DNA from: Acinetobacter tianfuensis
GTDB lineage: Bacteria; Pseudomonadota; Gammaproteobacteria; Pseudomonadales; Moraxellaceae
Assembly (NCBI RefSeq): GCF_003611465.1
Contig: NZ_RAXV01000002.1
Location: 1-64,000 of the forward strand
Length of the DNA: 64,000 nucleotides
Reading direction: 5' to 3'
The notes beneath the pieces are model-generated. The model searched no databases, was not told the DNA's origin, and saw only the letters and a list, made by a program, of their open reading frames with translations. How positions within the stretch are numbered: the first letter of the stretch is position 1; each line of letters opens with the position of its first letter. The position numbers and the translations under genes were made by a program. Of the stretch, positions 1 to 64,000 are shown one piece after another.

Positions 1-50
1 ATAACAACCAAAACCTTAAGCGTTTCGCTGTCTGCGTTGGTATGCAGCGT

Positions 51-78
51 ATTCTATACAGTTTTAAAACAAGCGCAA
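51..78 (-). promoter_or_regulatory. Possible leftward promoter at window edge
   Basis: On the minus strand, TTGCGC (73-78) and TAGAAT (51-56) are separated by 16 bases and followed by a GC-rich stretch, which would suit a leftward gene lying outside the window. The rest of 1-293 shows no supported gene; it is AT-rich and presumably holds the 3' end of the DUF2057 transcript. The assignment rests only on hexamer similarity. Confidence 0.3.
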
Positions 79-293
79 CCCCTATCTCTAAATATTTTAG
101 AAATAATGCTTTGTTTGATTACTTTTTAAACCAAACTATTATTTTTAGCATATTTTTCATTTATAGCAATGCTAATTTTACACTTTCGCATATATTTACA
201 TGTTAACTGTAAGCTGTTTTCTTTTTGCCGCTCCGAAAAGCAGAAAAAGCTGGCATAAACCAACTTTATTCTAAATATCTAAATTCAGCTTGC

Positions 294-941
294 TTAATTA
301 GACTGTTCTGCTAACCAAGACATAAACTTCTGACGCTCAACTTTTGTTGCATTTTGCCATGCTTGTATTAATTGCTGATCTTGAGCTGATTTTATGTCAA
401 CACGTTTAGCGCCTGACTCAGCCTGCACATAATATACAGGCGCAGGCTGCGCGGCAGGGACGGCTTTGTTGGCTGTGCTTAGATCAACTGCACTGGAGTC
501 TGAAAAAGTATTTGCCAGCCATGATTTCTGATTTTTGGCTCCAGCCTGCTGCACAATAAGCTTATTATTTTGATCATACAAACCAATAATCGGCTGATCT
601 TTATAGCGTTCAGCCTGATCAAAATCTTTTGGCGCATCAATAAGCGCTAACTTATATGACACACCATCCTGCAAAGCAGGTGTCTGCAGTGAGACAACAC
701 CAGATTTTAAAACATCATGTGAATTGTCTGCATGCTGGTAATACCCCTGATAACGAACCTGCAAAGTATTTACACCAGCATCGACTTTGAATTGATCCTT
801 TGATCTTAATAAATTACCAAACACTTCTTTGTCATTTACTGCTAAAACTTTTATTTCATCAGGAACCGTCAACGTCACTGCTGAAAATACAGCACTGCTC
901 ATAAAGATAGCCAAGGAAGCTGCTGCAAACTTTAAAACCAT
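294..941 (-). CDS. DUF2057 (YccT/CsgI-like) exported protein
   Basis: 215-residue protein with an N-terminal hydrophobic signal peptide, probably cleaved after the AVFSA at about residue 21, followed by a soluble domain that matches the DUF2057 family (E. coli YccT, also called CsgI, a periplasmic protein reported to affect curli formation). Recognition is by the opening pattern of the mature protein (LTVPDEIKVLAVN) and the VRYQGYYQ-type strand. The molecular role of this member is unknown. AAAGAG before the ATG is a plausible ribosome-binding site. It is a single gene on the minus strand, with a strong Pho-box-like site and a correctly spaced -10 element directly upstream, so induction under phosphate limitation is inferred. 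Confidence 0.8.
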   Translation of the reverse strand: MVLKFAAASLAIFMSSAVFSAVTLTVPDEIKVLAVNDKEVFGNLLRSKDQFKVDAGVNTLQVRYQGYYQHADNSHDVLKSGVVSLQTPALQDGVSYKLALIDAPKDFDQAERYKDQPIIGLYDQNNKLIVQQAGAKNQKSWLANTFSDSSAVDLSTANKAVPAAQPAPVYYVQAESGAKRVDIKSAQDQQLIQAWQNATKVERQKFMSWLAEQSN

Positions 942-993
942 TTCTATACTCTTTCAGTATTATTAAATTTTAGTTGCACTATGCATGTTCTAA

Positions 994-1011
994 ATGACAG
1001 CTTTATGACAG
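994..1011 (-). promoter_or_regulatory. Pho box upstream of DUF2057 gene
   Basis: The minus strand reads CTGTCATAAAGCTGTCAT, two 7-base CTGTCAT repeats separated by four bases, one base different from the classical PhoB consensus CTGTCATAAATCTGTCAT. Exactly ten bases downstream lies CATAGT (978-983), a fair -10 element, which is the usual geometry of PhoB-activated promoters. The gene start at 941 follows 37 bases after the -10. No phoB/phoR gene lies in the window. Confidence 0.75.
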
Positions 1012-1027
1012 CAAAAACTGTCAAACG

Positions 1028-1060
1028 AAAAATAAAAAGCCCAAGATTGACTTGAGCTTT
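1028..1060 (-). terminator. Rho-independent terminator after nitroreductase
   Basis: On the minus strand a 10-base stem with one G-U pair (1051-1060 with 1036-1045, five-base loop) is followed by a T-rich tail. It lies about 45 bases beyond the stop of the nitroreductase gene and insulates the DUF2057 promoter from it. Confidence 0.7.
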
Positions 1061-1103
1061 AATATTAAAAAGCAGCAATACGATTTACAGGAATGGCTGG
1101 CCT

Positions 1104-1697
1104 TTACTTAAAAGTCTTAAAACGCTCAGCATCATCCATAAAGGTTTTTTCGCCTGCAGGCGCTTCAATCGAACCAAATACCAACTGCGCACGCAGTTTC
1201 CAGCTGTCAGGTATAGTAAATGCCGCTGCAACTTCTTCATCAACAATCGGGTTGTAATGCTGCAATGATGCACCAATATTTTGCTCCGATAATGCAGTCC
1301 ATACCGCAAACTGAGCAATAGCTGTTGAGTGTTCAGACCACACTGGGAAATTATCTGCATATAACGCAAACTGCTCTTGCAAAGCCTTTACTGCTGCTTG
1401 GTCTTCATAAAATAATGCCGTACCAAAACCGGCTTCAAAGCTGCTGATTTTTGCATCCGTACCAGCAAAAGCAGCTTCTGGAACAATTTTGCGCAATGTT
1501 TCACGCACAATTCCCCAAAATTGAAGGTGTGACTCACCAAAAAGTATGACAACACGTGAAGTTTGTGAATTAAATGAAGAAGGACTTAAACGAACAGCTT
1601 GCTTAATTGTTTCTTCGACAGCATCTTGATCAGCTGTCAAATTTTTACCAATTGCATAAATTGAACGGCGTTTTTGGATTTGATCTAAAAAAGACAT
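1104..1697 (-). CDS. Nitroreductase family protein (Frm2/Hbn1-like)
   Basis: 197-residue single-domain flavoprotein of the nitroreductase superfamily, closest in pattern to the short Frm2/Hbn1-like group. The RRSIYAIGK segment at about residues 10-18 is the typical FMN-phosphate-binding start, followed by SPSSFNSQTSRVVILFGE at about 38-55 and GASLQHYNP near 140. Such proteins reduce nitro or quinone compounds with NAD(P)H as cytosolic dimers; the true substrate cannot be told from sequence. It is a paralogue of the next gene upstream (1853-2536), with which it shares most motifs, including WSE and QFAVW. GAGGAA before the ATG serves as ribosome-binding site. It probably has its own promoter in the 155-base gap. 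Confidence 0.85.
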   Translation of the reverse strand: MSFLDQIQKRRSIYAIGKNLTADQDAVEETIKQAVRLSPSSFNSQTSRVVILFGESHLQFWGIVRETLRKIVPEAAFAGTDAKISSFEAGFGTALFYEDQAAVKALQEQFALYADNFPVWSEHSTAIAQFAVWTALSEQNIGASLQHYNPIVDEEVAAAFTIPDSWKLRAQLVFGSIEAPAGEKTFMDDAERFKTFK

Positions 1698-1795
1698 ATC
1701 TTCCTCTTATTTTTGTATCGCATAAATCAGATAAAACAATCATAGTAGATTTAGATAAAATAAAAATATCCATATTTATAACATTGTGTATCATT

Positions 1796-1836
1796 TTTAG
1801 GATGATGCATGAAATACCGCCTCGAATCATCCTAAA
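1796..1836. repeat. 11-bp inverted repeat between nitroreductase genes
   Basis: TTTAGGATGAT (1796-1806) and ATCATCCTAAA (1826-1836) form a perfect 11-bp inverted repeat with a 19-base spacer. No T-tract follows on either strand, so an operator controlling the downstream nitroreductase, or an RNA hairpin, is more likely than a simple terminator. Confidence 0.5.
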
Positions 1837-1852
1837 TACACATGCTTTATAC

Positions 1853-2536
1853 TTATGCATAGACTCGAAAGCTTTGCTCTTCCAGCTGTTCTTTTTCAAG
1901 TGCAGATCCTTCAATTGAACCAAAAACCAGCTGTGCCCGCATCAGCCAGTTTTTCTCAATATTAAAATAATCTGAAACTGCTTGATCGATAGATGGATTA
2001 TAATGCTGCAATGATGCGCCTAAGCCAGTATCAGCCAGAGAAGTCCATACCGCAAATTGCGCCATGCCAGAGGTTTGCTCTGACCAAACAGGAAAATCCT
2101 TCGCACTAAAAGGCACTTTTTTCTGTAATTGCTGAATAATAGTTTGATCTTCATAAAATAATACTGTGCCAAAAGCAGCAGCACATTTGCCAATTTTCAT
2201 ATCCACGCCCTCAAAGACACTCATTGGCACATTACGGCGTTCTACATTACGGACAATATTCCAAAATTGCTGATGAGACTCACCAAACAAAATAACAATA
2301 CGGGTACTTTGCGAATTATAGGCAGAAGGACAGCTGCGCACAGATTCTTGGATCAATTCTGCAATATATGCTTGACTATAATGAACACGTTTTCCCAGAT
2401 CATAAATACTGCGTCGTTTTTTTAATTGATCCACAAACGTAACTGCTGCGGGCTCATCTGCAGACTTTATTTTCAACTTAAAATCTTTTGTAATATCTGC
2501 CGTCAGGACATGACCCAGCTTGCTTAAAAGTGCCAT
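1853..2536 (-). CDS. Nitroreductase family protein, second paralogue
   Basis: 227 residues from the ATG at 2536, which is preceded by GGGGA at good spacing; a longer reading from 2608 adds a hydrophobic stretch without a ribosome site and is rejected. After about 30 residues of extra N-terminal sequence comes the nitroreductase domain with KKRRSIYDLGKR at about 40-50, CPSAYNSQSTRIVILFGE, and GASLQHYNPSIDQAV. It resembles the neighbour at 1104-1697 throughout, so the pair is a tandem duplication that has since diverged. Expected to be an FMN-dependent NAD(P)H oxidoreductase of unknown substrate. Confidence 0.8.
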   Translation of the reverse strand: MALLSKLGHVLTADITKDFKLKIKSADEPAAVTFVDQLKKRRSIYDLGKRVHYSQAYIAELIQESVRSCPSAYNSQSTRIVILFGESHQQFWNIVRNVERRNVPMSVFEGVDMKIGKCAAAFGTVLFYEDQTIIQQLQKKVPFSAKDFPVWSEQTSGMAQFAVWTSLADTGLGASLQHYNPSIDQAVSDYFNIEKNWLMRAQLVFGSIEGSALEKEQLEEQSFRVYA

Positions 2537-2668
2537 AGTGAATCCCCAATAAAAAAAGAACAAAATAAATGTAATTATGGAGTTTATTTTAGTACTTTTC
2601 AGGATCAACTATTGCTTAGCTTACAGACAAATGATGTTTTTTAAATCAAATAGTTCATTTAAAATCAA

Positions 2669-2693
2669 CAAACTCCGCGGAATGCGGAGTTTG
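2669..2693 (-). terminator. Likely terminator downstream of ftsY
   Basis: CAAACTCCGC and GCGGAGTTTG form a perfect 10-bp stem with a five-base loop, 38 bases past the ftsY stop. The tail on the minus strand (TTGATTTT) is only moderately T-rich. Confidence 0.6.
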
Positions 2694-2731
2694 CGTGAAT
2701 TATCCATCTTTATTTAAAAATTTATACTGGA

Positions 2732-3838
2732 TTATTTTTCCGTTTCAAATAATGCTGCCACAAACGATTTAGCTGAGAATGGACGCAGATCATCAATCTT
2801 TTCACCAACGCCAATAAAACGAATTGGCACATGTGTGCGGCTCGCAATATTAAACAGCACACCGCCCTTCGCAGTGCCATCCAGCTTAGTAATCGTTAGA
2901 CCTGTCAAGCCAACAGCTTCGTCAAACATTTCAACTTGGTTAATGGCATTTTGACCTGTGCCTGCATCAACAACCAGCATAACTTCATGCGGCGCTGTTG
3001 CATCAATTTTTTGCATCACACGCTTCACTTTAGTCAATTCTTGCATTAAGTGGCCTTTGTTATGCAAACGGCCTGCAGTGTCTGCAATCAGCACATCTAC
3101 GCCTTTTGCGCGCGCGCTTTCAAAAGCATCGAAAATCACAGATGCGCTGTCTGCGCCATGACCTTGAGCAACAACCGCAATATTGTTGCGTTCACCCCAA
3201 ATTTGAAGCTGTTCAGTTGCCGCAGCACGGAATGTATCACCTGCAGCCAACATGACTTTTTTACCTTCACCTTGCAGGCGTTTTGCAAGTTTGCCAATCG
3301 TTGTGGTCTTACCTACACCATTTACACCAACAACCAAAATAACATACGGGCCTTTATTCGGATCAATATGTAAAGGCTTTACACGCGGTGCAAGCAAAGC
3401 AACTAGTTCTTCCTGCAGCGCCTTATACAGCGAGTGTGAATAAATCAAATCACCGCGTGCAGTACGTTCGGTTAAATTTGCAATAATCGTTTTTGTCGCA
3501 TCAACACCAATATCGGCAACCAAAAGCTGTTCTTCAACTTCTTCTAATAGCTCATCATCAATTTCTTTGCCACCAATCAGAATATTCACCATGCCGTCAG
3601 CAAGGTTTTTGCGGGTTTTCGTCAACCCTTCTTTCATACGGCTAAAGAAACCGCCTTTCGGGGCATGATCTTCTTCTTGAACAGCTTCCGAGGCTACAGG
3701 CTCAGAAACAGGCGCTGGCGCTTTTGGAGTTTCTACAATTGAGACGTCTACAGAAGGCAAACTCGGTAATGTGACATCATCATCTCCAATATCAGCATCA
3801 ATCAAAAATTTATTTTGCCCATTAGATTGCTGTTGCAT
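2732..3838 (-). CDS. ftsY: Signal recognition particle receptor FtsY
   Basis: 368-residue SRP receptor GTPase that docks the ribosome-SRP complex at the inner membrane for co-translational insertion of membrane proteins. An acidic, Pro/Glu-rich A region (about residues 1-60) precedes the four-helix N domain and the GTPase G domain. Visible motifs are the P-loop GVNGVGKTTTIGKL, DTAGRLHNKGHL (G3), TKLDGTAKGG (G4) and the C-terminal GVGEKIDDLRPF. The A domain is short compared with E. coli FtsY (497 residues). AAGGA sits six bases before the ATG. The ftsE and ftsX genes that often follow are absent; the gene is divergent from the M16 peptidase pair, a linkage also known in Pseudomonas. Confidence 0.97.
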   Translation of the reverse strand: MQQQSNGQNKFLIDADIGDDDVTLPSLPSVDVSIVETPKAPAPVSEPVASEAVQEEDHAPKGGFFSRMKEGLTKTRKNLADGMVNILIGGKEIDDELLEEVEEQLLVADIGVDATKTIIANLTERTARGDLIYSHSLYKALQEELVALLAPRVKPLHIDPNKGPYVILVVGVNGVGKTTTIGKLAKRLQGEGKKVMLAAGDTFRAAATEQLQIWGERNNIAVVAQGHGADSASVIFDAFESARAKGVDVLIADTAGRLHNKGHLMQELTKVKRVMQKIDATAPHEVMLVVDAGTGQNAINQVEMFDEAVGLTGLTITKLDGTAKGGVLFNIASRTHVPIRFIGVGEKIDDLRPFSAKSFVAALFETEK

Positions 3839-4017
3839 GCCGAATCCTTGAAAAGCACTGCGTTAAAAAAATGGATTCTAGCATAAGTTCCTTCATTTTG
3901 AGCCAAATGCGGCAGTGCATTATCAATGCATACGAAAAAACTACAGCCTCGACTTGCCTTCAAACCAGACTTTCTAAAGAATATTGCTCAATAATCTGTT
4001 TTTATTTGGAATAGCTT

Positions 4018-5403
4018 GTGAGCAAAACAGCTTTGCTGCATTTTCAAACGCTAAAAAAACCTTTCATTTCTGCACTCTTCATGGGTTTAAGTTTATGCAG
4101 CTCATTCACATTGGCAGACAGCCGCAGTGAGCTTGCAAGAACCACATTTGAAACAACGTTAAAAAATGGCTTAAAAATCATTGTCCGAGAAGATCACCGC
4201 TCACCAATGGTCTTTACTCAAATCTGGTACAAAGTCGGCAGTGCAGATGAATCCGGCAATGTGCTTGGTATTTCTCACGCTTTGGAACATATGATGTTCA
4301 AAGGCACAACCAAAGTGCCTAATGATGAATTTACCCGCCTGAGCCGCATATACGGCGGCAGCATCAATGCCGCGACATTTACCAACTACACCAACTATTA
4401 TCAGCTTTACCCTAAAAACTACTTCCCTATGGCTTTAGAACTTGAAGCAGACCGCATGACCAATTTAAAAATGCAGCAGTCTGACTTTGAACCTGAAATA
4501 AAAGTGGTCATGGAAGAGCGCCGCCAGCGCACAGACGATAATCCGCGCTCACTGGCATTCGAACGTTTTAAATGGATTACTTATCCAACCAGCCATTACC
4601 GCCAGCCAGTCATAGGCCATATGAAAAATCTGCAGAATATTCAGCTTGATGATCTGAAACAGTGGTACAAGACTTGGTATACCCCCAATAATGCCATTTT
4701 AGTGATTGTCGGCGATGTTAATGCTGAAGAGGCTGTACGCCAAGTTGAAAAGTATTTTGGACATATTCCGTATCAAAAAACACCGCAGCGTAATGACGTA
4801 CTTGAATTTGAACGGGTGGGCTACCGCCATATGGAGCTTCATGAAAATGTGCAGATCCCCAACTTATTTATGGCATGGAATGTCCGCTCTTTAGTATCGG
4901 CAAAAAATCCGCAAGACGCTTATGTCCTGAACATGATCCGCAATGTTTTAGACAGCGGCATTTCTTCGCGCTTGCAAGACCGCCTAATCCGTCAGAAAAA
5001 ACTGCTGACTGCGCTTGGCGTTTCTTATGATCCTTATAACCGCGGTGACAGCCTATTCAGCATTTCCGCAGTACCATCTGCTGGAGTAAGTCTGGAAGAT
5101 GCTCAAAAGGCCATTCAGGCTGAAATTGATTTGCTTAAAACTGAACTGGTCCAGCCTGCTGAACTCGAACGCATCAGCGCAAAGTTTATTTCCAATATGA
5201 TCTATGCTCAGGACGATATTTCAACTCAAGCAAAAACCATTGGTAATTTGGAAGTAAACGGTTTGAGCTACCGTTTAATGGATGAGCTGCCAAAACATTA
5301 TGAGAATGTCAGCCCGCAGGATGTGCTGCGCATAGCAAACACTTATCTCGTACGGGAAAACCTCAGTACGATGTACCTTATGCCAGAAAAAAATGCACGC
5401 TAA
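4018..5403 (+). CDS. M16 family zinc peptidase, catalytic partner
   Basis: 461 residues with a GTG start preceded by GGAA. A basic and hydrophobic signal peptide (about residues 1-33, ending TLA) implies a periplasmic enzyme. The inverted zinc motif HALEH occupies residues 87-91, with a candidate third ligand in ELEAD at about 141-145, so this is the active subunit of an insulinase-type (M16) metalloprotease. The C-terminal M16 half follows from about residue 210. The next gene, 15 bases downstream, encodes an M16-like protein without the motif; family precedent makes the two a heterodimer. Substrates are unknown. Both genes are divergent from ftsY. Confidence 0.9.
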   Translation: MSKTALLHFQTLKKPFISALFMGLSLCSSFTLADSRSELARTTFETTLKNGLKIIVREDHRSPMVFTQIWYKVGSADESGNVLGISHALEHMMFKGTTKVPNDEFTRLSRIYGGSINAATFTNYTNYYQLYPKNYFPMALELEADRMTNLKMQQSDFEPEIKVVMEERRQRTDDNPRSLAFERFKWITYPTSHYRQPVIGHMKNLQNIQLDDLKQWYKTWYTPNNAILVIVGDVNAEEAVRQVEKYFGHIPYQKTPQRNDVLEFERVGYRHMELHENVQIPNLFMAWNVRSLVSAKNPQDAYVLNMIRNVLDSGISSRLQDRLIRQKKLLTALGVSYDPYNRGDSLFSISAVPSAGVSLEDAQKAIQAEIDLLKTELVQPAELERISAKFISNMIYAQDDISTQAKTIGNLEVNGLSYRLMDELPKHYENVSPQDVLRIANTYLVRENLSTMYLMPEKNAR

Positions 5404-5418
5404 TATCAGGATGCCATC

Positions 5419-6993
5419 ATGTTAAGAAAATTTAGCCCGTTAATGATTGCATTGCTGATGCAGCCTGCTTTTACATGGGCAAATGAAAGCTATATCAGCG
5501 CAGAACCAGACATTCATGATCAGCCTGACCAGTTAAAATCAATTCAGCAGCTGCAAAGCTTAAAAAATCTTTCAAATGCAGCTGCTGACTACCGTGCGCC
5601 TTATGTTCATGATTTAAAGAACAGCTATGGGGTAAGAAGCTTATTTGTAGAAGCGCAAGATTTGCCTATGGTTGATATACAGCTGACTTTTAATGCAGGC
5701 TCAGCACGAGACACAGAGATTGGCAATGGCCTAGGCGGCCTTGCCAGCATGGCGGCCAAACTTCTGGATGAAGGCACAGAAAAATATACTGCTGAGCAAG
5801 TCGCCAGCGTATTTGAACAAGCAGGCGCACGCTTTGGTGTCCAAGCCTACCGCGACATGTTTATTATTACACTGCGTGTCTTGTCTGATCCAGCAAAAAT
5901 GGAACCCGCTTTAGCAATGACACTTGAGCTGCTGAACAACGCATCATTTAAAAGCAACAGTATCAATCTTGTACTAAGCAATACTCAGGCTGGACAAAAA
6001 CAGCTGCAGGAAAGCGCCAGTAAATTAATGGGTATACAGTTCTATCGCAGTATTTATGGCGTTCACCCATACGCAGAGCCAATTACTGGCACCAATGGCA
6101 GTATTAAGCGATTAAATGCAGACAACTTAAAACAATTTAGAAATCAATTTCTCGTTGCGCAAAACATGAATATTGCCATTACAGGGAAAATGTCAGCAAA
6201 AGAAGCGCTTACACTAACCGAACGCATTGCTGGGAATATGCGTCAAGGCGAAAAAGCAGGTCCATTGCCAGAGCCTAAGCAAAACACTGGTTTCAATATT
6301 AAAATTAAACACCTGCCGTTTAACTCAAGTCAAAGCCATGTGACGATTGGACATTTAGCCACGACACGAAATGACCCTGACCGTTTAGTTCTAGAAGTTG
6401 CAAACCGCATGTTTGGCGGCGGCGGCTTTAACGCAATCTTAATGCAGGAACTTCGTATTAAACGCGGCTACACCTATGGCGCTTACAGCTCTTTCAATTT
6501 CAGCCAAGCGCCCGGCATGTTCAGTTTCAGCTACTCAACACGTGAAGACCAATTTATGGACAGTATTGAAATTGCACATAAGGCCTTTACAGACTTTGTC
6601 AATCAGCCGATTGACCGCAAACGGCTGAAGGAAACCAAAGCCGGCATGCTGCGGGCATACCCAAACACCTATAGCAGCAATGCATCAATTAACTCACAGC
6701 TTGGATTATTCGGATTTTATGGCCAGCCAGCGGACACCTTAAGCCAATACCCGAAAATGCTGGAAAAAATCACCGCCGAAGATGTACAGCGCGCTGTACG
6801 CAAACACCTGCATCCAGACAATATAACGATTGTTGCTGTTAGCAAAGAACTCGATCAAGATGAACTGATTAAACGCCTAAAACAGAACTTAGGACAGACC
6901 ATCATAGCGCCAGCTAAAAAGGACCTTCCTGAACAGAGTCCGGCAGCCGATGCGCCCGATGTGACTCCTGCTGATAAGCCTGCATTAATTTAA
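5419..6993 (+). CDS. M16 family peptidase-like protein, non-catalytic partner
   Basis: 524 residues starting with a signal peptide (MLRKFSPLMIALLMQPAFTWA). The fold is M16-like: LTFNAGSARD near 90, LASMAAKLLDEGTEKY, and RMFGGGGFNAILMQELR with RGYTYGAYS near 335-355, the glycine-rich and RxxxY substrate-binding region of the second M16 domain. The HxxEH zinc site is absent, where LASMA stands instead. It is therefore the likely non-catalytic subunit that pairs with the preceding peptidase. CAGGATG precedes the ATG. The C-terminal tail is proline/alanine-rich and its last 80 bases overlap a convergent small gene. Confidence 0.88.
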   Translation: MLRKFSPLMIALLMQPAFTWANESYISAEPDIHDQPDQLKSIQQLQSLKNLSNAAADYRAPYVHDLKNSYGVRSLFVEAQDLPMVDIQLTFNAGSARDTEIGNGLGGLASMAAKLLDEGTEKYTAEQVASVFEQAGARFGVQAYRDMFIITLRVLSDPAKMEPALAMTLELLNNASFKSNSINLVLSNTQAGQKQLQESASKLMGIQFYRSIYGVHPYAEPITGTNGSIKRLNADNLKQFRNQFLVAQNMNIAITGKMSAKEALTLTERIAGNMRQGEKAGPLPEPKQNTGFNIKIKHLPFNSSQSHVTIGHLATTRNDPDRLVLEVANRMFGGGGFNAILMQELRIKRGYTYGAYSSFNFSQAPGMFSFSYSTREDQFMDSIEIAHKAFTDFVNQPIDRKRLKETKAGMLRAYPNTYSSNASINSQLGLFGFYGQPADTLSQYPKMLEKITAEDVQRAVRKHLHPDNITIVAVSKELDQDELIKRLKQNLGQTIIAPAKKDLPEQSPAADAPDVTPADKPALI

Positions 6994-7240
6994 TATATTG
7001 ATGCATACTGATTTGATGCCGAGCAGCTAACTGCTCTGCCATCTCTTGTGTTTCTGGATAACTGTACTGCTGTGAAAGCTGCAGTACAGCCTTATATTGA
7101 GGCACACCAATAGGACGGTATAAAGCCATACTGGCTAAAATAATGATCAGCACAACAATTAGCGCTATTAAATAATTATAAAGCTGCTCTAATTTTATTT
7201 TAGATTTGAATTGATGGATTTTATTTAAATCAAGAATCAT
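6914..7240 (-). CDS. Small single-pass membrane protein, unknown function
   Basis: 108 residues, not recognised. A positively charged N-terminal segment is followed by one strong membrane helix (about residues 25-43, IALIVVLIIILASMALY) and a hydrophilic C-terminal part rich in Gln and Glu, probably outside the cytoplasm or periplasmic. AGGTAG lies at good distance before the ATG, which argues that the gene is real although it overlaps the 3' end of the M16 gene by 80 bases in the convergent direction. The membrane segment itself is outside the overlap. Confidence 0.6.
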   Translation of the reverse strand: MILDLNKIHQFKSKIKLEQLYNYLIALIVVLIIILASMALYRPIGVPQYKAVLQLSQQYSYPETQEMAEQLAARHQISMHQYIKLMQAYQQESHRAHRLPDSVQEGPF

Positions 7241-7352
7241 ACACTACCTCAGGCTTTAAGTAGTGTATGGCTGACCCGAATGAAGTTCAAGTCAGCCTGC
7301 TGCTTTCTTAAGCAACATATAAAATTAAAGCTTCGCCTGATACAGCACAGAA

Positions 7353-7712
7353 TTAAGACACAATTGCCCTAATTACTGCAAAATACAAAATAATGGCGAT
7401 CACAGCCAAGACAATAATCACCGCAAAAATACTCAGCCCGCCTTCTGCATGCGCTGGATGCAGATCATCGTCATCCGCAATTTTTTTCAGCTCACCGTTA
7501 TAAAGCTGGTAAAAGCCCTCTCTTTGCTGTTCGTCCAGCTCTCGGGTAAAGTCATAGACACGCTTGCGCTGAGCAAGACCAAATTCTCCCAAATGTATTT
7601 CATTGTGAAAAATTGCTTCATCTAATTTTTGACGATGCAAATGCGCCAAAGCAATCACCTGCTCGGCGCTTGGAGGCATATCAAAATTCAAACCGTCTAA
7701 AGTTCTGCTCAT
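7353..7712 (-). CDS. Tail-anchored small protein, unknown function
   Basis: 119 residues, not recognised as a named family. A soluble, charged and probably helical region (about 1-85) ends in a glycine-containing hinge and a C-terminal membrane helix (LSIFAVIIVLAVIAIILYFA), so the protein looks tail-anchored with its body in the cytoplasm. A strong AAGGAG seven bases before the ATG supports the call. It follows the other small membrane gene on the same strand but 112 bases upstream of it, with no visible terminator between, so the two may be co-transcribed. Confidence 0.75.
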   Translation of the reverse strand: MSRTLDGLNFDMPPSAEQVIALAHLHRQKLDEAIFHNEIHLGEFGLAQRKRVYDFTRELDEQQREGFYQLYNGELKKIADDDDLHPAHAEGGLSIFAVIIVLAVIAIILYFAVIRAIVS

Positions 7713-7825
7713 GTTGTTCTCCTTGTTATAGCGTCTTGTTAGATAAATATATTATAAAAAAAATCCTTTTGTTCATTGTTTAATCATGTAAATTAAATAT
7801 AAGACTTTTTTCACTGTCTCATTTG

Positions 7826-7854
7826 TTGACAATTCAAGCTTATTGTAATATTAG
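7826..7854 (+). promoter_or_regulatory. Sigma-70-type promoter for Sel1-like gene
   Basis: TTGACA (7826-7831), a 17-base spacer and TATTAG (7849-7854) point to the Sel1-like gene that starts at 7945, giving an untranslated leader of roughly 85 bases. Confidence 0.6.
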
Positions 7855-7944
7855 TTTAACAATAGTTAGATACATTAAGTATCAATCAGACAAAGTACAA
7901 ATTTGAAAATCTGATGCAATCATAATTAGAATAAGGAGTTTAAT

Positions 7945-8178
7945 ATGATTCAACCTATCTCTCAGCATGAGCTAGAACATGTTTATGCAAATGCTGTAAA
8001 TACGATTCAATCTCAAATGAACTTTACAGATGCAGTACAACAGCTCGAAAATGCGGCGCGTGCCGGTCACAGCAAAGCAGCCATGTTTTTAGCAGAACTT
8101 TATTACCAAGGCTTCCGCGTAGAGCGCGATTCATACAAAGCGCAATATTGGGAAAAGCTGGCAACAATTCAAGCATAA
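7945..8178 (+). CDS. Small Sel1-repeat-like protein
   Basis: 77 residues. The segment from about residue 27 to 72 (QQLENAARAGHSKAAMFLAE followed by LYYQGFRVERDSYKA) fits a single Sel1/TPR-like repeat, the helix pair used for protein-protein contacts. No signal peptide is present, so it is probably cytosolic. AAGGAG precedes the ATG at seven bases. The gene has its own promoter and terminator and is monocistronic. Partner and role are unknown; one repeat is short for this family, whose members usually carry several. Confidence 0.8.
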   Translation: MIQPISQHELEHVYANAVNTIQSQMNFTDAVQQLENAARAGHSKAAMFLAELYYQGFRVERDSYKAQYWEKLATIQA

Positions 8179-8180
8179 TA

Positions 8181-8208
8181 AAACGTCACTTAGGTGGCGT
8201 TTTTTTTG
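8181..8208 (+). terminator. Terminator after Sel1-like gene
   Basis: AAACGTCAC pairs with GTGGCGTTT (nine pairs including one G-U) and runs into an eight-base T-tract, starting two bases after the stop codon. Confidence 0.85.
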
Positions 8209-8317
8209 ATTTAAATTTTAGCTCTACACAATTTCTTACGATTAAAATCAAAGCCTAAACAGTAATTTCATATCATTTTTTTATAATAGACCTGAACTCA
8301 ATAAGTGCAATATAAAG

Positions 8318-8689
8318 ATGTCAAAGATCTCCAAACTCCACCCCATCTCTAAAGACTTATTTTTTAAAATATCAATTTTGAAAACGATGATGTACTGCGG
8401 TACGTTATGGGGGCTATACCACAATGGCTGGGCCATGACCAAAGACAGTGAAGATTTCATTTTTCCATTTTGGCTTAATGGTCTGCAAGCGCATAAATAT
8501 GCAAAAAAACATTGGCCTAACTATAGCCCGAAAAAGATTACATCTAAAGATTTTGAAACAGCCTTACTGCCAACGCTTACCCGCTTAAAGGCAACACCTG
8601 CACTCTGCAGCTCTAATAAAAAAATTAAGCTGACCACCCTGCAAATGCGGCATTTTTTCTTTACACCGCGTGAATTAGTGGTAGTTTGA
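8318..8689 (+). CDS. DUF2750 domain protein
   Basis: 123 residues. The pattern GTLWGLYHNGWAM, then FIFPFWLNGLQAHKYA and KHWPNY, then a C-terminal SKDFETALLPTL, matches the conserved positions of DUF2750, a small cytosolic domain family without a known function. No signal peptide or membrane helix is present. The ribosome-binding site is weak (AAAG). The ORF stands alone between the terminator of the Sel1-like gene and the CBS gene on the same strand. Its C-terminus (about residues 90-123) is basic and not part of the domain. Confidence 0.7.
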   Translation: MSKISKLHPISKDLFFKISILKTMMYCGTLWGLYHNGWAMTKDSEDFIFPFWLNGLQAHKYAKKHWPNYSPKKITSKDFETALLPTLTRLKATPALCSSNKKIKLTTLQMRHFFFTPRELVVV

Positions 8690-8792
8690 AAGATATAAAG
8701 AAAGTAAAACTGAACGCAGCAGTATTTGCTTTTTTCTAAATTCACGATAATTTTATATCAATAATAATTTGAAAAAAAAGGATTCAACAGCA

Positions 8793-9224
8793 ATGACTAC
8801 AGTAGCTCAAGTACTCCAAGATAAAGTTTCGCAAACTGTATATACCATTCACCCAGAGGCTACTGTATTAGAGGCCATCAGCCTCATGGCAGACAAAGGC
8901 ATTGGCGCGATTGTGGTTGTGCATGAAGGAATTGTTGCAGGCATTCTGTCAGAGCGTGACTACACGCGTAAAATCGCGCTTATGCAGCGTAAATCATTCG
9001 ATACAACTGTCAGCGAAATTATGACAGCCAAAGTCCTGACAGTGACCCGCAGCGCGACTGTAGAAGACTGTTTGGAGCTTATGACTGATAAACACCTTCG
9101 TCATTTGCCTGTTGTTGAAAATGATCAGCTTTTAGGCCTGATTTCTATTGGTGATTTAGTGAAAGCTGCCATGGATGATCAGCACAAACTCATTGAACAG
9201 CTGCAGCAGTATATTTCAGGTTAA
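8793..9224 (+). CDS. CBS-domain pair protein
   Basis: 143 residues from the ATG at 8793, chosen because AAGGA lies ten bases upstream; a TTG eight codons earlier lacks such a site. The protein consists of two tandem CBS domains: the first with VYTIHPEATVLEAISLMADK and IGAIVVV, the second with VLTVTRSATVEDCLELMTDK and HLRHLPVVENDQLLGLISIG. Stand-alone CBS pairs bind adenosine nucleotides or NAD and act as energy or redox sensors; the ligand and target here are unknown. It ends at a clear terminator and appears to be monocistronic. Confidence 0.9.
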   Translation: MTTVAQVLQDKVSQTVYTIHPEATVLEAISLMADKGIGAIVVVHEGIVAGILSERDYTRKIALMQRKSFDTTVSEIMTAKVLTVTRSATVEDCLELMTDKHLRHLPVVENDQLLGLISIGDLVKAAMDDQHKLIEQLQQYISG

Positions 9225-9240
9225 AAAGTATATTCACCTA

Positions 9241-9268
9241 AAATCCCTGACTTTTCAGGGATTTTATT
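9241..9268 (+). terminator. Terminator after CBS gene
   Basis: AAATCCCTGA and TCAGGGATTT form a perfect 10-bp stem ending in a short T-rich tail, 16 bases after the CBS stop codon. Confidence 0.85.
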
Positions 9269-9287
9269 TAAACAAAGCGCTATCGTA

Positions 9288-9707
9288 ATGACAAAACAAT
9301 TACATAAAACAGACACTCAAAGAATAAAATTAGAAATATCCCTCCTTATGAATACACTCAACACTACCCAACTTAAAATCACCCAGCTCAATCGTTTAAT
9401 TTTCAAGCTCGAACAGCTTATGGTTGACATAAAGAATGATGATTTACTGCATACTTATAGACGCACAATTAATTTAGAAATTGCCAGTGCTATTACCGAA
9501 CTATTAGATACAAAAGCCATTATTTTTGCATTATATCCAAATTTGATCCCACAAGACCCTCCTTCTTCCTTTAACCACGCTTTTTATAAAAAATATGTGC
9601 AAAAAAATATCCCAGTCAAAAACTGGGATAATTTAAATACACTATTAACACTTTATACACCTTCCAAAGAAGATATTCAGCTTAGTCTATTTACTAAGAT
9701 AGATTAA
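9288..9707 (+). CDS. Orphan helical protein, unknown function
   Basis: 139 residues, not recognised. The first 90 residues look like a helical bundle or coiled coil with regularly spaced Leu/Ile ([20 protein letters not shown]); the rest is a looser, proline-containing tail. No signal peptide or membrane helix. The coding sequence is visibly more AT-rich than its neighbours and the ribosome-binding site is poor, so it may be recently acquired or a fast-evolving lineage-specific gene. It starts just after the CBS terminator and its last four bases overlap the convergent trpB. Confidence 0.55.
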
Positions 9708-10912
9708 TTTAGACCTAATTTCTCAGCGACATAATCAGAGTCTTTATCACCGCGGCCAGATACATTCACCACGATTTTTACATCTTTAGCCAATTTTGGC
9801 GCTTCACGAATTGCCCAAGCCACTGCATGAGAGCTTTCCAACGCAGGTACAATCCCTTCAACACGTGAAAGCGTCATAAATGCATCCAAACATTCTTGGT
9901 CAGTTGCTGTTGAGTATTCCACACGGCCTAAATCTTTTAACAAACTATGCTGCGGCCCCACACCTGGATAATCCAGACCCGATGCAATTGAATGCACTGG
10001 CAACGGCTCACCATTTTCATCTTCAAGTACATAGCACGCCATACCATGTATCTGACTTGGCTTACCTAAAGTCAAGGTTGCAGAGTGCATGTCTGTATCT
10101 AAACCATGACCAGCGGGCTCTACACCCACCAATTTTACATTCGGCTCATTTAAGAAAGCCGTGAATGCGCCGACTGCGTTTGAACCGCCGCCTACACATG
10201 CAACGACATAGTCGGGATTTGCACCAAAGCGTTCATTGGTCTGAACTTTAATTTCATCACCAATAATAGACTGGAAGTCGCGTACCATCATTGGGAATGG
10301 ATGCGGGCCAACCACTGAACCAATCGCATAAATAAAGTTTTTAGGGTCTTTTAGGTATTCTTCAAAAGCGCTGTCTACAGCATCTTTTAGTGTTGCTGTA
10401 CCGCGTGTGACTGAAATCAGGTTTGCACCTAAAATTTTCATTTTCACGACGTTTGGATGTTCTTTTTCAATATCTACTTGGCCCATATGAATTTCACATG
10501 GAATGCCCACAAGCGCACATGCCGTTGCAAGCGCTACACCATGCTGGCCTGCACCTGTTTCTGCAATCACTTTAGTTTTACCCATATATTTGGCAAGCAA
10601 TGCCTCACCCAAACAATGGTTAATTTTATGTGCGCCAGTGTGGTTTAAGTCTTCACGTTTTAAATAAATCTGTGCGCCGCCTAATTTTTCAGATAAGCGC
10701 TTTGCATGAAATAACGGACTTGGACGGCCAACATAGTGAGCAAATAAGTCTTTTAGCTCATCTTGAAATTCTGCAGTCTGACGAATTTCCTGATATGCCG
10801 CATTAATATCATCCATTGCTTGTTTTAAATCAGGCGGAATAAACTGACCACCATACTCACCAAAGAAACCTTCTTCATTTGGCAAAGCAATACCATTAAT
10901 TTGATGATCCAT
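9704..10912 (-). CDS. trpB: Tryptophan synthase beta-chain, stand-alone
   Basis: 402 residues from the ATG at 10912, which has AAGGAAATAAG directly upstream; a start 15 codons earlier is less likely. The PLP enzyme condenses indole with L-serine to tryptophan. Key sites are present: PLP-lysine K96 in GAHKIN, catalytic E118 in [10 protein letters not shown], the phosphate loop CVGGGSNA and the C-terminal [10 protein letters not shown]. The residue after GAHKIN is His99, where the common TrpB has Asn. No trpA, trpF or other trp gene adjoins it, and the N-terminus ([13 protein letters not shown]) is unlike the usual trpFBA-linked Acinetobacter enzyme as I remember it, so this may be a second, free-standing TrpB paralogue. 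Confidence 0.88.
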
Positions 10913-11065
10913 CTTATTTCCTTCGTCTGCTGAAATATACTGTAAATAAAACCGCATCCGATACTAACGAATTTTGACTTTATTCAACAAGTCCAAATTT
11001 CCGATCCAAACAAAAAATCTCTATAAATGAGTCCACTATTTAGCTTTAAAAGAACTGCCGCGGCT

Positions 11066-12253
11066 TTAGCGCGCTAAATATTTGGTCATATCCTCAACCC
11101 CCTTTAAGGTCATTGGATACATGTGATCTTCAAATATCTGCTTTATTTGCCCGATGGTTTGCGTGTAGTGCCAATAGTTGTCTTCTTCTGGGTTCAACCA
11201 AGCTGTTTTATCAAAATGCTTACGCAAACGGTGCAGCCAGACATTGCCAGCCTCATCATTCATATATTCGACAGAACCTCCTGCAGAATTCAGCTCATAC
11301 GGGGCCATACTGGCATCTCCGACCACAATCACACGATAATCCCGGCCATAAGTATTCAACAAATCCCAAGTATTCATACGTGTATTTGAGCGGCGGATAT
11401 TGTCTTTCCACACATAATCATACAAACAGTTATGAAAATAGAAATATTCCAGCGTTTTAAACTCTGTTTTTGCAGCACCGAATAACTTTTCACACTGTGC
11501 AATATGCGCATCCATTGAACCGCCCACATCAAACAGCATCAGCACCTTAATACGGTTACGGCGCTCTGGCACCAGCTGCACATCTAAAATACCCTGCTTG
11601 GCCGTTTCGCGGATCGTGCCGTCGATATCCAGTTCTTCAGCAGCGCCTTGACGGGCAAACTTACGCAAACGGCGCAGCGCCATTTGCATCTGACGGCTTC
11701 CTAAAATTTGGTCATCATCTAAATTGCGGTACTGGCGCTGTTCCCAGACTTTCACAGCAGAACGTTTACGCCCCGGCCCGCCAATGCGCACACCTTCAGG
11801 ATGATCGCCAAACGCGCCGAATGGCGAAGTTCCGCCTGTGCCAATCATTTTATTGCCGCCTTGGTGCTTTTTATGCTGTTCGCGCAAGCGTTCTTCCAGC
11901 ATCTTCATCAGCTCTTCAAGCGAACCTGCTTTTCTTAACTCTTCACGCTGCTCTGGTGTCAGATGCTTTTCAATCAGCTCTAAATCAAACCAGTCTTTTG
12001 GCAGCTTCTGCACCTGATTGAGCAGCTCATCTAAATCAAAAGTTGCAATCCCGTCAAAATAATCTTTCATTGCACGGTCAAATTTATCAAAGAAGCGCTC
12101 ATCTTTAACCATGACGGTTTTTGCAAGCTGATAAAACTCATTTTGATCCGCAAAGACCAAGCCCGCTGCTACCGCCTGATTCAAATCAATCAATTCACGA
12201 GTTGAAACTGGCACGCCATATTTTCTAAGGGTATAAAACAATCGCACAAACAT
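11066..12253 (-). CDS. VWA (CoxE-like) domain protein
   Basis: 395 residues. The N-terminal part (FVRLFYTLRKYGVPVSTREL) and a central Glu/Lys/Gln-rich linker lead to a von Willebrand factor A domain at about residues 215-395. The metal-binding MIDAS motif is altered: DVGGSMDAH replaces the standard DxSxS with DxGxS, and VVGDASMAPYEL holds the later aspartate. Such CoxE-like proteins work with MoxR AAA+ ATPases as chaperones that insert metal or remodel enzymes. The MoxR partner is the next gene upstream (12495-13346), separated by 241 bases holding a strong terminator, so the two are probably not one transcript unless read-through occurs. The target enzyme is not in the window. Confidence 0.85.
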   Translation of the reverse strand: MFVRLFYTLRKYGVPVSTRELIDLNQAVAAGLVFADQNEFYQLAKTVMVKDERFFDKFDRAMKDYFDGIATFDLDELLNQVQKLPKDWFDLELIEKHLTPEQREELRKAGSLEELMKMLEERLREQHKKHQGGNKMIGTGGTSPFGAFGDHPEGVRIGGPGRKRSAVKVWEQRQYRNLDDDQILGSRQMQMALRRLRKFARQGAAEELDIDGTIRETAKQGILDVQLVPERRNRIKVLMLFDVGGSMDAHIAQCEKLFGAAKTEFKTLEYFYFHNCLYDYVWKDNIRRSNTRMNTWDLLNTYGRDYRVIVVGDASMAPYELNSAGGSVEYMNDEAGNVWLHRLRKHFDKTAWLNPEEDNYWHYTQTIGQIKQIFEDHMYPMTLKGVEDMTKYLAR

Positions 12254-12455
12254 AGGCGAATAAAGTCCATTAAAATTTATATTTAGTCTAAACCTGCGTT
12301 GTACTCAATTTAGTCCGCACAACCGCTTATATATTTAGACAGAAAAATCAAAAAGCATAAATAGATTATTCAAAAACACTCACAGCAAGTAAAGCTTAAA
12401 GCTGTAACTCACCATTCAGTAAATTCAATGCTTCATCAAAACTTTAAAACATGCA

Positions 12456-12494
12456 GATAAAATTAAAGCTGGATGATCCAGCTTTAATTTTATC
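12456..12494 (-). terminator. Perfect 18-bp stem terminator after moxR-like gene
   Basis: Bases 12456-12473 are exactly complementary to 12477-12494 around a three-base loop, and the lower stem is A/T-rich, so either strand gives a T-rich 3' arm. It abuts the moxR stop codon. Between it and the VWA gene (12254-12455) I see no gene. Confidence 0.85.
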
Positions 12495-13346
12495 TTAACG
12501 GCGCGACATAAACGCCAAACGCTCCAGCAGCTGAACATCCTGCTCATTCTTAATCAGTGCACCATATAAAGGTGGAATCGATTTAGATTTATCGGTATTG
12601 CGCAAGATGTCTTCCGGCATATCATCAGCCATCAGTAAGCTTAACCAATCAATCAATTCTGATGTTGATGGCGGTTTCTTTAAACCTGGAATTTGACGTA
12701 ATTTAAAGAAAATTTGCAGAGCCTCATTGACCAGCGTTGCAGAAATTTTCTCAAAATGCACATCAATAATTTCGCGCATGGTTGCTTCATCTGGGAATTC
12801 AATATAATGGAAGAAGCAGCGGCGCAAGAATGCATCTGGCAGCTCTTTTTCATTATTTGATGTAATAATCACAATCGGACGCTGTGCTGCTGTGATGGTT
12901 TCCCCCGTCTCGTACACATAGAACGACATTTTGTCTAATTCATGCAGCAAGTCATTTGGGAACTCAATATCCGCTTTATCAATTTCGTCAATTAAAAGCA
13001 CACAGCGTTCTTCACTGGTAAATGCTTCCCAAAGCTTACCCGGCTTAATATAGTTTTTAATATCATAAACACGGTCATCACCTAGCTGGCTGTCACGCAG
13101 ACGCGATACTGCATCATACTCATACAAGCCCTGCTGCGCTTTGGTGGTTGATTTAATATGCCATGTAATCAGCTTAAGACCTAAACTCTCAGCAACCTGC
13201 TCTGCAAGCAAAGTTTTACCAGTACCTGGCTCACCTTTAACCAGCAGCGGCTTTTGAAGTGAACGGGCAGCTTTTACTGCCAGTTTTAAGCTATCCGTAG
13301 CGATGTATTGATCTGTACCATTAAATTGCTGATTTTCCACAGACAT
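12495..13346 (-). CDS. MoxR-family AAA+ ATPase
   Basis: 283 residues. One AAA+ module of the MoxR type: Walker A GEPGTGKTLLAEQ at about 39-51, Walker B CVLLIDEIDKAD at about 115, sensor-1 region IITSNNEKELPDAFLRRC with the arginine finger, and a C-terminal helical lid. MoxR ATPases partner with VWA proteins to mature or activate other enzymes; the VWA protein downstream (11066-12253) is the expected partner. AAGGTCACGAT precedes the ATG. It lies 22 bases after a small membrane-protein gene, probably in one operon with it and ycgL. Confidence 0.92.
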   Translation of the reverse strand: MSVENQQFNGTDQYIATDSLKLAVKAARSLQKPLLVKGEPGTGKTLLAEQVAESLGLKLITWHIKSTTKAQQGLYEYDAVSRLRDSQLGDDRVYDIKNYIKPGKLWEAFTSEERCVLLIDEIDKADIEFPNDLLHELDKMSFYVYETGETITAAQRPIVIITSNNEKELPDAFLRRCFFHYIEFPDEATMREIIDVHFEKISATLVNEALQIFFKLRQIPGLKKPPSTSELIDWLSLLMADDMPEDILRNTDKSKSIPPLYGALIKNEQDVQLLERLAFMSRR

Positions 13347-13368
13347 ATCGTGACCTTATTTTTGTACT

Positions 13369-13752
13369 TTAAAGCGGTGAAGTTTTGTTGTGAAGCGCTT
13401 GTTTAGCTTTTGCACTGCTGTATTTAGACCAAAAAAAGCCCAATATCATGCAAATACCCAACACGAAAAGAATTAAAGATAAATTTGCCCACACTAAAGG
13501 CTGATCTTTGGTGAGCACACCAAAAAGCAAGCCGAAAATAGCTGGCGCAATAGAAGCATTACTGCCTTCAGATACGGTTGGCGTCAATAAAATAGCAAAC
13601 AGTAAAATCCAAGTAATGCCGCCAAGCGTTTTAGGTAAACACTTGGCTACACCGTACCAGCAGCTCAGTGCAATCACACAGCCAGCCAAATATACTGTAA
13701 TGGCAATCGTATCTTCAGGAATTGAGTCTAATAAAGCCCATAAACTGTCCAT
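13369..13752 (-). CDS. Small multi-pass membrane protein, unknown function
   Basis: 127 residues from the ATG at 13752, which lies eight bases after AGGAG; a GTG two codons earlier is too close to it. About four hydrophobic segments are visible (IAITVYLAGCVIALSCWYGV, ITWILLFAILLTP, IAPAIFGLLFGVL, LSLILFVLGICMILGFFW), so it is an integral inner-membrane protein. The family is not recognised. It sits between ycgL (gap 22 bases) and the MoxR gene (gap 22), and operon membership suggests a link to the MoxR/VWA function; this is inference only. Confidence 0.8.
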   Translation of the reverse strand: MDSLWALLDSIPEDTIAITVYLAGCVIALSCWYGVAKCLPKTLGGITWILLFAILLTPTVSEGSNASIAPAIFGLLFGVLTKDQPLVWANLSLILFVLGICMILGFFWSKYSSAKAKQALHNKTSPL

Positions 13753-13774
13753 ATTCACAACTCCTGAAATTTAA

Positions 13775-14080
13775 TTAAGCGCCACGCAAGCCTTCTGGTT
13801 CAACCGCATTTGGGTTGATTAAACCTTCTGGCGGCATTTGCAGGAAAAAACCTTTGGTTTCAATTGAATCCATAACATGCATTACATTTACACGCGCAAG
13901 TTTGCGTTGTTCACTCAGCTCTAAGTCCATGACAAAAGTTGCACGGCCAAATGCAGTACGCACTGCTTCAGGCAAAACTTCAAGCGGGTTTGCCGGCTCT
14001 TCGCTTTCTTTCACTTCCAGACGGGCAATATATAAATACATCTCGTCTTTTTTGCTCGATTTGTAGATTGAACAGAACAT
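13775..14080 (-). CDS. ycgL: YcgL-family protein
   Basis: 101 residues from ATG 14080. The start [17 protein letters not shown] and the ends GKATFV-like [12 protein letters not shown] and [12 protein letters not shown] match the YcgL family of small cytosolic proteins of unknown function. A longer reading to 14125 would run into the A-run of the rnd terminator and is rejected. An insertion of about a dozen residues ([14 protein letters not shown]) compared with E. coli YcgL lengthens the central loop. AGGAG lies rather far (14 bases) from the start. It heads the small operon with the membrane protein and the MoxR ATPase. Confidence 0.85.
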
Positions 14081-14123
14081 AATTTGCAACAACACTCCTA
14101 AAATGCAAGGCAAAGGATACATC

Positions 14124-14165
14124 AAAAAAAAGACTGATACATTAGTGTTTATTAACGCATCAGTC
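14124..14165 (-). terminator. Terminator between rnd and ycgL
   Basis: On the minus strand GACTGAT (14159-14165) pairs with ATCAGTC (14132-14138), followed by eight Ts. It closes the rnd transcript and separates it from ycgL. Confidence 0.75.
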
Positions 14166-14207
14166 GTGAATGTGTATAAGTGCTAAATCTTTAATCAATT
14201 TTTTAAT

Positions 14208-15350
14208 TTAATCTGGGACTTTTATTTGGGTCGTTAAATACGACTCATCCGCCTGCAGCACTTCAATTAAGGGCTTCGTCAACAATTCATAGCGCCAGCC
14301 AAGCAAATAGCCTGGCAGCTCCTGTTCATCATTTCTAAATACCACATGCTGATACAGCGCATTCATCCACTTTTTACGCATTAAAACTTCTTTAGGCACA
14401 GCAGTTTCATTCACTACATTTTGAATTAAAGTTTCTACGCGCTGCGTAATTTCTTGAGATGAGTGCCGAATCGGACGCGCCATACGCAGCGGCCACTCAG
14501 CTTGTTCGGGCAGAAATTTAAGTAAGTCTAAAATAGTTTTGCCATGCTCACGGACAATATTCGGGCGCATGCCTTTAATACTGCTTAACTGAAAATGATT
14601 ACGCGGATTTTTTTCTACCAAATCCTGCATAGTTGCCGATTTTAATATAAAACTGCGCGGCTGATTCAGCGCTTTGACCATTTGCTCACGCCATACAGAC
14701 AGCTGCTGCAGCTGCATCAATTGCCTGCGGCTATTGCGATAATTGCCGACATCCTGATACAGCAGATGCACTGGCAGCTCCGTACCAATCTCATGAGTGA
14801 GATTACGGCAATCTTCCAAAACACAGTCGAATAAACTTTTTTCAGCTAAATTTGTTTTTACACGCTCTGAGAGCTGCATAATATACTGTACATCATTGGC
14901 AGCATACTGCATCTGCTCTGTACTTAAAGGACGAGCCAGCCAGTCAGAACGCGTTTGATCTTTTTCAATATCGACATCCAGCATAGTCTTCAGCGCATTT
15001 TGGTAGCTGACCTGTAAGCCATGTCCTAAAAAAGCCATACCGACTTGTGTATCAAAAACATTTTGCAGTGACTTATGCTGTGCGTAATGGTAAATCAGAT
15101 CAATATCTTCACCGCAGGCATGAAATACGTTCTGCTGCGCACTAAACAGTTTATGCCAAAAATCCGTTAAATCTAAAGCAACACCATCCAGCAAGAATAC
15201 TTGACCATTGACATTAATCTGAAAAACGCCAAGCTTAGGCCAAAGAGTATCCACTTTAATAAATTCGGTATCTAATCCATAGATAGAACTTTGACTCATT
15301 AAATTTAAGACGTGGTGCAAGTCTTGCTGCTGTTGAATAAATTGATACAT
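14208..15350 (-). CDS. rnd: Ribonuclease D
   Basis: 380-residue 3'-5' exoribonuclease that trims tRNA precursors and other small RNAs in the cytosol. The DEDD exonuclease domain (about 1-190) shows Exo I in YGLDTEF, Exo II in the NVFHACGEDIDLIYH region and Exo III in the QYAANDVQYIMQL helix. One HRDC domain follows at about 210-290 (LQQLSVWREQMVKALNQPRS) and a second helical region completes the C-terminus. Length is close to the E. coli enzyme (375). It stands alone between a terminator and recR, with a 193-base AT-rich gap upstream. Confidence 0.95.
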   Translation of the reverse strand: MYQFIQQQQDLHHVLNLMSQSSIYGLDTEFIKVDTLWPKLGVFQINVNGQVFLLDGVALDLTDFWHKLFSAQQNVFHACGEDIDLIYHYAQHKSLQNVFDTQVGMAFLGHGLQVSYQNALKTMLDVDIEKDQTRSDWLARPLSTEQMQYAANDVQYIMQLSERVKTNLAEKSLFDCVLEDCRNLTHEIGTELPVHLLYQDVGNYRNSRRQLMQLQQLSVWREQMVKALNQPRSFILKSATMQDLVEKNPRNHFQLSSIKGMRPNIVREHGKTILDLLKFLPEQAEWPLRMARPIRHSSQEITQRVETLIQNVVNETAVPKEVLMRKKWMNALYQHVVFRNDEQELPGYLLGWRYELLTKPLIEVLQADESYLTTQIKVPD

Positions 15351-15432
15351 AGTACTGCGAAATCTAGCAAACGCTGTTTAGCGTTATTTTAACTGATATA
15401 TACTATTTTTCGATAACAAAAATAGACATATT

Positions 15433-15455
15433 CACTATATTTTTTCGATTATAGT
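15433..15455. repeat. CACTATA/TATAGTG inverted repeat upstream of rnd
   Basis: CACTATA (15433-15439) and TATAGTG (15449-15455) are a perfect seven-base inverted repeat with a nine-base AT-rich spacer. A related ACTATTTTTCGATAA stretch precedes it at about 15402. It lies about 85 bases ahead of the rnd start codon; an operator role is possible but unsupported. Confidence 0.3.
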
Positions 15456-15513
15456 GGTTTTTGAGCTATCCAAAAGAACAGTATTATAGATTTTTTATAT
15501 TATTAAATTTTAT

Positions 15514-15543
15514 TAAAAAATTCGTGCAGCAAAAATACTGCAC
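15514..15543 (-). terminator. Terminator of the ybaB-recR operon
   Basis: On the minus strand GTGCAG (15538-15543) and CTGCAC (15524-15529) form a hairpin immediately after the recR stop, followed by a run of Ts. Confidence 0.7.
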
Positions 15544-16140
15544 TCACTTCATACGCATACGGTTATGCACAGCCTGACTTAATGTATGACTATCCACATA
15601 TTCAAGCTCTCCGCCTTGCGGTACGCCTTGCGCAATACGCGTCATACCCACAGGCAAATGCTTCGTTGCCTCTACCACATAATGTGCAGTCGCTTGACCT
15701 TCAACTGTCGCATTTGTTGCCAAAATCACTTCCGTAATTTTACCATCTGATAAGCGCTGAATCAGGTATGGAATACCGATTTCATCTGGGCCAATACCAT
15801 CCAGCGGTGACAAATGACCGCCCAAGACGTGATACTTGCCTCTAAAACTGCCGCTCTGCTCAATTGCCATCACATCCGCTGGAGATTCAACAACACACAG
15901 CAATGAATCATCACGTTCTGCAGATAAACAAATGTCACAAATTTCATTTTCAGTCAATGAATTGCATATATTGCACTCATGAATAAAACTGGTTGCTTCA
16001 TTCAGCGCATGAGCCAAATTCAAAGCCCCCTCTTTATTTTTCATAATAAGATGCAGCGCCATGCGCTGAGCCGATTTCGGCCCAACGCTCGGCAGAATGC
16101 GCAATGCTTGAACGAGCTGATCAAAACGTCCGCTAAACAT
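15544..16140 (-). CDS. recR: Recombination protein RecR
   Basis: 198-residue ring-forming recombination mediator that, with RecO and RecF, loads RecA on SSB-coated single-stranded DNA at gaps. The helix-hairpin-helix start (LRILPSVGPKSAQRMALHL), the four-cysteine zinc finger (CNICNSLTENEICDIC, about 57-72) and the Toprim domain (YHVLGGHLSPLDGIGP) are all intact, and the length is standard. It follows ybaB by 13 bases, the usual pairing; dnaX, often found upstream, is not in the window. Confidence 0.96.
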   Translation of the reverse strand: MFSGRFDQLVQALRILPSVGPKSAQRMALHLIMKNKEGALNLAHALNEATSFIHECNICNSLTENEICDICLSAERDDSLLCVVESPADVMAIEQSGSFRGKYHVLGGHLSPLDGIGPDEIGIPYLIQRLSDGKITEVILATNATVEGQATAHYVVEATKHLPVGMTRIAQGVPQGGELEYVDSHTLSQAVHNRMRMK

Positions 16141-16153
16141 GCAGCCCTATTCC

Positions 16154-16483
16154 TTAAAATAAACCAGAAAGGCCTGGCGGCAAGCCCATGCCTGAATTTG
16201 CAGATTTCATTTTTTCTTCTGTAATTGCTTCTGCTTGACGCGCTGCATCGTTCATTGCTGCTGCAATCAAATCTTCAATCATGTCTGCATCGTCTTGAAG
16301 CAATTCTGGGTTGATTTCAATACGCTTTACTACATTACGGCAAGTCATGGTGACTTTAACTAAACCGCCGCCTGCTTCAGCATGAACTTCAGTTTGCGCC
16401 AGCTCTTCTTTTGCTTTTTTAACATTGCTTTCCATGTCTTTTTGCATGCGTTGAGCTTGCTGCATGAGCATATTAATGTTCAT
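16154..16483 (-). CDS. ybaB: YbaB/EbfC nucleoid-associated protein
   Basis: 109-residue DNA-binding dimer. N-terminal helix [19 protein letters not shown], then the conserved [15 protein letters not shown] strand region and a C-terminal [10 protein letters not shown]. Family members bind duplex DNA with a tweezer-like dimer and are thought to organise the nucleoid or regulate genes near recR. CGGAG lies seven bases before the ATG. It is co-transcribed with recR. Confidence 0.94.
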
Positions 16484-16590
16484 AAATTACTCCGAACAAA
16501 AGTCCTTTGATTTAAAATAATGACGGCTTGAAGCTAAGTTTAGATTCAATCTTATACTTATTTCCAAGCCATTTACTGTCGGGGCTTATC

Positions 16591-17784
16591 TTAAAGTAAA
16601 TCTAAGCCATGAGAAAGGTCACCGATAATATCATCGATATCTTCTAAACCAACAGAAATACGGATTAAACCTTCTGAAATACCTGCCGCCTGCTTCGCTT
16701 CTGGTGACATACGGCCATGTGAAGTTGTCGCCGGATGTGTAATCGTCGATTTAGTATCGCCAAGGTTACTGGTGATAGACAAGAAACGCGTACTGTCGAT
16801 CACTTTCCAAGCCCCTTCACGGCCGCCTTTGGCAACGAATGATACGACTCCGCCAAAACCTGACTGCTGTTTTTTTGCAAGATCGTGGCCAGGGTGATTT
16901 GGCAAACCTGCATAATAAACTTTTTCAACATTTGGATGCACATCCAGCCATTCAGCAAGCTTTTGAGCGCTTGCACAATGCGCTTTCATACGCAGGCTTA
17001 ATGTCTCTAAACCTTTGAGGAAAATCCACGCATTAAATGGACTCATCGAATTACCCAGTGTACGGATGACACCTGTAATTTCTTCCATTAATTTTGCGCT
17101 GCCTACGACTGCACCGCCTAAAGCGCGGCCTTGGCCGTCAATATATTTAGTCGATGAATAGATGATTAAATCTGCGCCAAATTTAATCGGTTGCTGAAGT
17201 ACTGGCGTACAGAATGTATTGTCTACAGCAAATAACGCGCCATGCTCATGTGCAATATCTGCAATGGCTTGCAAGTCACCTACTTGAGCGAGCGGATTTG
17301 AAGGTGTTTCAATAAATAAAAGACGTGTATTCGGGCGGATCGCTTGCTTCCAGGCATCTAAATCATCCAAATCTACAAAAGTAACGTCAACACCGAATTT
17401 AATAACATATTTTTCAAACAGCGAAATAATTGAACCAAAGACTGCACGTGAACAAACCACATGATCGCCCGATTTCAAATATGCCAAAGTCACTGCGTGC
17501 ACACCCGCCATACCTGAACTTGTCGCAACTGCCGCTTCTGCGCCATCCAATACCGCCAAACGTTTTTCAAAAGCTTGAACGGTTGGGTTGGTATAGCGTG
17601 AATAGGTATTGCCTTCAATTTGTCCAGAAAATTTTGCTGCCGCATCTGCTGCACTTTCGCATACGAAAGAAGATGTGAGGAAAATTGGTTCGCTATGCTC
17701 ACCCTCTGCAGTACGTGTATGGCCTGTACGAATCGCTAAAGTGTCTAATTGATATTCGATATCGTCTTGTGGGTTCATCAGCAT
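16591..17784 (-). CDS. metZ: O-succinylhomoserine sulfhydrylase
   Basis: 397-residue PLP enzyme of the Cys/Met metabolism family. It joins sulfide with O-succinyl-L-homoserine to make homocysteine in the direct sulfhydrylation route to methionine. Typical segments are YSRYTNPTVQAFEKRLAVL, the ATSSGMAG cofactor-phosphate loop, VDNTFCTPVLQQP and the PLP-lysine in YSSTKYIDGQGR at about residue 210. The GxALGGAVVG stretch and C-terminal LIRISVGLEDIDDII fit MetZ rather than MetB; substrate choice (succinyl or acetyl ester) cannot be proved from sequence. An alternative start two codons downstream is equally possible. Monocistronic, divergent from the hydrolase at 17921. Confidence 0.9.
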   Translation of the reverse strand: MLMNPQDDIEYQLDTLAIRTGHTRTAEGEHSEPIFLTSSFVCESAADAAAKFSGQIEGNTYSRYTNPTVQAFEKRLAVLDGAEAAVATSSGMAGVHAVTLAYLKSGDHVVCSRAVFGSIISLFEKYVIKFGVDVTFVDLDDLDAWKQAIRPNTRLLFIETPSNPLAQVGDLQAIADIAHEHGALFAVDNTFCTPVLQQPIKFGADLIIYSSTKYIDGQGRALGGAVVGSAKLMEEITGVIRTLGNSMSPFNAWIFLKGLETLSLRMKAHCASAQKLAEWLDVHPNVEKVYYAGLPNHPGHDLAKKQQSGFGGVVSFVAKGGREGAWKVIDSTRFLSITSNLGDTKSTITHPATTSHGRMSPEAKQAAGISEGLIRISVGLEDIDDIIGDLSHGLDLL

Positions 17785-17920
17785 GAATTCAGTCTTTTAG
17801 ACTGCCTTTTGTGAATAATTGCCAACATTTTGAGCGCCTATGCTATTTAAGGTCAAGGCAAAATAAGCAAATATCGCTTAGACTTCGATCAAACCTGCTT
17901 GGACAAGGACAATTCCAAAA

Positions 17921-19030
17921 ATGCTTGCTCTTAAAAATAAGTTTAAGAACCAAAAAATTAAACTGAAGCATCTTTCTGCTCGCGTATTTAACAGCCAGTC
18001 ATTAGTGCTTTCACAAACAACGCTCTATGAAATCATTGAACGCTATAAACATTGTACCGTCCGCTATTACGCCTCCCCCAATAAACAATTTAAAGAGCCC
18101 TTAGTCTTTACAGCCCCGCTAGCGATCAATATGTCAATTTACGACTTATATCCATACCGGTCATTGGTTAAGCATTTCCAGCACAGCGGCTTTGATGTTT
18201 ATCTTTTAGAATGGAATAAGCTCAGCTACCAAGACCGTCATTTGAATTTTATGTCTTTTATTGATGACGCCTTACCGCATTGCATCAATTTTATTTGTAA
18301 GCATGCCAAATCAGAGCAGGTTTCATTGCACGGCTGGAGTATGGCTGGTATTTTTGTGACACTTTATACAGCATTGCACAATAACAAAGACTGCCGCATT
18401 AAAAATTTAATGGTGCTGGGCAGCCCAATTGACAGCTATGCTTCAGGGCGCGTCGGCAAACTGTTTAAAAACTTAAATCAGCTGATCTCACAAAATAAAA
18501 TCGTGCAGAAAACCTTATATCAAGGTCAAATTCCCAAACATTTCATTCACACCCCAGGGCTCATTAACGCATTAGGCTTTAAAATTATGGACCCAAAAGG
18601 CTGGTTTGACAGTCAAAAAAGCTTCCTGCTGAATCTGGAAAGTCCGCAATCCATTTATGAACACGCCACTATGGGACAGTTTTTAAATAACATGATTGAC
18701 TATCCTGGAGGAATTAATCAAGACATGGTGCTGAATCTTTGGCTGCAAAATCCGCTTAAGCAAGGCGTTATTCAGCTGCAAGACAAAGTTATCACATTAA
18801 AAAATATCAGCTGTCCGCTCATGGTTGGCGCAGGTTCCAGCGATCAAATTGTGACAGCCGAAGCATCTAAACCTTTAATAGAATTGACAAACAGTAAGGA
18901 TGTCACGTTTACTCTAATCCCTGGCGGTCATTTAGGCCTGATGTCCAGCCAAAAAAGCGCCAATACGTTTTGGCCTAAACTGACCGATTGGCTTACACAA
19001 AGATCGACGTTATTAGAAACAAAAAATTAG
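17921..19030 (+). CDS. PHA-synthase-like alpha/beta hydrolase
   Basis: 369 residues. The fold resembles polyhydroxyalkanoate synthase PhaC: an N-terminal helical region, VFTAPLAINMSIYDLYPYRS, FDVYLLEWNK, the elbow HGWSMAG with nucleophile S140, then SSDQIV and the C-terminal GGHLGLM histidine. True PhaC enzymes have Cys in the elbow (GxCxG-type), so with Ser here it is more likely a hydrolase, thioesterase or depolymerase-like relative than a polymer-forming synthase. No phaA, phaB or phasin gene is nearby. The dehydrogenase gene nine bases downstream is probably co-transcribed. Confidence 0.75.
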   Translation: MLALKNKFKNQKIKLKHLSARVFNSQSLVLSQTTLYEIIERYKHCTVRYYASPNKQFKEPLVFTAPLAINMSIYDLYPYRSLVKHFQHSGFDVYLLEWNKLSYQDRHLNFMSFIDDALPHCINFICKHAKSEQVSLHGWSMAGIFVTLYTALHNNKDCRIKNLMVLGSPIDSYASGRVGKLFKNLNQLISQNKIVQKTLYQGQIPKHFIHTPGLINALGFKIMDPKGWFDSQKSFLLNLESPQSIYEHATMGQFLNNMIDYPGGINQDMVLNLWLQNPLKQGVIQLQDKVITLKNISCPLMVGAGSSDQIVTAEASKPLIELTNSKDVTFTLIPGGHLGLMSSQKSANTFWPKLTDWLTQRSTLLETKN

Positions 19031-19039
19031 GGTTAAAAC

Positions 19040-19912
19040 ATGATTCAGTCAGCTGCATTTATTGGTTTGGGCGCAATGGGTTACCGCATGGCGGCGCATT
19101 TGCCTAAAACATTCGAAACCGTGTATGTCTGGAACCGTAATTTCGAAAAAGCCAAACAGCATGCAGCTGAATACGGAACTTTAGCCGTAGAATTAAACCA
19201 AGCCGTACAGGCAGATGTTATTTTCTCATGCTTACCGACAAGCGCGGACGTTGAAGCGCTGATCAGCAGCATTGAAATTAAAGCAGGTTCTATTTGGATA
19301 GACTGCACAAGCGGCGTACCCGACTCAGCGAAAAAACTCAGCACTCTATTTGAACAGCAGGGCGCAGCTTTTTTAGATGCGCCTGTTTCAGGACAAACCA
19401 TTGGCGCTGAAAATGCAACATTAACATTTATGATTGGCGGAAATACAACAGCTTTTGAGCAAGCTCTTCCAGCTATACAGGCAATGGGTAAACTCATTCA
19501 GCATGTAGGTGACTCTGGCGCTGGCTTTGCTGTAAAAGCAGTTAACAATATGTTAATGGCTGTAAACCTCTGTGCCGCTTCTGAAGGCCTGACTGCACTC
19601 AAAGCGCATGGCGTGAACCTGCATGCAGCCCTAGACTGCATTAATGCATCCAGCGGCAAAAGCAATGCGACCGAAACCATCTTACCCCAGCGTGTACTGA
19701 ACCGAAGTTTCCCATTAACCTTTGCACTTCCGCTGCTTGCAAAAGATACTGGTATTGCCGTAGATTTAATCCGCGAAGCCAAACTTTCTGCTCCAGTCAT
19801 TGCGCTTACGCAAAGTCTCGTACAAGCTGCCAATGGCACAGCCGAACCAAACAGTGACTTTTCAACTGTCGCAAAAATGTATGAATCATGGAGTAAAATT
19901 ACAATCGAGTAA
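19040..19912 (+). CDS. Beta-hydroxyacid dehydrogenase (HIBADH family)
   Basis: 290-residue NAD(P)-dependent oxidoreductase of the 3-hydroxyisobutyrate dehydrogenase/tartronate semialdehyde reductase/GlyR family. The Rossmann start FIGLGAMGYRMAAHL, the substrate motif DAPVSGQTIGAENATLTFMI and the catalytic lysine in AVKAVNNMLM (about 169) are present, followed by the all-helical C-terminal domain with LLAKDTGIAVDL. AGGGT precedes the ATG. It starts nine bases after the PHA-synthase-like gene. The exact beta-hydroxyacid used cannot be assigned; no valine-catabolism genes are adjacent. Confidence 0.88.
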   Translation: MIQSAAFIGLGAMGYRMAAHLPKTFETVYVWNRNFEKAKQHAAEYGTLAVELNQAVQADVIFSCLPTSADVEALISSIEIKAGSIWIDCTSGVPDSAKKLSTLFEQQGAAFLDAPVSGQTIGAENATLTFMIGGNTTAFEQALPAIQAMGKLIQHVGDSGAGFAVKAVNNMLMAVNLCAASEGLTALKAHGVNLHAALDCINASSGKSNATETILPQRVLNRSFPLTFALPLLAKDTGIAVDLIREAKLSAPVIALTQSLVQAANGTAEPNSDFSTVAKMYESWSKITIE

Positions 19913-19997
19913 TGACTCGCCATTGTACAAACATAATTAAACCGAATACTGTACTCATGTGAATACACACATTGTTACAAACACTGAGGAAACTCTC

Positions 19998-20270
19998 ATG
20001 AAAAAATTTATGGTTGCGGCCTTAACAGGTCTTGTAACATTTATTGGGGCAACTACTGGCACTGCGTTTGCCTCTGAACAGGAATGCCAAAAATTGAAGA
20101 ATGATCATGACGTGATTTATGCTTCTAAAGGATTCTGTTTTAAAGACCCAGAAGCTAAAGCGAAGTTCGGAAATGACAATTGTTATACAACTAAGCCGAA
20201 ATTTTCAGAAAAAGAGCAGCAGCGTCTTGACGCGATCAAAGAACGTCAGAAAGAATTGAACTGTAAATAA
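19998..20270 (+). CDS. Small exported YARHG-domain-like protein
   Basis: 90 residues from the ATG at 19998, which has GAGGAAACTCTC upstream; the longer reading from 19959 has no ribosome site. Signal peptide of about 24 residues ending at AFA, then a mature protein of about 66 residues. The stretch NDHDVIYASKGFCFKDPEAK followed by FSEKEQQRLDAIKERQ fits the YARHG domain, an extracellular or periplasmic module of unknown role. Four cysteines in the mature part (at CQK, FCF, NCY and NCK) could form two disulphides in the periplasm. It lies between the dehydrogenase and HIT genes. Confidence 0.75.
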   Translation: MKKFMVAALTGLVTFIGATTGTAFASEQECQKLKNDHDVIYASKGFCFKDPEAKAKFGNDNCYTTKPKFSEKEQQRLDAIKERQKELNCK

Positions 20271-20302
20271 TTACAGTCCAAAACAGCTTAAGGAATTTAG
20301 CA

Positions 20303-20716
20303 ATGGCTTATGATGATCAAAATATTTTTGCAAGAATTTTGCGCGGTGAATTACCGGCAATCAAGGTATATGAAGATGAACGTGTTCTTGCATTTATGGA
20401 CATTATGCCTCAAGCAGAAGGTCACACTTTAGTCATTCCAAAGTCACCTGCAGTTACCCTGCTCGACCTCGATCCGCAAGACGCAGCTTACACTATTCAA
20501 ATTGTGCAAAAAATTGCTCAAGCTATTGAAACTGCATTAGGCGCTAAGGGCATTGTCCTCATGCAGCTTTCTGGCGCATCTGCTGGCCAAACTGTTCCGC
20601 ATGTGCACTTCCATTTAATCCCAAGTTCAGTACATGAGCTTGGCAAGCATGCAGCTCAAATGGGCGATCAGGAAAAGATTAAAGCACTCGCGGAAAAAAT
20701 TAAAGCCGCGCTTTAA
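20303..20716 (+). CDS. HIT family protein
   Basis: 137-residue histidine-triad nucleotide-binding protein of the HinT type. It opens with the usual FARILRGELPAIKVYEDE, continues with AFMDIMPQAEGHTLVIPK and ends in the triad PHVHFHLIPS, whose central histidine is the catalytic nucleophile for hydrolysis of nucleoside phosphoramidates or dinucleotides. The protein is cytosolic and dimeric by family precedent. AAGGAATTTAGCA precedes the ATG, and a clear terminator follows. Confidence 0.93.
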   Translation: MAYDDQNIFARILRGELPAIKVYEDERVLAFMDIMPQAEGHTLVIPKSPAVTLLDLDPQDAAYTIQIVQKIAQAIETALGAKGIVLMQLSGASAGQTVPHVHFHLIPSSVHELGKHAAQMGDQEKIKALAEKIKAAL

Positions 20717-20748
20717 TCTTTAAAAATGCTGCAAATACAATTCTTTAG

Positions 20749-20773
20749 AAATGGGGCTTAGGCTCCATTTTTT
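20749..20773 (+). terminator. Terminator after HIT gene
   Basis: AAATGGGGC pairs with GCTCCATTT (nine pairs with one G-U) around a short loop and continues in Ts. Confidence 0.8.
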
Positions 20774-20860
20774 ATGGCTCAAATATACAAAAACCGCCCC
20801 AGAAAAAAATAGATCATATTATTTTCAATTAAAACTCAGAATAAAAAGCATCATTTACAG

Positions 20861-20891
20861 TTTGAAATATTTCATCTATTTGAAATATTTC
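20861..20891. promoter_or_regulatory. Twin palindromes upstream of porin gene
   Basis: TTTGAAATATTTC occurs twice, at 20861-20873 and 20879-20891, exactly 18 bases apart; each contains the perfect palindrome GAAATATTTC. The pair lies about 115 bases before the porin ATG, where a regulator would be expected. The binding protein is unknown. Confidence 0.55.
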
Positions 20892-21006
20892 CTTAATCTA
20901 ACTGTCTTATTTGTCATCAATACTTAGCTCCAACACAGGACGGCAGTAAAACTTTACAAAACTGCCAAATAAACCTTTTAGACATCTTGTCTTCATGGAG
21001 CAACAA

Positions 21007-22086
21007 ATGAAAAAAACTCTCTGCGCATTAGCAATTGGGGCAACAATTCTAACACCAGTAATGGCTGCAGCAGCTGATGTCAAAATCTATGGCCGTGCGC
21101 ATGTTTCTTTAGACTATTTAGATGATGGCAAAGATTATAACGAGTTCGGACTATCTTCAAATTCTTCACGTTTAGGCTTCAAAGTAGATCAAAAAATTAA
21201 TGACGACCTAAATGTTTTTGCACAAATTGAACAAGAAGTTAACTTCGCCAGCGGCAGCCAAGACAGCAAAGGCGTTGACTTCTCTACACGCGATACATTT
21301 GTAGGCCTAAAGAGTGCAGCTTACGGTCAAGCGCGTGTAGGCCGTTTTGACAGCCCATTTAAAGTAGCTCGCGGCCCAGTCAACTTTTTCGGCGACATGG
21401 TGGGTGACGTTCGTAACGTAACACGTGTAGGCAACCTAAAATTTGACGAACGCAATGAAAACACCATTGAATATAAATCACCAAAATTTGGCGGCGGTTT
21501 TAATGTTTTAGCAGCAATGTCTATGCATTCAGGCACACAAATTGATAAAGACAGCAATGGTGAAGGCATAGATGATAACAAAGCTTACGATCTTGCTTTA
21601 ACGTATAAAGAAGGCCCGATTGACTTCGCTGCTGCTTATGAAATGTACGATGAAAATGCAGCCAATGCCGCTGGCGGTGACAGCCGTGATGCGATCCGTA
21701 TTGCGGGCGCATATAAGTTTACAGAACAATTTAATCTAGGCGCGTTATATCAGCTTGCAAAACACGATAACGACACAGCAAACCCAGATGCTCAAGTCTT
21801 TGGCCTAGCTGGCGAATACAAGATCACGCCTAAAACATCTGTCCGCGGTGAATACTTCTACCGTGACGTAGATGCGGATGATGCAAATGCAAGTTTGATT
21901 GGTGTTGGCGTAGAACACAAACTTGACAGCACATTACGCGTTTATAGCAATTTGGCAACTGTCATCAATGATAAGAACTCTAAATTGAACCCTTGGAAAG
22001 AAGGCCGCAGCTTTGGTAATGGCGTAAGCGGTGTCGCAGATAAAAATGCAACTGCCCTTTCATTAGGTTTACGCTACGACTTCTAA
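21007..22086 (+). CDS. General porin (Gram-negative trimeric porin family)
   Basis: 359 residues from the ATG at 21007, with GGAG seven bases upstream; an in-frame ATG four codons earlier is too close to any ribosome site. Signal peptide MKKTLCALAIGATILTPVMAAAA, then a 16-strand-type barrel of the Porin_4 family starting DVKIYGRAHVSLDY and ending in a C-terminal phenylalanine (RYDF), the outer-membrane insertion signal. Conserved segments include SRLGFKVDQKINDDL, RDTFVGLKS and GQARVGRFDSPFK, where the last leads to constriction-loop sequence. Substrate preference is unknown. The gene has its own control region and terminator. Confidence 0.93.
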   Translation: MKKTLCALAIGATILTPVMAAAADVKIYGRAHVSLDYLDDGKDYNEFGLSSNSSRLGFKVDQKINDDLNVFAQIEQEVNFASGSQDSKGVDFSTRDTFVGLKSAAYGQARVGRFDSPFKVARGPVNFFGDMVGDVRNVTRVGNLKFDERNENTIEYKSPKFGGGFNVLAAMSMHSGTQIDKDSNGEGIDDNKAYDLALTYKEGPIDFAAAYEMYDENAANAAGGDSRDAIRIAGAYKFTEQFNLGALYQLAKHDNDTANPDAQVFGLAGEYKITPKTSVRGEYFYRDVDADDANASLIGVGVEHKLDSTLRVYSNLATVINDKNSKLNPWKEGRSFGNGVSGVADKNATALSLGLRYDF

Positions 22087-22108
22087 TTCAAAGCCAGCAC
22101 ATTGTACA

Positions 22109-22136
22109 AAAAAGAACATGCCCGCATGTTCTTTTT
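22109..22136 (+). terminator. Terminator of porin gene
   Basis: AAAAAGAACATG and CATGTTCTTTTT form a perfect 12-bp stem with a four-base loop and U-rich end, 22 bases after the porin stop. Confidence 0.88.
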
Positions 22137-22382
22137 GCATTTTAAGCCGTCCTCAGCATTTCTCTATGTGAACCAAGCCCATGCAGCTGCAGCATCTCCC
22201 ATACAGCCGCTCTTAACTGCTTATGCTATTCCCGAGCTCCCCGGCCAACACAGCCCGCAACTCTTCCATTTTTTAAAGCACTAAATAATTAAACACAGCG
22301 CATTCTTCTCACTGATTTTAAAATACGATTGTTTCGGTACATTTTAAACAAAAAACAAATCATTATTTTTTTAAATATAACT

Positions 22383-22490
22383 AATTTAGTCGGAATTATT
22401 TTCCAATTTATACCATTTTAGTTGGTTTTAATGATTATAAATATAAGCATTTTAGTAGGATTTAAAACGAAAAGATTTTAGTATGATTTT
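22383..22490 (+). repeat. Four copies of an ATTTTAGTNGGATTT-like motif before the cyd operon
   Basis: Within the very AT-rich 22137-22627 gap, TTTAGT recurs at 22385, 22417, 22451 and 22477, each time followed by a base and then (G/T)G(A/T)TT-like sequence; three copies share ATTTTAGT. Start-to-start distances are 32, 34 and 26 bases. The repeats share one orientation and end about 140 bases before cydP. They look like an array of binding sites rather than chance AT-richness. No other gene or RNA is supported in this gap. Confidence 0.55.
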
Positions 22491-22627
22491 TAAATAAACG
22501 TATTTTTAAGCTATTGTTTTATTTAATATAATTAATATATTTTTATTTAAACTGTTCAGGCTATTTCATTTTTAATGCATTTCGATTAATAATATAAGTA
22601 TAGTTTTGTAAAACAGGCTTTATTCGA

Positions 22628-22819
22628 ATGAGCTTAGTTCCAAAAAATATCAACCGAAAGGTCAGTCGTGAAATTGCAATCATATTAATAATTAAGATTG
22701 CGATTTTATTGACAATTAAACACATTTGGTTTGATGCCCCAACTATTCCCAAAAATTTTGACTCTCAAGTTGCCGAGCGCATAGCCGGCAGTCCATCCCA
22801 AATCAAGGAGACACGTTGA
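22628..22819 (+). CDS. cydP: Cytochrome bd oxidase small protein CydP
   Basis: 63 residues. A short basic N-terminus (NRKVSREI) is followed by one membrane helix ([20 protein letters not shown]) and a short soluble tail, the known layout of CydP, a small protein encoded ahead of cydAB in several proteobacteria and proposed to be linked to the bd oxidase. Its stop overlaps the cydA start by one base (TGATG), strong evidence for translational coupling. The ribosome-binding site is poor. Its function is not proven. Confidence 0.82.
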
Positions 22820-24405
22820 TGATTTCTGAAAGCGTGGTCGATCTTTCGCGGTTCCAATTTGCAATGACCGCGATGTATCACTTTATTTTTGTTCCGCTAA
22901 CTCTTGGTATGGCCTTTCTTCTTGCCATTATGGAAACCACTTATGTGATTTCCGGTAAAGAAATTTATAAAGACATGACCAAATTCTGGGGCAAACTCTT
23001 CGGTATTAACTTCGCTTTAGGGGTTACTACAGGCTTGACCATGGAATTTCAGTTCGGTACCAACTGGGCATATTACTCGCATTATGTCGGTGACATTTTT
23101 GGCGCCCCGCTGGCAATTGAAGGCTTAATGGCATTCTTCCTAGAATCAACCTTTATCGGCCTATTCTTCTTTGGCTGGGACCGCTTGTCTAAAGTTCAGC
23201 ATTTATGTGTGACTTGGCTGGTTGCTCTCGGCTCAAATATGTCCGCTCTCTGGATTTTGGTGGCCAACGGCTGGATGCAAAATCCAGTCGGTTCTGCCTT
23301 CAACTATGAAACCATGCGTATGGAAATGGTGGACTTCGGCGCACTGATTTTCAACCCTGTTGCTCAGGTGAAATTCGTACATACTGTTTCTGCAGGCTAT
23401 GTCACTGGCGCGATATTCGTACTTGCAATTTCAAGCTATTACATGCTGAAAAAACGCGATTTGCCATTCGCCCGCCGTTCATTTGCTATTGCAGCGGTTT
23501 TCGGTTTGGCTTCTACACTTTCAGTGATTTTACTGGGTGACGAATCTGGTTATGAAATTGGCGATGTACAAAAAACTAAACTGGCAGCCATTGAAGCTGA
23601 ATGGGAAACACATCCAGCGCCTGCACCATTTACTTTATTCGGTATTCCAAATAAAGAAACCATGACAACCGATTATGCGGTAAAAATCCCTTATGTCATG
23701 GGCATTATTGCAACACGCTCTACAACCAAAGAAGTGACTGGCATTAAAGACTTACTGGTACAGCATGAAGAACGTATCCGTAACGGTATGGTTGCATATT
23801 CACAGTTAGAAAAACTTCGTGCAGGTGACCAATCAGCTGAACTTAAAGCAGCATTTGCTGAATCTCAAAAAGATTTAGGCTATGGCTTACTGTTAAAAAA
23901 ATACACACCTAATGTCGTAGATGCTTCTGAAGCGCAAATTAAAGCAGCAGCGAAAGATACTATTCCACACGTACCAAGCTTGTTCTGGGCGTTCCGTGCA
24001 ATGGTTGCTTCAGGCTTCCTAATGCTACTTTTGTTCGCTTTGGCTGCCTTCGCTGTTGCAAAACGCAATGCTGAAAACAAACCTTGGCTGCTAAAATTTG
24101 CATTGTTCAGCTTACCGCTTCCATGGGTTGCCGCTCAAACTGGCTGGTATGTTGCAGAAGTTGGCCGTCAGCCTTGGACAATCGGTGAAGTGCTTCCTAC
24201 TCACCTTTCAGCATCCAGCTTAAGCACTGGTGACGTTTGGGGCTCTATCATTGCGCTTGCAGCTTTCTACACCGTGTTATTAATCATCGAAATGTATTTA
24301 ATGATCAAGTTCTCTCGTCTTGGCCCAAGCTCACTTCATACTGGTAAATACCATTTTGAAAAACTTGAAGCTGCCAATCAAGCAAATGAGGAGTCTAAAG
24401 CATGA
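22819..24405 (+). CDS. cydA: Cytochrome bd ubiquinol oxidase subunit I
   Basis: 528 residues from ATG 22819, eight bases after AAGGAG. This inner-membrane subunit carries hemes b558, b595 and d and oxidises quinol while reducing oxygen. Conserved helices include [20 protein letters not shown] near the N-terminus and [20 protein letters not shown]; the periplasmic Q-loop begins at [18 protein letters not shown] and is of the long type. C-terminal helices contain [20 protein letters not shown], the typical GWxxxE(V/M)GRQP signature. It is the main gene of a cydP-A-B-X-ybgE operon with overlapping starts. Confidence 0.97.
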
Positions 24406-25547
24406 TCGAATATGAACTGCTCAAAATCATCTGGTGGGTGCTGGTTGGCGTATTGCTGATTGGCTTCGCCCTCACCGATGGCTTTGATATGGGCTCTATG
24501 GCGCTCATGCCTTTTGTAGGCAAAACTGATGACGAACGCCGCGCCGCAATCAATACGATTGCACCGCACTGGGACGGCAACCAAGTTTGGTTTATTACAG
24601 CAGGCGGCGCACTCTTTGCTGCATGGCCAATGGTATATGCAACAGCATTTTCAGGCATGTATTGGGCACTGCTCCTCGTGCTATTTGCCCTCTTCCTGCG
24701 TCCTGTAGGCTTTGACTACCGCTCTAAACTTGAAAATACCAAATGGCGTACTTCTTGGGATTGGGGCTTATGTATTGGCGGCGCTGTACCAGCTTTAGTA
24801 TTTGGTGTCGCTTTCGGCAACATGTTCTTAGGTGTACCGTTTACACTAGATGAAACTGTACGCTCTACATATACAGGCAGTTTCTTTGCCTTGCTTAACC
24901 CATTTGCATTGGTTTGCGGTTTAGTCAGCTTATCTATGCTGGCGGCGCACGGTGGCGCTTGGCTAATGATCCGGACTGACGGCGACTTACGCATGCGCTC
25001 TGCTAAAGCAACTCAAATCATGGGTATTGTTTACCTAGCAACTTTCTTGGCTGCTGGCGCATGGTTATACTTTGGCGGCATTCAAGGCTATACACTTGCA
25101 CAGCCGTTTGATACAAATGGGGTTGCCAACCCGCTTGCTAAAGAAGTCATCACCAATGCCAACCCGGGCTGGATGAACAACTACTCAGCTTACCCAATCA
25201 CAATGATTGCGCCAATTATGGGTCTTTTAGGCGGTCTAATTGTGGTGCTGGCTGCTGGTAAAAACAAAGCTGGCTTAAGCTTCCTTGGTTCAAGTTTAGC
25301 TGTTGTAGGCGCAATCCTTACAGCCGGTTTTGCGCTGTTCCCGTTCCTTATGCCTTCAAGCCTAAATCCAACAGTCAGCCTCACTATGTGGGATGCCGTA
25401 TCTAGCAAAAATACACTGACTGTTATGACTGTTGCAGCTTGTATCTTTGTACCGATTATTTTGTGCTACACCACTTGGTGCTACTACAAAATGTGGGGCG
25501 TTATCACTAAAAAACACATTCAAGAAAATACGCATAGCCTTTATTAA
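24402..25547 (+). CDS. cydB: Cytochrome bd ubiquinol oxidase subunit II
   Basis: 381-residue integral membrane partner of CydA with about eight or nine helices. Family marks are the N-terminal [40 protein letters not shown] and [15 protein letters not shown]. It overlaps cydA by four bases (ATGA). It stabilises the heme-carrying subunit in the inner membrane. The transcript continues into cydX after 23 bases. Confidence 0.97.
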
Positions 25548-25570
25548 GGGCTATGCAAAGGAGATAAAAG

Positions 25571-25672
25571 ATGTGGTACTTTGCTTGGATTCTCGGTATT
25601 TTGATGGCATGTTTCGCAGGCGTACTCAGTGCGCTTTACATCGAACACCATCAGGATTTAGATGAGGAATAA
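25571..25672 (+). CDS. cydX: Cytochrome bd oxidase small subunit CydX
   Basis: 33 residues: a single hydrophobic helix (MWYFAWILGILMACFAGVLS) followed by an ALYIEHHQDLDEE tail. This is the classic CydX pattern (MWYFxWILG start), a single-pass subunit that binds CydA and is needed for stable oxidase in E. coli. AGGAGAT ends six bases before the ATG, 25571 being preceded by AAAAG. The gene is too short for ordinary gene finding and sits 23 bases after cydB and three bases before ybgE. Confidence 0.93.
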   Translation: MWYFAWILGILMACFAGVLSALYIEHHQDLDEE

Positions 25673-25675
25673 AAA

Positions 25676-25978
25676 ATGACTGAAGCTGCTGCAGAAAAAC
25701 CAGTTGTAGAAAAAAAACCAAATAAATTTGCAATGGTCATTTCCTGCCTATTGGCTTTTCCTTTGGCAGCCGTGCTACTTGTTCACCCAGCTGCCATGCT
25801 GGATGACAATGGCCATTATAGTCACCGTGCGATGATGCTGATTATGATTGGCATCTCTGGCGGATTTGTTCATGGCGTTGGTTTTTTACCGCGCCACTGG
25901 TTCTGGAAATGGCTGTTTAGCCCCTATCTGGCATGGCCACTCATGCTTTGGGGATACTACACTTGGTTCCTTGCCTAG
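25676..25978 (+). CDS. ybgE: Cyd operon YbgE-family membrane protein
   Basis: 100 residues. After a short hydrophilic, Glu/Lys-rich start come about three hydrophobic segments: FAMVISCLLAFPLAAVLLV, MLIMIGISGGFVHGVGF and SPYLAWPLMLWGYYTW. The GGFVHGVGFLP and PYLAWPLM stretches match YbgE-like proteins of cyd operons, whose role in oxidase assembly or function is unclear. It is the last gene of the operon, starting three bases after cydX and followed by a terminator. Assignment rests on context plus pattern. Confidence 0.82.
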   Translation: MTEAAAEKPVVEKKPNKFAMVISCLLAFPLAAVLLVHPAAMLDDNGHYSHRAMMLIMIGISGGFVHGVGFLPRHWFWKWLFSPYLAWPLMLWGYYTWFLA

Positions 25979-25998
25979 CTTTAAAAGCTAAGATTTAT

Positions 25999-26024
25999 AA
26001 AAAGCCCTCATCTGAGGGCTTTTT
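25999..26024 (+). terminator. Terminator of cyd operon
   Basis: A perfect 12-bp stem (AAAAAGCCCTCA with TGAGGGCTTTTT) and a two-base loop end in a run of Ts, 20 bases after ybgE. Confidence 0.9.
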
Positions 26025-26196
26025 ATACGGCTCCCTTCGGCAGCCAATTTTCAACTACAAATTAATCAAACAAAGCATTATAAATTTTTATTAAAAATTA
26101 AATAATTTTTAACATTTAATTATAAATATTACCGACGCCAAGTTGCATCCGCACTGCCTACCCATTAACATGCTCCGCACTAGAAGTAGAGTTTAC

Positions 26197-26688
26197 ATGA
26201 TGAAAATTAAAACTTTTTTAGCTGCAGGATGCATTATTGCCAGTACTCATGCATCAGCAGAAGAAGTAAAAAAAGGCTGGCTGGCAAAAGCCATCGATAA
26301 ATGGAATACCATGGGGCAGCTGACAGACAAAGACTTTGAGCAGTATCCAACAGTACAGGAGTTTTTCCAAGCCAAGTATAAAAATCCGCGCACCATCACC
26401 ATGAATAACGTATCTTATGGTGCAGGCACCATCATGTGGGAACGCGCAAATACTTATTGCGAACGTGACGGCGGTGAATTTGTACAAATTAAAAGCCATC
26501 CTGCACCGCTGATTCCTTATAAAGGCTCTGAAGTGCTGTCTACACCGAATCTGCAAAAATACTATGGCCTATTCCAGTGCAAACATATCAAAAATAGCTG
26601 GAAAGTGTACTTTGACCATCAGAACGAACGGATTTTCCAGCACCCGTCTCCAAACACAGCTTCTGATGTCAGCTTCAATTTCGAATAA
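26197..26688 (+). CDS. Exported protein of unknown function
   Basis: 163 residues from ATG 26197 (another ATG follows immediately at 26200). The signal peptide MMKIKTFLAAGCIIASTHASA would be cut before EEVKKG. The mature part, about 142 residues, has no recognised domain; it has a lysine/aspartate-rich start and two cysteines (in TYCERDGG and FQCKH) that could form one disulphide. The cysteine in the signal peptide is not in a lipobox. The ORF precedes a lipoprotein gene by 25 bases, suggesting a two-gene operon for the envelope. Confidence 0.75.
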   Translation: MMKIKTFLAAGCIIASTHASAEEVKKGWLAKAIDKWNTMGQLTDKDFEQYPTVQEFFQAKYKNPRTITMNNVSYGAGTIMWERANTYCERDGGEFVQIKSHPAPLIPYKGSEVLSTPNLQKYYGLFQCKHIKNSWKVYFDHQNERIFQHPSPNTASDVSFNFE

Positions 26689-26713
26689 TCCTCATATATA
26701 GAAAAAATCAAAT

Positions 26714-27565
26714 ATGCAAAAAACATTATTGTTTCTTGCCGCAGCAGCCGGGCTAGCCGGCTGCCAAGTTACAGGGGAACGCGGCAGCCTCTATCAAAAT
26801 GTGCTGGGCGGCTTCGGGCCTAAAACCAAGCACATCCAGCTCAATCCAGAACTGAACAGCTTTTCCCTGACAGTACCGCTTTCGGCTTATAATGAATTGG
26901 ATTTAAACAAAGGGCTGATCAGCAATGCCCCATTCTTCAACCAGTTAAAACAAGACCGTTACTGGAGTGTGCATCATATTTATGACGCGCAATTCCGTCG
27001 CCTAGCGCAAGACCGGGTAAAAATAAAAGTCTGCAATACTGTCAGCGCTGATCATCGGCGCAGCGCCAATGACTCCAGCTCCTGTGCAGATATACAAATG
27101 CGCGTTGCTTATGACAGGCTTAGTGATGGCATGCGCCTGACCTTCAAGCCTATTACGGCTGATATCAGTACAGAAGACTTCGGCTTCTTTATAAAAAACG
27201 CAGCGCCGGAATTATTTAAAAATGCCGAGCAGCTGAATACTGCAACCCTGATTAAAACATTTGGCTATGAAGATGCGCTGACTGTCAGCAGCAAACGCAC
27301 AATTTCCAGTCTCAGCAACGTTTTAGTAAAAAATGGCTATACCGTTACCACTCAAAATATTGCCAATGAAAAAATTTATTTAAGCTCATTTGAGCTTAAA
27401 TCGGCTGACGCGAAGGTCTTTTCCATCTTGAACTGCCGCACCGTTGCTGCCAAAAACAGTTCCAGCACCAGCTGTAAATATGCCCTGTTCAGCCCCTACG
27501 CCATCAATGACTATCGAATTTATAACAAAGAAATAACCAGAAAAATCAATCAGCTGTTCAAATAA
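26714..27565 (+). CDS. Lipoprotein of unknown function
   Basis: 283 residues. The first 17 residues are a lipoprotein signal with lipobox LAGC (cysteine at 17); the residue after it is Gln, so outer-membrane sorting is expected. The mature protein has no recognised domain. It contains five further cysteines in the pairs CNT/SCAD and NCRT/SCKYA regions, suggesting disulphides, and is rich in Ser, Asn and Lys. It follows the exported protein at 26197 and shares a bidirectional terminator with rodA. Confidence 0.75.
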   Translation: MQKTLLFLAAAAGLAGCQVTGERGSLYQNVLGGFGPKTKHIQLNPELNSFSLTVPLSAYNELDLNKGLISNAPFFNQLKQDRYWSVHHIYDAQFRRLAQDRVKIKVCNTVSADHRRSANDSSSCADIQMRVAYDRLSDGMRLTFKPITADISTEDFGFFIKNAAPELFKNAEQLNTATLIKTFGYEDALTVSSKRTISSLSNVLVKNGYTVTTQNIANEKIYLSSFELKSADAKVFSILNCRTVAAKNSSSTSCKYALFSPYAINDYRIYNKEITRKINQLFK

Positions 27566-27575
27566 AGCAAAGAAA

Positions 27576-27599
27576 AAGACCGGACATTTGTCCGGTCTT
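27576..27599. terminator. Bidirectional terminator between lipoprotein gene and rodA
   Basis: AAGACCGGACA and TGTCCGGTCTT form a perfect 11-bp stem with a two-base loop between two convergent genes. A-rich bases on the left and a short T/A end on the right allow use in both directions. Confidence 0.8.
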
Positions 27600-27620
27600 A
27601 TCAATTAGTTTACATTATGC

Positions 27621-28757
27621 TTAACGGTGCGTATGTATAGACATCACGATTCCCATGCCTGCCAGCATAGCAATGACAGCCGTACCGCCATAACTCATTA
27701 GCGGCAAAGGATCGCCCGTAACTGGTAAAATACCGCTTACCATGCCAGAGTTTAAAAATACAAAGAAGAAAAAAGTTAGACCCGTCGCACCTGCATATAA
27801 GCGGCCAAAGTTATGAAAACTATTCATCCCAATAATTAAGCAGCGGATAATAATAGCGGCAAACAAGCTGAATAATAAAAATACACCAATAAAGCCAAAT
27901 TCTTCAGCATAGGTCGACATAATAAAGTCGGTATGATGCTCAGGCAAATACCCCAAATGCGACTGCGTACCTTCCGTAAAACCCTTACCTGTCATACCGC
28001 CAGAGCCAATTGCAATTTTGGACTGAATAATATTCCAGCCAGCACCCAGCGCATCTGACTCAGGATCAAACAAAGTCAGCACACGTTTCTTCTGATACTC
28101 TTGGAGCAAGAACATCCATAGCAATGGCGCAACAACTGCCAAAGCACCCAAAGCACCTAAAATTAAGCGCCAAGACATTCCGCTTAAGAAAAGCACAAAA
28201 ATGCCAGGGATAATCAAACCGATATTCAAGTCGGGCTGCAAAGCGACCAAAACAAATGGTATCGCCATTAAAATTAAAGCAACAATAATATGTATAAACT
28301 TAGGCGGAAAAGCACGTTTCGAAAAATACCACGCCATCATTAATGGCATCGCAAATTTCATCACCTCACTCGGCTGCATACTGCCTATACCCGGCAACGT
28401 AATCCAGCGTGTTGCCCCCAGCCTTTTTTCACCAATCACCAAAACCAGCATCAGCATAATCAAGCCAAAAATATATAAATATGGACTAATCGCTTGATAA
28501 ATTTTTGGCGGCACTTGCGCACATAAAAACATCAGCGTAAAGCCCACACCAAAACTGGTAGCTTGACGCATCAGCATGCCGGAGTTTTCTGCTGTCGCAC
28601 TGTAAACAACCATCAATCCAAGTATGGCGTTCAGAACTAAAAAGCACAGCAACCAAGGATCAAGGTGCAATTTAGCCCAGCGTGAAGAATCGTGTTTTAT
28701 GCTAAGCCCATCACGTGCGGACTGACGTAAAAAACGATACTGCTGTGAAGGGATCAT
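27621..28757 (-). CDS. rodA: Rod shape-determining protein RodA
   Basis: 378-residue SEDS-family peptidoglycan glycosyltransferase of the elongation machinery. About ten membrane helices are visible. Conserved signals include the GATRWITLPGIGSMQPSE loop and KFAMPLMMAWYF, the DLNIGLIIPGIFVLFLSGM region with the catalytic aspartate environment, the AIGSGGMTGKGFTEGTQSHL periplasmic loop and C-terminal PLMSYGGTAVIAMLAGMGI. It works with PBP2 (mrdA), which is not adjacent. Monocistronic here, 87 bases from ispD. Confidence 0.96.
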   Translation of the reverse strand: MIPSQQYRFLRQSARDGLSIKHDSSRWAKLHLDPWLLCFLVLNAILGLMVVYSATAENSGMLMRQATSFGVGFTLMFLCAQVPPKIYQAISPYLYIFGLIMLMLVLVIGEKRLGATRWITLPGIGSMQPSEVMKFAMPLMMAWYFSKRAFPPKFIHIIVALILMAIPFVLVALQPDLNIGLIIPGIFVLFLSGMSWRLILGALGALAVVAPLLWMFLLQEYQKKRVLTLFDPESDALGAGWNIIQSKIAIGSGGMTGKGFTEGTQSHLGYLPEHHTDFIMSTYAEEFGFIGVFLLFSLFAAIIIRCLIIGMNSFHNFGRLYAGATGLTFFFFVFLNSGMVSGILPVTGDPLPLMSYGGTAVIAMLAGMGIVMSIHTHR

Positions 28758-28844
28758 TTTCAGCTTAAAAAATAAAAAAGAGTGTGGAAATTATAAGTGA
28801 AAGCCACAGAAAAAAGCTGACTGCAGCTAAATTATTTTTACTTT

Positions 28845-29579
28845 CTAAATCCCTGCAGCTGCTTGCGAAGCTAAAATCAATTTAGCCAATTCCAAGTCAT
28901 CTGCATAGGTGATTTTAATATTATCAGAACGGCCTTGCACCACATGTACAATTTCACCAGTGTGCTCAAGTGCGCTCGCTTCATCTGTAATTACAATACC
29001 ATCAGCTAAAGCTTTTTGCAGAGCTCTTTTAAGCACTCCGAGTTTCGCCATTTGCGGTGTTTGCGCTTGCCATAGCTGAGAACGGTCAACAGTAGATTCA
29101 ATTTCTATACCTACAGGAACACGCTTCAAGGTATCACGGACAGGTGTAGCTAAAATCGCACTCTGACCTGAGTCAATCACTGTTGCAGCCAAACTCTCTA
29201 AACATACCGTCGAAACACAAGGGCGTGCTGCATCATGTACCAGAACCCAATCCTCTTCAGATGCAATTTCAGTTAAATATTCAAGTGAATTTAATACTGA
29301 GTTAACGCGTTCAGTACCACCCAAACAAAAATGCGCTTTGTCTTTTTCAGCAAAAGCCAATGTTTGAGCAAAACGATCTTCAGCACCTAGAGCCAGCACA
29401 TAACCGCTCAGCGGAAGCTGATTTAAGCGGGCTACAGTATGCTCTAAAACGGTTTTTTGCTGAATAAGCTGATATTGTTTCAGTTCTGTTTTCGAAAACC
29501 GGCTTCCTGAACCCGCTGCTGGAATAATTGCCCATAATTTATGGTTCTGAAGGCGGGAGCTCAGCGGTTTCTGATTCAT
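28845..29579 (-). CDS. ispD: 2-C-methyl-D-erythritol 4-phosphate cytidylyltransferase
   Basis: 244 residues, third enzyme of the MEP isoprenoid route: transfers CMP from CTP to methylerythritol phosphate. Marks are WAIIPAAGSGSRF with the glycine-rich nucleotide loop, LKQYQLI, WVLVHDAARPCVS and the C-terminal ITYADDLELAKLIL. The ATG at 29579 lies within ftsB (41-base overlap) so the N-terminus is about ten residues longer than in many homologues. It is the last gene of pyrG-kdsA-eno-ftsB-ispD. Confidence 0.95.
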   Translation of the reverse strand: MNQKPLSSRLQNHKLWAIIPAAGSGSRFSKTELKQYQLIQQKTVLEHTVARLNQLPLSGYVLALGAEDRFAQTLAFAEKDKAHFCLGGTERVNSVLNSLEYLTEIASEEDWVLVHDAARPCVSTVCLESLAATVIDSGQSAILATPVRDTLKRVPVGIEIESTVDRSQLWQAQTPQMAKLGVLKRALQKALADGIVITDEASALEHTGEIVHVVQGRSDNIKITYADDLELAKLILASQAAAGI

Positions 29580-29940
29580 TTGTTCTTAAATCTACTTTAG
29601 CATTTGGATCAATATAAATTGGCTTGTACTGTGTACTGATCGTACTCATCTGTACAAAAGTTTCGTGAGGCTTTACTAAACCCAAATCAAGCCGAGCATG
29701 CTCTTCAATAGCTTCTACACCATTTTTTAAATCGTACACTTCCGCGGCTAATACGCGGTTGCGTTCTTTTAACTCTTCATTCAGTTCTATTTGCTGCTGA
29801 ATTTTCTGTGTTAATTTTTGATGGTCTCTATAGCCACCTTCACCAAACCAATAAAGACATTGAAACCCTGCGATCAAAATGATCGCAAGGCCCAAAAGTA
29901 CTTTACTCGATTTTGAGTCAAATACATTTAACATTGACAT
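29539..29940 (-). CDS. ftsB: Cell division protein FtsB
   Basis: 133-residue bitopic membrane protein of the divisome FtsQLB complex. A membrane helix (KVLLGLAIILIAGFQCLYWF, about 12-31) is followed by a periplasmic coiled coil (QKIQQQIELNEELKERN) and the family segment NGVEAIEEHARLDLGLVKP. The C-terminal tail of about 35 residues beyond the conserved part is acidic and longer than E. coli FtsB (103). It starts seven bases after eno and overlaps ispD. An alternative start two codons later is possible. Confidence 0.92.
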   Translation of the reverse strand: MSMLNVFDSKSSKVLLGLAIILIAGFQCLYWFGEGGYRDHQKLTQKIQQQIELNEELKERNRVLAAEVYDLKNGVEAIEEHARLDLGLVKPHETFVQMSTISTQYKPIYIDPNAKVDLRTNESETAELPPSEP

Positions 29941-29947
29941 AAGTCAC

Positions 29948-31255
<1,308 letters not shown>

Positions 31256-31298
31256 TTAATAAAACGATGCGCCAATAAATGACGCATCTATATAAAAA

Positions 31299-32159
<861 letters not shown>

Positions 32160-32189
32160 TTAAACTTCCTAGTTTGTCCTTAATCCAGC

Positions 32190-33974
<1,785 letters not shown>

Positions 33975-34012
33975 TTAGTGTAAGTTCATGGGATTTCTAT
34001 CTGGCAATTTAC

Positions 34013-34021
34013 TGCTATAAT
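34013..34021 (+). promoter_or_regulatory. Extended -10 promoter for lipoprotein gene
   Basis: TGCTATAAT is a perfect -10 hexamer with the extended TGn element, 35 bases before the ATG at 34057. The -35 region is weak, as is usual for extended -10 promoters. Confidence 0.55.
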
Positions 34022-34056
34022 ACCAAGATCCAATTAACACCTTGTTTTGTGCAATT

Positions 34057-34473
34057 ATGAATAAGAAACTTTTAATTTGCGGCGCGCTTGCAGCTGGGCT
34101 TTTACTTACTGCTTGCGTAAAAAAAGAAGCGCCTAAGGAAGAAGAGCAAGAACAGGTTGAAACTGCAGCTTCTGAAGCAGCGCCTGCAGAGTTCCAGCAG
34201 CTTGAAGCAGCTTCCGAGCCAGAAATTGAAGCAACGCCTACACATACAGAAGTTATTCGTGAAGAAACGCCGAATACAACAACTGAAATTCGCCGTGAAA
34301 GCGTGAAACCGCAAGAGCCAGCAGAAGCAGCGCCTGCACAAAAAGCTGAAGCGCCTAAGGCTGAAGAAAAGCCGACTCAAGCCATTTCGCCTAAACCAGC
34401 TGGCGCAGCGCAGTCGGAAGATGATGCTGTAGCAGCCGCTATTGCAGCAGCAACACCAGCTTTAGATAACTAA
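34057..34473 (+). CDS. Ala/Glu/Pro-rich small lipoprotein
   Basis: 138 residues from the ATG at 34057. Signal with lipobox LLTAC (cysteine at about 20), followed by Val-Lys. The entire mature part is low-complexity, rich in Ala, Glu, Pro and Lys with repeated EAAPA/EAP(K)AE-like units, and ends in AAAIAAATPALDN. No globular domain is recognisable; it could be an extended spacer anchored in the outer membrane. The repetitive composition also gives a long antisense open frame that is not a gene. It is monocistronic with its own promoter and terminator. Confidence 0.75.
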   Translation: MNKKLLICGALAAGLLLTACVKKEAPKEEEQEQVETAASEAAPAEFQQLEAASEPEIEATPTHTEVIREETPNTTTEIRRESVKPQEPAEAAPAQKAEAPKAEEKPTQAISPKPAGAAQSEDDAVAAAIAAATPALDN

Positions 34474-34499
34474 GATCACAGCTTTACCCTGCTAATCAT

Positions 34500-34527
34500 A
34501 AAAAACCCGGCAAACGCTGGGTTTTTT
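34500..34527. terminator. Terminator between lipoprotein and lysR genes
   Basis: AAAAAACCC pairs with GGGTTTTTT (nine pairs, inner GC pairs continuing), with A- and T-tracts on both sides, so it can serve both convergent genes. Confidence 0.85.
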
Positions 34528-34583
34528 ATGATCTTCATTATAAATAAAGACCTGCAAAAATAGATGACTTGTTTTTCTCCCAG

Positions 34584-35468
34584 CTAGTCTTGCAGTTTTT
34601 CAGCTAAATATTCAATAAATAAACGGACACGTTTCGGCAAATGTTCTTGCTGATAATATACTGCATGGATCAGCTGTTCATGCGGTTCAATTTGATCTTC
34701 TAAGATCTGCACCAACCGTCCTTCTGCAATATCTTTTTCTAACATAAAAATCGAAAGACACGCGACTCCCATACCGTTGATCGCAAGCTCTCTAATAGTC
34801 TCACCATTAGATGCTTTTATATGAGGCCTAATTGTCAGCGCCTTTCCTGCAATTTGAATTGGCCAAGTATTCATATGTGTAATCTGACTAAATCCAAGTA
34901 AGGCATGTGCAGGAAGTTCTGCAGCATTTTTCGGACGTCCATGCTTGTTAATATAAGCAGGACTCGCCACCAAACACAGCCGGCTTTTATAAATGAGTTT
35001 CGCATGCAAGTTAGAGTCATTTAACTTTCCAAAGCGGATGGCTACATCCGCCTTGTGCTCCAGCAAATCAATTACTTGATCATGATTCACCAATTCAATC
35101 TGTATATGCGGATAACGCGCGTTAAATTCAGGAATCAAGGGAACAATCATATGCAAAATAAACGAAATTGCAGAATCTACCCGTATTAACCCTGAGGTAT
35201 CCGCGTCCAATTTGAGCAATGATTCTTCCGCCTCAGACAAGTCTGCAAGTACTTTCCTCGATTTTTCTAGAAACAGCTGACCTTCCTGCGTTAATTTTAA
35301 TTTCCGTGTTGTCCGCTCTATTAAAGTGACATTCAATTTTGTTTCTAAACGCTGAAGCGCACGGCTCACACCAGAAGTCGTTTGATTTAACTGCTGAGCA
35401 GCCAACACTATTGAGCCGCTATCGACAATGGTGACAAAGGCATTTAATTCTTCAATGGTCGATTTCAT
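34584..35468 (-). CDS. LysR-family regulator
   Basis: 294 residues. Winged helix-turn-helix at about 15-60 (IVLAAQQLNQTTSGVSRALQRLE, LIERTTRKLKLT), then a periplasmic-binding-protein-like effector domain starting at about residue 92 (LIRVDSAISFILHMIVPLIP). It is divergent from the aldo/keto reductase at 35578 with 109 bases between, the common arrangement in which the regulator controls the neighbour. A TAGCGCTA palindrome at about 35546-35553 in the gap may be part of its operator. The inducer is unknown. Confidence 0.92.
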   Translation of the reverse strand: MKSTIEELNAFVTIVDSGSIVLAAQQLNQTTSGVSRALQRLETKLNVTLIERTTRKLKLTQEGQLFLEKSRKVLADLSEAEESLLKLDADTSGLIRVDSAISFILHMIVPLIPEFNARYPHIQIELVNHDQVIDLLEHKADVAIRFGKLNDSNLHAKLIYKSRLCLVASPAYINKHGRPKNAAELPAHALLGFSQITHMNTWPIQIAGKALTIRPHIKASNGETIRELAINGMGVACLSIFMLEKDIAEGRLVQILEDQIEPHEQLIHAVYYQQEHLPKRVRLFIEYLAEKLQD

Positions 35469-35577
35469 GTATTCATTGTTGATTTTTAGTCAATAATATT
35501 TTGCAAATTACCCTATTTTTTAGCAAGTCAATTTTCAGCAAAATAGCGCTAATTTCAACATTCCATTCGAGTACAAG

Positions 35578-36384
35578 ATGATTGTTCCTCAATTTGGTGT
35601 CGGTACATTCCGTTTAACAGGTGACACCGTTATTCAATCTGTTAAAACAGCCTTAGACCTTGGGTATAGAGCGGTAGATACTGCTCAAATTTACGGCAAC
35701 GAAGCAGAGGTGGGTCAAGCAATACAGGAAAGTCAGGTGAATAGAGCCGATATTTTCTTAACCACGAAAATTTGGACTGAAAATTATGCTGCCGACAAAC
35801 TGATACCCAGTCTAAAAGACAGTTTAATGAAATTGAAAACTGATGCGGTTAACCTCACACTAATCCACTGGCCTGCACCTGCTCAAGGCATTGATATACC
35901 AGAATTAATGGGACATTTGCTTGAAGCAAAACAACAAGGATTAACTGAACATATAGGTGTATCCAATTTCAACATTAAGCTAACTCAACAAGCAATCAAT
36001 CACATCGGTTTGGAAAATATTGCAACCAATCAAATTGAACTCAGTCCATATTTGCAAAATCAAAGCTTGGCCAATTATCTACAAGCAAACAATATAGATG
36101 TCACGTCTTATATGACTTTGGCCTATGGCAAAGTTTTGCAAGATCCAACCCTTTTAAACATCGCAGCCGAACACCAAGCAACTGCGGCTCAAATTGCACT
36201 CGCATGGGCGCTGCAAAAGGGCTATGCCGTTATCCCATCATCAACTAAACGCGAGCATTTAATGAGTAACTTAAGAGCTCAAGAGATTCATTTAACATTA
36301 GAACAGATGCAGGCTATTGCAGCACTTGACAGAAATGCGCGTGAAGTCAGCCCATCTGAACTTGCTCCTGTTTGGGACCTCTAA
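35578..36384 (+). CDS. dkgB: Aldo/keto reductase (DkgB-like)
   Basis: 268-residue NADPH-dependent (beta/alpha)8-barrel reductase, closest to 2,5-diketo-D-gluconate reductase B. The catalytic tetrad is visible: Asp and Tyr in [13 protein letters not shown], Lys in FLTTKIW, His in LIHWPAP. Cofactor site near the C-terminus is [14 protein letters not shown]. In the cell such enzymes reduce aldehydes such as methylglyoxal or keto-sugars. It starts beside the divergent LysR regulator and ends one base before the MFS gene, so the two form an operon. Confidence 0.9.
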
Positions 36385-36385
36385 G

Positions 36386-37561
36386 ATGAAAATTAATTTT
36401 CCATTAATCGCATTAGCTGTGGGCGCTTTTGCTATTGGTACAACTGAATTTTCACCAATGGGTTTTTTGCCCGAAATTGCAGCAGATTTATCGGTTTCTA
36501 TTCCGCAAGCTGGCTTACTGATCAGCGCATACGCGATTGGCGTCATGCTCGGCGCACCATTAATGACTTTATGGCTGGCGCGTTTTCCTAAACGCACCGC
36601 CCTCATTTTACTGATGGCAATCTTCACGATCGGTAATATTTTGGCAACAATTGCACCCAATTATCTCGGCTTAATGGCTGCCCGTTTGGTGACCAGCTTA
36701 AATCATGGCGCTTTTTTTGGCTTAGGCTCTGTGGTTGCAGCAAGCGTCGTGCCCAAAGATAAACAAGCCAGTGCTGTTGCCATGATGTTTATGGGCCTGA
36801 CCATTGCCAATATTGGCGGTGTGCCGCTGGCAACATGGGTCGGACAAAATATTGGCTGGCGTATGTCTTTTGCCGCCATTACCTTGCTTGGCATTATCAC
36901 GATGTTGGCTTTATGGAAAGCTTTACCGCACAGCCAACAGACAGAACAGCCCAATGTCCGAGCAGAATTAAAAGTATTGACACGCATGCCTGTCGTTTTA
37001 GCATTGCTGACCACTGTCATGAGCGCTGGAGCAATGTTTGCACTCTATACCTATATTGCGCCAAGCTTAAAGGCCTTTACACATGCAGGCCCTGAATTTA
37101 TCACTTTTGTGTTGGTATTAATTGGAATTGGCTTTTCAATTGGAAATCATTTAGGCGGTAAACTTGCCGATCAATCTCTAGATAAAACCTTGATTGGCTT
37201 TTTAGTCCTACTGATGCTGATGATGCTGTTATTTCCAATTTTAGCAACAACAACCATTGGGGCGGCCATTGCGTTAATCATCTGGGGAGCAGCAGCGTTC
37301 GCCGTCGTTCCGCCTTTACAAATGCGCGTTATGACAGTCGCTCACGATGCACCTAGTCTCGCTTCATCGGTCAACATTGGCGCATTTAATTTAGGCAATG
37401 CCCTCGGTGCTGTCGCAGGCGCCGCTGTGTTAAATTTCAACTTAAGCTATGCTGCAGTTTCTTATGCAGGGGCCGCACTGAGTGCAGTTGCTCTGATTTT
37501 AGTTTTTATACAAATGAAACTTAAACCGCAAACGGCCTCTTGCTGCATGCAAGCCCAATAA
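36386..37561 (+). CDS. MFS efflux transporter (AraJ/DHA1-like)
   Basis: 391 residues from ATG 36386, one base after the reductase stop. Twelve membrane helices; helix 1 carries FAIGTTEFSPMGFLPEIA, the recognisable start of drug:H+ antiporter (12-spanner, AraJ/YdhP-like) proteins, and the loop after helix 2 shows WLARFPKRTALIL. A longer upstream reading overlaps the reductase gene and is rejected. Export of a sugar, drug or aldehyde-derived compound is expected; the cargo is unknown, but co-transcription with dkgB and a divergent LysR suggests a common inducer. Confidence 0.9.
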   Translation: MKINFPLIALAVGAFAIGTTEFSPMGFLPEIAADLSVSIPQAGLLISAYAIGVMLGAPLMTLWLARFPKRTALILLMAIFTIGNILATIAPNYLGLMAARLVTSLNHGAFFGLGSVVAASVVPKDKQASAVAMMFMGLTIANIGGVPLATWVGQNIGWRMSFAAITLLGIITMLALWKALPHSQQTEQPNVRAELKVLTRMPVVLALLTTVMSAGAMFALYTYIAPSLKAFTHAGPEFITFVLVLIGIGFSIGNHLGGKLADQSLDKTLIGFLVLLMLMMLLFPILATTTIGAAIALIIWGAAAFAVVPPLQMRVMTVAHDAPSLASSVNIGAFNLGNALGAVAGAAVLNFNLSYAAVSYAGAALSAVALILVFIQMKLKPQTASCCMQAQ

Positions 37562-37579
37562 AGCACATCCCAAAATTTA

Positions 37580-37609
37580 AAAGATAGCCTGCTTTCGCAG
37601 GCTATCTTT
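37580..37609. terminator. Bidirectional terminator
   Basis: AAAGATAGCCTGC and GCAGGCTATCTTT form a perfect 13-bp stem with loop TTTC between the convergent MFS and YheT-like genes, flanked by A- and T-rich DNA. Confidence 0.9.
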
Positions 37610-37612
37610 ATT

Positions 37613-38704
37613 TTAAGCTGTGTACTGCTTAAGAAAATCCGCCATCAATTTTGCTGCCCATGAATGTGTTTCCCACACACCTTCATAGAATCCGCAATGA
37701 CTGCCTTTTTTTGTTGTCACTACGGCAATATTCGGCATATTTTGAATTGTGGCCTTATAAGGCTCTAAATTTTTAATATGACAAACCGGATCATCTTCCG
37801 CATTTAATATTAAAAGCGGTATTTTAATATTATCAAAGACATAAATTGGATTAGTGGCTTGATCATACTCTTCATAGCTGCTGTAGCCCGCCATTTCAAA
37901 ATAGACTTTCTCAAACTGCTGCAAGGTTTTCACCTTCATCACTTTTTCCAGCGAAACTGTACTTTCCCACATTTGGCGGTAGGGTTCAATAAAGTTCTGA
38001 AACAGCTTCTGTGTCATCATTTTGCTATAAAAAGGATGCACATTTTGAAATCCAGCAGCGGTATCATAGCCTGGGCATAAAGCAAAAGCGGCTTTAAATG
38101 GAGTATCCGAGCCTGCTTCACCCAAATAGCGCACCAGCAAGCCAGTACCTGCAGATGAACCTACTGCATACAGTTCAGACTGCGGTAATTTTTCTTGAAC
38201 ATATGCCAGCTGTTCCCGTAAATCAGCCACAGAACCAAATAGATTCATCTGGGCAACTGGCATTGGAAGCTTAGCATGTCCACGGCGTAAACAAAGTGCT
38301 ATTCGCCAGCCTGTATACTGATGCAGATCTCTGACCAGCTCACGCATACTTTCGGGCGTACCCGTTATAGTATGCAGCATAACAATAGTTGGCGTATCTT
38401 CCGGCAAGTCCAGCCCTAGCCAAGCAATGGCTGTAACCCCTCCATCCTGCATAGGCAATTGATCAATACGCTCATACTGCTGACGAATGCGGCGTTTTTT
38501 GATCAAATCAAAATACAGCAAATGCAGATGTGTACTAGACAGCCATGGTGTTGGCCTGTACTTTTGATTCAGCTGAGGCAATTGCATTAAAATATTGTAC
38601 AGCGCACCTTGCGGCTGTGCATAAATGACAGGCTGTTCCGCTCCAGTTGCTTTATCAAGCAGCTGCTGCGAAATCAGCGTCAATTTATCTGCAAATACAC
38701 TCAT
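37613..38704 (-). CDS. YheT-like alpha/beta hydrolase
   Basis: 363 residues of the YheT/EMB8 alpha/beta-hydrolase group. Segments: LLYFDLIKKRRIRQ, TPTIVMLHTITGTPESMREL with the oxyanion region, CLRRGHAKLP, the nucleophile elbow AVGSSAGTGLL (Ser in GSSAG), LILNAEDDPVC for the acid and KKGSHCGF for the histidine. The usual family segment HGLEGS is here HTITGT, a mild change near the oxyanion hole. Intracellular esterase of unknown substrate. GAGAGAC precedes the ATG. Confidence 0.85.
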   Translation of the reverse strand: MSVFADKLTLISQQLLDKATGAEQPVIYAQPQGALYNILMQLPQLNQKYRPTPWLSSTHLHLLYFDLIKKRRIRQQYERIDQLPMQDGGVTAIAWLGLDLPEDTPTIVMLHTITGTPESMRELVRDLHQYTGWRIALCLRRGHAKLPMPVAQMNLFGSVADLREQLAYVQEKLPQSELYAVGSSAGTGLLVRYLGEAGSDTPFKAAFALCPGYDTAAGFQNVHPFYSKMMTQKLFQNFIEPYRQMWESTVSLEKVMKVKTLQQFEKVYFEMAGYSSYEEYDQATNPIYVFDNIKIPLLILNAEDDPVCHIKNLEPYKATIQNMPNIAVVTTKKGSHCGFYEGVWETHSWAAKLMADFLKQYTA

Positions 38705-38785
38705 GTCTCTCTACACCGTAGTTATCTTGATAAACTTATACAAAAATATGCCCCGACATTGTTTTACCCAGCTTGCTTAGGCTAT

Positions 38786-39193
38786 TTATTTAGCCTGAAA
38801 TGCCGCCATACGTTCACCCATTTTCACAGCTAAAGCTTCCAGCCCACTCTTCGGACGCAGCATCACTTCAAAATCTATAATTTGGCCCTGTTCATTAAAT
38901 TGGATCATATCAATCCCCTTTAACTTTTTCTCACCTACATTGGCAGAAAATTCAAGTACCGCATTTAAGCCATCTTCAGTATAAAATTCACGGTGATACG
39001 TAAAGTTTTCAAAAATTTGAATGACATTGTTCAAAATAAAAGTTACCGCTGGCTTACCCAGATATGGATTAAACGCCACTGGGGAGCGAAACACGACATC
39101 CTCTGCCAATAGCTCATTTAAAATATTCATATCACGTGTACTGAGCATTTCGTGCCAACGCGCAACAGATTTCTTTGTTGTTTCAATGGTCAT
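38786..39193 (-). CDS. NTF2-like (SnoaL) protein
   Basis: 135 residues of the cone-shaped NTF2/SnoaL fold: an N-terminal helix (KSVARWHEMLSTRDMNILNELLAEDVVFRSP shortened here in naming), FTYHREFYTEDGLNAVLEFSA strands and IDMIQFNEQGQIIDFEVMLR. Family members are small enzymes or binding proteins for hydrophobic ligands, and no catalytic residues can be assigned. AAGGATACAAA precedes the ATG. It lies downstream of the fadH-type reductase on the same strand with a pair of hairpins between, so partial co-transcription is possible. Confidence 0.85.
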   Translation of the reverse strand: MTIETTKKSVARWHEMLSTRDMNILNELLAEDVVFRSPVAFNPYLGKPAVTFILNNVIQIFENFTYHREFYTEDGLNAVLEFSANVGEKKLKGIDMIQFNEQGQIIDFEVMLRPKSGLEALAVKMGERMAAFQAK

Positions 39194-39215
39194 TTTGTAT
39201 CCTTTTTGGGTTATA

Positions 39216-39290
39216 AGCCTCCCTCTTATTAAAGGGAGGCTGGAAGATATTTTTTGAGTTAATCCCCCTGCTTTCTAAGGGGGGACTTCC
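39216..39290. repeat. Two GC-rich hairpins, REP-like intergenic element
   Basis: AGCCTCCCT (39216-39224) pairs perfectly with AGGGAGGCT (39233-39241); then TCCCCC (39263-39268) pairs with GGGGGA (39280-39285), enclosed by GGAAG (39242-39246) and CTTCC (39286-39290). No T-tract follows on the minus strand. The tight paired structure between two same-strand genes looks like a dispersed intergenic repeat or mRNA-stabilising element. I cannot count copies elsewhere in the genome. Confidence 0.5.
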
Positions 39291-39291
39291 A

Positions 39292-41325
<2,034 letters not shown>

Positions 41326-41405
41326 TTAGCGGGCTTATTCTGCTAGCTGTTTTTTTAGTTGCACTGCAAACCAAGCGATTTAAACCATTTAAAATGCACA
41401 AAATT

Positions 41406-41461
41406 TGCAACTTGTTGCATATATTTATATTCGAGTTTTGTTTTTTGTGCAACTTGTTGCA
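41406..41461. promoter_or_regulatory. Twin palindromic operators in fadH/padR gap
   Basis: TGCAACTTGTTGCA occurs twice, at 41406-41419 and 41448-41461. Each is a perfect inverted repeat (TGCAAC-TT-GTTGCA), and the two are 42 bases apart, four helical turns, so proteins bound to them would face the same side of DNA. The right-hand copy ends 21 bases before padR, the left-hand copy 90 bases before fadH. They are the obvious sites for the PadR protein. Confidence 0.75.
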
Positions 41462-41482
41462 TAATAAATTTAATAATTAAAT

Positions 41483-42046
41483 ATGACTGATGCGCCCATG
41501 TCACTTGCTCACGTACTATTAACCAGCCTTCTAGAAAAACCGAGTACCGGCATTGAACTTGCACGGCGCTTTGACCGCTCAATGGGATTTTTTTGGAGCT
41601 CAACACATCAGCAGATCTACCGCGAGCTGAACAGCATGCAGCAAAAAGGCTGGATTTCGACCATAGAAGAAGATGACAGCAACAGCCGAAAAAAAACCTA
41701 TAGAGTTGAATTACTTGGACGCACAGAGCTGGCAGATTGGATGGTCAAGCAAAGTCCGCCGGGGCAGCTGCGTGAAGACCTTATGGTGCGCCTGCGCGCA
41801 GAAGCGCAGCTTGGCGGAAATACTATGCTGCCAGAGCTGGAACGCCATTTACAGATACATCAAGATACCTTAAAACTGTATCAGTCTATGTATGCCAAAG
41901 ATTTTGCCGACCATGCCTACCATGACCGCACGCTATTTATTCATAAAATGATTTTGCAGCTTGGCATAGATTCTGAAAAAAGCTGGATTGACTGGCTGGA
42001 AACCATAATTCCTGCATTAAAAGCATTTGATTCCCCCAAGCAATAA
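41483..42046 (+). CDS. PadR-family regulator
   Basis: 187 residues. N-terminal winged helix of the PadR type at about 6-85: SLAHVLLTSLLEKPSTGIEL, the recognition region HQQIYRELNSMQQKGWI and the wing KKTYRVELLGR; then a long helical dimerisation domain (Vir_C-like; LRAEAQLGGNTMLPELERHL). PadR proteins repress genes until a small molecule binds. Divergence from fadH with twin palindromes in the gap suggests auto-regulation plus control of fadH. The ribosome-binding site is weak. The hydrolase gene 62 bases downstream may be in the same transcript. Confidence 0.9.
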   Translation: MTDAPMSLAHVLLTSLLEKPSTGIELARRFDRSMGFFWSSTHQQIYRELNSMQQKGWISTIEEDDSNSRKKTYRVELLGRTELADWMVKQSPPGQLREDLMVRLRAEAQLGGNTMLPELERHLQIHQDTLKLYQSMYAKDFADHAYHDRTLFIHKMILQLGIDSEKSWIDWLETIIPALKAFDSPKQ

Positions 42047-42108
42047 TAAAGCAAGGCAGCTCCAGAACCTGATCGCATATACCGTCTACAGAAATAAAAG
42101 GACCAACC

Positions 42109-43032
42109 ATGCCGCACTATCAAATGCCAGATGGCGAGAAACTCTATGTACGCACTTATGGTTCAGGCCAGCCAGTGCTGGTGCTGTCTGGCCTAGGCAT
42201 GCAAAGCTGGCAGTGGCATCCTTTTTTATACCGCAGCCGCAAACAATTTGAATTTATTATCCCTGACTGGCGCGGGTTCGGCGGCTCAAAACAGTGCCAA
42301 ATTCCTGAGCTGGATGCAATTCCCAGCCATTGGCGTGATATCAGCAGCCTGATGCAGCAATTAAATCAGCCTGCGCTGCACGTGATTGCCTACTCTATGG
42401 GCGCAACTACCGCCATGCACGGCATGAAGTATGGTCAATTTGCACAGCAGATAAAAAGTTACTTGCATATAGATCAAACACCCAAAATTTCTGCAGACAC
42501 CGAATGGCCCTATGGCTTATTTGGCAACCGCCACCCTGAATTTATACAAATTCTGCAGCAAATTTCACAAGTGCTGCAGGATAATCCCACAGCCTTATAT
42601 ATGAATGACCTCAGTCAGCAAGCACGCAATCAGCTGCTGCATAGCTGGCTCGCTTTTATAGACCTGCAAGCCAGCAGCAAAACTGCACCGTTTTTTATCA
42701 AAGCGGCCTTAAGGCAGCCAAAACTGCAGCCGCATATCTTGCCTATTAAGCGTTTGGACTACCTATCTTGGTATATCAGCAATTATCTGCAGCATACCGA
42801 AGACTACCGCGATGCAGTCGCCGCCTTAACATGCCCTGCAACCTTCTTTATCGGGGAACAGTCTAAACTCTACCCAGCAGCAGGCCAGCACATTGTTGCT
42901 CAAAGCGCAGTAAATGCTGAATCCATTGTATTTCACAAATCAGGGCATACACCTTTACTCAGTGAACCCGTAAAGTTCAGCCAAGAAATTCAGCGTCACT
43001 TAACCCGTATATCCCAGCTGCAATCAGGATAA
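42109..43032 (+). CDS. Alpha/beta hydrolase
   Basis: 307 residues. A standard alpha/beta-hydrolase fold: PVLVLSGLGMQSWQWHPF with the oxyanion glycine, IIPDWRGFGGS, the nucleophile elbow IAYSMGATTAM, FIGEQSKLYP at the acid position and FHKSGHTPLLSEP with the catalytic histidine. The elbow is AYSMG rather than the strict GxSxG. Substrate unknown; the layout suggests a small lactone or ester hydrolase. AAGGACCAACC precedes the ATG, and it lies 62 bases after padR. Confidence 0.86.
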   Translation: MPHYQMPDGEKLYVRTYGSGQPVLVLSGLGMQSWQWHPFLYRSRKQFEFIIPDWRGFGGSKQCQIPELDAIPSHWRDISSLMQQLNQPALHVIAYSMGATTAMHGMKYGQFAQQIKSYLHIDQTPKISADTEWPYGLFGNRHPEFIQILQQISQVLQDNPTALYMNDLSQQARNQLLHSWLAFIDLQASSKTAPFFIKAALRQPKLQPHILPIKRLDYLSWYISNYLQHTEDYRDAVAALTCPATFFIGEQSKLYPAAGQHIVAQSAVNAESIVFHKSGHTPLLSEPVKFSQEIQRHLTRISQLQSG

Positions 43033-43082
43033 TATTCAAACTGAATCATGACTCAGCACGGTTAAGCATTGCTAAATTGCAA

Positions 43083-43125
43083 TTGACATTGCGCAACAAT
43101 TATTTTTAATTAAGCGTATTGTTGC
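43083..43125 (+). promoter_or_regulatory. Promoter and inverted repeat of LysR gene
   Basis: TTGACA (43083-43088), a 17-base spacer and TTAATT (43106-43111) form a promoter. GCAACAAT (43093-43100) and ATTGTTGC (43118-43125) are a perfect inverted repeat that covers the -10, a position suited for auto-repression. The core GCAAC/GTTGC resembles the PadR-gap palindromes. Confidence 0.55.
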
Positions 43126-43143
43126 ATAAATGGAATATTACAC

Positions 43144-44043
43144 ATGCTGAGTGATTTGGACGACTTTTACTGTTTTGCTCAAGTTGTCGAACATGGCGGT
43201 TTTAGCGCCGCCGAACGCGCTACCGATATACCCAAATCCAAGCTCAGCCGCCGTGTATACAACTTAGAGGAAAGACTGGGCGTACGTCTGATTCAGCGCA
43301 GTTCAAGGCATTTTGCTGTCACTGATATTGGCATGAATATCTACCGCCATGCACAAGTCATGATGAATGCAGCGCAAGCTGCACATGACTTGGTTGACCA
43401 TTTAAGTACAACACCTCGCGGTGTAATTAAAATCAGTGCGCCTGTGACCATTGCAAAAAATGAACTGGCCAACATTCTGCCAAAATTTTTAAAGATGTAC
43501 CCAGAAATACGCGTGCAAATGCTGATCACTAACCGCCGCGTTGATATTATCAATGAAGGATTTGATATTGCGCTGCGTGTACGTGACAGCCTAGATGACG
43601 ACCCTAATCTTGTAATCCGAAAATTTGAAAAAATTGAACAGCATCTTTTCGCCAGTCAAGCCTATTTAAATGAATTCGGCAACCTGAAACACCCTGAGGA
43701 ATTGCCTAAACACAAAATCCTCAGTATGGCTGATGAACATCTCGATCAGCATATGGTACTGCACGATGAACAAAACCGTCAGATCAAATTGCGCATCAAC
43801 CCTGTCGTGCTTGGCTCCGAACTGACTATGCTGGCAGATTTAGCCAGTCAAGACTGCGGTATTGCGCTGCTGCCGGACAGTATTGTAAAAGATCAGCTGG
43901 ATTCAGGAAAATTGGTGCACGTATTGCCAAACTGGACAGCGCCGCATGGCATCTTTCATGCCGTTTATCCATCACGCCGCGGCTTGCTTCCAGCTGTACG
44001 CATTATGATTGATTATTTGGTTGAGAACCTTACCAAGCATTAA
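43144..44043 (+). CDS. LysR-family regulator
   Basis: 299 residues. N-terminal winged helix (GGFSAAERATDIPKSKLSRR, then LGVRLIQRSSRHFAVTD) and an effector-binding domain from about residue 90 (GVIKISAPVTIAKNELANIL). The segment order and the DMVRLS-free, VDIINEGFDIALRV motif fit the group close to AaeR/PecT-like transcription factors with quinone or aromatic inducers; no ligand can be assigned. It is encoded alone downstream of the hydrolase, with its own promoter and inverted repeat. Confidence 0.9.
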   Translation: MLSDLDDFYCFAQVVEHGGFSAAERATDIPKSKLSRRVYNLEERLGVRLIQRSSRHFAVTDIGMNIYRHAQVMMNAAQAAHDLVDHLSTTPRGVIKISAPVTIAKNELANILPKFLKMYPEIRVQMLITNRRVDIINEGFDIALRVRDSLDDDPNLVIRKFEKIEQHLFASQAYLNEFGNLKHPEELPKHKILSMADEHLDQHMVLHDEQNRQIKLRINPVVLGSELTMLADLASQDCGIALLPDSIVKDQLDSGKLVHVLPNWTAPHGIFHAVYPSRRGLLPAVRIMIDYLVENLTKH

Positions 44044-44066
44044 AGTGCTGCTGCTAAAATTTAGGC

Positions 44067-44099
44067 AAAAAAAAAAGCTTACCCAAGTGATGGGTAAGC
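44067..44099 (-). terminator. Terminator downstream of map
   Basis: GCTTACCC and GGGTAAGC form a perfect eight-base stem, followed on the minus strand by ten Ts. It lies about 235 bases past the map stop, close to the end of the convergent LysR gene. In the intervening 44100-44335 I see no gene. Confidence 0.75.
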
Positions 44100-44335
44100 G
44101 AAACTTTAAAATCAGAAACTACAGCTAAATTTTCTGAAACAATAGTAATGTGAAAATTACTTTCCGTTAAATTGTTTAAAGCGCTAAATATTTACACAAA
44201 TTAAAGTCAAACCACTGAAAATAAATAAATTACACAAAGTTACTTAGCGTTAATACCTATATATTTCATTATCAACATATCAGCCTAGACTAAAGTCTAA
44301 GCCCGCTGAATATTAACGCATATTTAAAAGTCTCA

Positions 44336-45130
44336 TTAAATTTCAGGATAACTGCCTGTACCCTCAGGCCATGGTGACAGCACTTCAAAACCTTCTGCTG
44401 TTACCGCAATCATATGTTCCCACTGAGCAGATAAAGAACTGTCCGCGGTCACAACACCCCAGCCGTCTTTTAGCTCTTTCGTACGCGCTTTGCCTGCATT
44501 AATCATCGGCTCAATTGTAAATACCATTCCTTCAAGAAGTACGAGACCCTGACCCGGCTGACCATAGTGCAGCACGCTCGGCTGTTCATGATAAATTTTA
44601 CCGATACCATGACCGCAATACTCACGCACTACAGAGTAACCTTCACGGTGCGCAACAGATTGAATCGCATAACCGACATCCCCCAAAGTCGCACCCGGTT
44701 TGACTGCATGAATGCCGGCAACCATTGCTTCATAAGTAGTATCGACTAAGCGTTTAGCTTCTGGTTTTACACTGCCAACATAGTACATGCGGCTCGTATC
44801 GCCAAAATAGCCGTCTTTAATAATCGCCACATCAATATTAATAATGTCGCCGTCTTTTAACAGCATATCTGCAGAAGGAATACCGTGACACACCATTTCA
44901 TTGGGTGAAATACATGTCGTTTTGGTATAACCATGATAGCCAATATTCGCAGGAATCACTTTCAGCGTATTTACAATGAAATCATTGCACAGGTCATCTA
45001 AATATTCAGTTGTCACACCCGGCTTTACATGCTCACCTATCATTTCTAAAACTTGCGCAGCTAAACGCCCAGAAATACGTAATTTCTCTAGATCCTGCTC
45101 AGTTTTAATTGTGATATTTGAAGCTTTCAT
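44336..45130 (-). CDS. map: Type I methionine aminopeptidase
   Basis: 264 residues; removes the initiator methionine from nascent proteins. All five metal ligands are visible: Asp in DIINIDVAIIKDGYFGDTSRM (two), His in EYCGHGIGKIYHEQP, Glu in FTIEPMINAGKA and Glu in QWEHMIAVT; substrate-binding His is in NEMVCHGIP. No N-terminal zinc-finger extension. The order IKTEQDLEKLRISGRLAAQ at the start is typical. Monocistronic, with a distal terminator. Whether it is the only map gene of the genome cannot be seen. Confidence 0.95.
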   Translation of the reverse strand: MKASNITIKTEQDLEKLRISGRLAAQVLEMIGEHVKPGVTTEYLDDLCNDFIVNTLKVIPANIGYHGYTKTTCISPNEMVCHGIPSADMLLKDGDIINIDVAIIKDGYFGDTSRMYYVGSVKPEAKRLVDTTYEAMVAGIHAVKPGATLGDVGYAIQSVAHREGYSVVREYCGHGIGKIYHEQPSVLHYGQPGQGLVLLEGMVFTIEPMINAGKARTKELKDGWGVVTADSSLSAQWEHMIAVTAEGFEVLSPWPEGTGSYPEI

Positions 45131-45474
45131 TGCATCATCCTCGGTTTAGGTCGAACAATTATAGACCCTTTTTCATAAATTTGTTTCTTCACAAGGCCTA
45201 AGCCCCTAAAAGCGCGGCTCCATGCAGCGCGAATAGATTATTAATCAGGCAAAACTGAAAACTGGCAGCTAAGCTGTATATTCCAACAAATTAGAGACAA
45301 ATTAAAATATTTCGTGTTTATATTCAGCAACATAGGAACACTAACACATTATCTAAAAATACATTAAATATTTGTATTATAAAAGTTTTTAATTCAATTT
45401 ATAAAATAAACTCCAAAACAAAATTGATATGCACTAAAATTACTGACTTCAATGGTAAAACCATCTCCCTTTTT
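45131..45474. other. Intergenic region map/brnQ
   Basis: AT-rich 344-base gap between the divergent map and brnQ genes. It must contain both promoters but no hexamer pair stands out. The stretch just before brnQ is particularly rich in A/T. I see no additional gene, RNA or repeat. Confidence 0.5.
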
Positions 45475-46767
45475 ATGACAAATCTCCGTACAAGAGATAT
45501 TGTTGCCCTAGGTTTTATGACCTTTGCGCTCTTTATTGGCGCAGGCAATATTATCTTTCCACCGATTGTGGCTCAACAAGCCGGTGAACATGTATGGCTG
45601 GCTGCATTTGGTTTCTTAATCACCGCTGTTGGCTTACCTGTTCTGACCATTGTTGCGCTTTCACGCGTTGAAGGTTCTATTCAGATCCTAAGTTCCCCGC
45701 TTGGCAAAGCAGCCAGTATTTTACTGACTGTCGTATGTTATTTAGCTGTCGGCCCTTTATTTGCAACACCGCGTACAGCAACAGTTTCTTATGAAATTGG
45801 TTTCTCATCATACTTTGGCACATCATCAAATAGCCTGATGATTTACAGCATCATCTATTTTGCCTTTGTAACCATTGTTTCACTGTATCCAAACAAAATT
45901 TTAGATACTGTCGGCTACTTCCTGTCACCGCTTAAAATTTTAGGCTTAGTTATATTAGGTGTATCTGCATTCTTTATTCCTGCTGGCGTAATTCCGCCTG
46001 CGGTAGGCAATTATGTCGTCAGCCCAGTATCTGAAGGCATCGTCAACGGCTATCTGACCATGGATACTTTAGGCGCGCTGGTATTTGGTATTGTAATTGT
46101 CAAAGCAATTACTTCGCGCGGTGTAACCGACACCAAACTGATTACTAAATACGCAGTGATTGCCAGCATTATTTCGGGTATCGGTTTAACACTTGTTTAT
46201 ATCAGCTTATTTAAGCTGGGTATGAGCAGTCATGATATCGCTCCAAATGCGACAAACGGCGCAGTGATCCTGCACGCCTATGTACAGCATGCTTTTGGCG
46301 ATATGGGCGCTTACTTCCTGTCTGCAATGATTTTTGTTGCCTGCATGGTCACTGCTATCGGCCTAACATGCGCTTGTGCTGAATACTTCTCTAAACTGAC
46401 TAAAATTCCATACAAAGTCTTTGTACTGATTTTAGTTGGCTTCTCTCTGCTGATCTCAAACCTAGGTTTAACCAAACTGATTGCAGTTTCAGTACCTGTA
46501 CTTAGCGCAATTTATCCGCCTGCAATCACAGTGATTCTTTTAAGTTTCTGCAGCAAATTCTTTCACCAGCCGTCTCGCGTCATTGCTCCAGTAACAGCTG
46601 TTGCATTTGCTTTTGGTATTATCGATGGCTTAAAAGTTGCCGGCTTCTCTGAAAGCTTGCCTGCAGTACTGCAAAACCTGCCGTTAAATGAACAAAATCT
46701 TGCATGGCTTATTCCATCAGTTATTGTTCTGATCATTGCTGCTGCAATTGATAAAGTTAAAAAATAA
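45475..46767 (+). CDS. brnQ: Branched-chain amino acid carrier BrnQ
   Basis: 430 residues from the ATG at 45475; an upstream TTG reading adds 17 non-conserved residues. LIVCS-family cation-coupled importer of Leu, Ile and Val with about twelve membrane helices. Family segments are FMTFALFIGAGNIIFPP near the N-terminus, GPLFATPRTATVSYEIG, SLYPNKILD and TCACAEYFSKL. The gene stands alone, and an unusually long 658-base region without a gene follows. The ribosome-binding site is weak. Confidence 0.94.
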   Translation: MTNLRTRDIVALGFMTFALFIGAGNIIFPPIVAQQAGEHVWLAAFGFLITAVGLPVLTIVALSRVEGSIQILSSPLGKAASILLTVVCYLAVGPLFATPRTATVSYEIGFSSYFGTSSNSLMIYSIIYFAFVTIVSLYPNKILDTVGYFLSPLKILGLVILGVSAFFIPAGVIPPAVGNYVVSPVSEGIVNGYLTMDTLGALVFGIVIVKAITSRGVTDTKLITKYAVIASIISGIGLTLVYISLFKLGMSSHDIAPNATNGAVILHAYVQHAFGDMGAYFLSAMIFVACMVTAIGLTCACAEYFSKLTKIPYKVFVLILVGFSLLISNLGLTKLIAVSVPVLSAIYPPAITVILLSFCSKFFHQPSRVIAPVTAVAFAFGIIDGLKVAGFSESLPAVLQNLPLNEQNLAWLIPSVIVLIIAAAIDKVKK

Positions 46768-47425
46768 GCCTTTTAGCTTTATGAGCTAAAATCGGATTTT
46801 TACCCAAAATACGATTTTAATTGTGACCAATAAAGGACATGTTTTACCCAAGTATGCTTTTATTTGTCCCACCCGGCTCTCACAGCATATGCACCAGCAC
46901 TGCTCGTTTAATTTTAATCCGCCTCAACACTTAAAAATGCACATATAAAAATTCCATTTTAAACCGTATTTTCTAACTGATAAAGCCCTTCAAGCTTACC
47001 CAAATTAACAGACCTTAACTAAACAGCTATTTTTTAATAATTTTTATCTATTACAATTATTCATCCATCAACCTGAAGCCAATCATGGCTAAGCGCAATC
47101 TACAGCCTTAGACGGACATAAACTTGCTTATTTCAATCTATGGTATGCAAATTGCTTTATTTAACTTGTCATCTTTTATACATAATCGAATACGTTCTTT
47201 GCTGCTCCGAAACACTGCGCTTTAGCGAGCGGTATGCACAGACTTAAGTCTAAGGCCTATTTCACTGATTAATCATGACATCTGTCAAAAAATGACTTAG
47301 CATTCTTTTATGACAAAATAATGACATTTACTATTGTATTGCTCACAAAATAGCAGTACAACAGTAATTGAAAACTGACTAAAACATTCGGGTTTTAGTA
47401 AACAACAAAAAAAGGAGGGATGGAG
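46768..47425. other. 658-base gap with TGACA repeats and a palindrome
   Basis: No convincing gene. A 32-codon frame at 46839 with AAAGGA almost touching its ATG is not supported. AGACTTAAGTCT (47240-47251) is a perfect palindrome. Between 47276 and 47326, TGAC(A) recurs at 47276, 47293, 47311 and 47322; the last two are 11 bases apart as in Pho boxes but read on the strand opposite to the downstream gene. Confidence 0.4.
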
Positions 47426-47671
47426 ATGTTATCTATACATTTCAACAAGCAATTCTTCATTAACGCTCTAAAGGCAAATCAAAATGCGGTGACCTTCGTC
47501 AGCACCACTTTTGCCCTAATGCTGACGTTACTGATCCACGGTCTCATTCAAGGCAATTTAAAGTCTGAATATTTTGTTTACGCCATTATTGTATCTTTAG
47601 CATTTTTTATTTGGGCCGTCATTGATCAAAAATACCGCCAACATAAAAGCTCTCACTGTTTAGAAGATTGA
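47426..47671 (+). CDS. Small two-helix membrane protein, unknown function
   Basis: 81 residues from ATG 47426, which lies seven bases after a perfect AGGAGG; an ATG two codons earlier is too close. Two membrane helices (AVTFVSTTFALMLTLLIHGL and YFVYAIIVSLAFFIWAVI) are separated by a short polar loop and followed by a basic tail with HKSSHC. The family is not recognised. The strong ribosome site and the long non-coding region upstream argue for a regulated small protein. Confidence 0.7.
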   Translation: MLSIHFNKQFFINALKANQNAVTFVSTTFALMLTLLIHGLIQGNLKSEYFVYAIIVSLAFFIWAVIDQKYRQHKSSHCLED

Positions 47672-47799
47672 GGGATGGATGACTCCGTCATCCATCTCCA
47701 ATCTCAGCATACAATCTGCACTTATAAAATTAAAAAATAATAATCAATTCAGAACCCTCTGCTAAACCCCGAATACCCCTTCTATATATCTGCCAGCGC

Positions 47800-48264
47800 T
47801 TATAACCAAAAACGCTGTATCACCCCTGCCAGCAGCACAGCCGACGCGCCCAACTCACTTACAATCAAAAGAAACATTGCCATTGTCATCAGACCATTCG
47901 GCAGCGTATGGCGTTTACCTAAACGATGCGGCGTTTTGAACTGATTAGTTGTATCTTGCAGCAGGCCATGAAGCACATAGCTCAGAATAGAAAATGTAAA
48001 AAAGACTAAATTTAACCAAACACAAATCAGATTCAGCCATTCTGGCCAAGCTGAAAAATAGGCCAGTACAGCCAAAATAAGCGATGCTGGTGCATATAGC
48101 AGGCTGCTGCGGTGCGCAATATCTACATAATAATGCGCTCTAGCCTGCTCAGAATGGCGTATTTGCCAATACTTCCACACGCCAGTCAGCATCCCGACCC
48201 ATAAAAAAATACCGCTAAATACAATTGCACTTTTCACTGATGCATCAGTTATCACGTATTCCAT
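47800..48264 (-). CDS. Four-helix membrane protein, MAPEG-like layout
   Basis: 154 residues from ATG 48264, supported by AGGTGG upstream. Four membrane helices: AIVFSGIFLWVGMLTGVW, LLYAPASLILAVLAYFSAW, LNLICVWLNLVFFTFSILSY and LMTMAMFLLIVSELGASAVL, with polar loops RHSEQARAHYYVDIAHRSS and QDTTNQFKTPHRLGKRHTLP. The helix count and the RAHYYVDIAHRSS loop recall MAPEG-like proteins (membrane glutathione enzymes), but the match is not certain. It is divergent from the broken hydrolase at 48385. Confidence 0.6.
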   Translation of the reverse strand: MEYVITDASVKSAIVFSGIFLWVGMLTGVWKYWQIRHSEQARAHYYVDIAHRSSLLYAPASLILAVLAYFSAWPEWLNLICVWLNLVFFTFSILSYVLHGLLQDTTNQFKTPHRLGKRHTLPNGLMTMAMFLLIVSELGASAVLLAGVIQRFWL

Positions 48265-48384
48265 GTGAATATTTCCACCTTTTTCTATTATCAACTGACT
48301 TTGAAGTCATATTTTTATCAAGTTTCTTTTTAGAACTCGCGTACATTATAAGCTAAATACTCACGTTAAAATGACTATCTAAAC

Positions 48385-49228
48385 ATGGCACAATTTGAAG
48401 CATTATCTATTACTTGTAAAGACGACTATACCTTAGCCGCCCGTTTTTACACAGCCGATCAAAATATTCGGCATAGTATTCCTGTATTAATTTGCCCCGC
48501 TACCGGCATTACTAAACAGTTTTATCACAGTTTTGCCAGCTGGCTTTCTAAGCAAGGCTTCAATGTTTTGGTTTTTGACTTCCGAGGTATTGGCGAATCC
48601 CTGCATGGCGCATTAAAGAAAAGCCGTGCCAGCATTGTACAATGGGGCCAGCTGGATATTCCTGCGGCAGTTGATACTTTGCTGCAAAAGACCCATGCAG
48701 AACAAATTTACTTACTTGGGCATAGCGCAGGCGGCCAGCTTTTGGGCATTATGCCAAACCATGCCAAAATTGCTAAAACCATTGCAGTTTCAGGCTCTAC
48801 AGGTCATGTAAAACATCTTTCTGGCCGCACTAAAATTCTAGCCCCGCTGATGTTTAAAGGTATTTTCCCTATTGCGCGCTATACGCTTGGCTACGGTCCA
48901 ACGAGAAAACCTGCCTAAAGACGTAGCACGTGAATGGGCGCAGTTTTGCAGTAAACCAGGCTATGTTATTAATGCGATTGGCAAAACAGTTAAAGAAGAT
49001 TTTCATGCTGCCGTGCAATCGCCAATCACTGTACTGTGGTCTTCAGATGATGAAATTGCGACTGAAGCAAATGTCAAAGACCTGCTGCGCCTTTATCCAA
49101 ATGCAAAAACTGAAATGATTGAGCTCAAGCCCGCACAATATGGACACAAAGGCATTGGCCATATGCTGATGTTTAAAACCTCACATCAAAATCTTTGGCC
49201 TGTCATTGCAGCTGAGCTGTCTATTTAA
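48385..49228 (+). pseudogene. Alpha/beta hydrolase broken by a frameshift
   Basis: The first frame (48385-48918) encodes 177 residues of an alpha/beta hydrolase with FDFRGIGES, the elbow LLGHSAGGQLLG and an end at YTLGYGPTRKPA, then a stop. The next frame (open 48872-49228) continues seamlessly with ENLPKDVAREWAQFC, WSSDDEIATEANVKDL (acid) and YGHKGIGHMLMF (histidine side). Together they make one enzyme of about 280 residues interrupted near 48895-48910, apparently by loss of a few bases. Either a pseudogene or a sequencing error. As written the catalytic Asp and His are lost from the first product. Confidence 0.8.
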
Positions 49229-49274
49229 TTCAGTCCTGTTTTATTAAAAGCCACTGTCTGCATACAAGTTTATG

Positions 49275-49309
49275 CCGCTAAGTTCGTAATCCTGCTTAGC
49301 GGTTTTTTT
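49275..49309 (+). terminator. Terminator after hydrolase pseudogene
   Basis: CCGCTAAG and CTTAGCGG form an eight-base stem with a 12-base loop, followed by seven Ts. Confidence 0.8.
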
Positions 49310-49373
49310 ATTCAACTCAATATCACTTAAAATATATGCAGATGTTCAGCATCAAAATACTGAAATGATAAAG

Positions 49374-49447
49374 TGCAGGCAGCGCCTTTAAGTCACCCTA
49401 AAATAAAAGCGCTGCCTGCTCGACTCTAGCCCCTGACCCCAAGGGCT
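49374..49447. repeat. Structured intergenic element
   Basis: GCAGGCAGCGC (49374-49384) and GCGCTGCCTGC (49408-49418) are a perfect 11-bp inverted repeat; about ten bases later TAGCCC and GGGCTA form a second stem around 49426-49447. The piece is much more GC-rich than its surroundings. It could be a small RNA, an operator or a remnant of a mobile sequence; no gene is seen. Confidence 0.45.
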
Positions 49448-49579
49448 AAAAAGTATACAAAGAGCATAACCAAGTTCGAACCAAGTTGTTTCCTGTATTT
49501 ATATGAAACTTCAACCCCAAACACTTTAATTTTCTGTAAAATATCAGTTTTTAAGCAAATCCTTTTGTATAGCTGCATT

Positions 49580-50065
49580 ATGAGTGAAAATAAATACACC
49601 TTAGACAAAATTGACCGTAAAATTTTATCTGAATTACAGTTAGACGGCCGCCTGACGGTGACTGAGCTGGCTGATAAAGTCGGCCTTTCCTCTTCACCTT
49701 GCTGGACACGGTTAAAAAGGCTGGAAAATTTAAAAATTATTGAAGGCTATACAGCGAACATCAACCCAAAAGCCATCGGCATTCGCGAACTATTTTTTAT
49801 TGAAATTACTTTAGAACGGCATGATGATGAAATATTAGATGAATTCAGCCACACTTTAGCGAATATGCCCGAAGTCGTTGAAGCCCATTTAGTTACCGGT
49901 GATTACGATTATTTAGTGAAAGTTGCAGTAAAAGATGCTGAACATTATGAGCGCTTCTTGCGTAAAAATTTATATGCGATGAAAGGTATCCGTCATACCC
50001 GTTCTATTTTTGCATTAAGGCCTTTAAAACTTGCCAATAATGCTGACCTCATGATGATTGAATAA
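49580..50065 (+). CDS. Lrp/AsnC-family regulator
   Basis: 161 residues from ATG 49580. Helix-turn-helix at about 10-60 ([37 protein letters not shown]) and a RAM ligand-binding domain ([38 protein letters not shown]). Such proteins sense amino acids and bind DNA as octamers. The neighbour is mqo; no amino-acid gene of obvious connection is adjacent. The target genes are unknown. The ribosome-binding site is poor. Confidence 0.92.
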
Positions 50066-50126
50066 TTTAGACCTATCTAAATTAATATTTAACAATCATA
50101 TTTTATTATTTTTCGTATTTATACCG

Positions 50127-50212
50127 TGTTCACCCTTACAGAAGTTAACGGATTGTTCATTGTGTCTACATAGTGAATTCATCAAAAATAAACAAATAAT
50201 AAAGGGTGAACA
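50127..50212 (+). promoter_or_regulatory. mqo leader with potential ribosome-site sequestering stem
   Basis: TGTTCACCCTT (50127-50137) is perfectly complementary over 11 bases to AAGGGTGAACA (50202-50212), which contains the Shine-Dalgarno sequence of mqo (ATG 50214). Between them, TTCATTGTG (50056-50064 offset, i.e. 50156-50164) and CATAGTGAA (50169-50177) make a nine-base stem with two G-U pairs and loop TCTA. In RNA this would form two nested hairpins hiding the ribosome site. Confidence 0.55.
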
Positions 50213-50213
50213 T

Positions 50214-51860
50214 ATGAAAAAATTTCTAAAATACTTACTGATATTGGTGCTGATCGCTGTAATGATCGGTCTTATTTTTCTCTTCCGTCCTATCGCGTCT
50301 AAAAAAGTATCAACTTCGGCTGATGAAGCCGTTATGGATGCCGTACTGATTGGCGGCGGCGTGATGAGCGCCACGCTAGGCACATACCTCAATGAACTTC
50401 AGCCCGACTGGAAGATACAGATGTATGAACGGCTGGACAATGTTGCAGAAGAAAGCTCAAAAGGCCTAAATAATGCCGGTACTGGGCATTCAGGCTTTAT
50501 GGAAATGAACTATACATCCGAAAAAAACGGCAAGATGGACATCAGCAAAGCGGTCAACACAGCCTCACAATTTGAAGTTTCCAAACAGTTCTGGTCTTAT
50601 CAGGTACAGCAAGGCGTTTTAGACAATCCAAAAACTTTTATCAACCCTGTACCGCATATTGCCTTTGTTTGGGGCGATAACGTGTCATTCCTGCAAAAAC
50701 GCTATGATGCCATGATTAAAAATCCAATGTTTTACGGCATGAAATATACTGAAGACCGCAGCACCATTAAATCATGGGCACCTTTGGTCATGAATGGCCG
50801 TGATGCTGCACAAAAAGTTGCAGCAACTTATATGGATGTCGGTTCTGATGTCGATTATGGCTCGATTACCCGACAGCTCATTGGTCATTTAAGCAAACAG
50901 CCAAACTTTAAGCTCAGCACTTCAACTGAAGTCACAGGCATTAGCCGCAATGATGACAATACATGGTCTGTGTCATTTAAAAATCTAAAAGATGGTTCTG
51001 AAAGCCATATCAAAACCCGTTTTGTATTTATTGGCGCAGGCGGCGCTGCGGTGAAACTTTTACAGCTGACAGGCCTGCCAGAAGCGAAACAATATGCAGG
51101 ATTTCCTATTGGCGGCACATTCCTGATGACAGACAACCCTGCTATTACATCACAGCATACGGCTAAGGTTTATGGCCGTGCAAAACTTGGCGCGCCGCCA
51201 ATGTCTGTTCCTCATATTGATACACGCTATATTAACGGCAAAAAATATGTATTATTTGGCCCATTTGCGACTTACTCAAACAAGTTCCTCAAATATGGCT
51301 CTCAAGCAGATCTTTTAGGCTCTGTAAATAAAAGCAACGTGTTGCCAATGTCTAAAGTTGGCATAGAAAATCTGGACTTGGTGAAATACTTAGTCAGCCA
51401 AGTAACCATGTCAAATGAACAGCAAATGGATGAACTGCGCAAATACTACCCAGATGCAAAAGCTGAAGACTGGAAACTGAACCAAGGCGGCCAGCGGGTA
51501 CAAATCATTAAAAAGCTACCAGGCAAACCTGCCAGCTTAGAATTCGGTACAGAAATTTTTGCATCCAAAGATGGTTCTGTGACAGCGTTGCTGGGCGCTT
51601 CACCGGGAGCTTCAACTTCGCCATATATTATGCTGAACCTGCTTGAAAAAGCATTCCCTGCACAAGTTCAAGGCCCTTTGAATGCAAAACTGCATGAAAT
51701 TGTACGCTCTTATAATCAGGACCTAAGCGCAAACCCTGTATTGCTGAATCAGATCCGTGAGTACACCAGCTCCACATTGGGCTTAAACTATGCGCCGCGT
51801 GTTGCGCCTGCAGCAAATGACAGCACAGCAGCGCAAACAAAACTGGCGAAAGCCAATTAA
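50214..51860 (+). CDS. mqo: Malate:quinone oxidoreductase
   Basis: 548 residues from ATG 50214, which has AAGGGTGA upstream; the longer open frame to 50058 is leader sequence. FAD-dependent membrane-bound enzyme that oxidises malate to oxaloacetate and passes electrons to quinone. An N-terminal helix ([18 protein letters not shown], about 6-23) anchors the protein, a feature not found in E. coli Mqo. FAD loop: [19 protein letters not shown]; substrate-side motifs [20 protein letters not shown] and [11 protein letters not shown]-terminal [16 protein letters not shown]. Follows the Lrp-type gene, whose product could regulate it. Confidence 0.94.
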
Positions 51861-51973
51861 TGTTCAACAACATGCTGAGAGCGTTAAAATGTGTCGTAAA
51901 TGAAACAGCATTATGTTTTAATACGCTCAGTATGAGATGAGCCTTATATGAGTGCCGCATTAGCGGTACGACT

Positions 51974-52008
51974 AGCCCCGCATAACTTAGTTATACGGGG
52001 CTTTTTAT
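51974..52008 (+). terminator. Terminator after mqo
   Basis: AGCCCCGCATAACT pairs with AGTTATACGGGGCT, 13 of 14 positions matching, and runs into TTTTTATT. It is 114 bases after the mqo stop. Confidence 0.85.
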
Positions 52009-52054
52009 TGATTAAAATAAATATGCGAAAGCGCTGCTTTCATTCACTAAAAAT

Positions 52055-52267
52055 TTAGTCAATAAAACCGTCTTTTCTCAATTTTTTATCTGTGATGTAT
52101 TCACGGATTGCTAAAGTCACCAACACAATAACGGATAACAGAATACCCGCTGTCACCGTCAGCTTCCAATACACATCTGCGCTCACAACTGGCAGCCACA
52201 GCTGCATAATGCTTAATAGCGCCCATGCGACAGTTATCAGCAATGCACTGATCACACCATATTTCAT
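52055..52267 (-). CDS. Small membrane protein, unknown function
   Basis: 70 residues with two membrane helices (VISALLITVAWALLSIMQLW and LTVTAGILLSVIVLVTLAI) and a basic tail (DKKLRKDGFID). Not recognised. It overlaps the upstream DUF4177 gene by four bases (ATGA), so the two are translationally coupled and probably functionally linked. No terminator is seen between the gene and the end of mqo except the mqo terminator. Confidence 0.7.
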   Translation of the reverse strand: MKYGVISALLITVAWALLSIMQLWLPVVSADVYWKLTVTAGILLSVIVLVTLAIREYITDKKLRKDGFID

Positions 52268-52476
52268 TGGCTGCGTTCCAAAACAACGACATAAGCTTCA
52301 CGTTTCCAAAACAGCAGCATACGGCGTATATCCTTTTCCATGGTAATAACCGACCAGCCCTGTGCAGCATGCTGATTTAAGAAATTGGTAAATTTAATTG
52401 GATCTACTTTAGACGAACCAAGCAGCAGAGAACCCAGCATGCCCTCTTGGTAAATAACAACTTTATATTCTTTCAT
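52264..52476 (-). CDS. DUF4177 domain protein
   Basis: 70 residues from ATG 52476, supported by AATAGG upstream; a longer reading to 52557 adds 27 unrelated residues. The pattern YKVVIYQEGMLGSLLLG, then NFLNQHAAQGWSVITME and a final strand with AYVVVLER matches the short DUF4177 domain (beta-helix-beta, GW signature), of unknown function. It is coupled to the small membrane protein downstream. Confidence 0.78.
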   Translation of the reverse strand: MKEYKVVIYQEGMLGSLLLGSSKVDPIKFTNFLNQHAAQGWSVITMEKDIRRMLLFWKREAYVVVLERSQ

Positions 52477-52709
52477 AAGCCTATTTTCTAATTTGATTAT
52501 TATAGATGAACAATGCTGTTCACTGCAGATTATATCGGGCCGCTTTTTAGCATACAACTACAACGCCCAGATTCAGATACCGCTTATAAAGGGTCATTTG
52601 TCTCAACTTTGGCATTTGCATACAGTTGCAGCATATTTTTCATATATTAATGCCATAACAAAGCGTCCAAATGTTAGAAAGCCCTTGCTATATCTTTCAA
52701 TACGGCCAA

Positions 52710-53933
52710 TTAGCCAAATATTGCAATAATGCTTTGAATTACGACAGCATTTACAATATCAATAAAAAATGCGCCGCAGAGCGGGATGATTAAAAAAGCT
52801 TTATGCGATGGACCATATGTATTTGTCACAGCCTGAATATTCGCAATCGCAGTAGGCGTAGCACCCATGCCAAAACCGCAATGACCTGCTGCCAGTACAG
52901 CTGCATCGTAGTTTTTTCCCATGATTTTAAATGTAACAAATGCCGTGAATAGAATCAGCACCAATGTCTGCACCAATAAAATCGTCACCATTGGCCCTGC
53001 TAAATCGGCCAGCAGCCACAGCTTCAGCGAAAGCAGCGCCATCGAAAGATAAAGCGACAGCGACGCATTGCCAAAGACATCAATTGCACGGTCAAAAATA
53101 CTCACTTTAAACACATGTTCAAGCATATTTCGGACAATTACCCCCATACCCAGCGCCCAAACAAAAGTCGGCAGTTCAAACCATTTATCTTGACTGAAAT
53201 CCGTCATAAAATTCGCCACGAATATACATAACGAAAACATGCCTAATGTCGTCACGGCATCATTTGCAGTAATCAGGCGGGTATGTTTTGGATATTCAAA
53301 CGGTGCAGATTGAAGACTTGCCTCCCGCTGCGTATCAGCAGCATCTTGTGTCATTTTATCTGCCAAGTGATGCCGCTTAATTAGAAACTTAGCAACCGGA
53401 CCGCCCGCAATACCGCCAATAATCAAACCAAATGTCGCACTCGCCATACCCAATACAATTGCGCCCTGGATGCCATGCTGTGTTTCCAGCACCTGCCCCC
53501 ATGCGCCAGCTGTGCCATGACCGCCTGTCAATGTAATTGAACCGACAATTAAACCGATTAATGGATCTAAACCAAGTGCTGCCGCCAAACTCATGCCTAC
53601 AGCATTCTGCACCAGCACAAAGCCAATGACGCAAAACAAGAAAATAAATAATGCCTTGCCTCCTTCTTTAAGTTTAACAAAATCAGCCCCCAACCCTACA
53701 GATGTAAAAAACATCAGCATAAGAATGTTTTGTATTTTTGCGTCAAAGGCCGCACTTATATTGAAAAATTTAAATAAGATATACGCCGTAATTGCCGCCA
53801 CAAGACCGCCAATAACAGGCTCCGGTAAATTGTAGTTTTTAAAAAATTGGACTTTACCCACTAAAAAACGCCCAACAAAAAGAAAGAATACCGCGATAAC
53901 TAATGTGCCGAAGGCATCTATTTCAAAATTCAT
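52710..53933 (-). CDS. gltS: Sodium/glutamate symporter GltS
   Basis: 407 residues; Na+-driven importer of glutamate with about ten helices. Recognisable segments: TLVIAVFFLFVGRFLVGKV, NYNLPEPVIGGLVAA, the VGSITLTGGHGTAGAWG selectivity region and AAGHCGFGMGATPTAIANI, the second pore loop of this inverted-repeat transporter. AAGGAAGCTTC precedes the ATG. The hydrophilic loop near residues 185-210 (MTQDAADTQREASLQ) is cytoplasmic. Monocistronic. Confidence 0.94.
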   Translation of the reverse strand: MNFEIDAFGTLVIAVFFLFVGRFLVGKVQFFKNYNLPEPVIGGLVAAITAYILFKFFNISAAFDAKIQNILMLMFFTSVGLGADFVKLKEGGKALFIFLFCVIGFVLVQNAVGMSLAAALGLDPLIGLIVGSITLTGGHGTAGAWGQVLETQHGIQGAIVLGMASATFGLIIGGIAGGPVAKFLIKRHHLADKMTQDAADTQREASLQSAPFEYPKHTRLITANDAVTTLGMFSLCIFVANFMTDFSQDKWFELPTFVWALGMGVIVRNMLEHVFKVSIFDRAIDVFGNASLSLYLSMALLSLKLWLLADLAGPMVTILLVQTLVLILFTAFVTFKIMGKNYDAAVLAAGHCGFGMGATPTAIANIQAVTNTYGPSHKAFLIIPLCGAFFIDIVNAVVIQSIIAIFG

Positions 53934-54266
53934 GAAGCTTCCTTACATGCTTTATTTTTATACAGTTTTAAACATATAGCACAAAGACTGCAGTAGAAAA
54001 ATGTTATGCAAGTTGTTGTTTTTGGTAATTACAGCGTTTAAAGAAATGTATAAATTGAAACTTGCGAAAAAAATAATACACGCTTTTCCAATTAAGGTAT
54101 TTCATTGCCTGATTAAGCGCTGCTGATGATCTTAAATTATGCCTGCACCACAGACCAGAACTTAATTGAATTGAATGACATTCACAAAATGTCCATTGGC
54201 AATTGCTGAATATTTATTTAATATTTAAATGAATATTACTTTATAGTCGCAGCAGCCCGCCAAATC
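53934..54266. other. Intergenic region gltS/xseA
   Basis: 333-base AT-rich gap between divergent genes. GACATT-CACAA-AATGTC at 54177-54193 is a six-base inverted repeat with a five-base spacer and may be an operator for xseA. No gene or RNA is seen. Confidence 0.4.
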
Positions 54267-55550
54267 ATGTCTGATGTCCAGCTCAATCTAAGCGAATACC
54301 TCTCTGCTGTTAAAGAAGTGATTCAAATAACTTTTGATGATGCTGTGTGGGTCAAAGCAGAAATTCGTAATTTAAATATCAAAGGCGGACATTACTATTT
54401 GGAGCTGGCAGAAAAATCTCCTGACTGCGATAAAGTCATTGCCAGCTGCAAAGCAACAATTTGGAAATTTACGGCGGCAAAAATAGTAGGCGCATTTGAA
54501 AAAGAAAGCGGCATAGTATTGAGCCGTGATCTCAATGTACTGATTAAAATCAGAGCGCGCTTTGACCCGCAGTATGGTTTTTCAGTAAATATTGAAGAAA
54601 TTGACTCTAGTTTTACCCTCGGCGACTTAGCCAAACGCTACCAGCAGATTGTGCTGAAACTGACAGAAGAAGGTTTAATCGAGCGCAATATCCGCTTAGC
54701 CCCTCCTTTTGATATTCAGCGCGTCATGGTGATTGCGCCAGAAAATGCTGCTGGCTTAGGCGACTTCCGCAAAGATGCAGATGCGCTCTCCAATGCCAAG
54801 GTATGTGAATTTATTTACCATTATGCAACCTTTCAAGGCAATACTGCAGCGCAAAGCATCCGAGATGCTTTGGCTTTAGGCCTAAGACAATGGGCAGCCA
54901 ATTATGATACAGCTCCAGATTTAATTGTCATTATTCGCGGCGGCGGTGCTGTTAATGATCTGGCTTATTTAAATGACTATGATCTGGCAGCCTTGCTGTG
55001 CAAACGCACAGTCCCTATTTGGGTCGGTATTGGCCATGAAAAAGACCGTACAATTTTAGATGAAATTGCACACCGCTCCTTTGATACGCCAAGTAAAGTT
55101 ATTGCAGGTATCCGCAATCATATTGCAGAACGGGTACAGGAAACTGGCGAATATTTGCAGAGTATTCAGCTGCTGTCTCAGCAGCAAATCAGCATATATC
55201 AAAATCAGAATGATCAATTGATGATGCTGATTCAGACATTGGCTCAAAATCAGCTGCAGGACGCCGCCAAGCAGCTTACTCAGCTGATTGAACTGACTGA
55301 AAATCATGCTGGACAGCAATTAAAATTTGCAAAACACCAAATTGAAGCATTAATGCGGGAAGCTTTGCTGCAAAACCCGCGCACCGTTCTGTCCAAAGGT
55401 TTTGCCATTGTGCGCCAGCAAAGCAGCAGCATTCACAGCGTTAAACAGCTGCAGAACTCACAGCCTATTCAAATTGAACTTCAAGACGGCATTTTAAATG
55501 CTGAACTCACCCATATTCACCCGCATACAGGGCATCATCATGAGCAATGA
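54267..55550 (+). CDS. xseA: Exodeoxyribonuclease VII large subunit
   Basis: 427 residues. Catalytic subunit of the ssDNA-specific exonuclease VII in mismatch and damage repair. N-terminal OB fold (LNLSEYLSAVKEVIQITFDD, VWVKAEIRNL), then the catalytic domain with VMVIAPENAAGLGDFRKDAD, the LIVIIRGGGAVNDLAYLNDY motif, VGIGHEKDRTILDEIAHRSF and a coiled coil (about 275-360) leading to NPRTVLSKGFAIVR. Compared with E. coli XseA (456) it is slightly short. The ribosome-binding site is poor. It overlaps xseB by 11 bases. Confidence 0.94.
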   Translation: MSDVQLNLSEYLSAVKEVIQITFDDAVWVKAEIRNLNIKGGHYYLELAEKSPDCDKVIASCKATIWKFTAAKIVGAFEKESGIVLSRDLNVLIKIRARFDPQYGFSVNIEEIDSSFTLGDLAKRYQQIVLKLTEEGLIERNIRLAPPFDIQRVMVIAPENAAGLGDFRKDADALSNAKVCEFIYHYATFQGNTAAQSIRDALALGLRQWAANYDTAPDLIVIIRGGGAVNDLAYLNDYDLAALLCKRTVPIWVGIGHEKDRTILDEIAHRSFDTPSKVIAGIRNHIAERVQETGEYLQSIQLLSQQQISIYQNQNDQLMMLIQTLAQNQLQDAAKQLTQLIELTENHAGQQLKFAKHQIEALMREALLQNPRTVLSKGFAIVRQQSSSIHSVKQLQNSQPIQIELQDGILNAELTHIHPHTGHHHEQ

Positions 55551-55734
55551 ATCCATCAGCTTTAAACAAGGCTATGACATTTTAAAGAAAAATGCCGAAC
55601 TGCTTGAGTCTCAGCAAGAACCAGATATTGATAATTTAATGAAGATTGTTGAAGAATCAATGCAAGCTTATAAGGCTTGTAAGTCTCGGGTAGATGCTGT
55701 GCAAAAAGCGTTAAATGAGACCTTTAAAGATTAG
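55540..55734 (+). CDS. xseB: Exodeoxyribonuclease VII small subunit
   Basis: 64 residues from ATG 55540, inside the last codons of xseA (11-base overlap), so the pair is translationally coupled. Helical protein with ISFKQGYDILKKNAELLESQ and the conserved KIVEESMQAYKACKSRVDAV; several small subunits wrap the coiled coil of XseA. The frame 14 codons longer upstream has no ribosome site. Confidence 0.9.
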   Translation: MSNESISFKQGYDILKKNAELLESQQEPDIDNLMKIVEESMQAYKACKSRVDAVQKALNETFKD

Positions 55735-55759
55735 CTCTATCTGCTAATAACAAAGAAAA

Positions 55760-55807
55760 ATGCATAATAAAAAACGCAGCCTTGAGGCTGCGTTTTTTAT
55801 TATGCAT
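55760..55807. terminator. Perfect 22-bp bidirectional terminator
   Basis: Bases 55760-55781 are exactly complementary to 55786-55807 around TTGA; the inner GCAGCC/GGCTGC core is flanked by A6 and T6 tracts. It serves both the xseA-xseB and the tamA-tamB transcripts. Confidence 0.93.
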
Positions 55808-55820
55808 ATTTTTACAAAAC

Positions 55821-58800
55821 CTAGAAGCGCCAATTATAAAACAAGTCAATTGCACGTTCTAAAGATTGGCTAGCCTCTAAATAAAGACGCTGATTCATTT
55901 GATAGCGCAGTGTTAACTTATTCACAGGTGTAAATACACCAACACCATAACGGATAAATAGATCAGGGGTAATATAGCCTGTCACGGAAACCTGCGTATC
56001 ATCACCTGTACCTTGCGCATCCAATGCTAAACCGCTTAATCCAAAGGTACGGCCTATTTGGTTTGTCAGTGCGCGTGTACCGCCCAAGCCTAGACTGATA
56101 CCTGCAGCAGCAATCGTATTATTCACATCCGACTTGAACGTTTCTGTTTGGCTTAAACCCGATGCACCTTCATCAATTCGGCCAGTAATTAAAGCATTCA
56201 TCGCTTCTTGCTCAGATAGGCCAGCATCGTTATAGACCTGAATATTCGGGCTGGATGCAGTGCCCGTAACACGTACGCCAACTGTGCTGCCCTGAATAAT
56301 CTTATTGGTATCTATATCTAGCGTCGGATTTTCAACTGGGCCATTAAAACGCGCAATCGCACGGTTTAGGTCCAAGCTCTGACCATAAGCTTCAATTTTT
56401 ACACGTTTCGAAACACCAATTGCACCATTCGCCCGCATCGCCGTTTCTAAACCGCGCTGGGTCAAATTCAGCTTGCCAATCAGTGGAATACGGCTGTCAA
56501 AACCTTGGAAAATTACCTGACTGCCCAAAGCAACCGCAATGTCAGCTCGGATATCCCATGCCCGTGCAGAGTTTAAAATTGCCAGCTGATCATCGCCTTC
56601 ACGTACAATACGCACATCAGCAGAAGTCGGAACAACGTAAGCAGTAGACTCTGGCATAGAAATCAACGCACGCGGCACATCTACTGTGCCTTTTAAACTC
56701 AGGCGCTTACGTAGCGGTAAAACATCCAGCTGCAAGTCTGGTGTAACAAGTGCGGTAATTAGCGGCGCTTGGCGTATCAGCAAGTTTTCGCCTTTCAAGC
56801 TCAGCTGAATACGCGGATCCTCTTTCCAATCTATACTGCCTGTCAGCTTAGCAGCACCTCGGCCGCTGTTAAACGCACCATTAATACTTGCATTATCTTG
56901 GCGTACTGCAGAATACAGCTGAATATTAGTTAAATTGACTGGCAATGAAATCATGCTGATTGAGCCGTCTTTTACCCGCACTTCACCCTGCATTAAGGGT
57001 TTGCTTAGCGTTCCGCTTATTTTCCCTGCATAAGACAATGTCCCGCCCAAGCTGCGCACATCCTGAATAAACGGTTTGAAAATTTTCAGCTGAACCTGAT
57101 TAAAAGCAATTTCACCCTGCATAGGTTTTGAATCTTTATAAGGATCAATCACCACATTTGCATAACCCGTGCCAATATCAGGCGCTTTCACATCTAAGCG
57201 CAGCTGCAAGCCTTGTGCAATACTTTTCAAATTCAGGCTGACTTCATCATATTTCAGTGTAGAGCCTAAATATTGCGGATCATCCGCAGATAATCCCATC
57301 ACCCCGTCACGGGTCAGCAAACGCGCATCTATTTTCGGCTTTGCATCTTTTGCCCATGAAGCTTTAGCATAACCATTCACTTTACCCGTTAAAGCAAGCC
57401 CTTCGGGCATAAATGCGGCAAAGTCATTTAAGTCTAAATTTCGGGTAATAAACGATACATTGCCGCGGTTCGGATTCACTCGGATTGGCTGATCAAAACA
57501 CAGCTCGCTTTGCTGACTCATCCAGCAATGTGCGCCTATGAATAGATCCGAACGCGCTGCGCTATAAATAACGGATGCGCTTTGGCGCTGCGCCAAGTGA
57601 GTTCGCAATGAGTCAAAATCACCTTTTTGAATTTGTCCCAGCCAATCATTTTGCGCATTAAAGCCGCCTGCAAGCTGTACACCAAACTTTGACAGCTTAT
57701 TTTCTGCATCAAGTCTCAGCACATGCGCATTGCGTGTTCCTGTGAGCGCCAGCTGCGCCTGTGAAATTTCACGTGTGCCGCTGCGTAAACCTTCTAATTT
57801 AGCAGTCATACGAGAAGGCACATCTTGTGCAGTCGGCAGCTGACCTTGCACACGCATTTTCTTAATATTTAATATATTGGTATAGCCAAAATGATCAACA
57901 ACCAAATTTGCCGATGCCTGCAGACGCGGCTGTACCTGCATATTTAAATAGCCATATGCACGCCCGCGCAAACCAGGATAAACCTCATATAACGCTGGAG
58001 CATTCACGTTCAAACGCAAGTTCTGCGCATTGCCTGTGGCTTGAATCTGATTATTTGCATAGGCCAGAAATAGGTTATTCGCCTCAAACTGCTGCGGCAT
58101 AAAGCCTTTCTGGTTTGAGTTCAGCACCAGCGCTAAATTGCCTTTTCCGCGTACAGGTTTATCATTAATCACACCTGCAAGATTTAAACTGTCAATTTGG
58201 ATACGTTTTAAGGCATCAGACCATAAACCTCTTGTTTTGACTACACCCGACAGCTCACCACGCACATTTGAAGCAAAATAATGCGGTTTAAAGCGCGCTA
58301 AAGAGGCGTTCACATCCCAGCCGATGCCATTTTTTAAATGCACCATTCCATTCGCGAAGATCTTTCCTGCGACACCATCGTGTTTTAATTCTGCAATTTT
58401 AATCAGTTCAGGCGTCCCCGAAACCTTTAAGTTTAAGACGCCGTCACTGCCGGCAATCTGGCTGGCTTTTAAATGACCATCATAATTCACAGCAAAACTT
58501 TTAAATGCTCCGCCTTGCTTGACATCATGAAATAGTAATGCAGCCGTACTTTTTCCTGTTAAATGCACTGTTTCATTTTGATCAGCCATACGGCCAGTCA
58601 AATTTACCGAATTTAATTGAATGATCTGCTGATTTGGCTTGGCATAGCCATTGGCCTTAATTTGACCATTCAACTGATCAATAGGCGCTGCCTGTACAAT
58701 GCTTTGCGGATTAAAGTTTTTCGCATTCACCAACGCAGTCCACTTCAGCATACGTTTGTCATCCGGCAGCTGCAGCACAGCACTGCCGTCCAAACCGCCT

Positions 58801-60338
58801 TGCGGTGTACGGTATGCAAAATTAGGAATATTTAAGTTGTTATTTTTTAAATTCAACTGGGCTTGGTAAGCGCCTGCCGGCAGCATGCCCTTGTCATGTG
58901 CAGTTACTGCTGTTGCAACCGTAATATTTTGCTGACCTTCATGCAAAGCCAGTGTTACATCACCTGATTCGCTATTCAGCCAGCCTACATACGGTACAGC
59001 GCGGTCTATATTTTTCCATGCAACATCCATCATCATGGGCTGTTCTTTATTATTTTTTGCAAGCGCCTGATCCAGTTTGACATTCCATGTTTCGAAACGG
59101 TCAAAATCCACCATTGCCGTAAGGTGCAGGCCATTTTGCAAACTGCCTTTTGACGCAATTTTTGCATCCAATAAAGGCGGTAAAAAGTCCTGCACAACTT
59201 GCGGAATAATTTGGTCTTTCGGGTTCAGCTTATCTAATCGGCCTTGAATGTCCCATGTGACATGATCTTTCCAGCTGACGACACCTGCTGCATTCACAGC
59301 ACCGCCCATCAGCTGTGCATTTAAATTGTCAATATTCAGCTGATTGACCAAATCTGTATACATGATTGCACTGTACTGGCCTTTCGGAATATTTTCACCT
59401 TTCATGTCTGTCACAACATTAAGGTTCAAACGTTCAATATCCCCATCGAATGCGCCCACACCTTTTTCAATAAACAGCTTCTGATCTGCCAGCAGCGGCA
59501 AATGATAGTTATTGAATTTTAATGCGCCTTTCATTGGCACATGCGGACGCATGGGATGCACGACTGCCCAGCCTGTCAGCAAATCGGGCGTATTTGCCGC
59601 TACACCAGCCTGAATGGTTTCCAGCGTACCCCGTGCAGCCACATTAATATCATGAATGTTGAGGCTGTCACGCAGCGAAGGTAAGTTTACAACTGCATCT
59701 GCATACAGCGGATATTGACCTTCAAATTTCATATTGCCTGTGGCATTACGCACTGCTAAATAGCCCATATCGACACGTGAATCTTCAAATTTCAGCTCAG
59801 TGCCAGACCAAAGCGCGTTATTTAACTGAATATCATTGAAGTCTATACCTGCTGTATGCGTTTTAATCAGCAGATGATCAACATCCGCTTTGTCTACGCG
59901 CAAAACGAACGGCAGTTTAATTTCACTATAAACAAAAGGTTTATCACTCGGCGGTGTTTTCGTAATAATCTGCAAATTTCGTACATCTGCACGATTAAGA
60001 TGAATTTCTTTATCTAAAATTGCACGCCAGCCTAAAGTCACATCGGCGCGGTCAATTTTGACATCTACCGGCTTCAGGCTGACCAGCACATTGCGCAGAA
60101 TAATACCGCGCAGTAAATTGCCGCCTTCGTATTCATAACTGATAATTTTTTGGCGCTCAAGAACACGGTCCAGCAAAAATTTACTGCCCTTATCCGTAGA
60201 GAACATCACAGCCAGCGCCAGCGCTAAAAACAGGACGATCACCGCCACCGTCATCAAGACGTTTCTTAAAATACTGCGCTTTTTCTGAGGCGTTTCTGGT
60301 ACGCCTGCCGTTTTTTGCTGCTGCTCTTGATCAGCCAT
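55821..60338 (-). CDS. tamB: Translocation and assembly module TamB
   Basis: 1505 residues, longer than E. coli TamB (1259). An N-terminal membrane anchor (about 20-48; NVLMTVAVIVLFLALALAVMF) holds a very long periplasmic beta-helical body made of repetitive short strands, and the C-terminal DUF490 domain (last 350 residues or so) ends in the outer-membrane-type sequence YNWRF. AsmA-like proteins of this kind bridge inner and outer membrane and are now thought to carry phospholipids; TamB also supports outer-membrane protein assembly with TamA. It follows tamA by 22 bases on the same transcript. Confidence 0.93.
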   Translation of the reverse strand: MADQEQQQKTAGVPETPQKKRSILRNVLMTVAVIVLFLALALAVMFSTDKGSKFLLDRVLERQKIISYEYEGGNLLRGIILRNVLVSLKPVDVKIDRADVTLGWRAILDKEIHLNRADVRNLQIITKTPPSDKPFVYSEIKLPFVLRVDKADVDHLLIKTHTAGIDFNDIQLNNALWSGTELKFEDSRVDMGYLAVRNATGNMKFEGQYPLYADAVVNLPSLRDSLNIHDINVAARGTLETIQAGVAANTPDLLTGWAVVHPMRPHVPMKGALKFNNYHLPLLADQKLFIEKGVGAFDGDIERLNLNVVTDMKGENIPKGQYSAIMYTDLVNQLNIDNLNAQLMGGAVNAAGVVSWKDHVTWDIQGRLDKLNPKDQIIPQVVQDFLPPLLDAKIASKGSLQNGLHLTAMVDFDRFETWNVKLDQALAKNNKEQPMMMDVAWKNIDRAVPYVGWLNSESGDVTLALHEGQQNITVATAVTAHDKGMLPAGAYQAQLNLKNNNLNIPNFAYRTPQGGLDGSAVLQLPDDKRMLKWTALVNAKNFNPQSIVQAAPIDQLNGQIKANGYAKPNQQIIQLNSVNLTGRMADQNETVHLTGKSTAALLFHDVKQGGAFKSFAVNYDGHLKASQIAGSDGVLNLKVSGTPELIKIAELKHDGVAGKIFANGMVHLKNGIGWDVNASLARFKPHYFASNVRGELSGVVKTRGLWSDALKRIQIDSLNLAGVINDKPVRGKGNLALVLNSNQKGFMPQQFEANNLFLAYANNQIQATGNAQNLRLNVNAPALYEVYPGLRGRAYGYLNMQVQPRLQASANLVVDHFGYTNILNIKKMRVQGQLPTAQDVPSRMTAKLEGLRSGTREISQAQLALTGTRNAHVLRLDAENKLSKFGVQLAGGFNAQNDWLGQIQKGDFDSLRTHLAQRQSASVIYSAARSDLFIGAHCWMSQQSELCFDQPIRVNPNRGNVSFITRNLDLNDFAAFMPEGLALTGKVNGYAKASWAKDAKPKIDARLLTRDGVMGLSADDPQYLGSTLKYDEVSLNLKSIAQGLQLRLDVKAPDIGTGYANVVIDPYKDSKPMQGEIAFNQVQLKIFKPFIQDVRSLGGTLSYAGKISGTLSKPLMQGEVRVKDGSISMISLPVNLTNIQLYSAVRQDNASINGAFNSGRGAAKLTGSIDWKEDPRIQLSLKGENLLIRQAPLITALVTPDLQLDVLPLRKRLSLKGTVDVPRALISMPESTAYVVPTSADVRIVREGDDQLAILNSARAWDIRADIAVALGSQVIFQGFDSRIPLIGKLNLTQRGLETAMRANGAIGVSKRVKIEAYGQSLDLNRAIARFNGPVENPTLDIDTNKIIQGSTVGVRVTGTASSPNIQVYNDAGLSEQEAMNALITGRIDEGASGLSQTETFKSDVNNTIAAAGISLGLGGTRALTNQIGRTFGLSGLALDAQGTGDDTQVSVTGYITPDLFIRYGVGVFTPVNKLTLRYQMNQRLYLEASQSLERAIDLFYNWRF

Positions 60339-60360
60339 AAATTTCTCAAATTACCTAATT

Positions 60361-63114
60361 TTATAATTGTGAACCAATAAAGAAATGCAGTCGGATTGGC
60401 GTATTTTCATCAGACAAGCCTGCTGCCACATCAATTCGAATAGGACCAATCGGAGAAGCCCAACGTATGCCTAACCCAGCGCCATATTCAGTTTCAGTAT
60501 TAAAATCTTTGTCATAAGCATTACCGAAGTCAGTAAATACTGCCGCGCGCCAGCCTTCTTTAAACTGATAATTATATTCTAAAGAACCTACAGCTAAAGC
60601 CTGACCGCCAATTTTATAGCCATCTTCCTCTGCCGCTAAACTTTTATAGTCAAAACCGCGAATCGTTTGGTCACCGCCCGTAAAGTAACGCAAGTTATAA
60701 GGCACTTTGTCAAAATCTTCGGTAAAGATATAACCTAAATCTGAACGCCCTACAAATTGGTGATTGTCATTTTCACCCAGAGAGTAAATAAAACGCCATC
60801 CTGCATTCACAATTGCCATATCGGCATCACTCAGCAAACTTTCTGAGCCAAATTCAATTTTATAAGTCTGTTTAAAACCTTTGCTTGGATTGACACGTTT
60901 GTCTGAGTCAGTACGGGAAATTTCATAGCCCAGCAGCAAAGACTCTTGCTCGCTGTTGGCATTTACCAAAAAGGCATCTGGAATTTCGTCAATATTGGCG
61001 CTGTTTAAACCGCTGTCTGTAATACGGTCCAAACGGTAGCGCACACCATATGTATGCTGCCAGCTGCCGCGCGGATTTTTAATAATACGGTCAGCACCAG
61101 CAACAGCCGACTCGATCATAAGATTTACATCTGCACCGACATTGTCCCGTTCTTCACGCTCATAACCGCCTACCAAACTGATGTAGTCATTCAGCGGATG
61201 CTTATATGGTATGTTATAGCGCGCGTCTAGAGACTGGCGTATATTGGACAGCTCCAAGTTGGCATCAAAAGAATGACCGCGTTCATTCACAATAGCGCGG
61301 CGGTATTGTCCACGCAGGCGCGGACCTGTATCTGTACCAAAACCGGCACCAATTTCCGCACTGTTCAGCTTATCTGCATTTAAAGTCACAATAACTGGGA
61401 CAACTTTTGTGTCCCGCGCTTGCGCTTTTAATTTTTCCTGTTCAACTTGTTTATCATCCTGCGCCGCTTGCAAAGTACGCATGCGTTCATTTTGACCGGC
61501 AGCCGTGACGCCAGCGAACTGGTCTTCATTAACTACATGCTGGGAAACTTCTTGATCTGCAGATGCCGCTTGCTGGCCTTTTGGCTCCAAACTCTCTGCC
61601 GCAACTTTATTTTGATCAACCAGTTTCTGTATGTCTGGCGGAAGCTCAAGCTGCTTTTCAATAGGGTCTGGACGGACTGCATCCACCAAAGTGTAATTAA
61701 AATAGCGCGAGTTGGTTAAATTATTGGCTAAGCCATTCACACGCCAAAATGCATAGTCAGCCCCGTCTTTCCATGGCACTAAACTCTGCAAAATTTCTTT
61801 GTTCAGCGGGAATGCCTTTTCTGGGTCGCTCATACGGAATTCGACATTGCCCAGCTTATAGCGTTCACCAGTTTCAAAACGCAAATTCACTTCCGCAGTA
61901 TCCTGCGGCTGCGCAACTTTGACATCATGTAAACGCCAGTACGAATCAAAATAACCATTATTTGACGCCGCGTCATTAATACGGAGTTTGGTATTTTCGT
62001 ATTTGCCATGATGAAAAATATCCCCAACATCCTGATCAGGCAAAACGCCAATGACCTGAAACTGGGCCTGATTTTCGCCAGCGCCGCTAAATTCAACATG
62101 ATGTTCTTGAAGAATAACTGGTGAATTCGGCTGTACTAAAACCTTAACTTTACTTTCACTCAGTTTCTCAAATTTAAATTCAGCATTATAAAAACCTACT
62201 GCCTGAGCTGCCTGACTGGACAAACTGCGCAGCTGCGGCAATGCTGATGAAAAATCACTGAAGGACTCTTGCGTAAAACTGGATAGCTTGCCTTTAATAT
62301 TTTCTTTTAGATCCAGCAGCGCCTGATCATAATTTTTTTGCGATGCTCTGCCATCATTTTGTGCATTTTCAATTACAACTTCAGCACTGATACGCGCTAC
62401 TTTAGCTGTATTTATTTGGCGCGGCGGGCGCACTTTATACAATAAACGCTTGAAAATATTATGCTTAGCAACCTCTTCACTTTGATCCCGCGACTCATCA
62501 ACAGGTGCATTCAGCGTTTTACCGTCTTCATTTTGCGCAACAGCAATTTCACTGTCTGCACGGATACTTTGCATCAAATCATCTATATTGACTGGCGCTT
62601 TGTTAATTTCCTGCAAATCCTCTACGGAAATATCAGGCACCGTCATTTCAGTTTTTTGCGATGCACGGTAATCTTGCGCTTCTTGTTTTGCCTGTTCTGC
62701 AGCCTGCATAATTTCATTCGCCATTTGCTGATCTACAGGCTCTATCGGCAGCTGCTCTAAATCATCAAACGCTATCGGTTTAAATGCATCAATTTCAGTT
62801 TGCGCATTTTGCTGTTCTTGCAGCATTTGCATACTGTCTAGAGAGGTTTCGGCAGTCATTGAATGATCAATCTTTGCAATTTCTTCAGCCGAATCCATAC
62901 CTTGTTTTACAGCTTCACTCTTGAGTTCTGCGATCATCTCTGTTTGAGTAGCATGCGCAACTGGCGTTTCTGTCGGTATTTCGGCCATAGCCTGCTGTGC
63001 CATAAGCATTAAAAACATGCTTAAGCATAGACGTTTATTGTTATTATGCCTTAGCGTCATTTGACTCATACTTAGATGAAGCATTGTCTTTTTAAAATTA
63101 ATTTTTGCAGGCAT
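60361..63114 (-). CDS. tamA: Outer-membrane assembly protein TamA, enlarged
   Basis: 917 residues from the ATG at 63114 (AGAG upstream); starts 10 and 15 codons later or 20 earlier are possible. The signal peptide may be the RLCLSMFLMLMAQQAMA stretch. A long Gln/Glu/Ala-rich region of roughly 200 residues precedes three POTRA domains, then an 80-residue Gln/Ala/Glu-rich insert comes before the barrel with GGDQTIRGFDYKSLA and a final hydrophobic HFFIGSQL. E. coli TamA has 577 residues, so both additions are unusual. Omp85 insertase partner of TamB. It heads the tamA-tamB operon and is divergent from the LplT-like gene. Confidence 0.9.
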   Translation of the reverse strand: MPAKINFKKTMLHLSMSQMTLRHNNNKRLCLSMFLMLMAQQAMAEIPTETPVAHATQTEMIAELKSEAVKQGMDSAEEIAKIDHSMTAETSLDSMQMLQEQQNAQTEIDAFKPIAFDDLEQLPIEPVDQQMANEIMQAAEQAKQEAQDYRASQKTEMTVPDISVEDLQEINKAPVNIDDLMQSIRADSEIAVAQNEDGKTLNAPVDESRDQSEEVAKHNIFKRLLYKVRPPRQINTAKVARISAEVVIENAQNDGRASQKNYDQALLDLKENIKGKLSSFTQESFSDFSSALPQLRSLSSQAAQAVGFYNAEFKFEKLSESKVKVLVQPNSPVILQEHHVEFSGAGENQAQFQVIGVLPDQDVGDIFHHGKYENTKLRINDAASNNGYFDSYWRLHDVKVAQPQDTAEVNLRFETGERYKLGNVEFRMSDPEKAFPLNKEILQSLVPWKDGADYAFWRVNGLANNLTNSRYFNYTLVDAVRPDPIEKQLELPPDIQKLVDQNKVAAESLEPKGQQAASADQEVSQHVVNEDQFAGVTAAGQNERMRTLQAAQDDKQVEQEKLKAQARDTKVVPVIVTLNADKLNSAEIGAGFGTDTGPRLRGQYRRAIVNERGHSFDANLELSNIRQSLDARYNIPYKHPLNDYISLVGGYEREERDNVGADVNLMIESAVAGADRIIKNPRGSWQHTYGVRYRLDRITDSGLNSANIDEIPDAFLVNANSEQESLLLGYEISRTDSDKRVNPSKGFKQTYKIEFGSESLLSDADMAIVNAGWRFIYSLGENDNHQFVGRSDLGYIFTEDFDKVPYNLRYFTGGDQTIRGFDYKSLAAEEDGYKIGGQALAVGSLEYNYQFKEGWRAAVFTDFGNAYDKDFNTETEYGAGLGIRWASPIGPIRIDVAAGLSDENTPIRLHFFIGSQL

Positions 63115-63292
63115 AGCAAACTCTAGACCAATTTGTTTTTTGTAATGGACGTTTAACTCTAAATTTAAGCTCAAGAACTTAAATCTATTGAGTTTTCGCC
63201 ATTTCCTAGGCTAAAAGTATCTTACATGATTTTTTTAGCCAATTTACCAAACGATCACATTTCTTAATAAAACTTTATGCAGTGCACATTAT

Positions 63293-64000
63293 ATGAAGAA
63301 CAGTGAACACCTACTTAGCACGCGCCGTTTTTTGCCCATGTTTCTCACCCAGTTTTTTGGAGCGCTAAACGACAACGTCTATAAGCAAGCTTTACTGCTG
63401 GTCATCACTTATGGATGGATTCAGCAGCAAGCGGCAAGTATCAGCACACTGAACAACTTAGCAGCGCTGCTGTTTATTTTACCCTACTTCATCTTTTCAG
63501 CGACAGCAGGACAGCTGGCAGACAAATACGAACGCTCGCAGCTTGTACGGATGCTGAAAATAGCTGAAATACTCATCATGCTTTTAGGCACAGCGGGCTT
63601 TTTATTAGGCAACTTATGGCTATTGCTGGCTGCGCTGTTCTTAATGGGTACGCATTCCACTTTCTTCGGCCCAATCAAATACGCGATTTTGCCTGAAATT
63701 TTAAAGCCGAATGAGCTAATGTCCGGCAATGCGCTTTTTCAGTCAGGCACATCCATCGCCATTTTGGTCGGTATGATTCTTGGCGGTGCCGTGATTTCCC
63801 TCTCACAGGGCAATTTAATCTGGATCAGCGTGACCGTCGTAACGATTGCAATACTCGGCTATATCACCAGTACCTTTATATTAAAGCAGACGGTAACATG
63901 CCCAGATTTTAAAGTTGACTGGAACTTCTTCCGCACCAGCTGCCAAACCATCCGCTACGCAAAAAGCCTGCCGCTGATATTTACAGTATTACTGGGCAAC
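63293..64000 (+). CDS. LplT-like MFS transporter, partial
   Basis: The first 236 codons of a gene that continues past the window edge. Opening MKNSEHLLSTRRFLPMFLTQ, then FFGALNDNVYKQAL, and the helix-loop AGQLADKYERSQLVR and GTHSTFFGPIKYAILPE are typical of LplT-type lysophospholipid flippases, of which a longer group is fused to an acyltransferase and an acyl-ACP ligase. Whether this one is fused cannot be seen. Seven or so helices are complete. No strong ribosome-binding site. Divergent from tamA, which fits an envelope-lipid theme. Confidence 0.85.
   Translation, partial: MKNSEHLLSTRRFLPMFLTQFFGALNDNVYKQALLLVITYGWIQQQAASISTLNNLAALLFILPYFIFSATAGQLADKYERSQLVRMLKIAEILIMLLGTAGFLLGNLWLLLAALFLMGTHSTFFGPIKYAILPEILKPNELMSGNALFQSGTSIAILVGMILGGAVISLSQGNLIWISVTVVTIAILGYITSTFILKQTVTCPDFKVDWNFFRTSCQTIRYAKSLPLIFTVLLGN

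Follow-up and report, generated by a model that had tools for sequence, protein, structure and literature searches.

Conserved near-palindromic sites at padR and two fadH genes are predicted operators of an AphA-type PadR regulator in Acinetobacter

Introduction

In Acinetobacter tianfuensis, a gene for a 2,4-dienoyl-CoA reductase (fadH, here fadH1) and a gene for a PadR-family regulator (padR) are divergently oriented, and the gap between them contains the same 14-bp word twice. This arrangement raises the question of whether the repeated words are operators, which protein recognises them and which genes they control. PadR-type local repressors (padR/padA-like) are small wHTH regulators with a divergent target and presumed autoregulation; classical PadR responds to phenolic acids and uses an operator of the ATGT-N8-ACAT type.

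A second reference point is the PadR-family protein AphA of Vibrio. Its ChIP-seq motif is described as ATGCAA-N4-TTGCAT, and in V. cholerae it is reported to repress by excluding RNA polymerase, to use both single and paired sites, with pairs bound co-operatively at two promoters, and to act both as activator and as repressor (PMC6855506). In V. parahaemolyticus, AphA is described as a repressor of its own gene (PMC3440409).

Results

A word search of the window, the whole stretch of 64,000 nucleotides analysed here, located two identical copies of TGCAACTTGTTGCA on the + strand of the fadH1/padR gap (sites 1 and 2, Table 1), with a start-to-start distance of 42 bp and 28 bp between them. The earlier note had described them as a pair of perfect palindromes. 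The two identical 14-bp words are indeed present, but their symmetry is not perfect: the reverse complement of the word is TGCAACAAGTTGCA, and 12 of its 14 positions are symmetric, forming 6-bp arms (TGCAAC and GTTGCA) around an asymmetric central TT. The genus consensus of site 2 (TTATGCAACATGTTGCATAA), taken from the 95 gaps in which the sites are 42 bp apart, reads as a fully symmetric 20-bp palindrome, and the copy in the window deviates from it.

Matches to TGCAACNNGTTGCA at all 12 positions were absent from 5000 dinucleotide shuffles of the gap; 139 of the shuffles contained a single match at 10 or more positions and 2 contained two such matches. The whole assembly (3,464,918 bases, 116 contigs) contains the pattern three times and its reversed control not at all; the expectation in 3.46 Mb is 0.17 from base composition and 0.5 from an order-2 Markov model, both models having been trained on the window. 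The third exact copy is located on a different contig, 24 bp upstream of the start of another fadH gene (fadH2). A search of the window allowing up to three mismatches returned no excess over chance (15 matches, 18.7 expected), so only near-exact matches are informative. Of two additional weaker sites (TGCAAYNNRTTGCA) in the A. tianfuensis genome, the first follows a transporter-like ORF, the second has no long ORF around it, and neither has a clear target.

Table 1. Genes, predicted operators and predicted promoters at the fadH1/padR locus (positions in the window)
Feature	Positions	Strand	Basis and placement
fadH1, 2,4-dienoyl-CoA reductase, predicted target	39292..41316	-	1ps9 match; Oxidored_FMN and Pyr_redox_2
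Site 1, predicted PadR operator	41406..41419	.	Exact word; site of at least 10/12 here in 128/135 gaps; just downstream of predicted fadH -10, over expected fadH start region
Predicted fadH promoter	41424..41452	-	-35 TTGCAC (41452-41447), 17 bp, -10 TATAAA (41429-41424); conserved block
Predicted padR promoter	41438..41465	+	Weak -35 TTGTTT (41438-41443), 16 bp, -10 CATAAT (41460-41465)
Site 2, predicted core PadR operator	41448..41461	.	Exact word; site of at least 10/12 here in 133/135 gaps; over predicted fadH -35 and predicted padR spacer/-10
padR, AphA-like PadR regulator	41498..42046	+	PF03551 and PF10400; 1yg2 match; conserved Met
Alpha/beta hydrolase behind padR	42109..43032	+	PF12697/PF00561

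The product of fadH1 aligned with the 2,4-dienoyl-CoA reductase 1ps9 over residues 3-672 (E 8.6e-291), and this similarity, together with its domain content, is that of a full-length FadH protein with predicted reductase activity; none of the 25 NCBIfam families listed, of 78, matched it above its cut-off. Downstream of fadH1, on its strand, lie genes for a SnoaL-like protein (38786-39193) and an alpha/beta hydrolase (37613-38704), which may share its transcript. On the other side, 129 of 136 Acinetobacter loci have a homologue of the alpha/beta hydrolase listed in Table 1 no more than 150 bp downstream of padR, and this gene is probably co-transcribed with padR. A GCYRGC element occurs in 119 of 135 loci in the initial 60 nt of the leader of fadH (window 41317-41376); in the window it reads GCTAGC and belongs to a terminator-like hairpin of the + strand.

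The ORF list places the padR start at an ATG at 41483; the Met6 codon at 41498, which is ATG in all 136 loci, is the likelier start. A Shine-Dalgarno-like sequence precedes fadH in 135/135 loci, and none was found within 18 nt of the conserved padR start in 127 of 135 (window 41462-41498). The padR product combines an N-terminal PadR wHTH domain (PF03551, 39.5 bits, cut-off 27) with a C-terminal Vir_act_alpha_C domain (PF10400, 67.7 bits, cut-off 22.4), and its closest solved structures are 8ioi (E 6.3e-27), AphA 1yg2 (E 1.3e-23) and 5x11 (E 8.1e-15). Its aligned identity to AphA is about one third. Residues 42-49 (HQQIYREL; HQQVYREL in AphA) are unchanged in the 136 proteins of the genus and belong to a recognition region, FWxA(S/T)HQQ(I/V)YREL, that the product shares with AphA, where the segment reads FWKASHQQVYREL. 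The two sites in the window agree with the AphA operator at 11 of 12 positions, and the genus consensus of site 2 fits it, a sequence match from which binding is predicted. By these sequence features the padR product is an AphA-type PadR regulator. We withhold the label AphA itself; the many targets of that protein have no counterpart among the visible ones here, since all three exact sites in the assembly are at padR/fadH genes.

The conservation of the gap was analysed in 149 Acinetobacter genomes. A FadH-family gene was detected in 142 and padR in 136, with no padR in any of the seven genomes lacking a FadH hit. All 136 padR loci were read, and fadH1 is divergent to padR in 135 of them. Two sites of at least 10/12 are present in 128 of these 135 gaps (both at 12/12 in 82), one site in 5 and none in 2 (L142 and L144, from G143 and G131). 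These counts ignore the relatedness of the 135 gaps. Clustering by protein at 85% identity gives 40 groups, with two sites in at least one member of 34 groups and only single sites in 5. The operator pair that the earlier note proposed for a divergent PadR, and whose absence from orthologous gaps it named as grounds for giving the proposal up, has survived this comparison as a predicted pair, with at least one site kept in 133 of 135 gaps.

Conservation among the 95 gaps spaced at 42 bp peaks over sites 1 and 2 and over the intervening promoter-like stretch, and drops outside. Among the 128 two-site gaps, 109 have spacings of 41 (14) or 42 bp (95), 10 fall off helical phase at 49 (8) or 50 bp (2), and 9 have spacings of 52 (2), 53 (5), 54 (1) or 55 bp (1). 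In the five one-site gaps (L070, L136, L137, L140, L145) the remaining site is always at the place of site 2. Given a spacing that ranges from 41 to 55 bp and gaps that have lost site 1, the looping suggested by the earlier note is not supported, and an argument from strict helical phasing was dropped, being contradicted by the 49-50 bp class. Co-operative binding to the two sites, also raised there, is possible by analogy, as AphA shows co-operativity at two promoters (PMC6855506).

The exceptions to the arrangement bear on the protein involved. G093, the single genome with padR and no adjacent fadH1, keeps a site before padR (TGCAACATCTTGCA) and has an exact site at fadH2. Against the association, no gap sites are present in G143 and G131, although padR has kept its recognition region unchanged there and lies next to fadH1; their gap is longer, at 321-322 bp. 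The unchanged region rules out an altered recognition region as the reason for this loss, and a takeover of the site by a nitronate-monooxygenase-family (NMO) gene was likewise ruled out, no site being present there.

The promoter elements of fadH and padR in Table 1 were picked by eye. Each -35 box matches TTGACA at 3 of 6 positions, and a consensus promoter scanner reported neither promoter. Its alternative, TTTGCA-16-TATATT on the + strand (41404-41431), scores at chance level; if this were the padR promoter, its -35 would be overlapped by site 1. In aligned examples, judged by eye, the distance from the -10 to site 2 is constant within about a base while site 1 shifts.

The DNA upstream of fadH2 was read in 62 padR-containing genomes, out of about 129 that by our own count have both genes. 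A site of at least 11/12 was found in 54 of the 62 (12/12 in 50, 11/12 in 4), and in 47 of the 54 pattern-found sites AAAGT, which probably ends a -10 element, precedes the site by 3-5 bp. The best match is 10/12 in three genomes, near the start in G103 and at distances of 129 bp in G143 and 206 bp in G131, and below 10/12 in five (G111, G042, G009, G114, G035). A convincing site is thus absent in 7 of the 62, and G103 has one of 10/12 only. In the padR-less genomes, a site was found upstream of fadH1 in 0 of 4 and upstream of fadH2 in 1 of 4; the latter genome, G030, is only 65% complete, so that padR may be merely missing from it. Exact sites occur in four padR-less genomes, G001, G020, G026 and G049, and all of them are inside coding frames. 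The gap and fadH2 sites share a C-to-T (or G-to-A) change in G031, G144 and G014. An argument from co-variation of half-sites was dropped, with ancestry uncontrolled and the gap site of G096 changed while its fadH2 site is not.

Across the 149 genomes, TGCAACWTGTTGCA gave 445 strand-hits and the reversed control 11. Outside the gap, padR-containing genomes have no exact strand-hit in 25 cases, one in 91 and two or three in 20, and single hits were assigned to fadH2 only where its upstream DNA had been read. In 10 of the 20 genomes with surplus hits, the same exact word forms an intergenic site 99-114 bp before an NMO gene (L155, L156, L157, L246-L252), and in G019 a hit lies 58 bp before another gene of that family. 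The first NMO gene has a counterpart at E 1e-60 or better in 15 of the 149 genomes, with the site in 10 and without it in G056, G093, G131, G143 and G016; it belongs to the Pfam family NMO and matches NCBIfam FabK below the cut-off. In 9 of the 20 genomes a surplus site falls within a coding frame. Seven of these are beside fabB (G034, G011, G016, G051, G065, G107, G120), where an exact site with an AT centre is found 362-363 bp upstream of the gene; given its position in the coding frame of the neighbouring gene, fabB was rejected as a target and the sites taken as a coding coincidence. The extra sites of G127 and G130, also inside coding frames, were rejected as regulatory.

The association of motif and regulator was followed into distant relatives, a set of 33 loci (6 plus the 27 best-scoring of 72 non-Acinetobacter matches, by our own count) whose PadR proteins are 25-43% identical. 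Up to 250 bp before the conserved start, TGCAA-N4-TTGCA is present at 9/10 or better in 25 of 33 (0.2 expected from mononucleotide shuffles) and exactly in 21 (0.01 expected), counts that are not independent because several of the genomes share a family or genus. Searches of flanks of about 1.5 kb found a fadH neighbour in 5 loci (L263 divergent; L280, L284, L286 and L288 in tandem) and no fadH hit in the other 28. Other neighbours include NMO-like genes in three loci (L034 on the same strand; L276 and L281 divergent), a KAS III gene in three, and a CrtI/carotenoid-isomerase-like FAD oxidoreductase, scoring below NCBIfam cut-offs, in ten (L271, L272, L274, L275, L277, L278, L279, L283, L287, L035); 12 of the 33 have none of these four neighbours. 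Since distant relatives mostly without an adjacent fadH carry the motif before their own padR-like gene, the motif follows padR.

Discussion

The comparative data define the operator words and their conservation, link them to padR, point to padR, fadH1 and fadH2 as the associated targets and place the gap sites over predicted promoter elements. With site 2 over the predicted core promoters of both divergent genes and site 1 over the predicted fadH start, repression combined with autoregulation is the best reading. We therefore consider it highly probable that the adjacent AphA-type PadR uses the two sites as operators and represses padR, fadH1 and the unlinked fadH2 until a metabolite releases it. 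The earlier suggestion that PadR is the switch for a dienoyl-CoA reductase becomes very probable given the conservation of the sites across orthologous gaps. That reading had overlooked the same site at fadH2, the AphA-type character of regulator and operator, and the overlap with predicted promoters.

We infer from these features that PadR binds the sites, that its effect is repressive and that it is autoregulatory in the cell. A PadR dimer would recognise approximately ATGCAAC-N2-GTTGCAT. At site 2 it would cover the fadH -35 together with the padR spacer and -10, so that one bound protein could silence both divergent promoters, and a second dimer on site 1 would cover the fadH start region and tighten repression. 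The same PadR would bind the third site, over the start region of fadH2. The outcome would be a small autoregulated regulon comprising two 2,4-dienoyl-CoA reductases, joined in one clade by the NMO/FabK-like flavoenzyme. The targets suggest that the releasing metabolite is an unsaturated acyl-CoA, most plausibly an unsaturated or 2,4-dienoyl acyl-CoA; the present analysis gives no pointer to aromatic acids as the cue.

Chance repetition in an A+T-rich gap would be compatible with the lack of excess in the three-mismatch search, but no gap shuffle contained an exact match, the sites are kept across the genus and a third copy lies at fadH2; because of this conservation, chance is already excluded for practical purposes. 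The motif might instead be read by another DNA-binding protein, with padR as a mere conserved neighbour. PadR binding here is a prediction, G143 and G131 have padR without sites, and the padR-less G030 keeps the fadH2 site, even if its incompleteness may account for the missing gene. Against this stand the presence of the motif upstream of padR in 25 of the 33 distant loci, a set in which 28 lack a fadH hit in their flanks, the site kept before padR in G093 without fadH1, the match of the motif to that described for the homologue AphA, and the general lack of a site at fadH in padR-less genomes, which together render another reader of the motif improbable.

A further alternative concerns the sign of regulation. 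AphA both activates and represses (PMC6855506), and the sign is unreadable from sequence, so that PadR could chiefly activate from these sites, or could activate one gene and repress another, like its Vibrio homologue. Such a role is unlikely, since site 2 overlies predicted core promoter elements while site 1 and the fadH2 site overlie predicted start regions, and operators in these positions usually block RNA polymerase.

Under PadR repression of padR, fadH1 and fadH2, the analysis yields a genus-wide and readily testable prediction for the control of Acinetobacter 2,4-dienoyl-CoA reductase. The relevance of this control is illustrated by A. baumannii, in which fadAB expression is reported to rise with arachidonic and docosahexaenoic acid and beta-oxidation to shield the cell against these host fatty acids (PMC6428749); the main text of that work does not contain the terms PadR, fadH or dienoyl. 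Extending the AphA operator to regulators that are often beside enzymes of unsaturated compounds also makes the ligand of this PadR type tractable. A bolder and rather doubtful extension, offered tentatively, is that the AphA-type PadRs of this order constitute an undescribed class of sensors of unsaturated or conjugated lipids, of whose stock Vibrio AphA would be a quorum-sensing offshoot. The homologues of relatives with the same operator adjoin fadH, NMO/FabK-like or CrtI-like polyene oxidoreductases, and if this extension held, the switch would in Acinetobacter govern both 2,4-dienoyl-CoA reductases and thereby polyunsaturated fatty acid breakdown, with the fatty acids of a host included.

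In the literature searched, which leaves most subscription journals outside and so provides no proof of absence, we found no link between PadR and fadH or dienoyl-CoA reductase, in line with the earlier note, which knew of none. Two apparent leads were discarded: in PMC12914303 and PMC12358481 the term PadR came from an author name in the references, and in the former fadH stood for FADH-dependent enzymes. The A. baumannii genes listed as contributing to fitness in mouse spleen include AB57_0172, which encodes a PadR-family regulator and is a possible counterpart of the fadH-adjacent padR (PMC6185781). Local PadR repressors that control a divergent gene are already known as a type of system, and as far as searched the padR/fadH regulon is new.

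Among known systems, FadR, PsrA and FadP resemble this regulator in controlling beta-oxidation genes, but are described as GntR or TetR proteins with larger regulons (PMC5343134, whose main text lacks the words PadR and fadH). The padR/padA-like systems share with it a small wHTH regulator beside a divergent target and presumed autoregulation, and differ in target and operator. AphA is similar in its two domains (structure 1yg2), in a near-identical recognition region, in its operator (ATGCAA-N4-TTGCAT, or ATATGCA-N6-TGCATAT) and in single or paired sites over core promoters and start sites, the promoters being predicted in the present case (PMC6855506, PMC3440409). As described, however, AphA serves quorum sensing and has numerous dispersed, degenerate sites, whereas the Acinetobacter padR product is associated with few, near-exact sites, located at the fadH genes and at its own gene.
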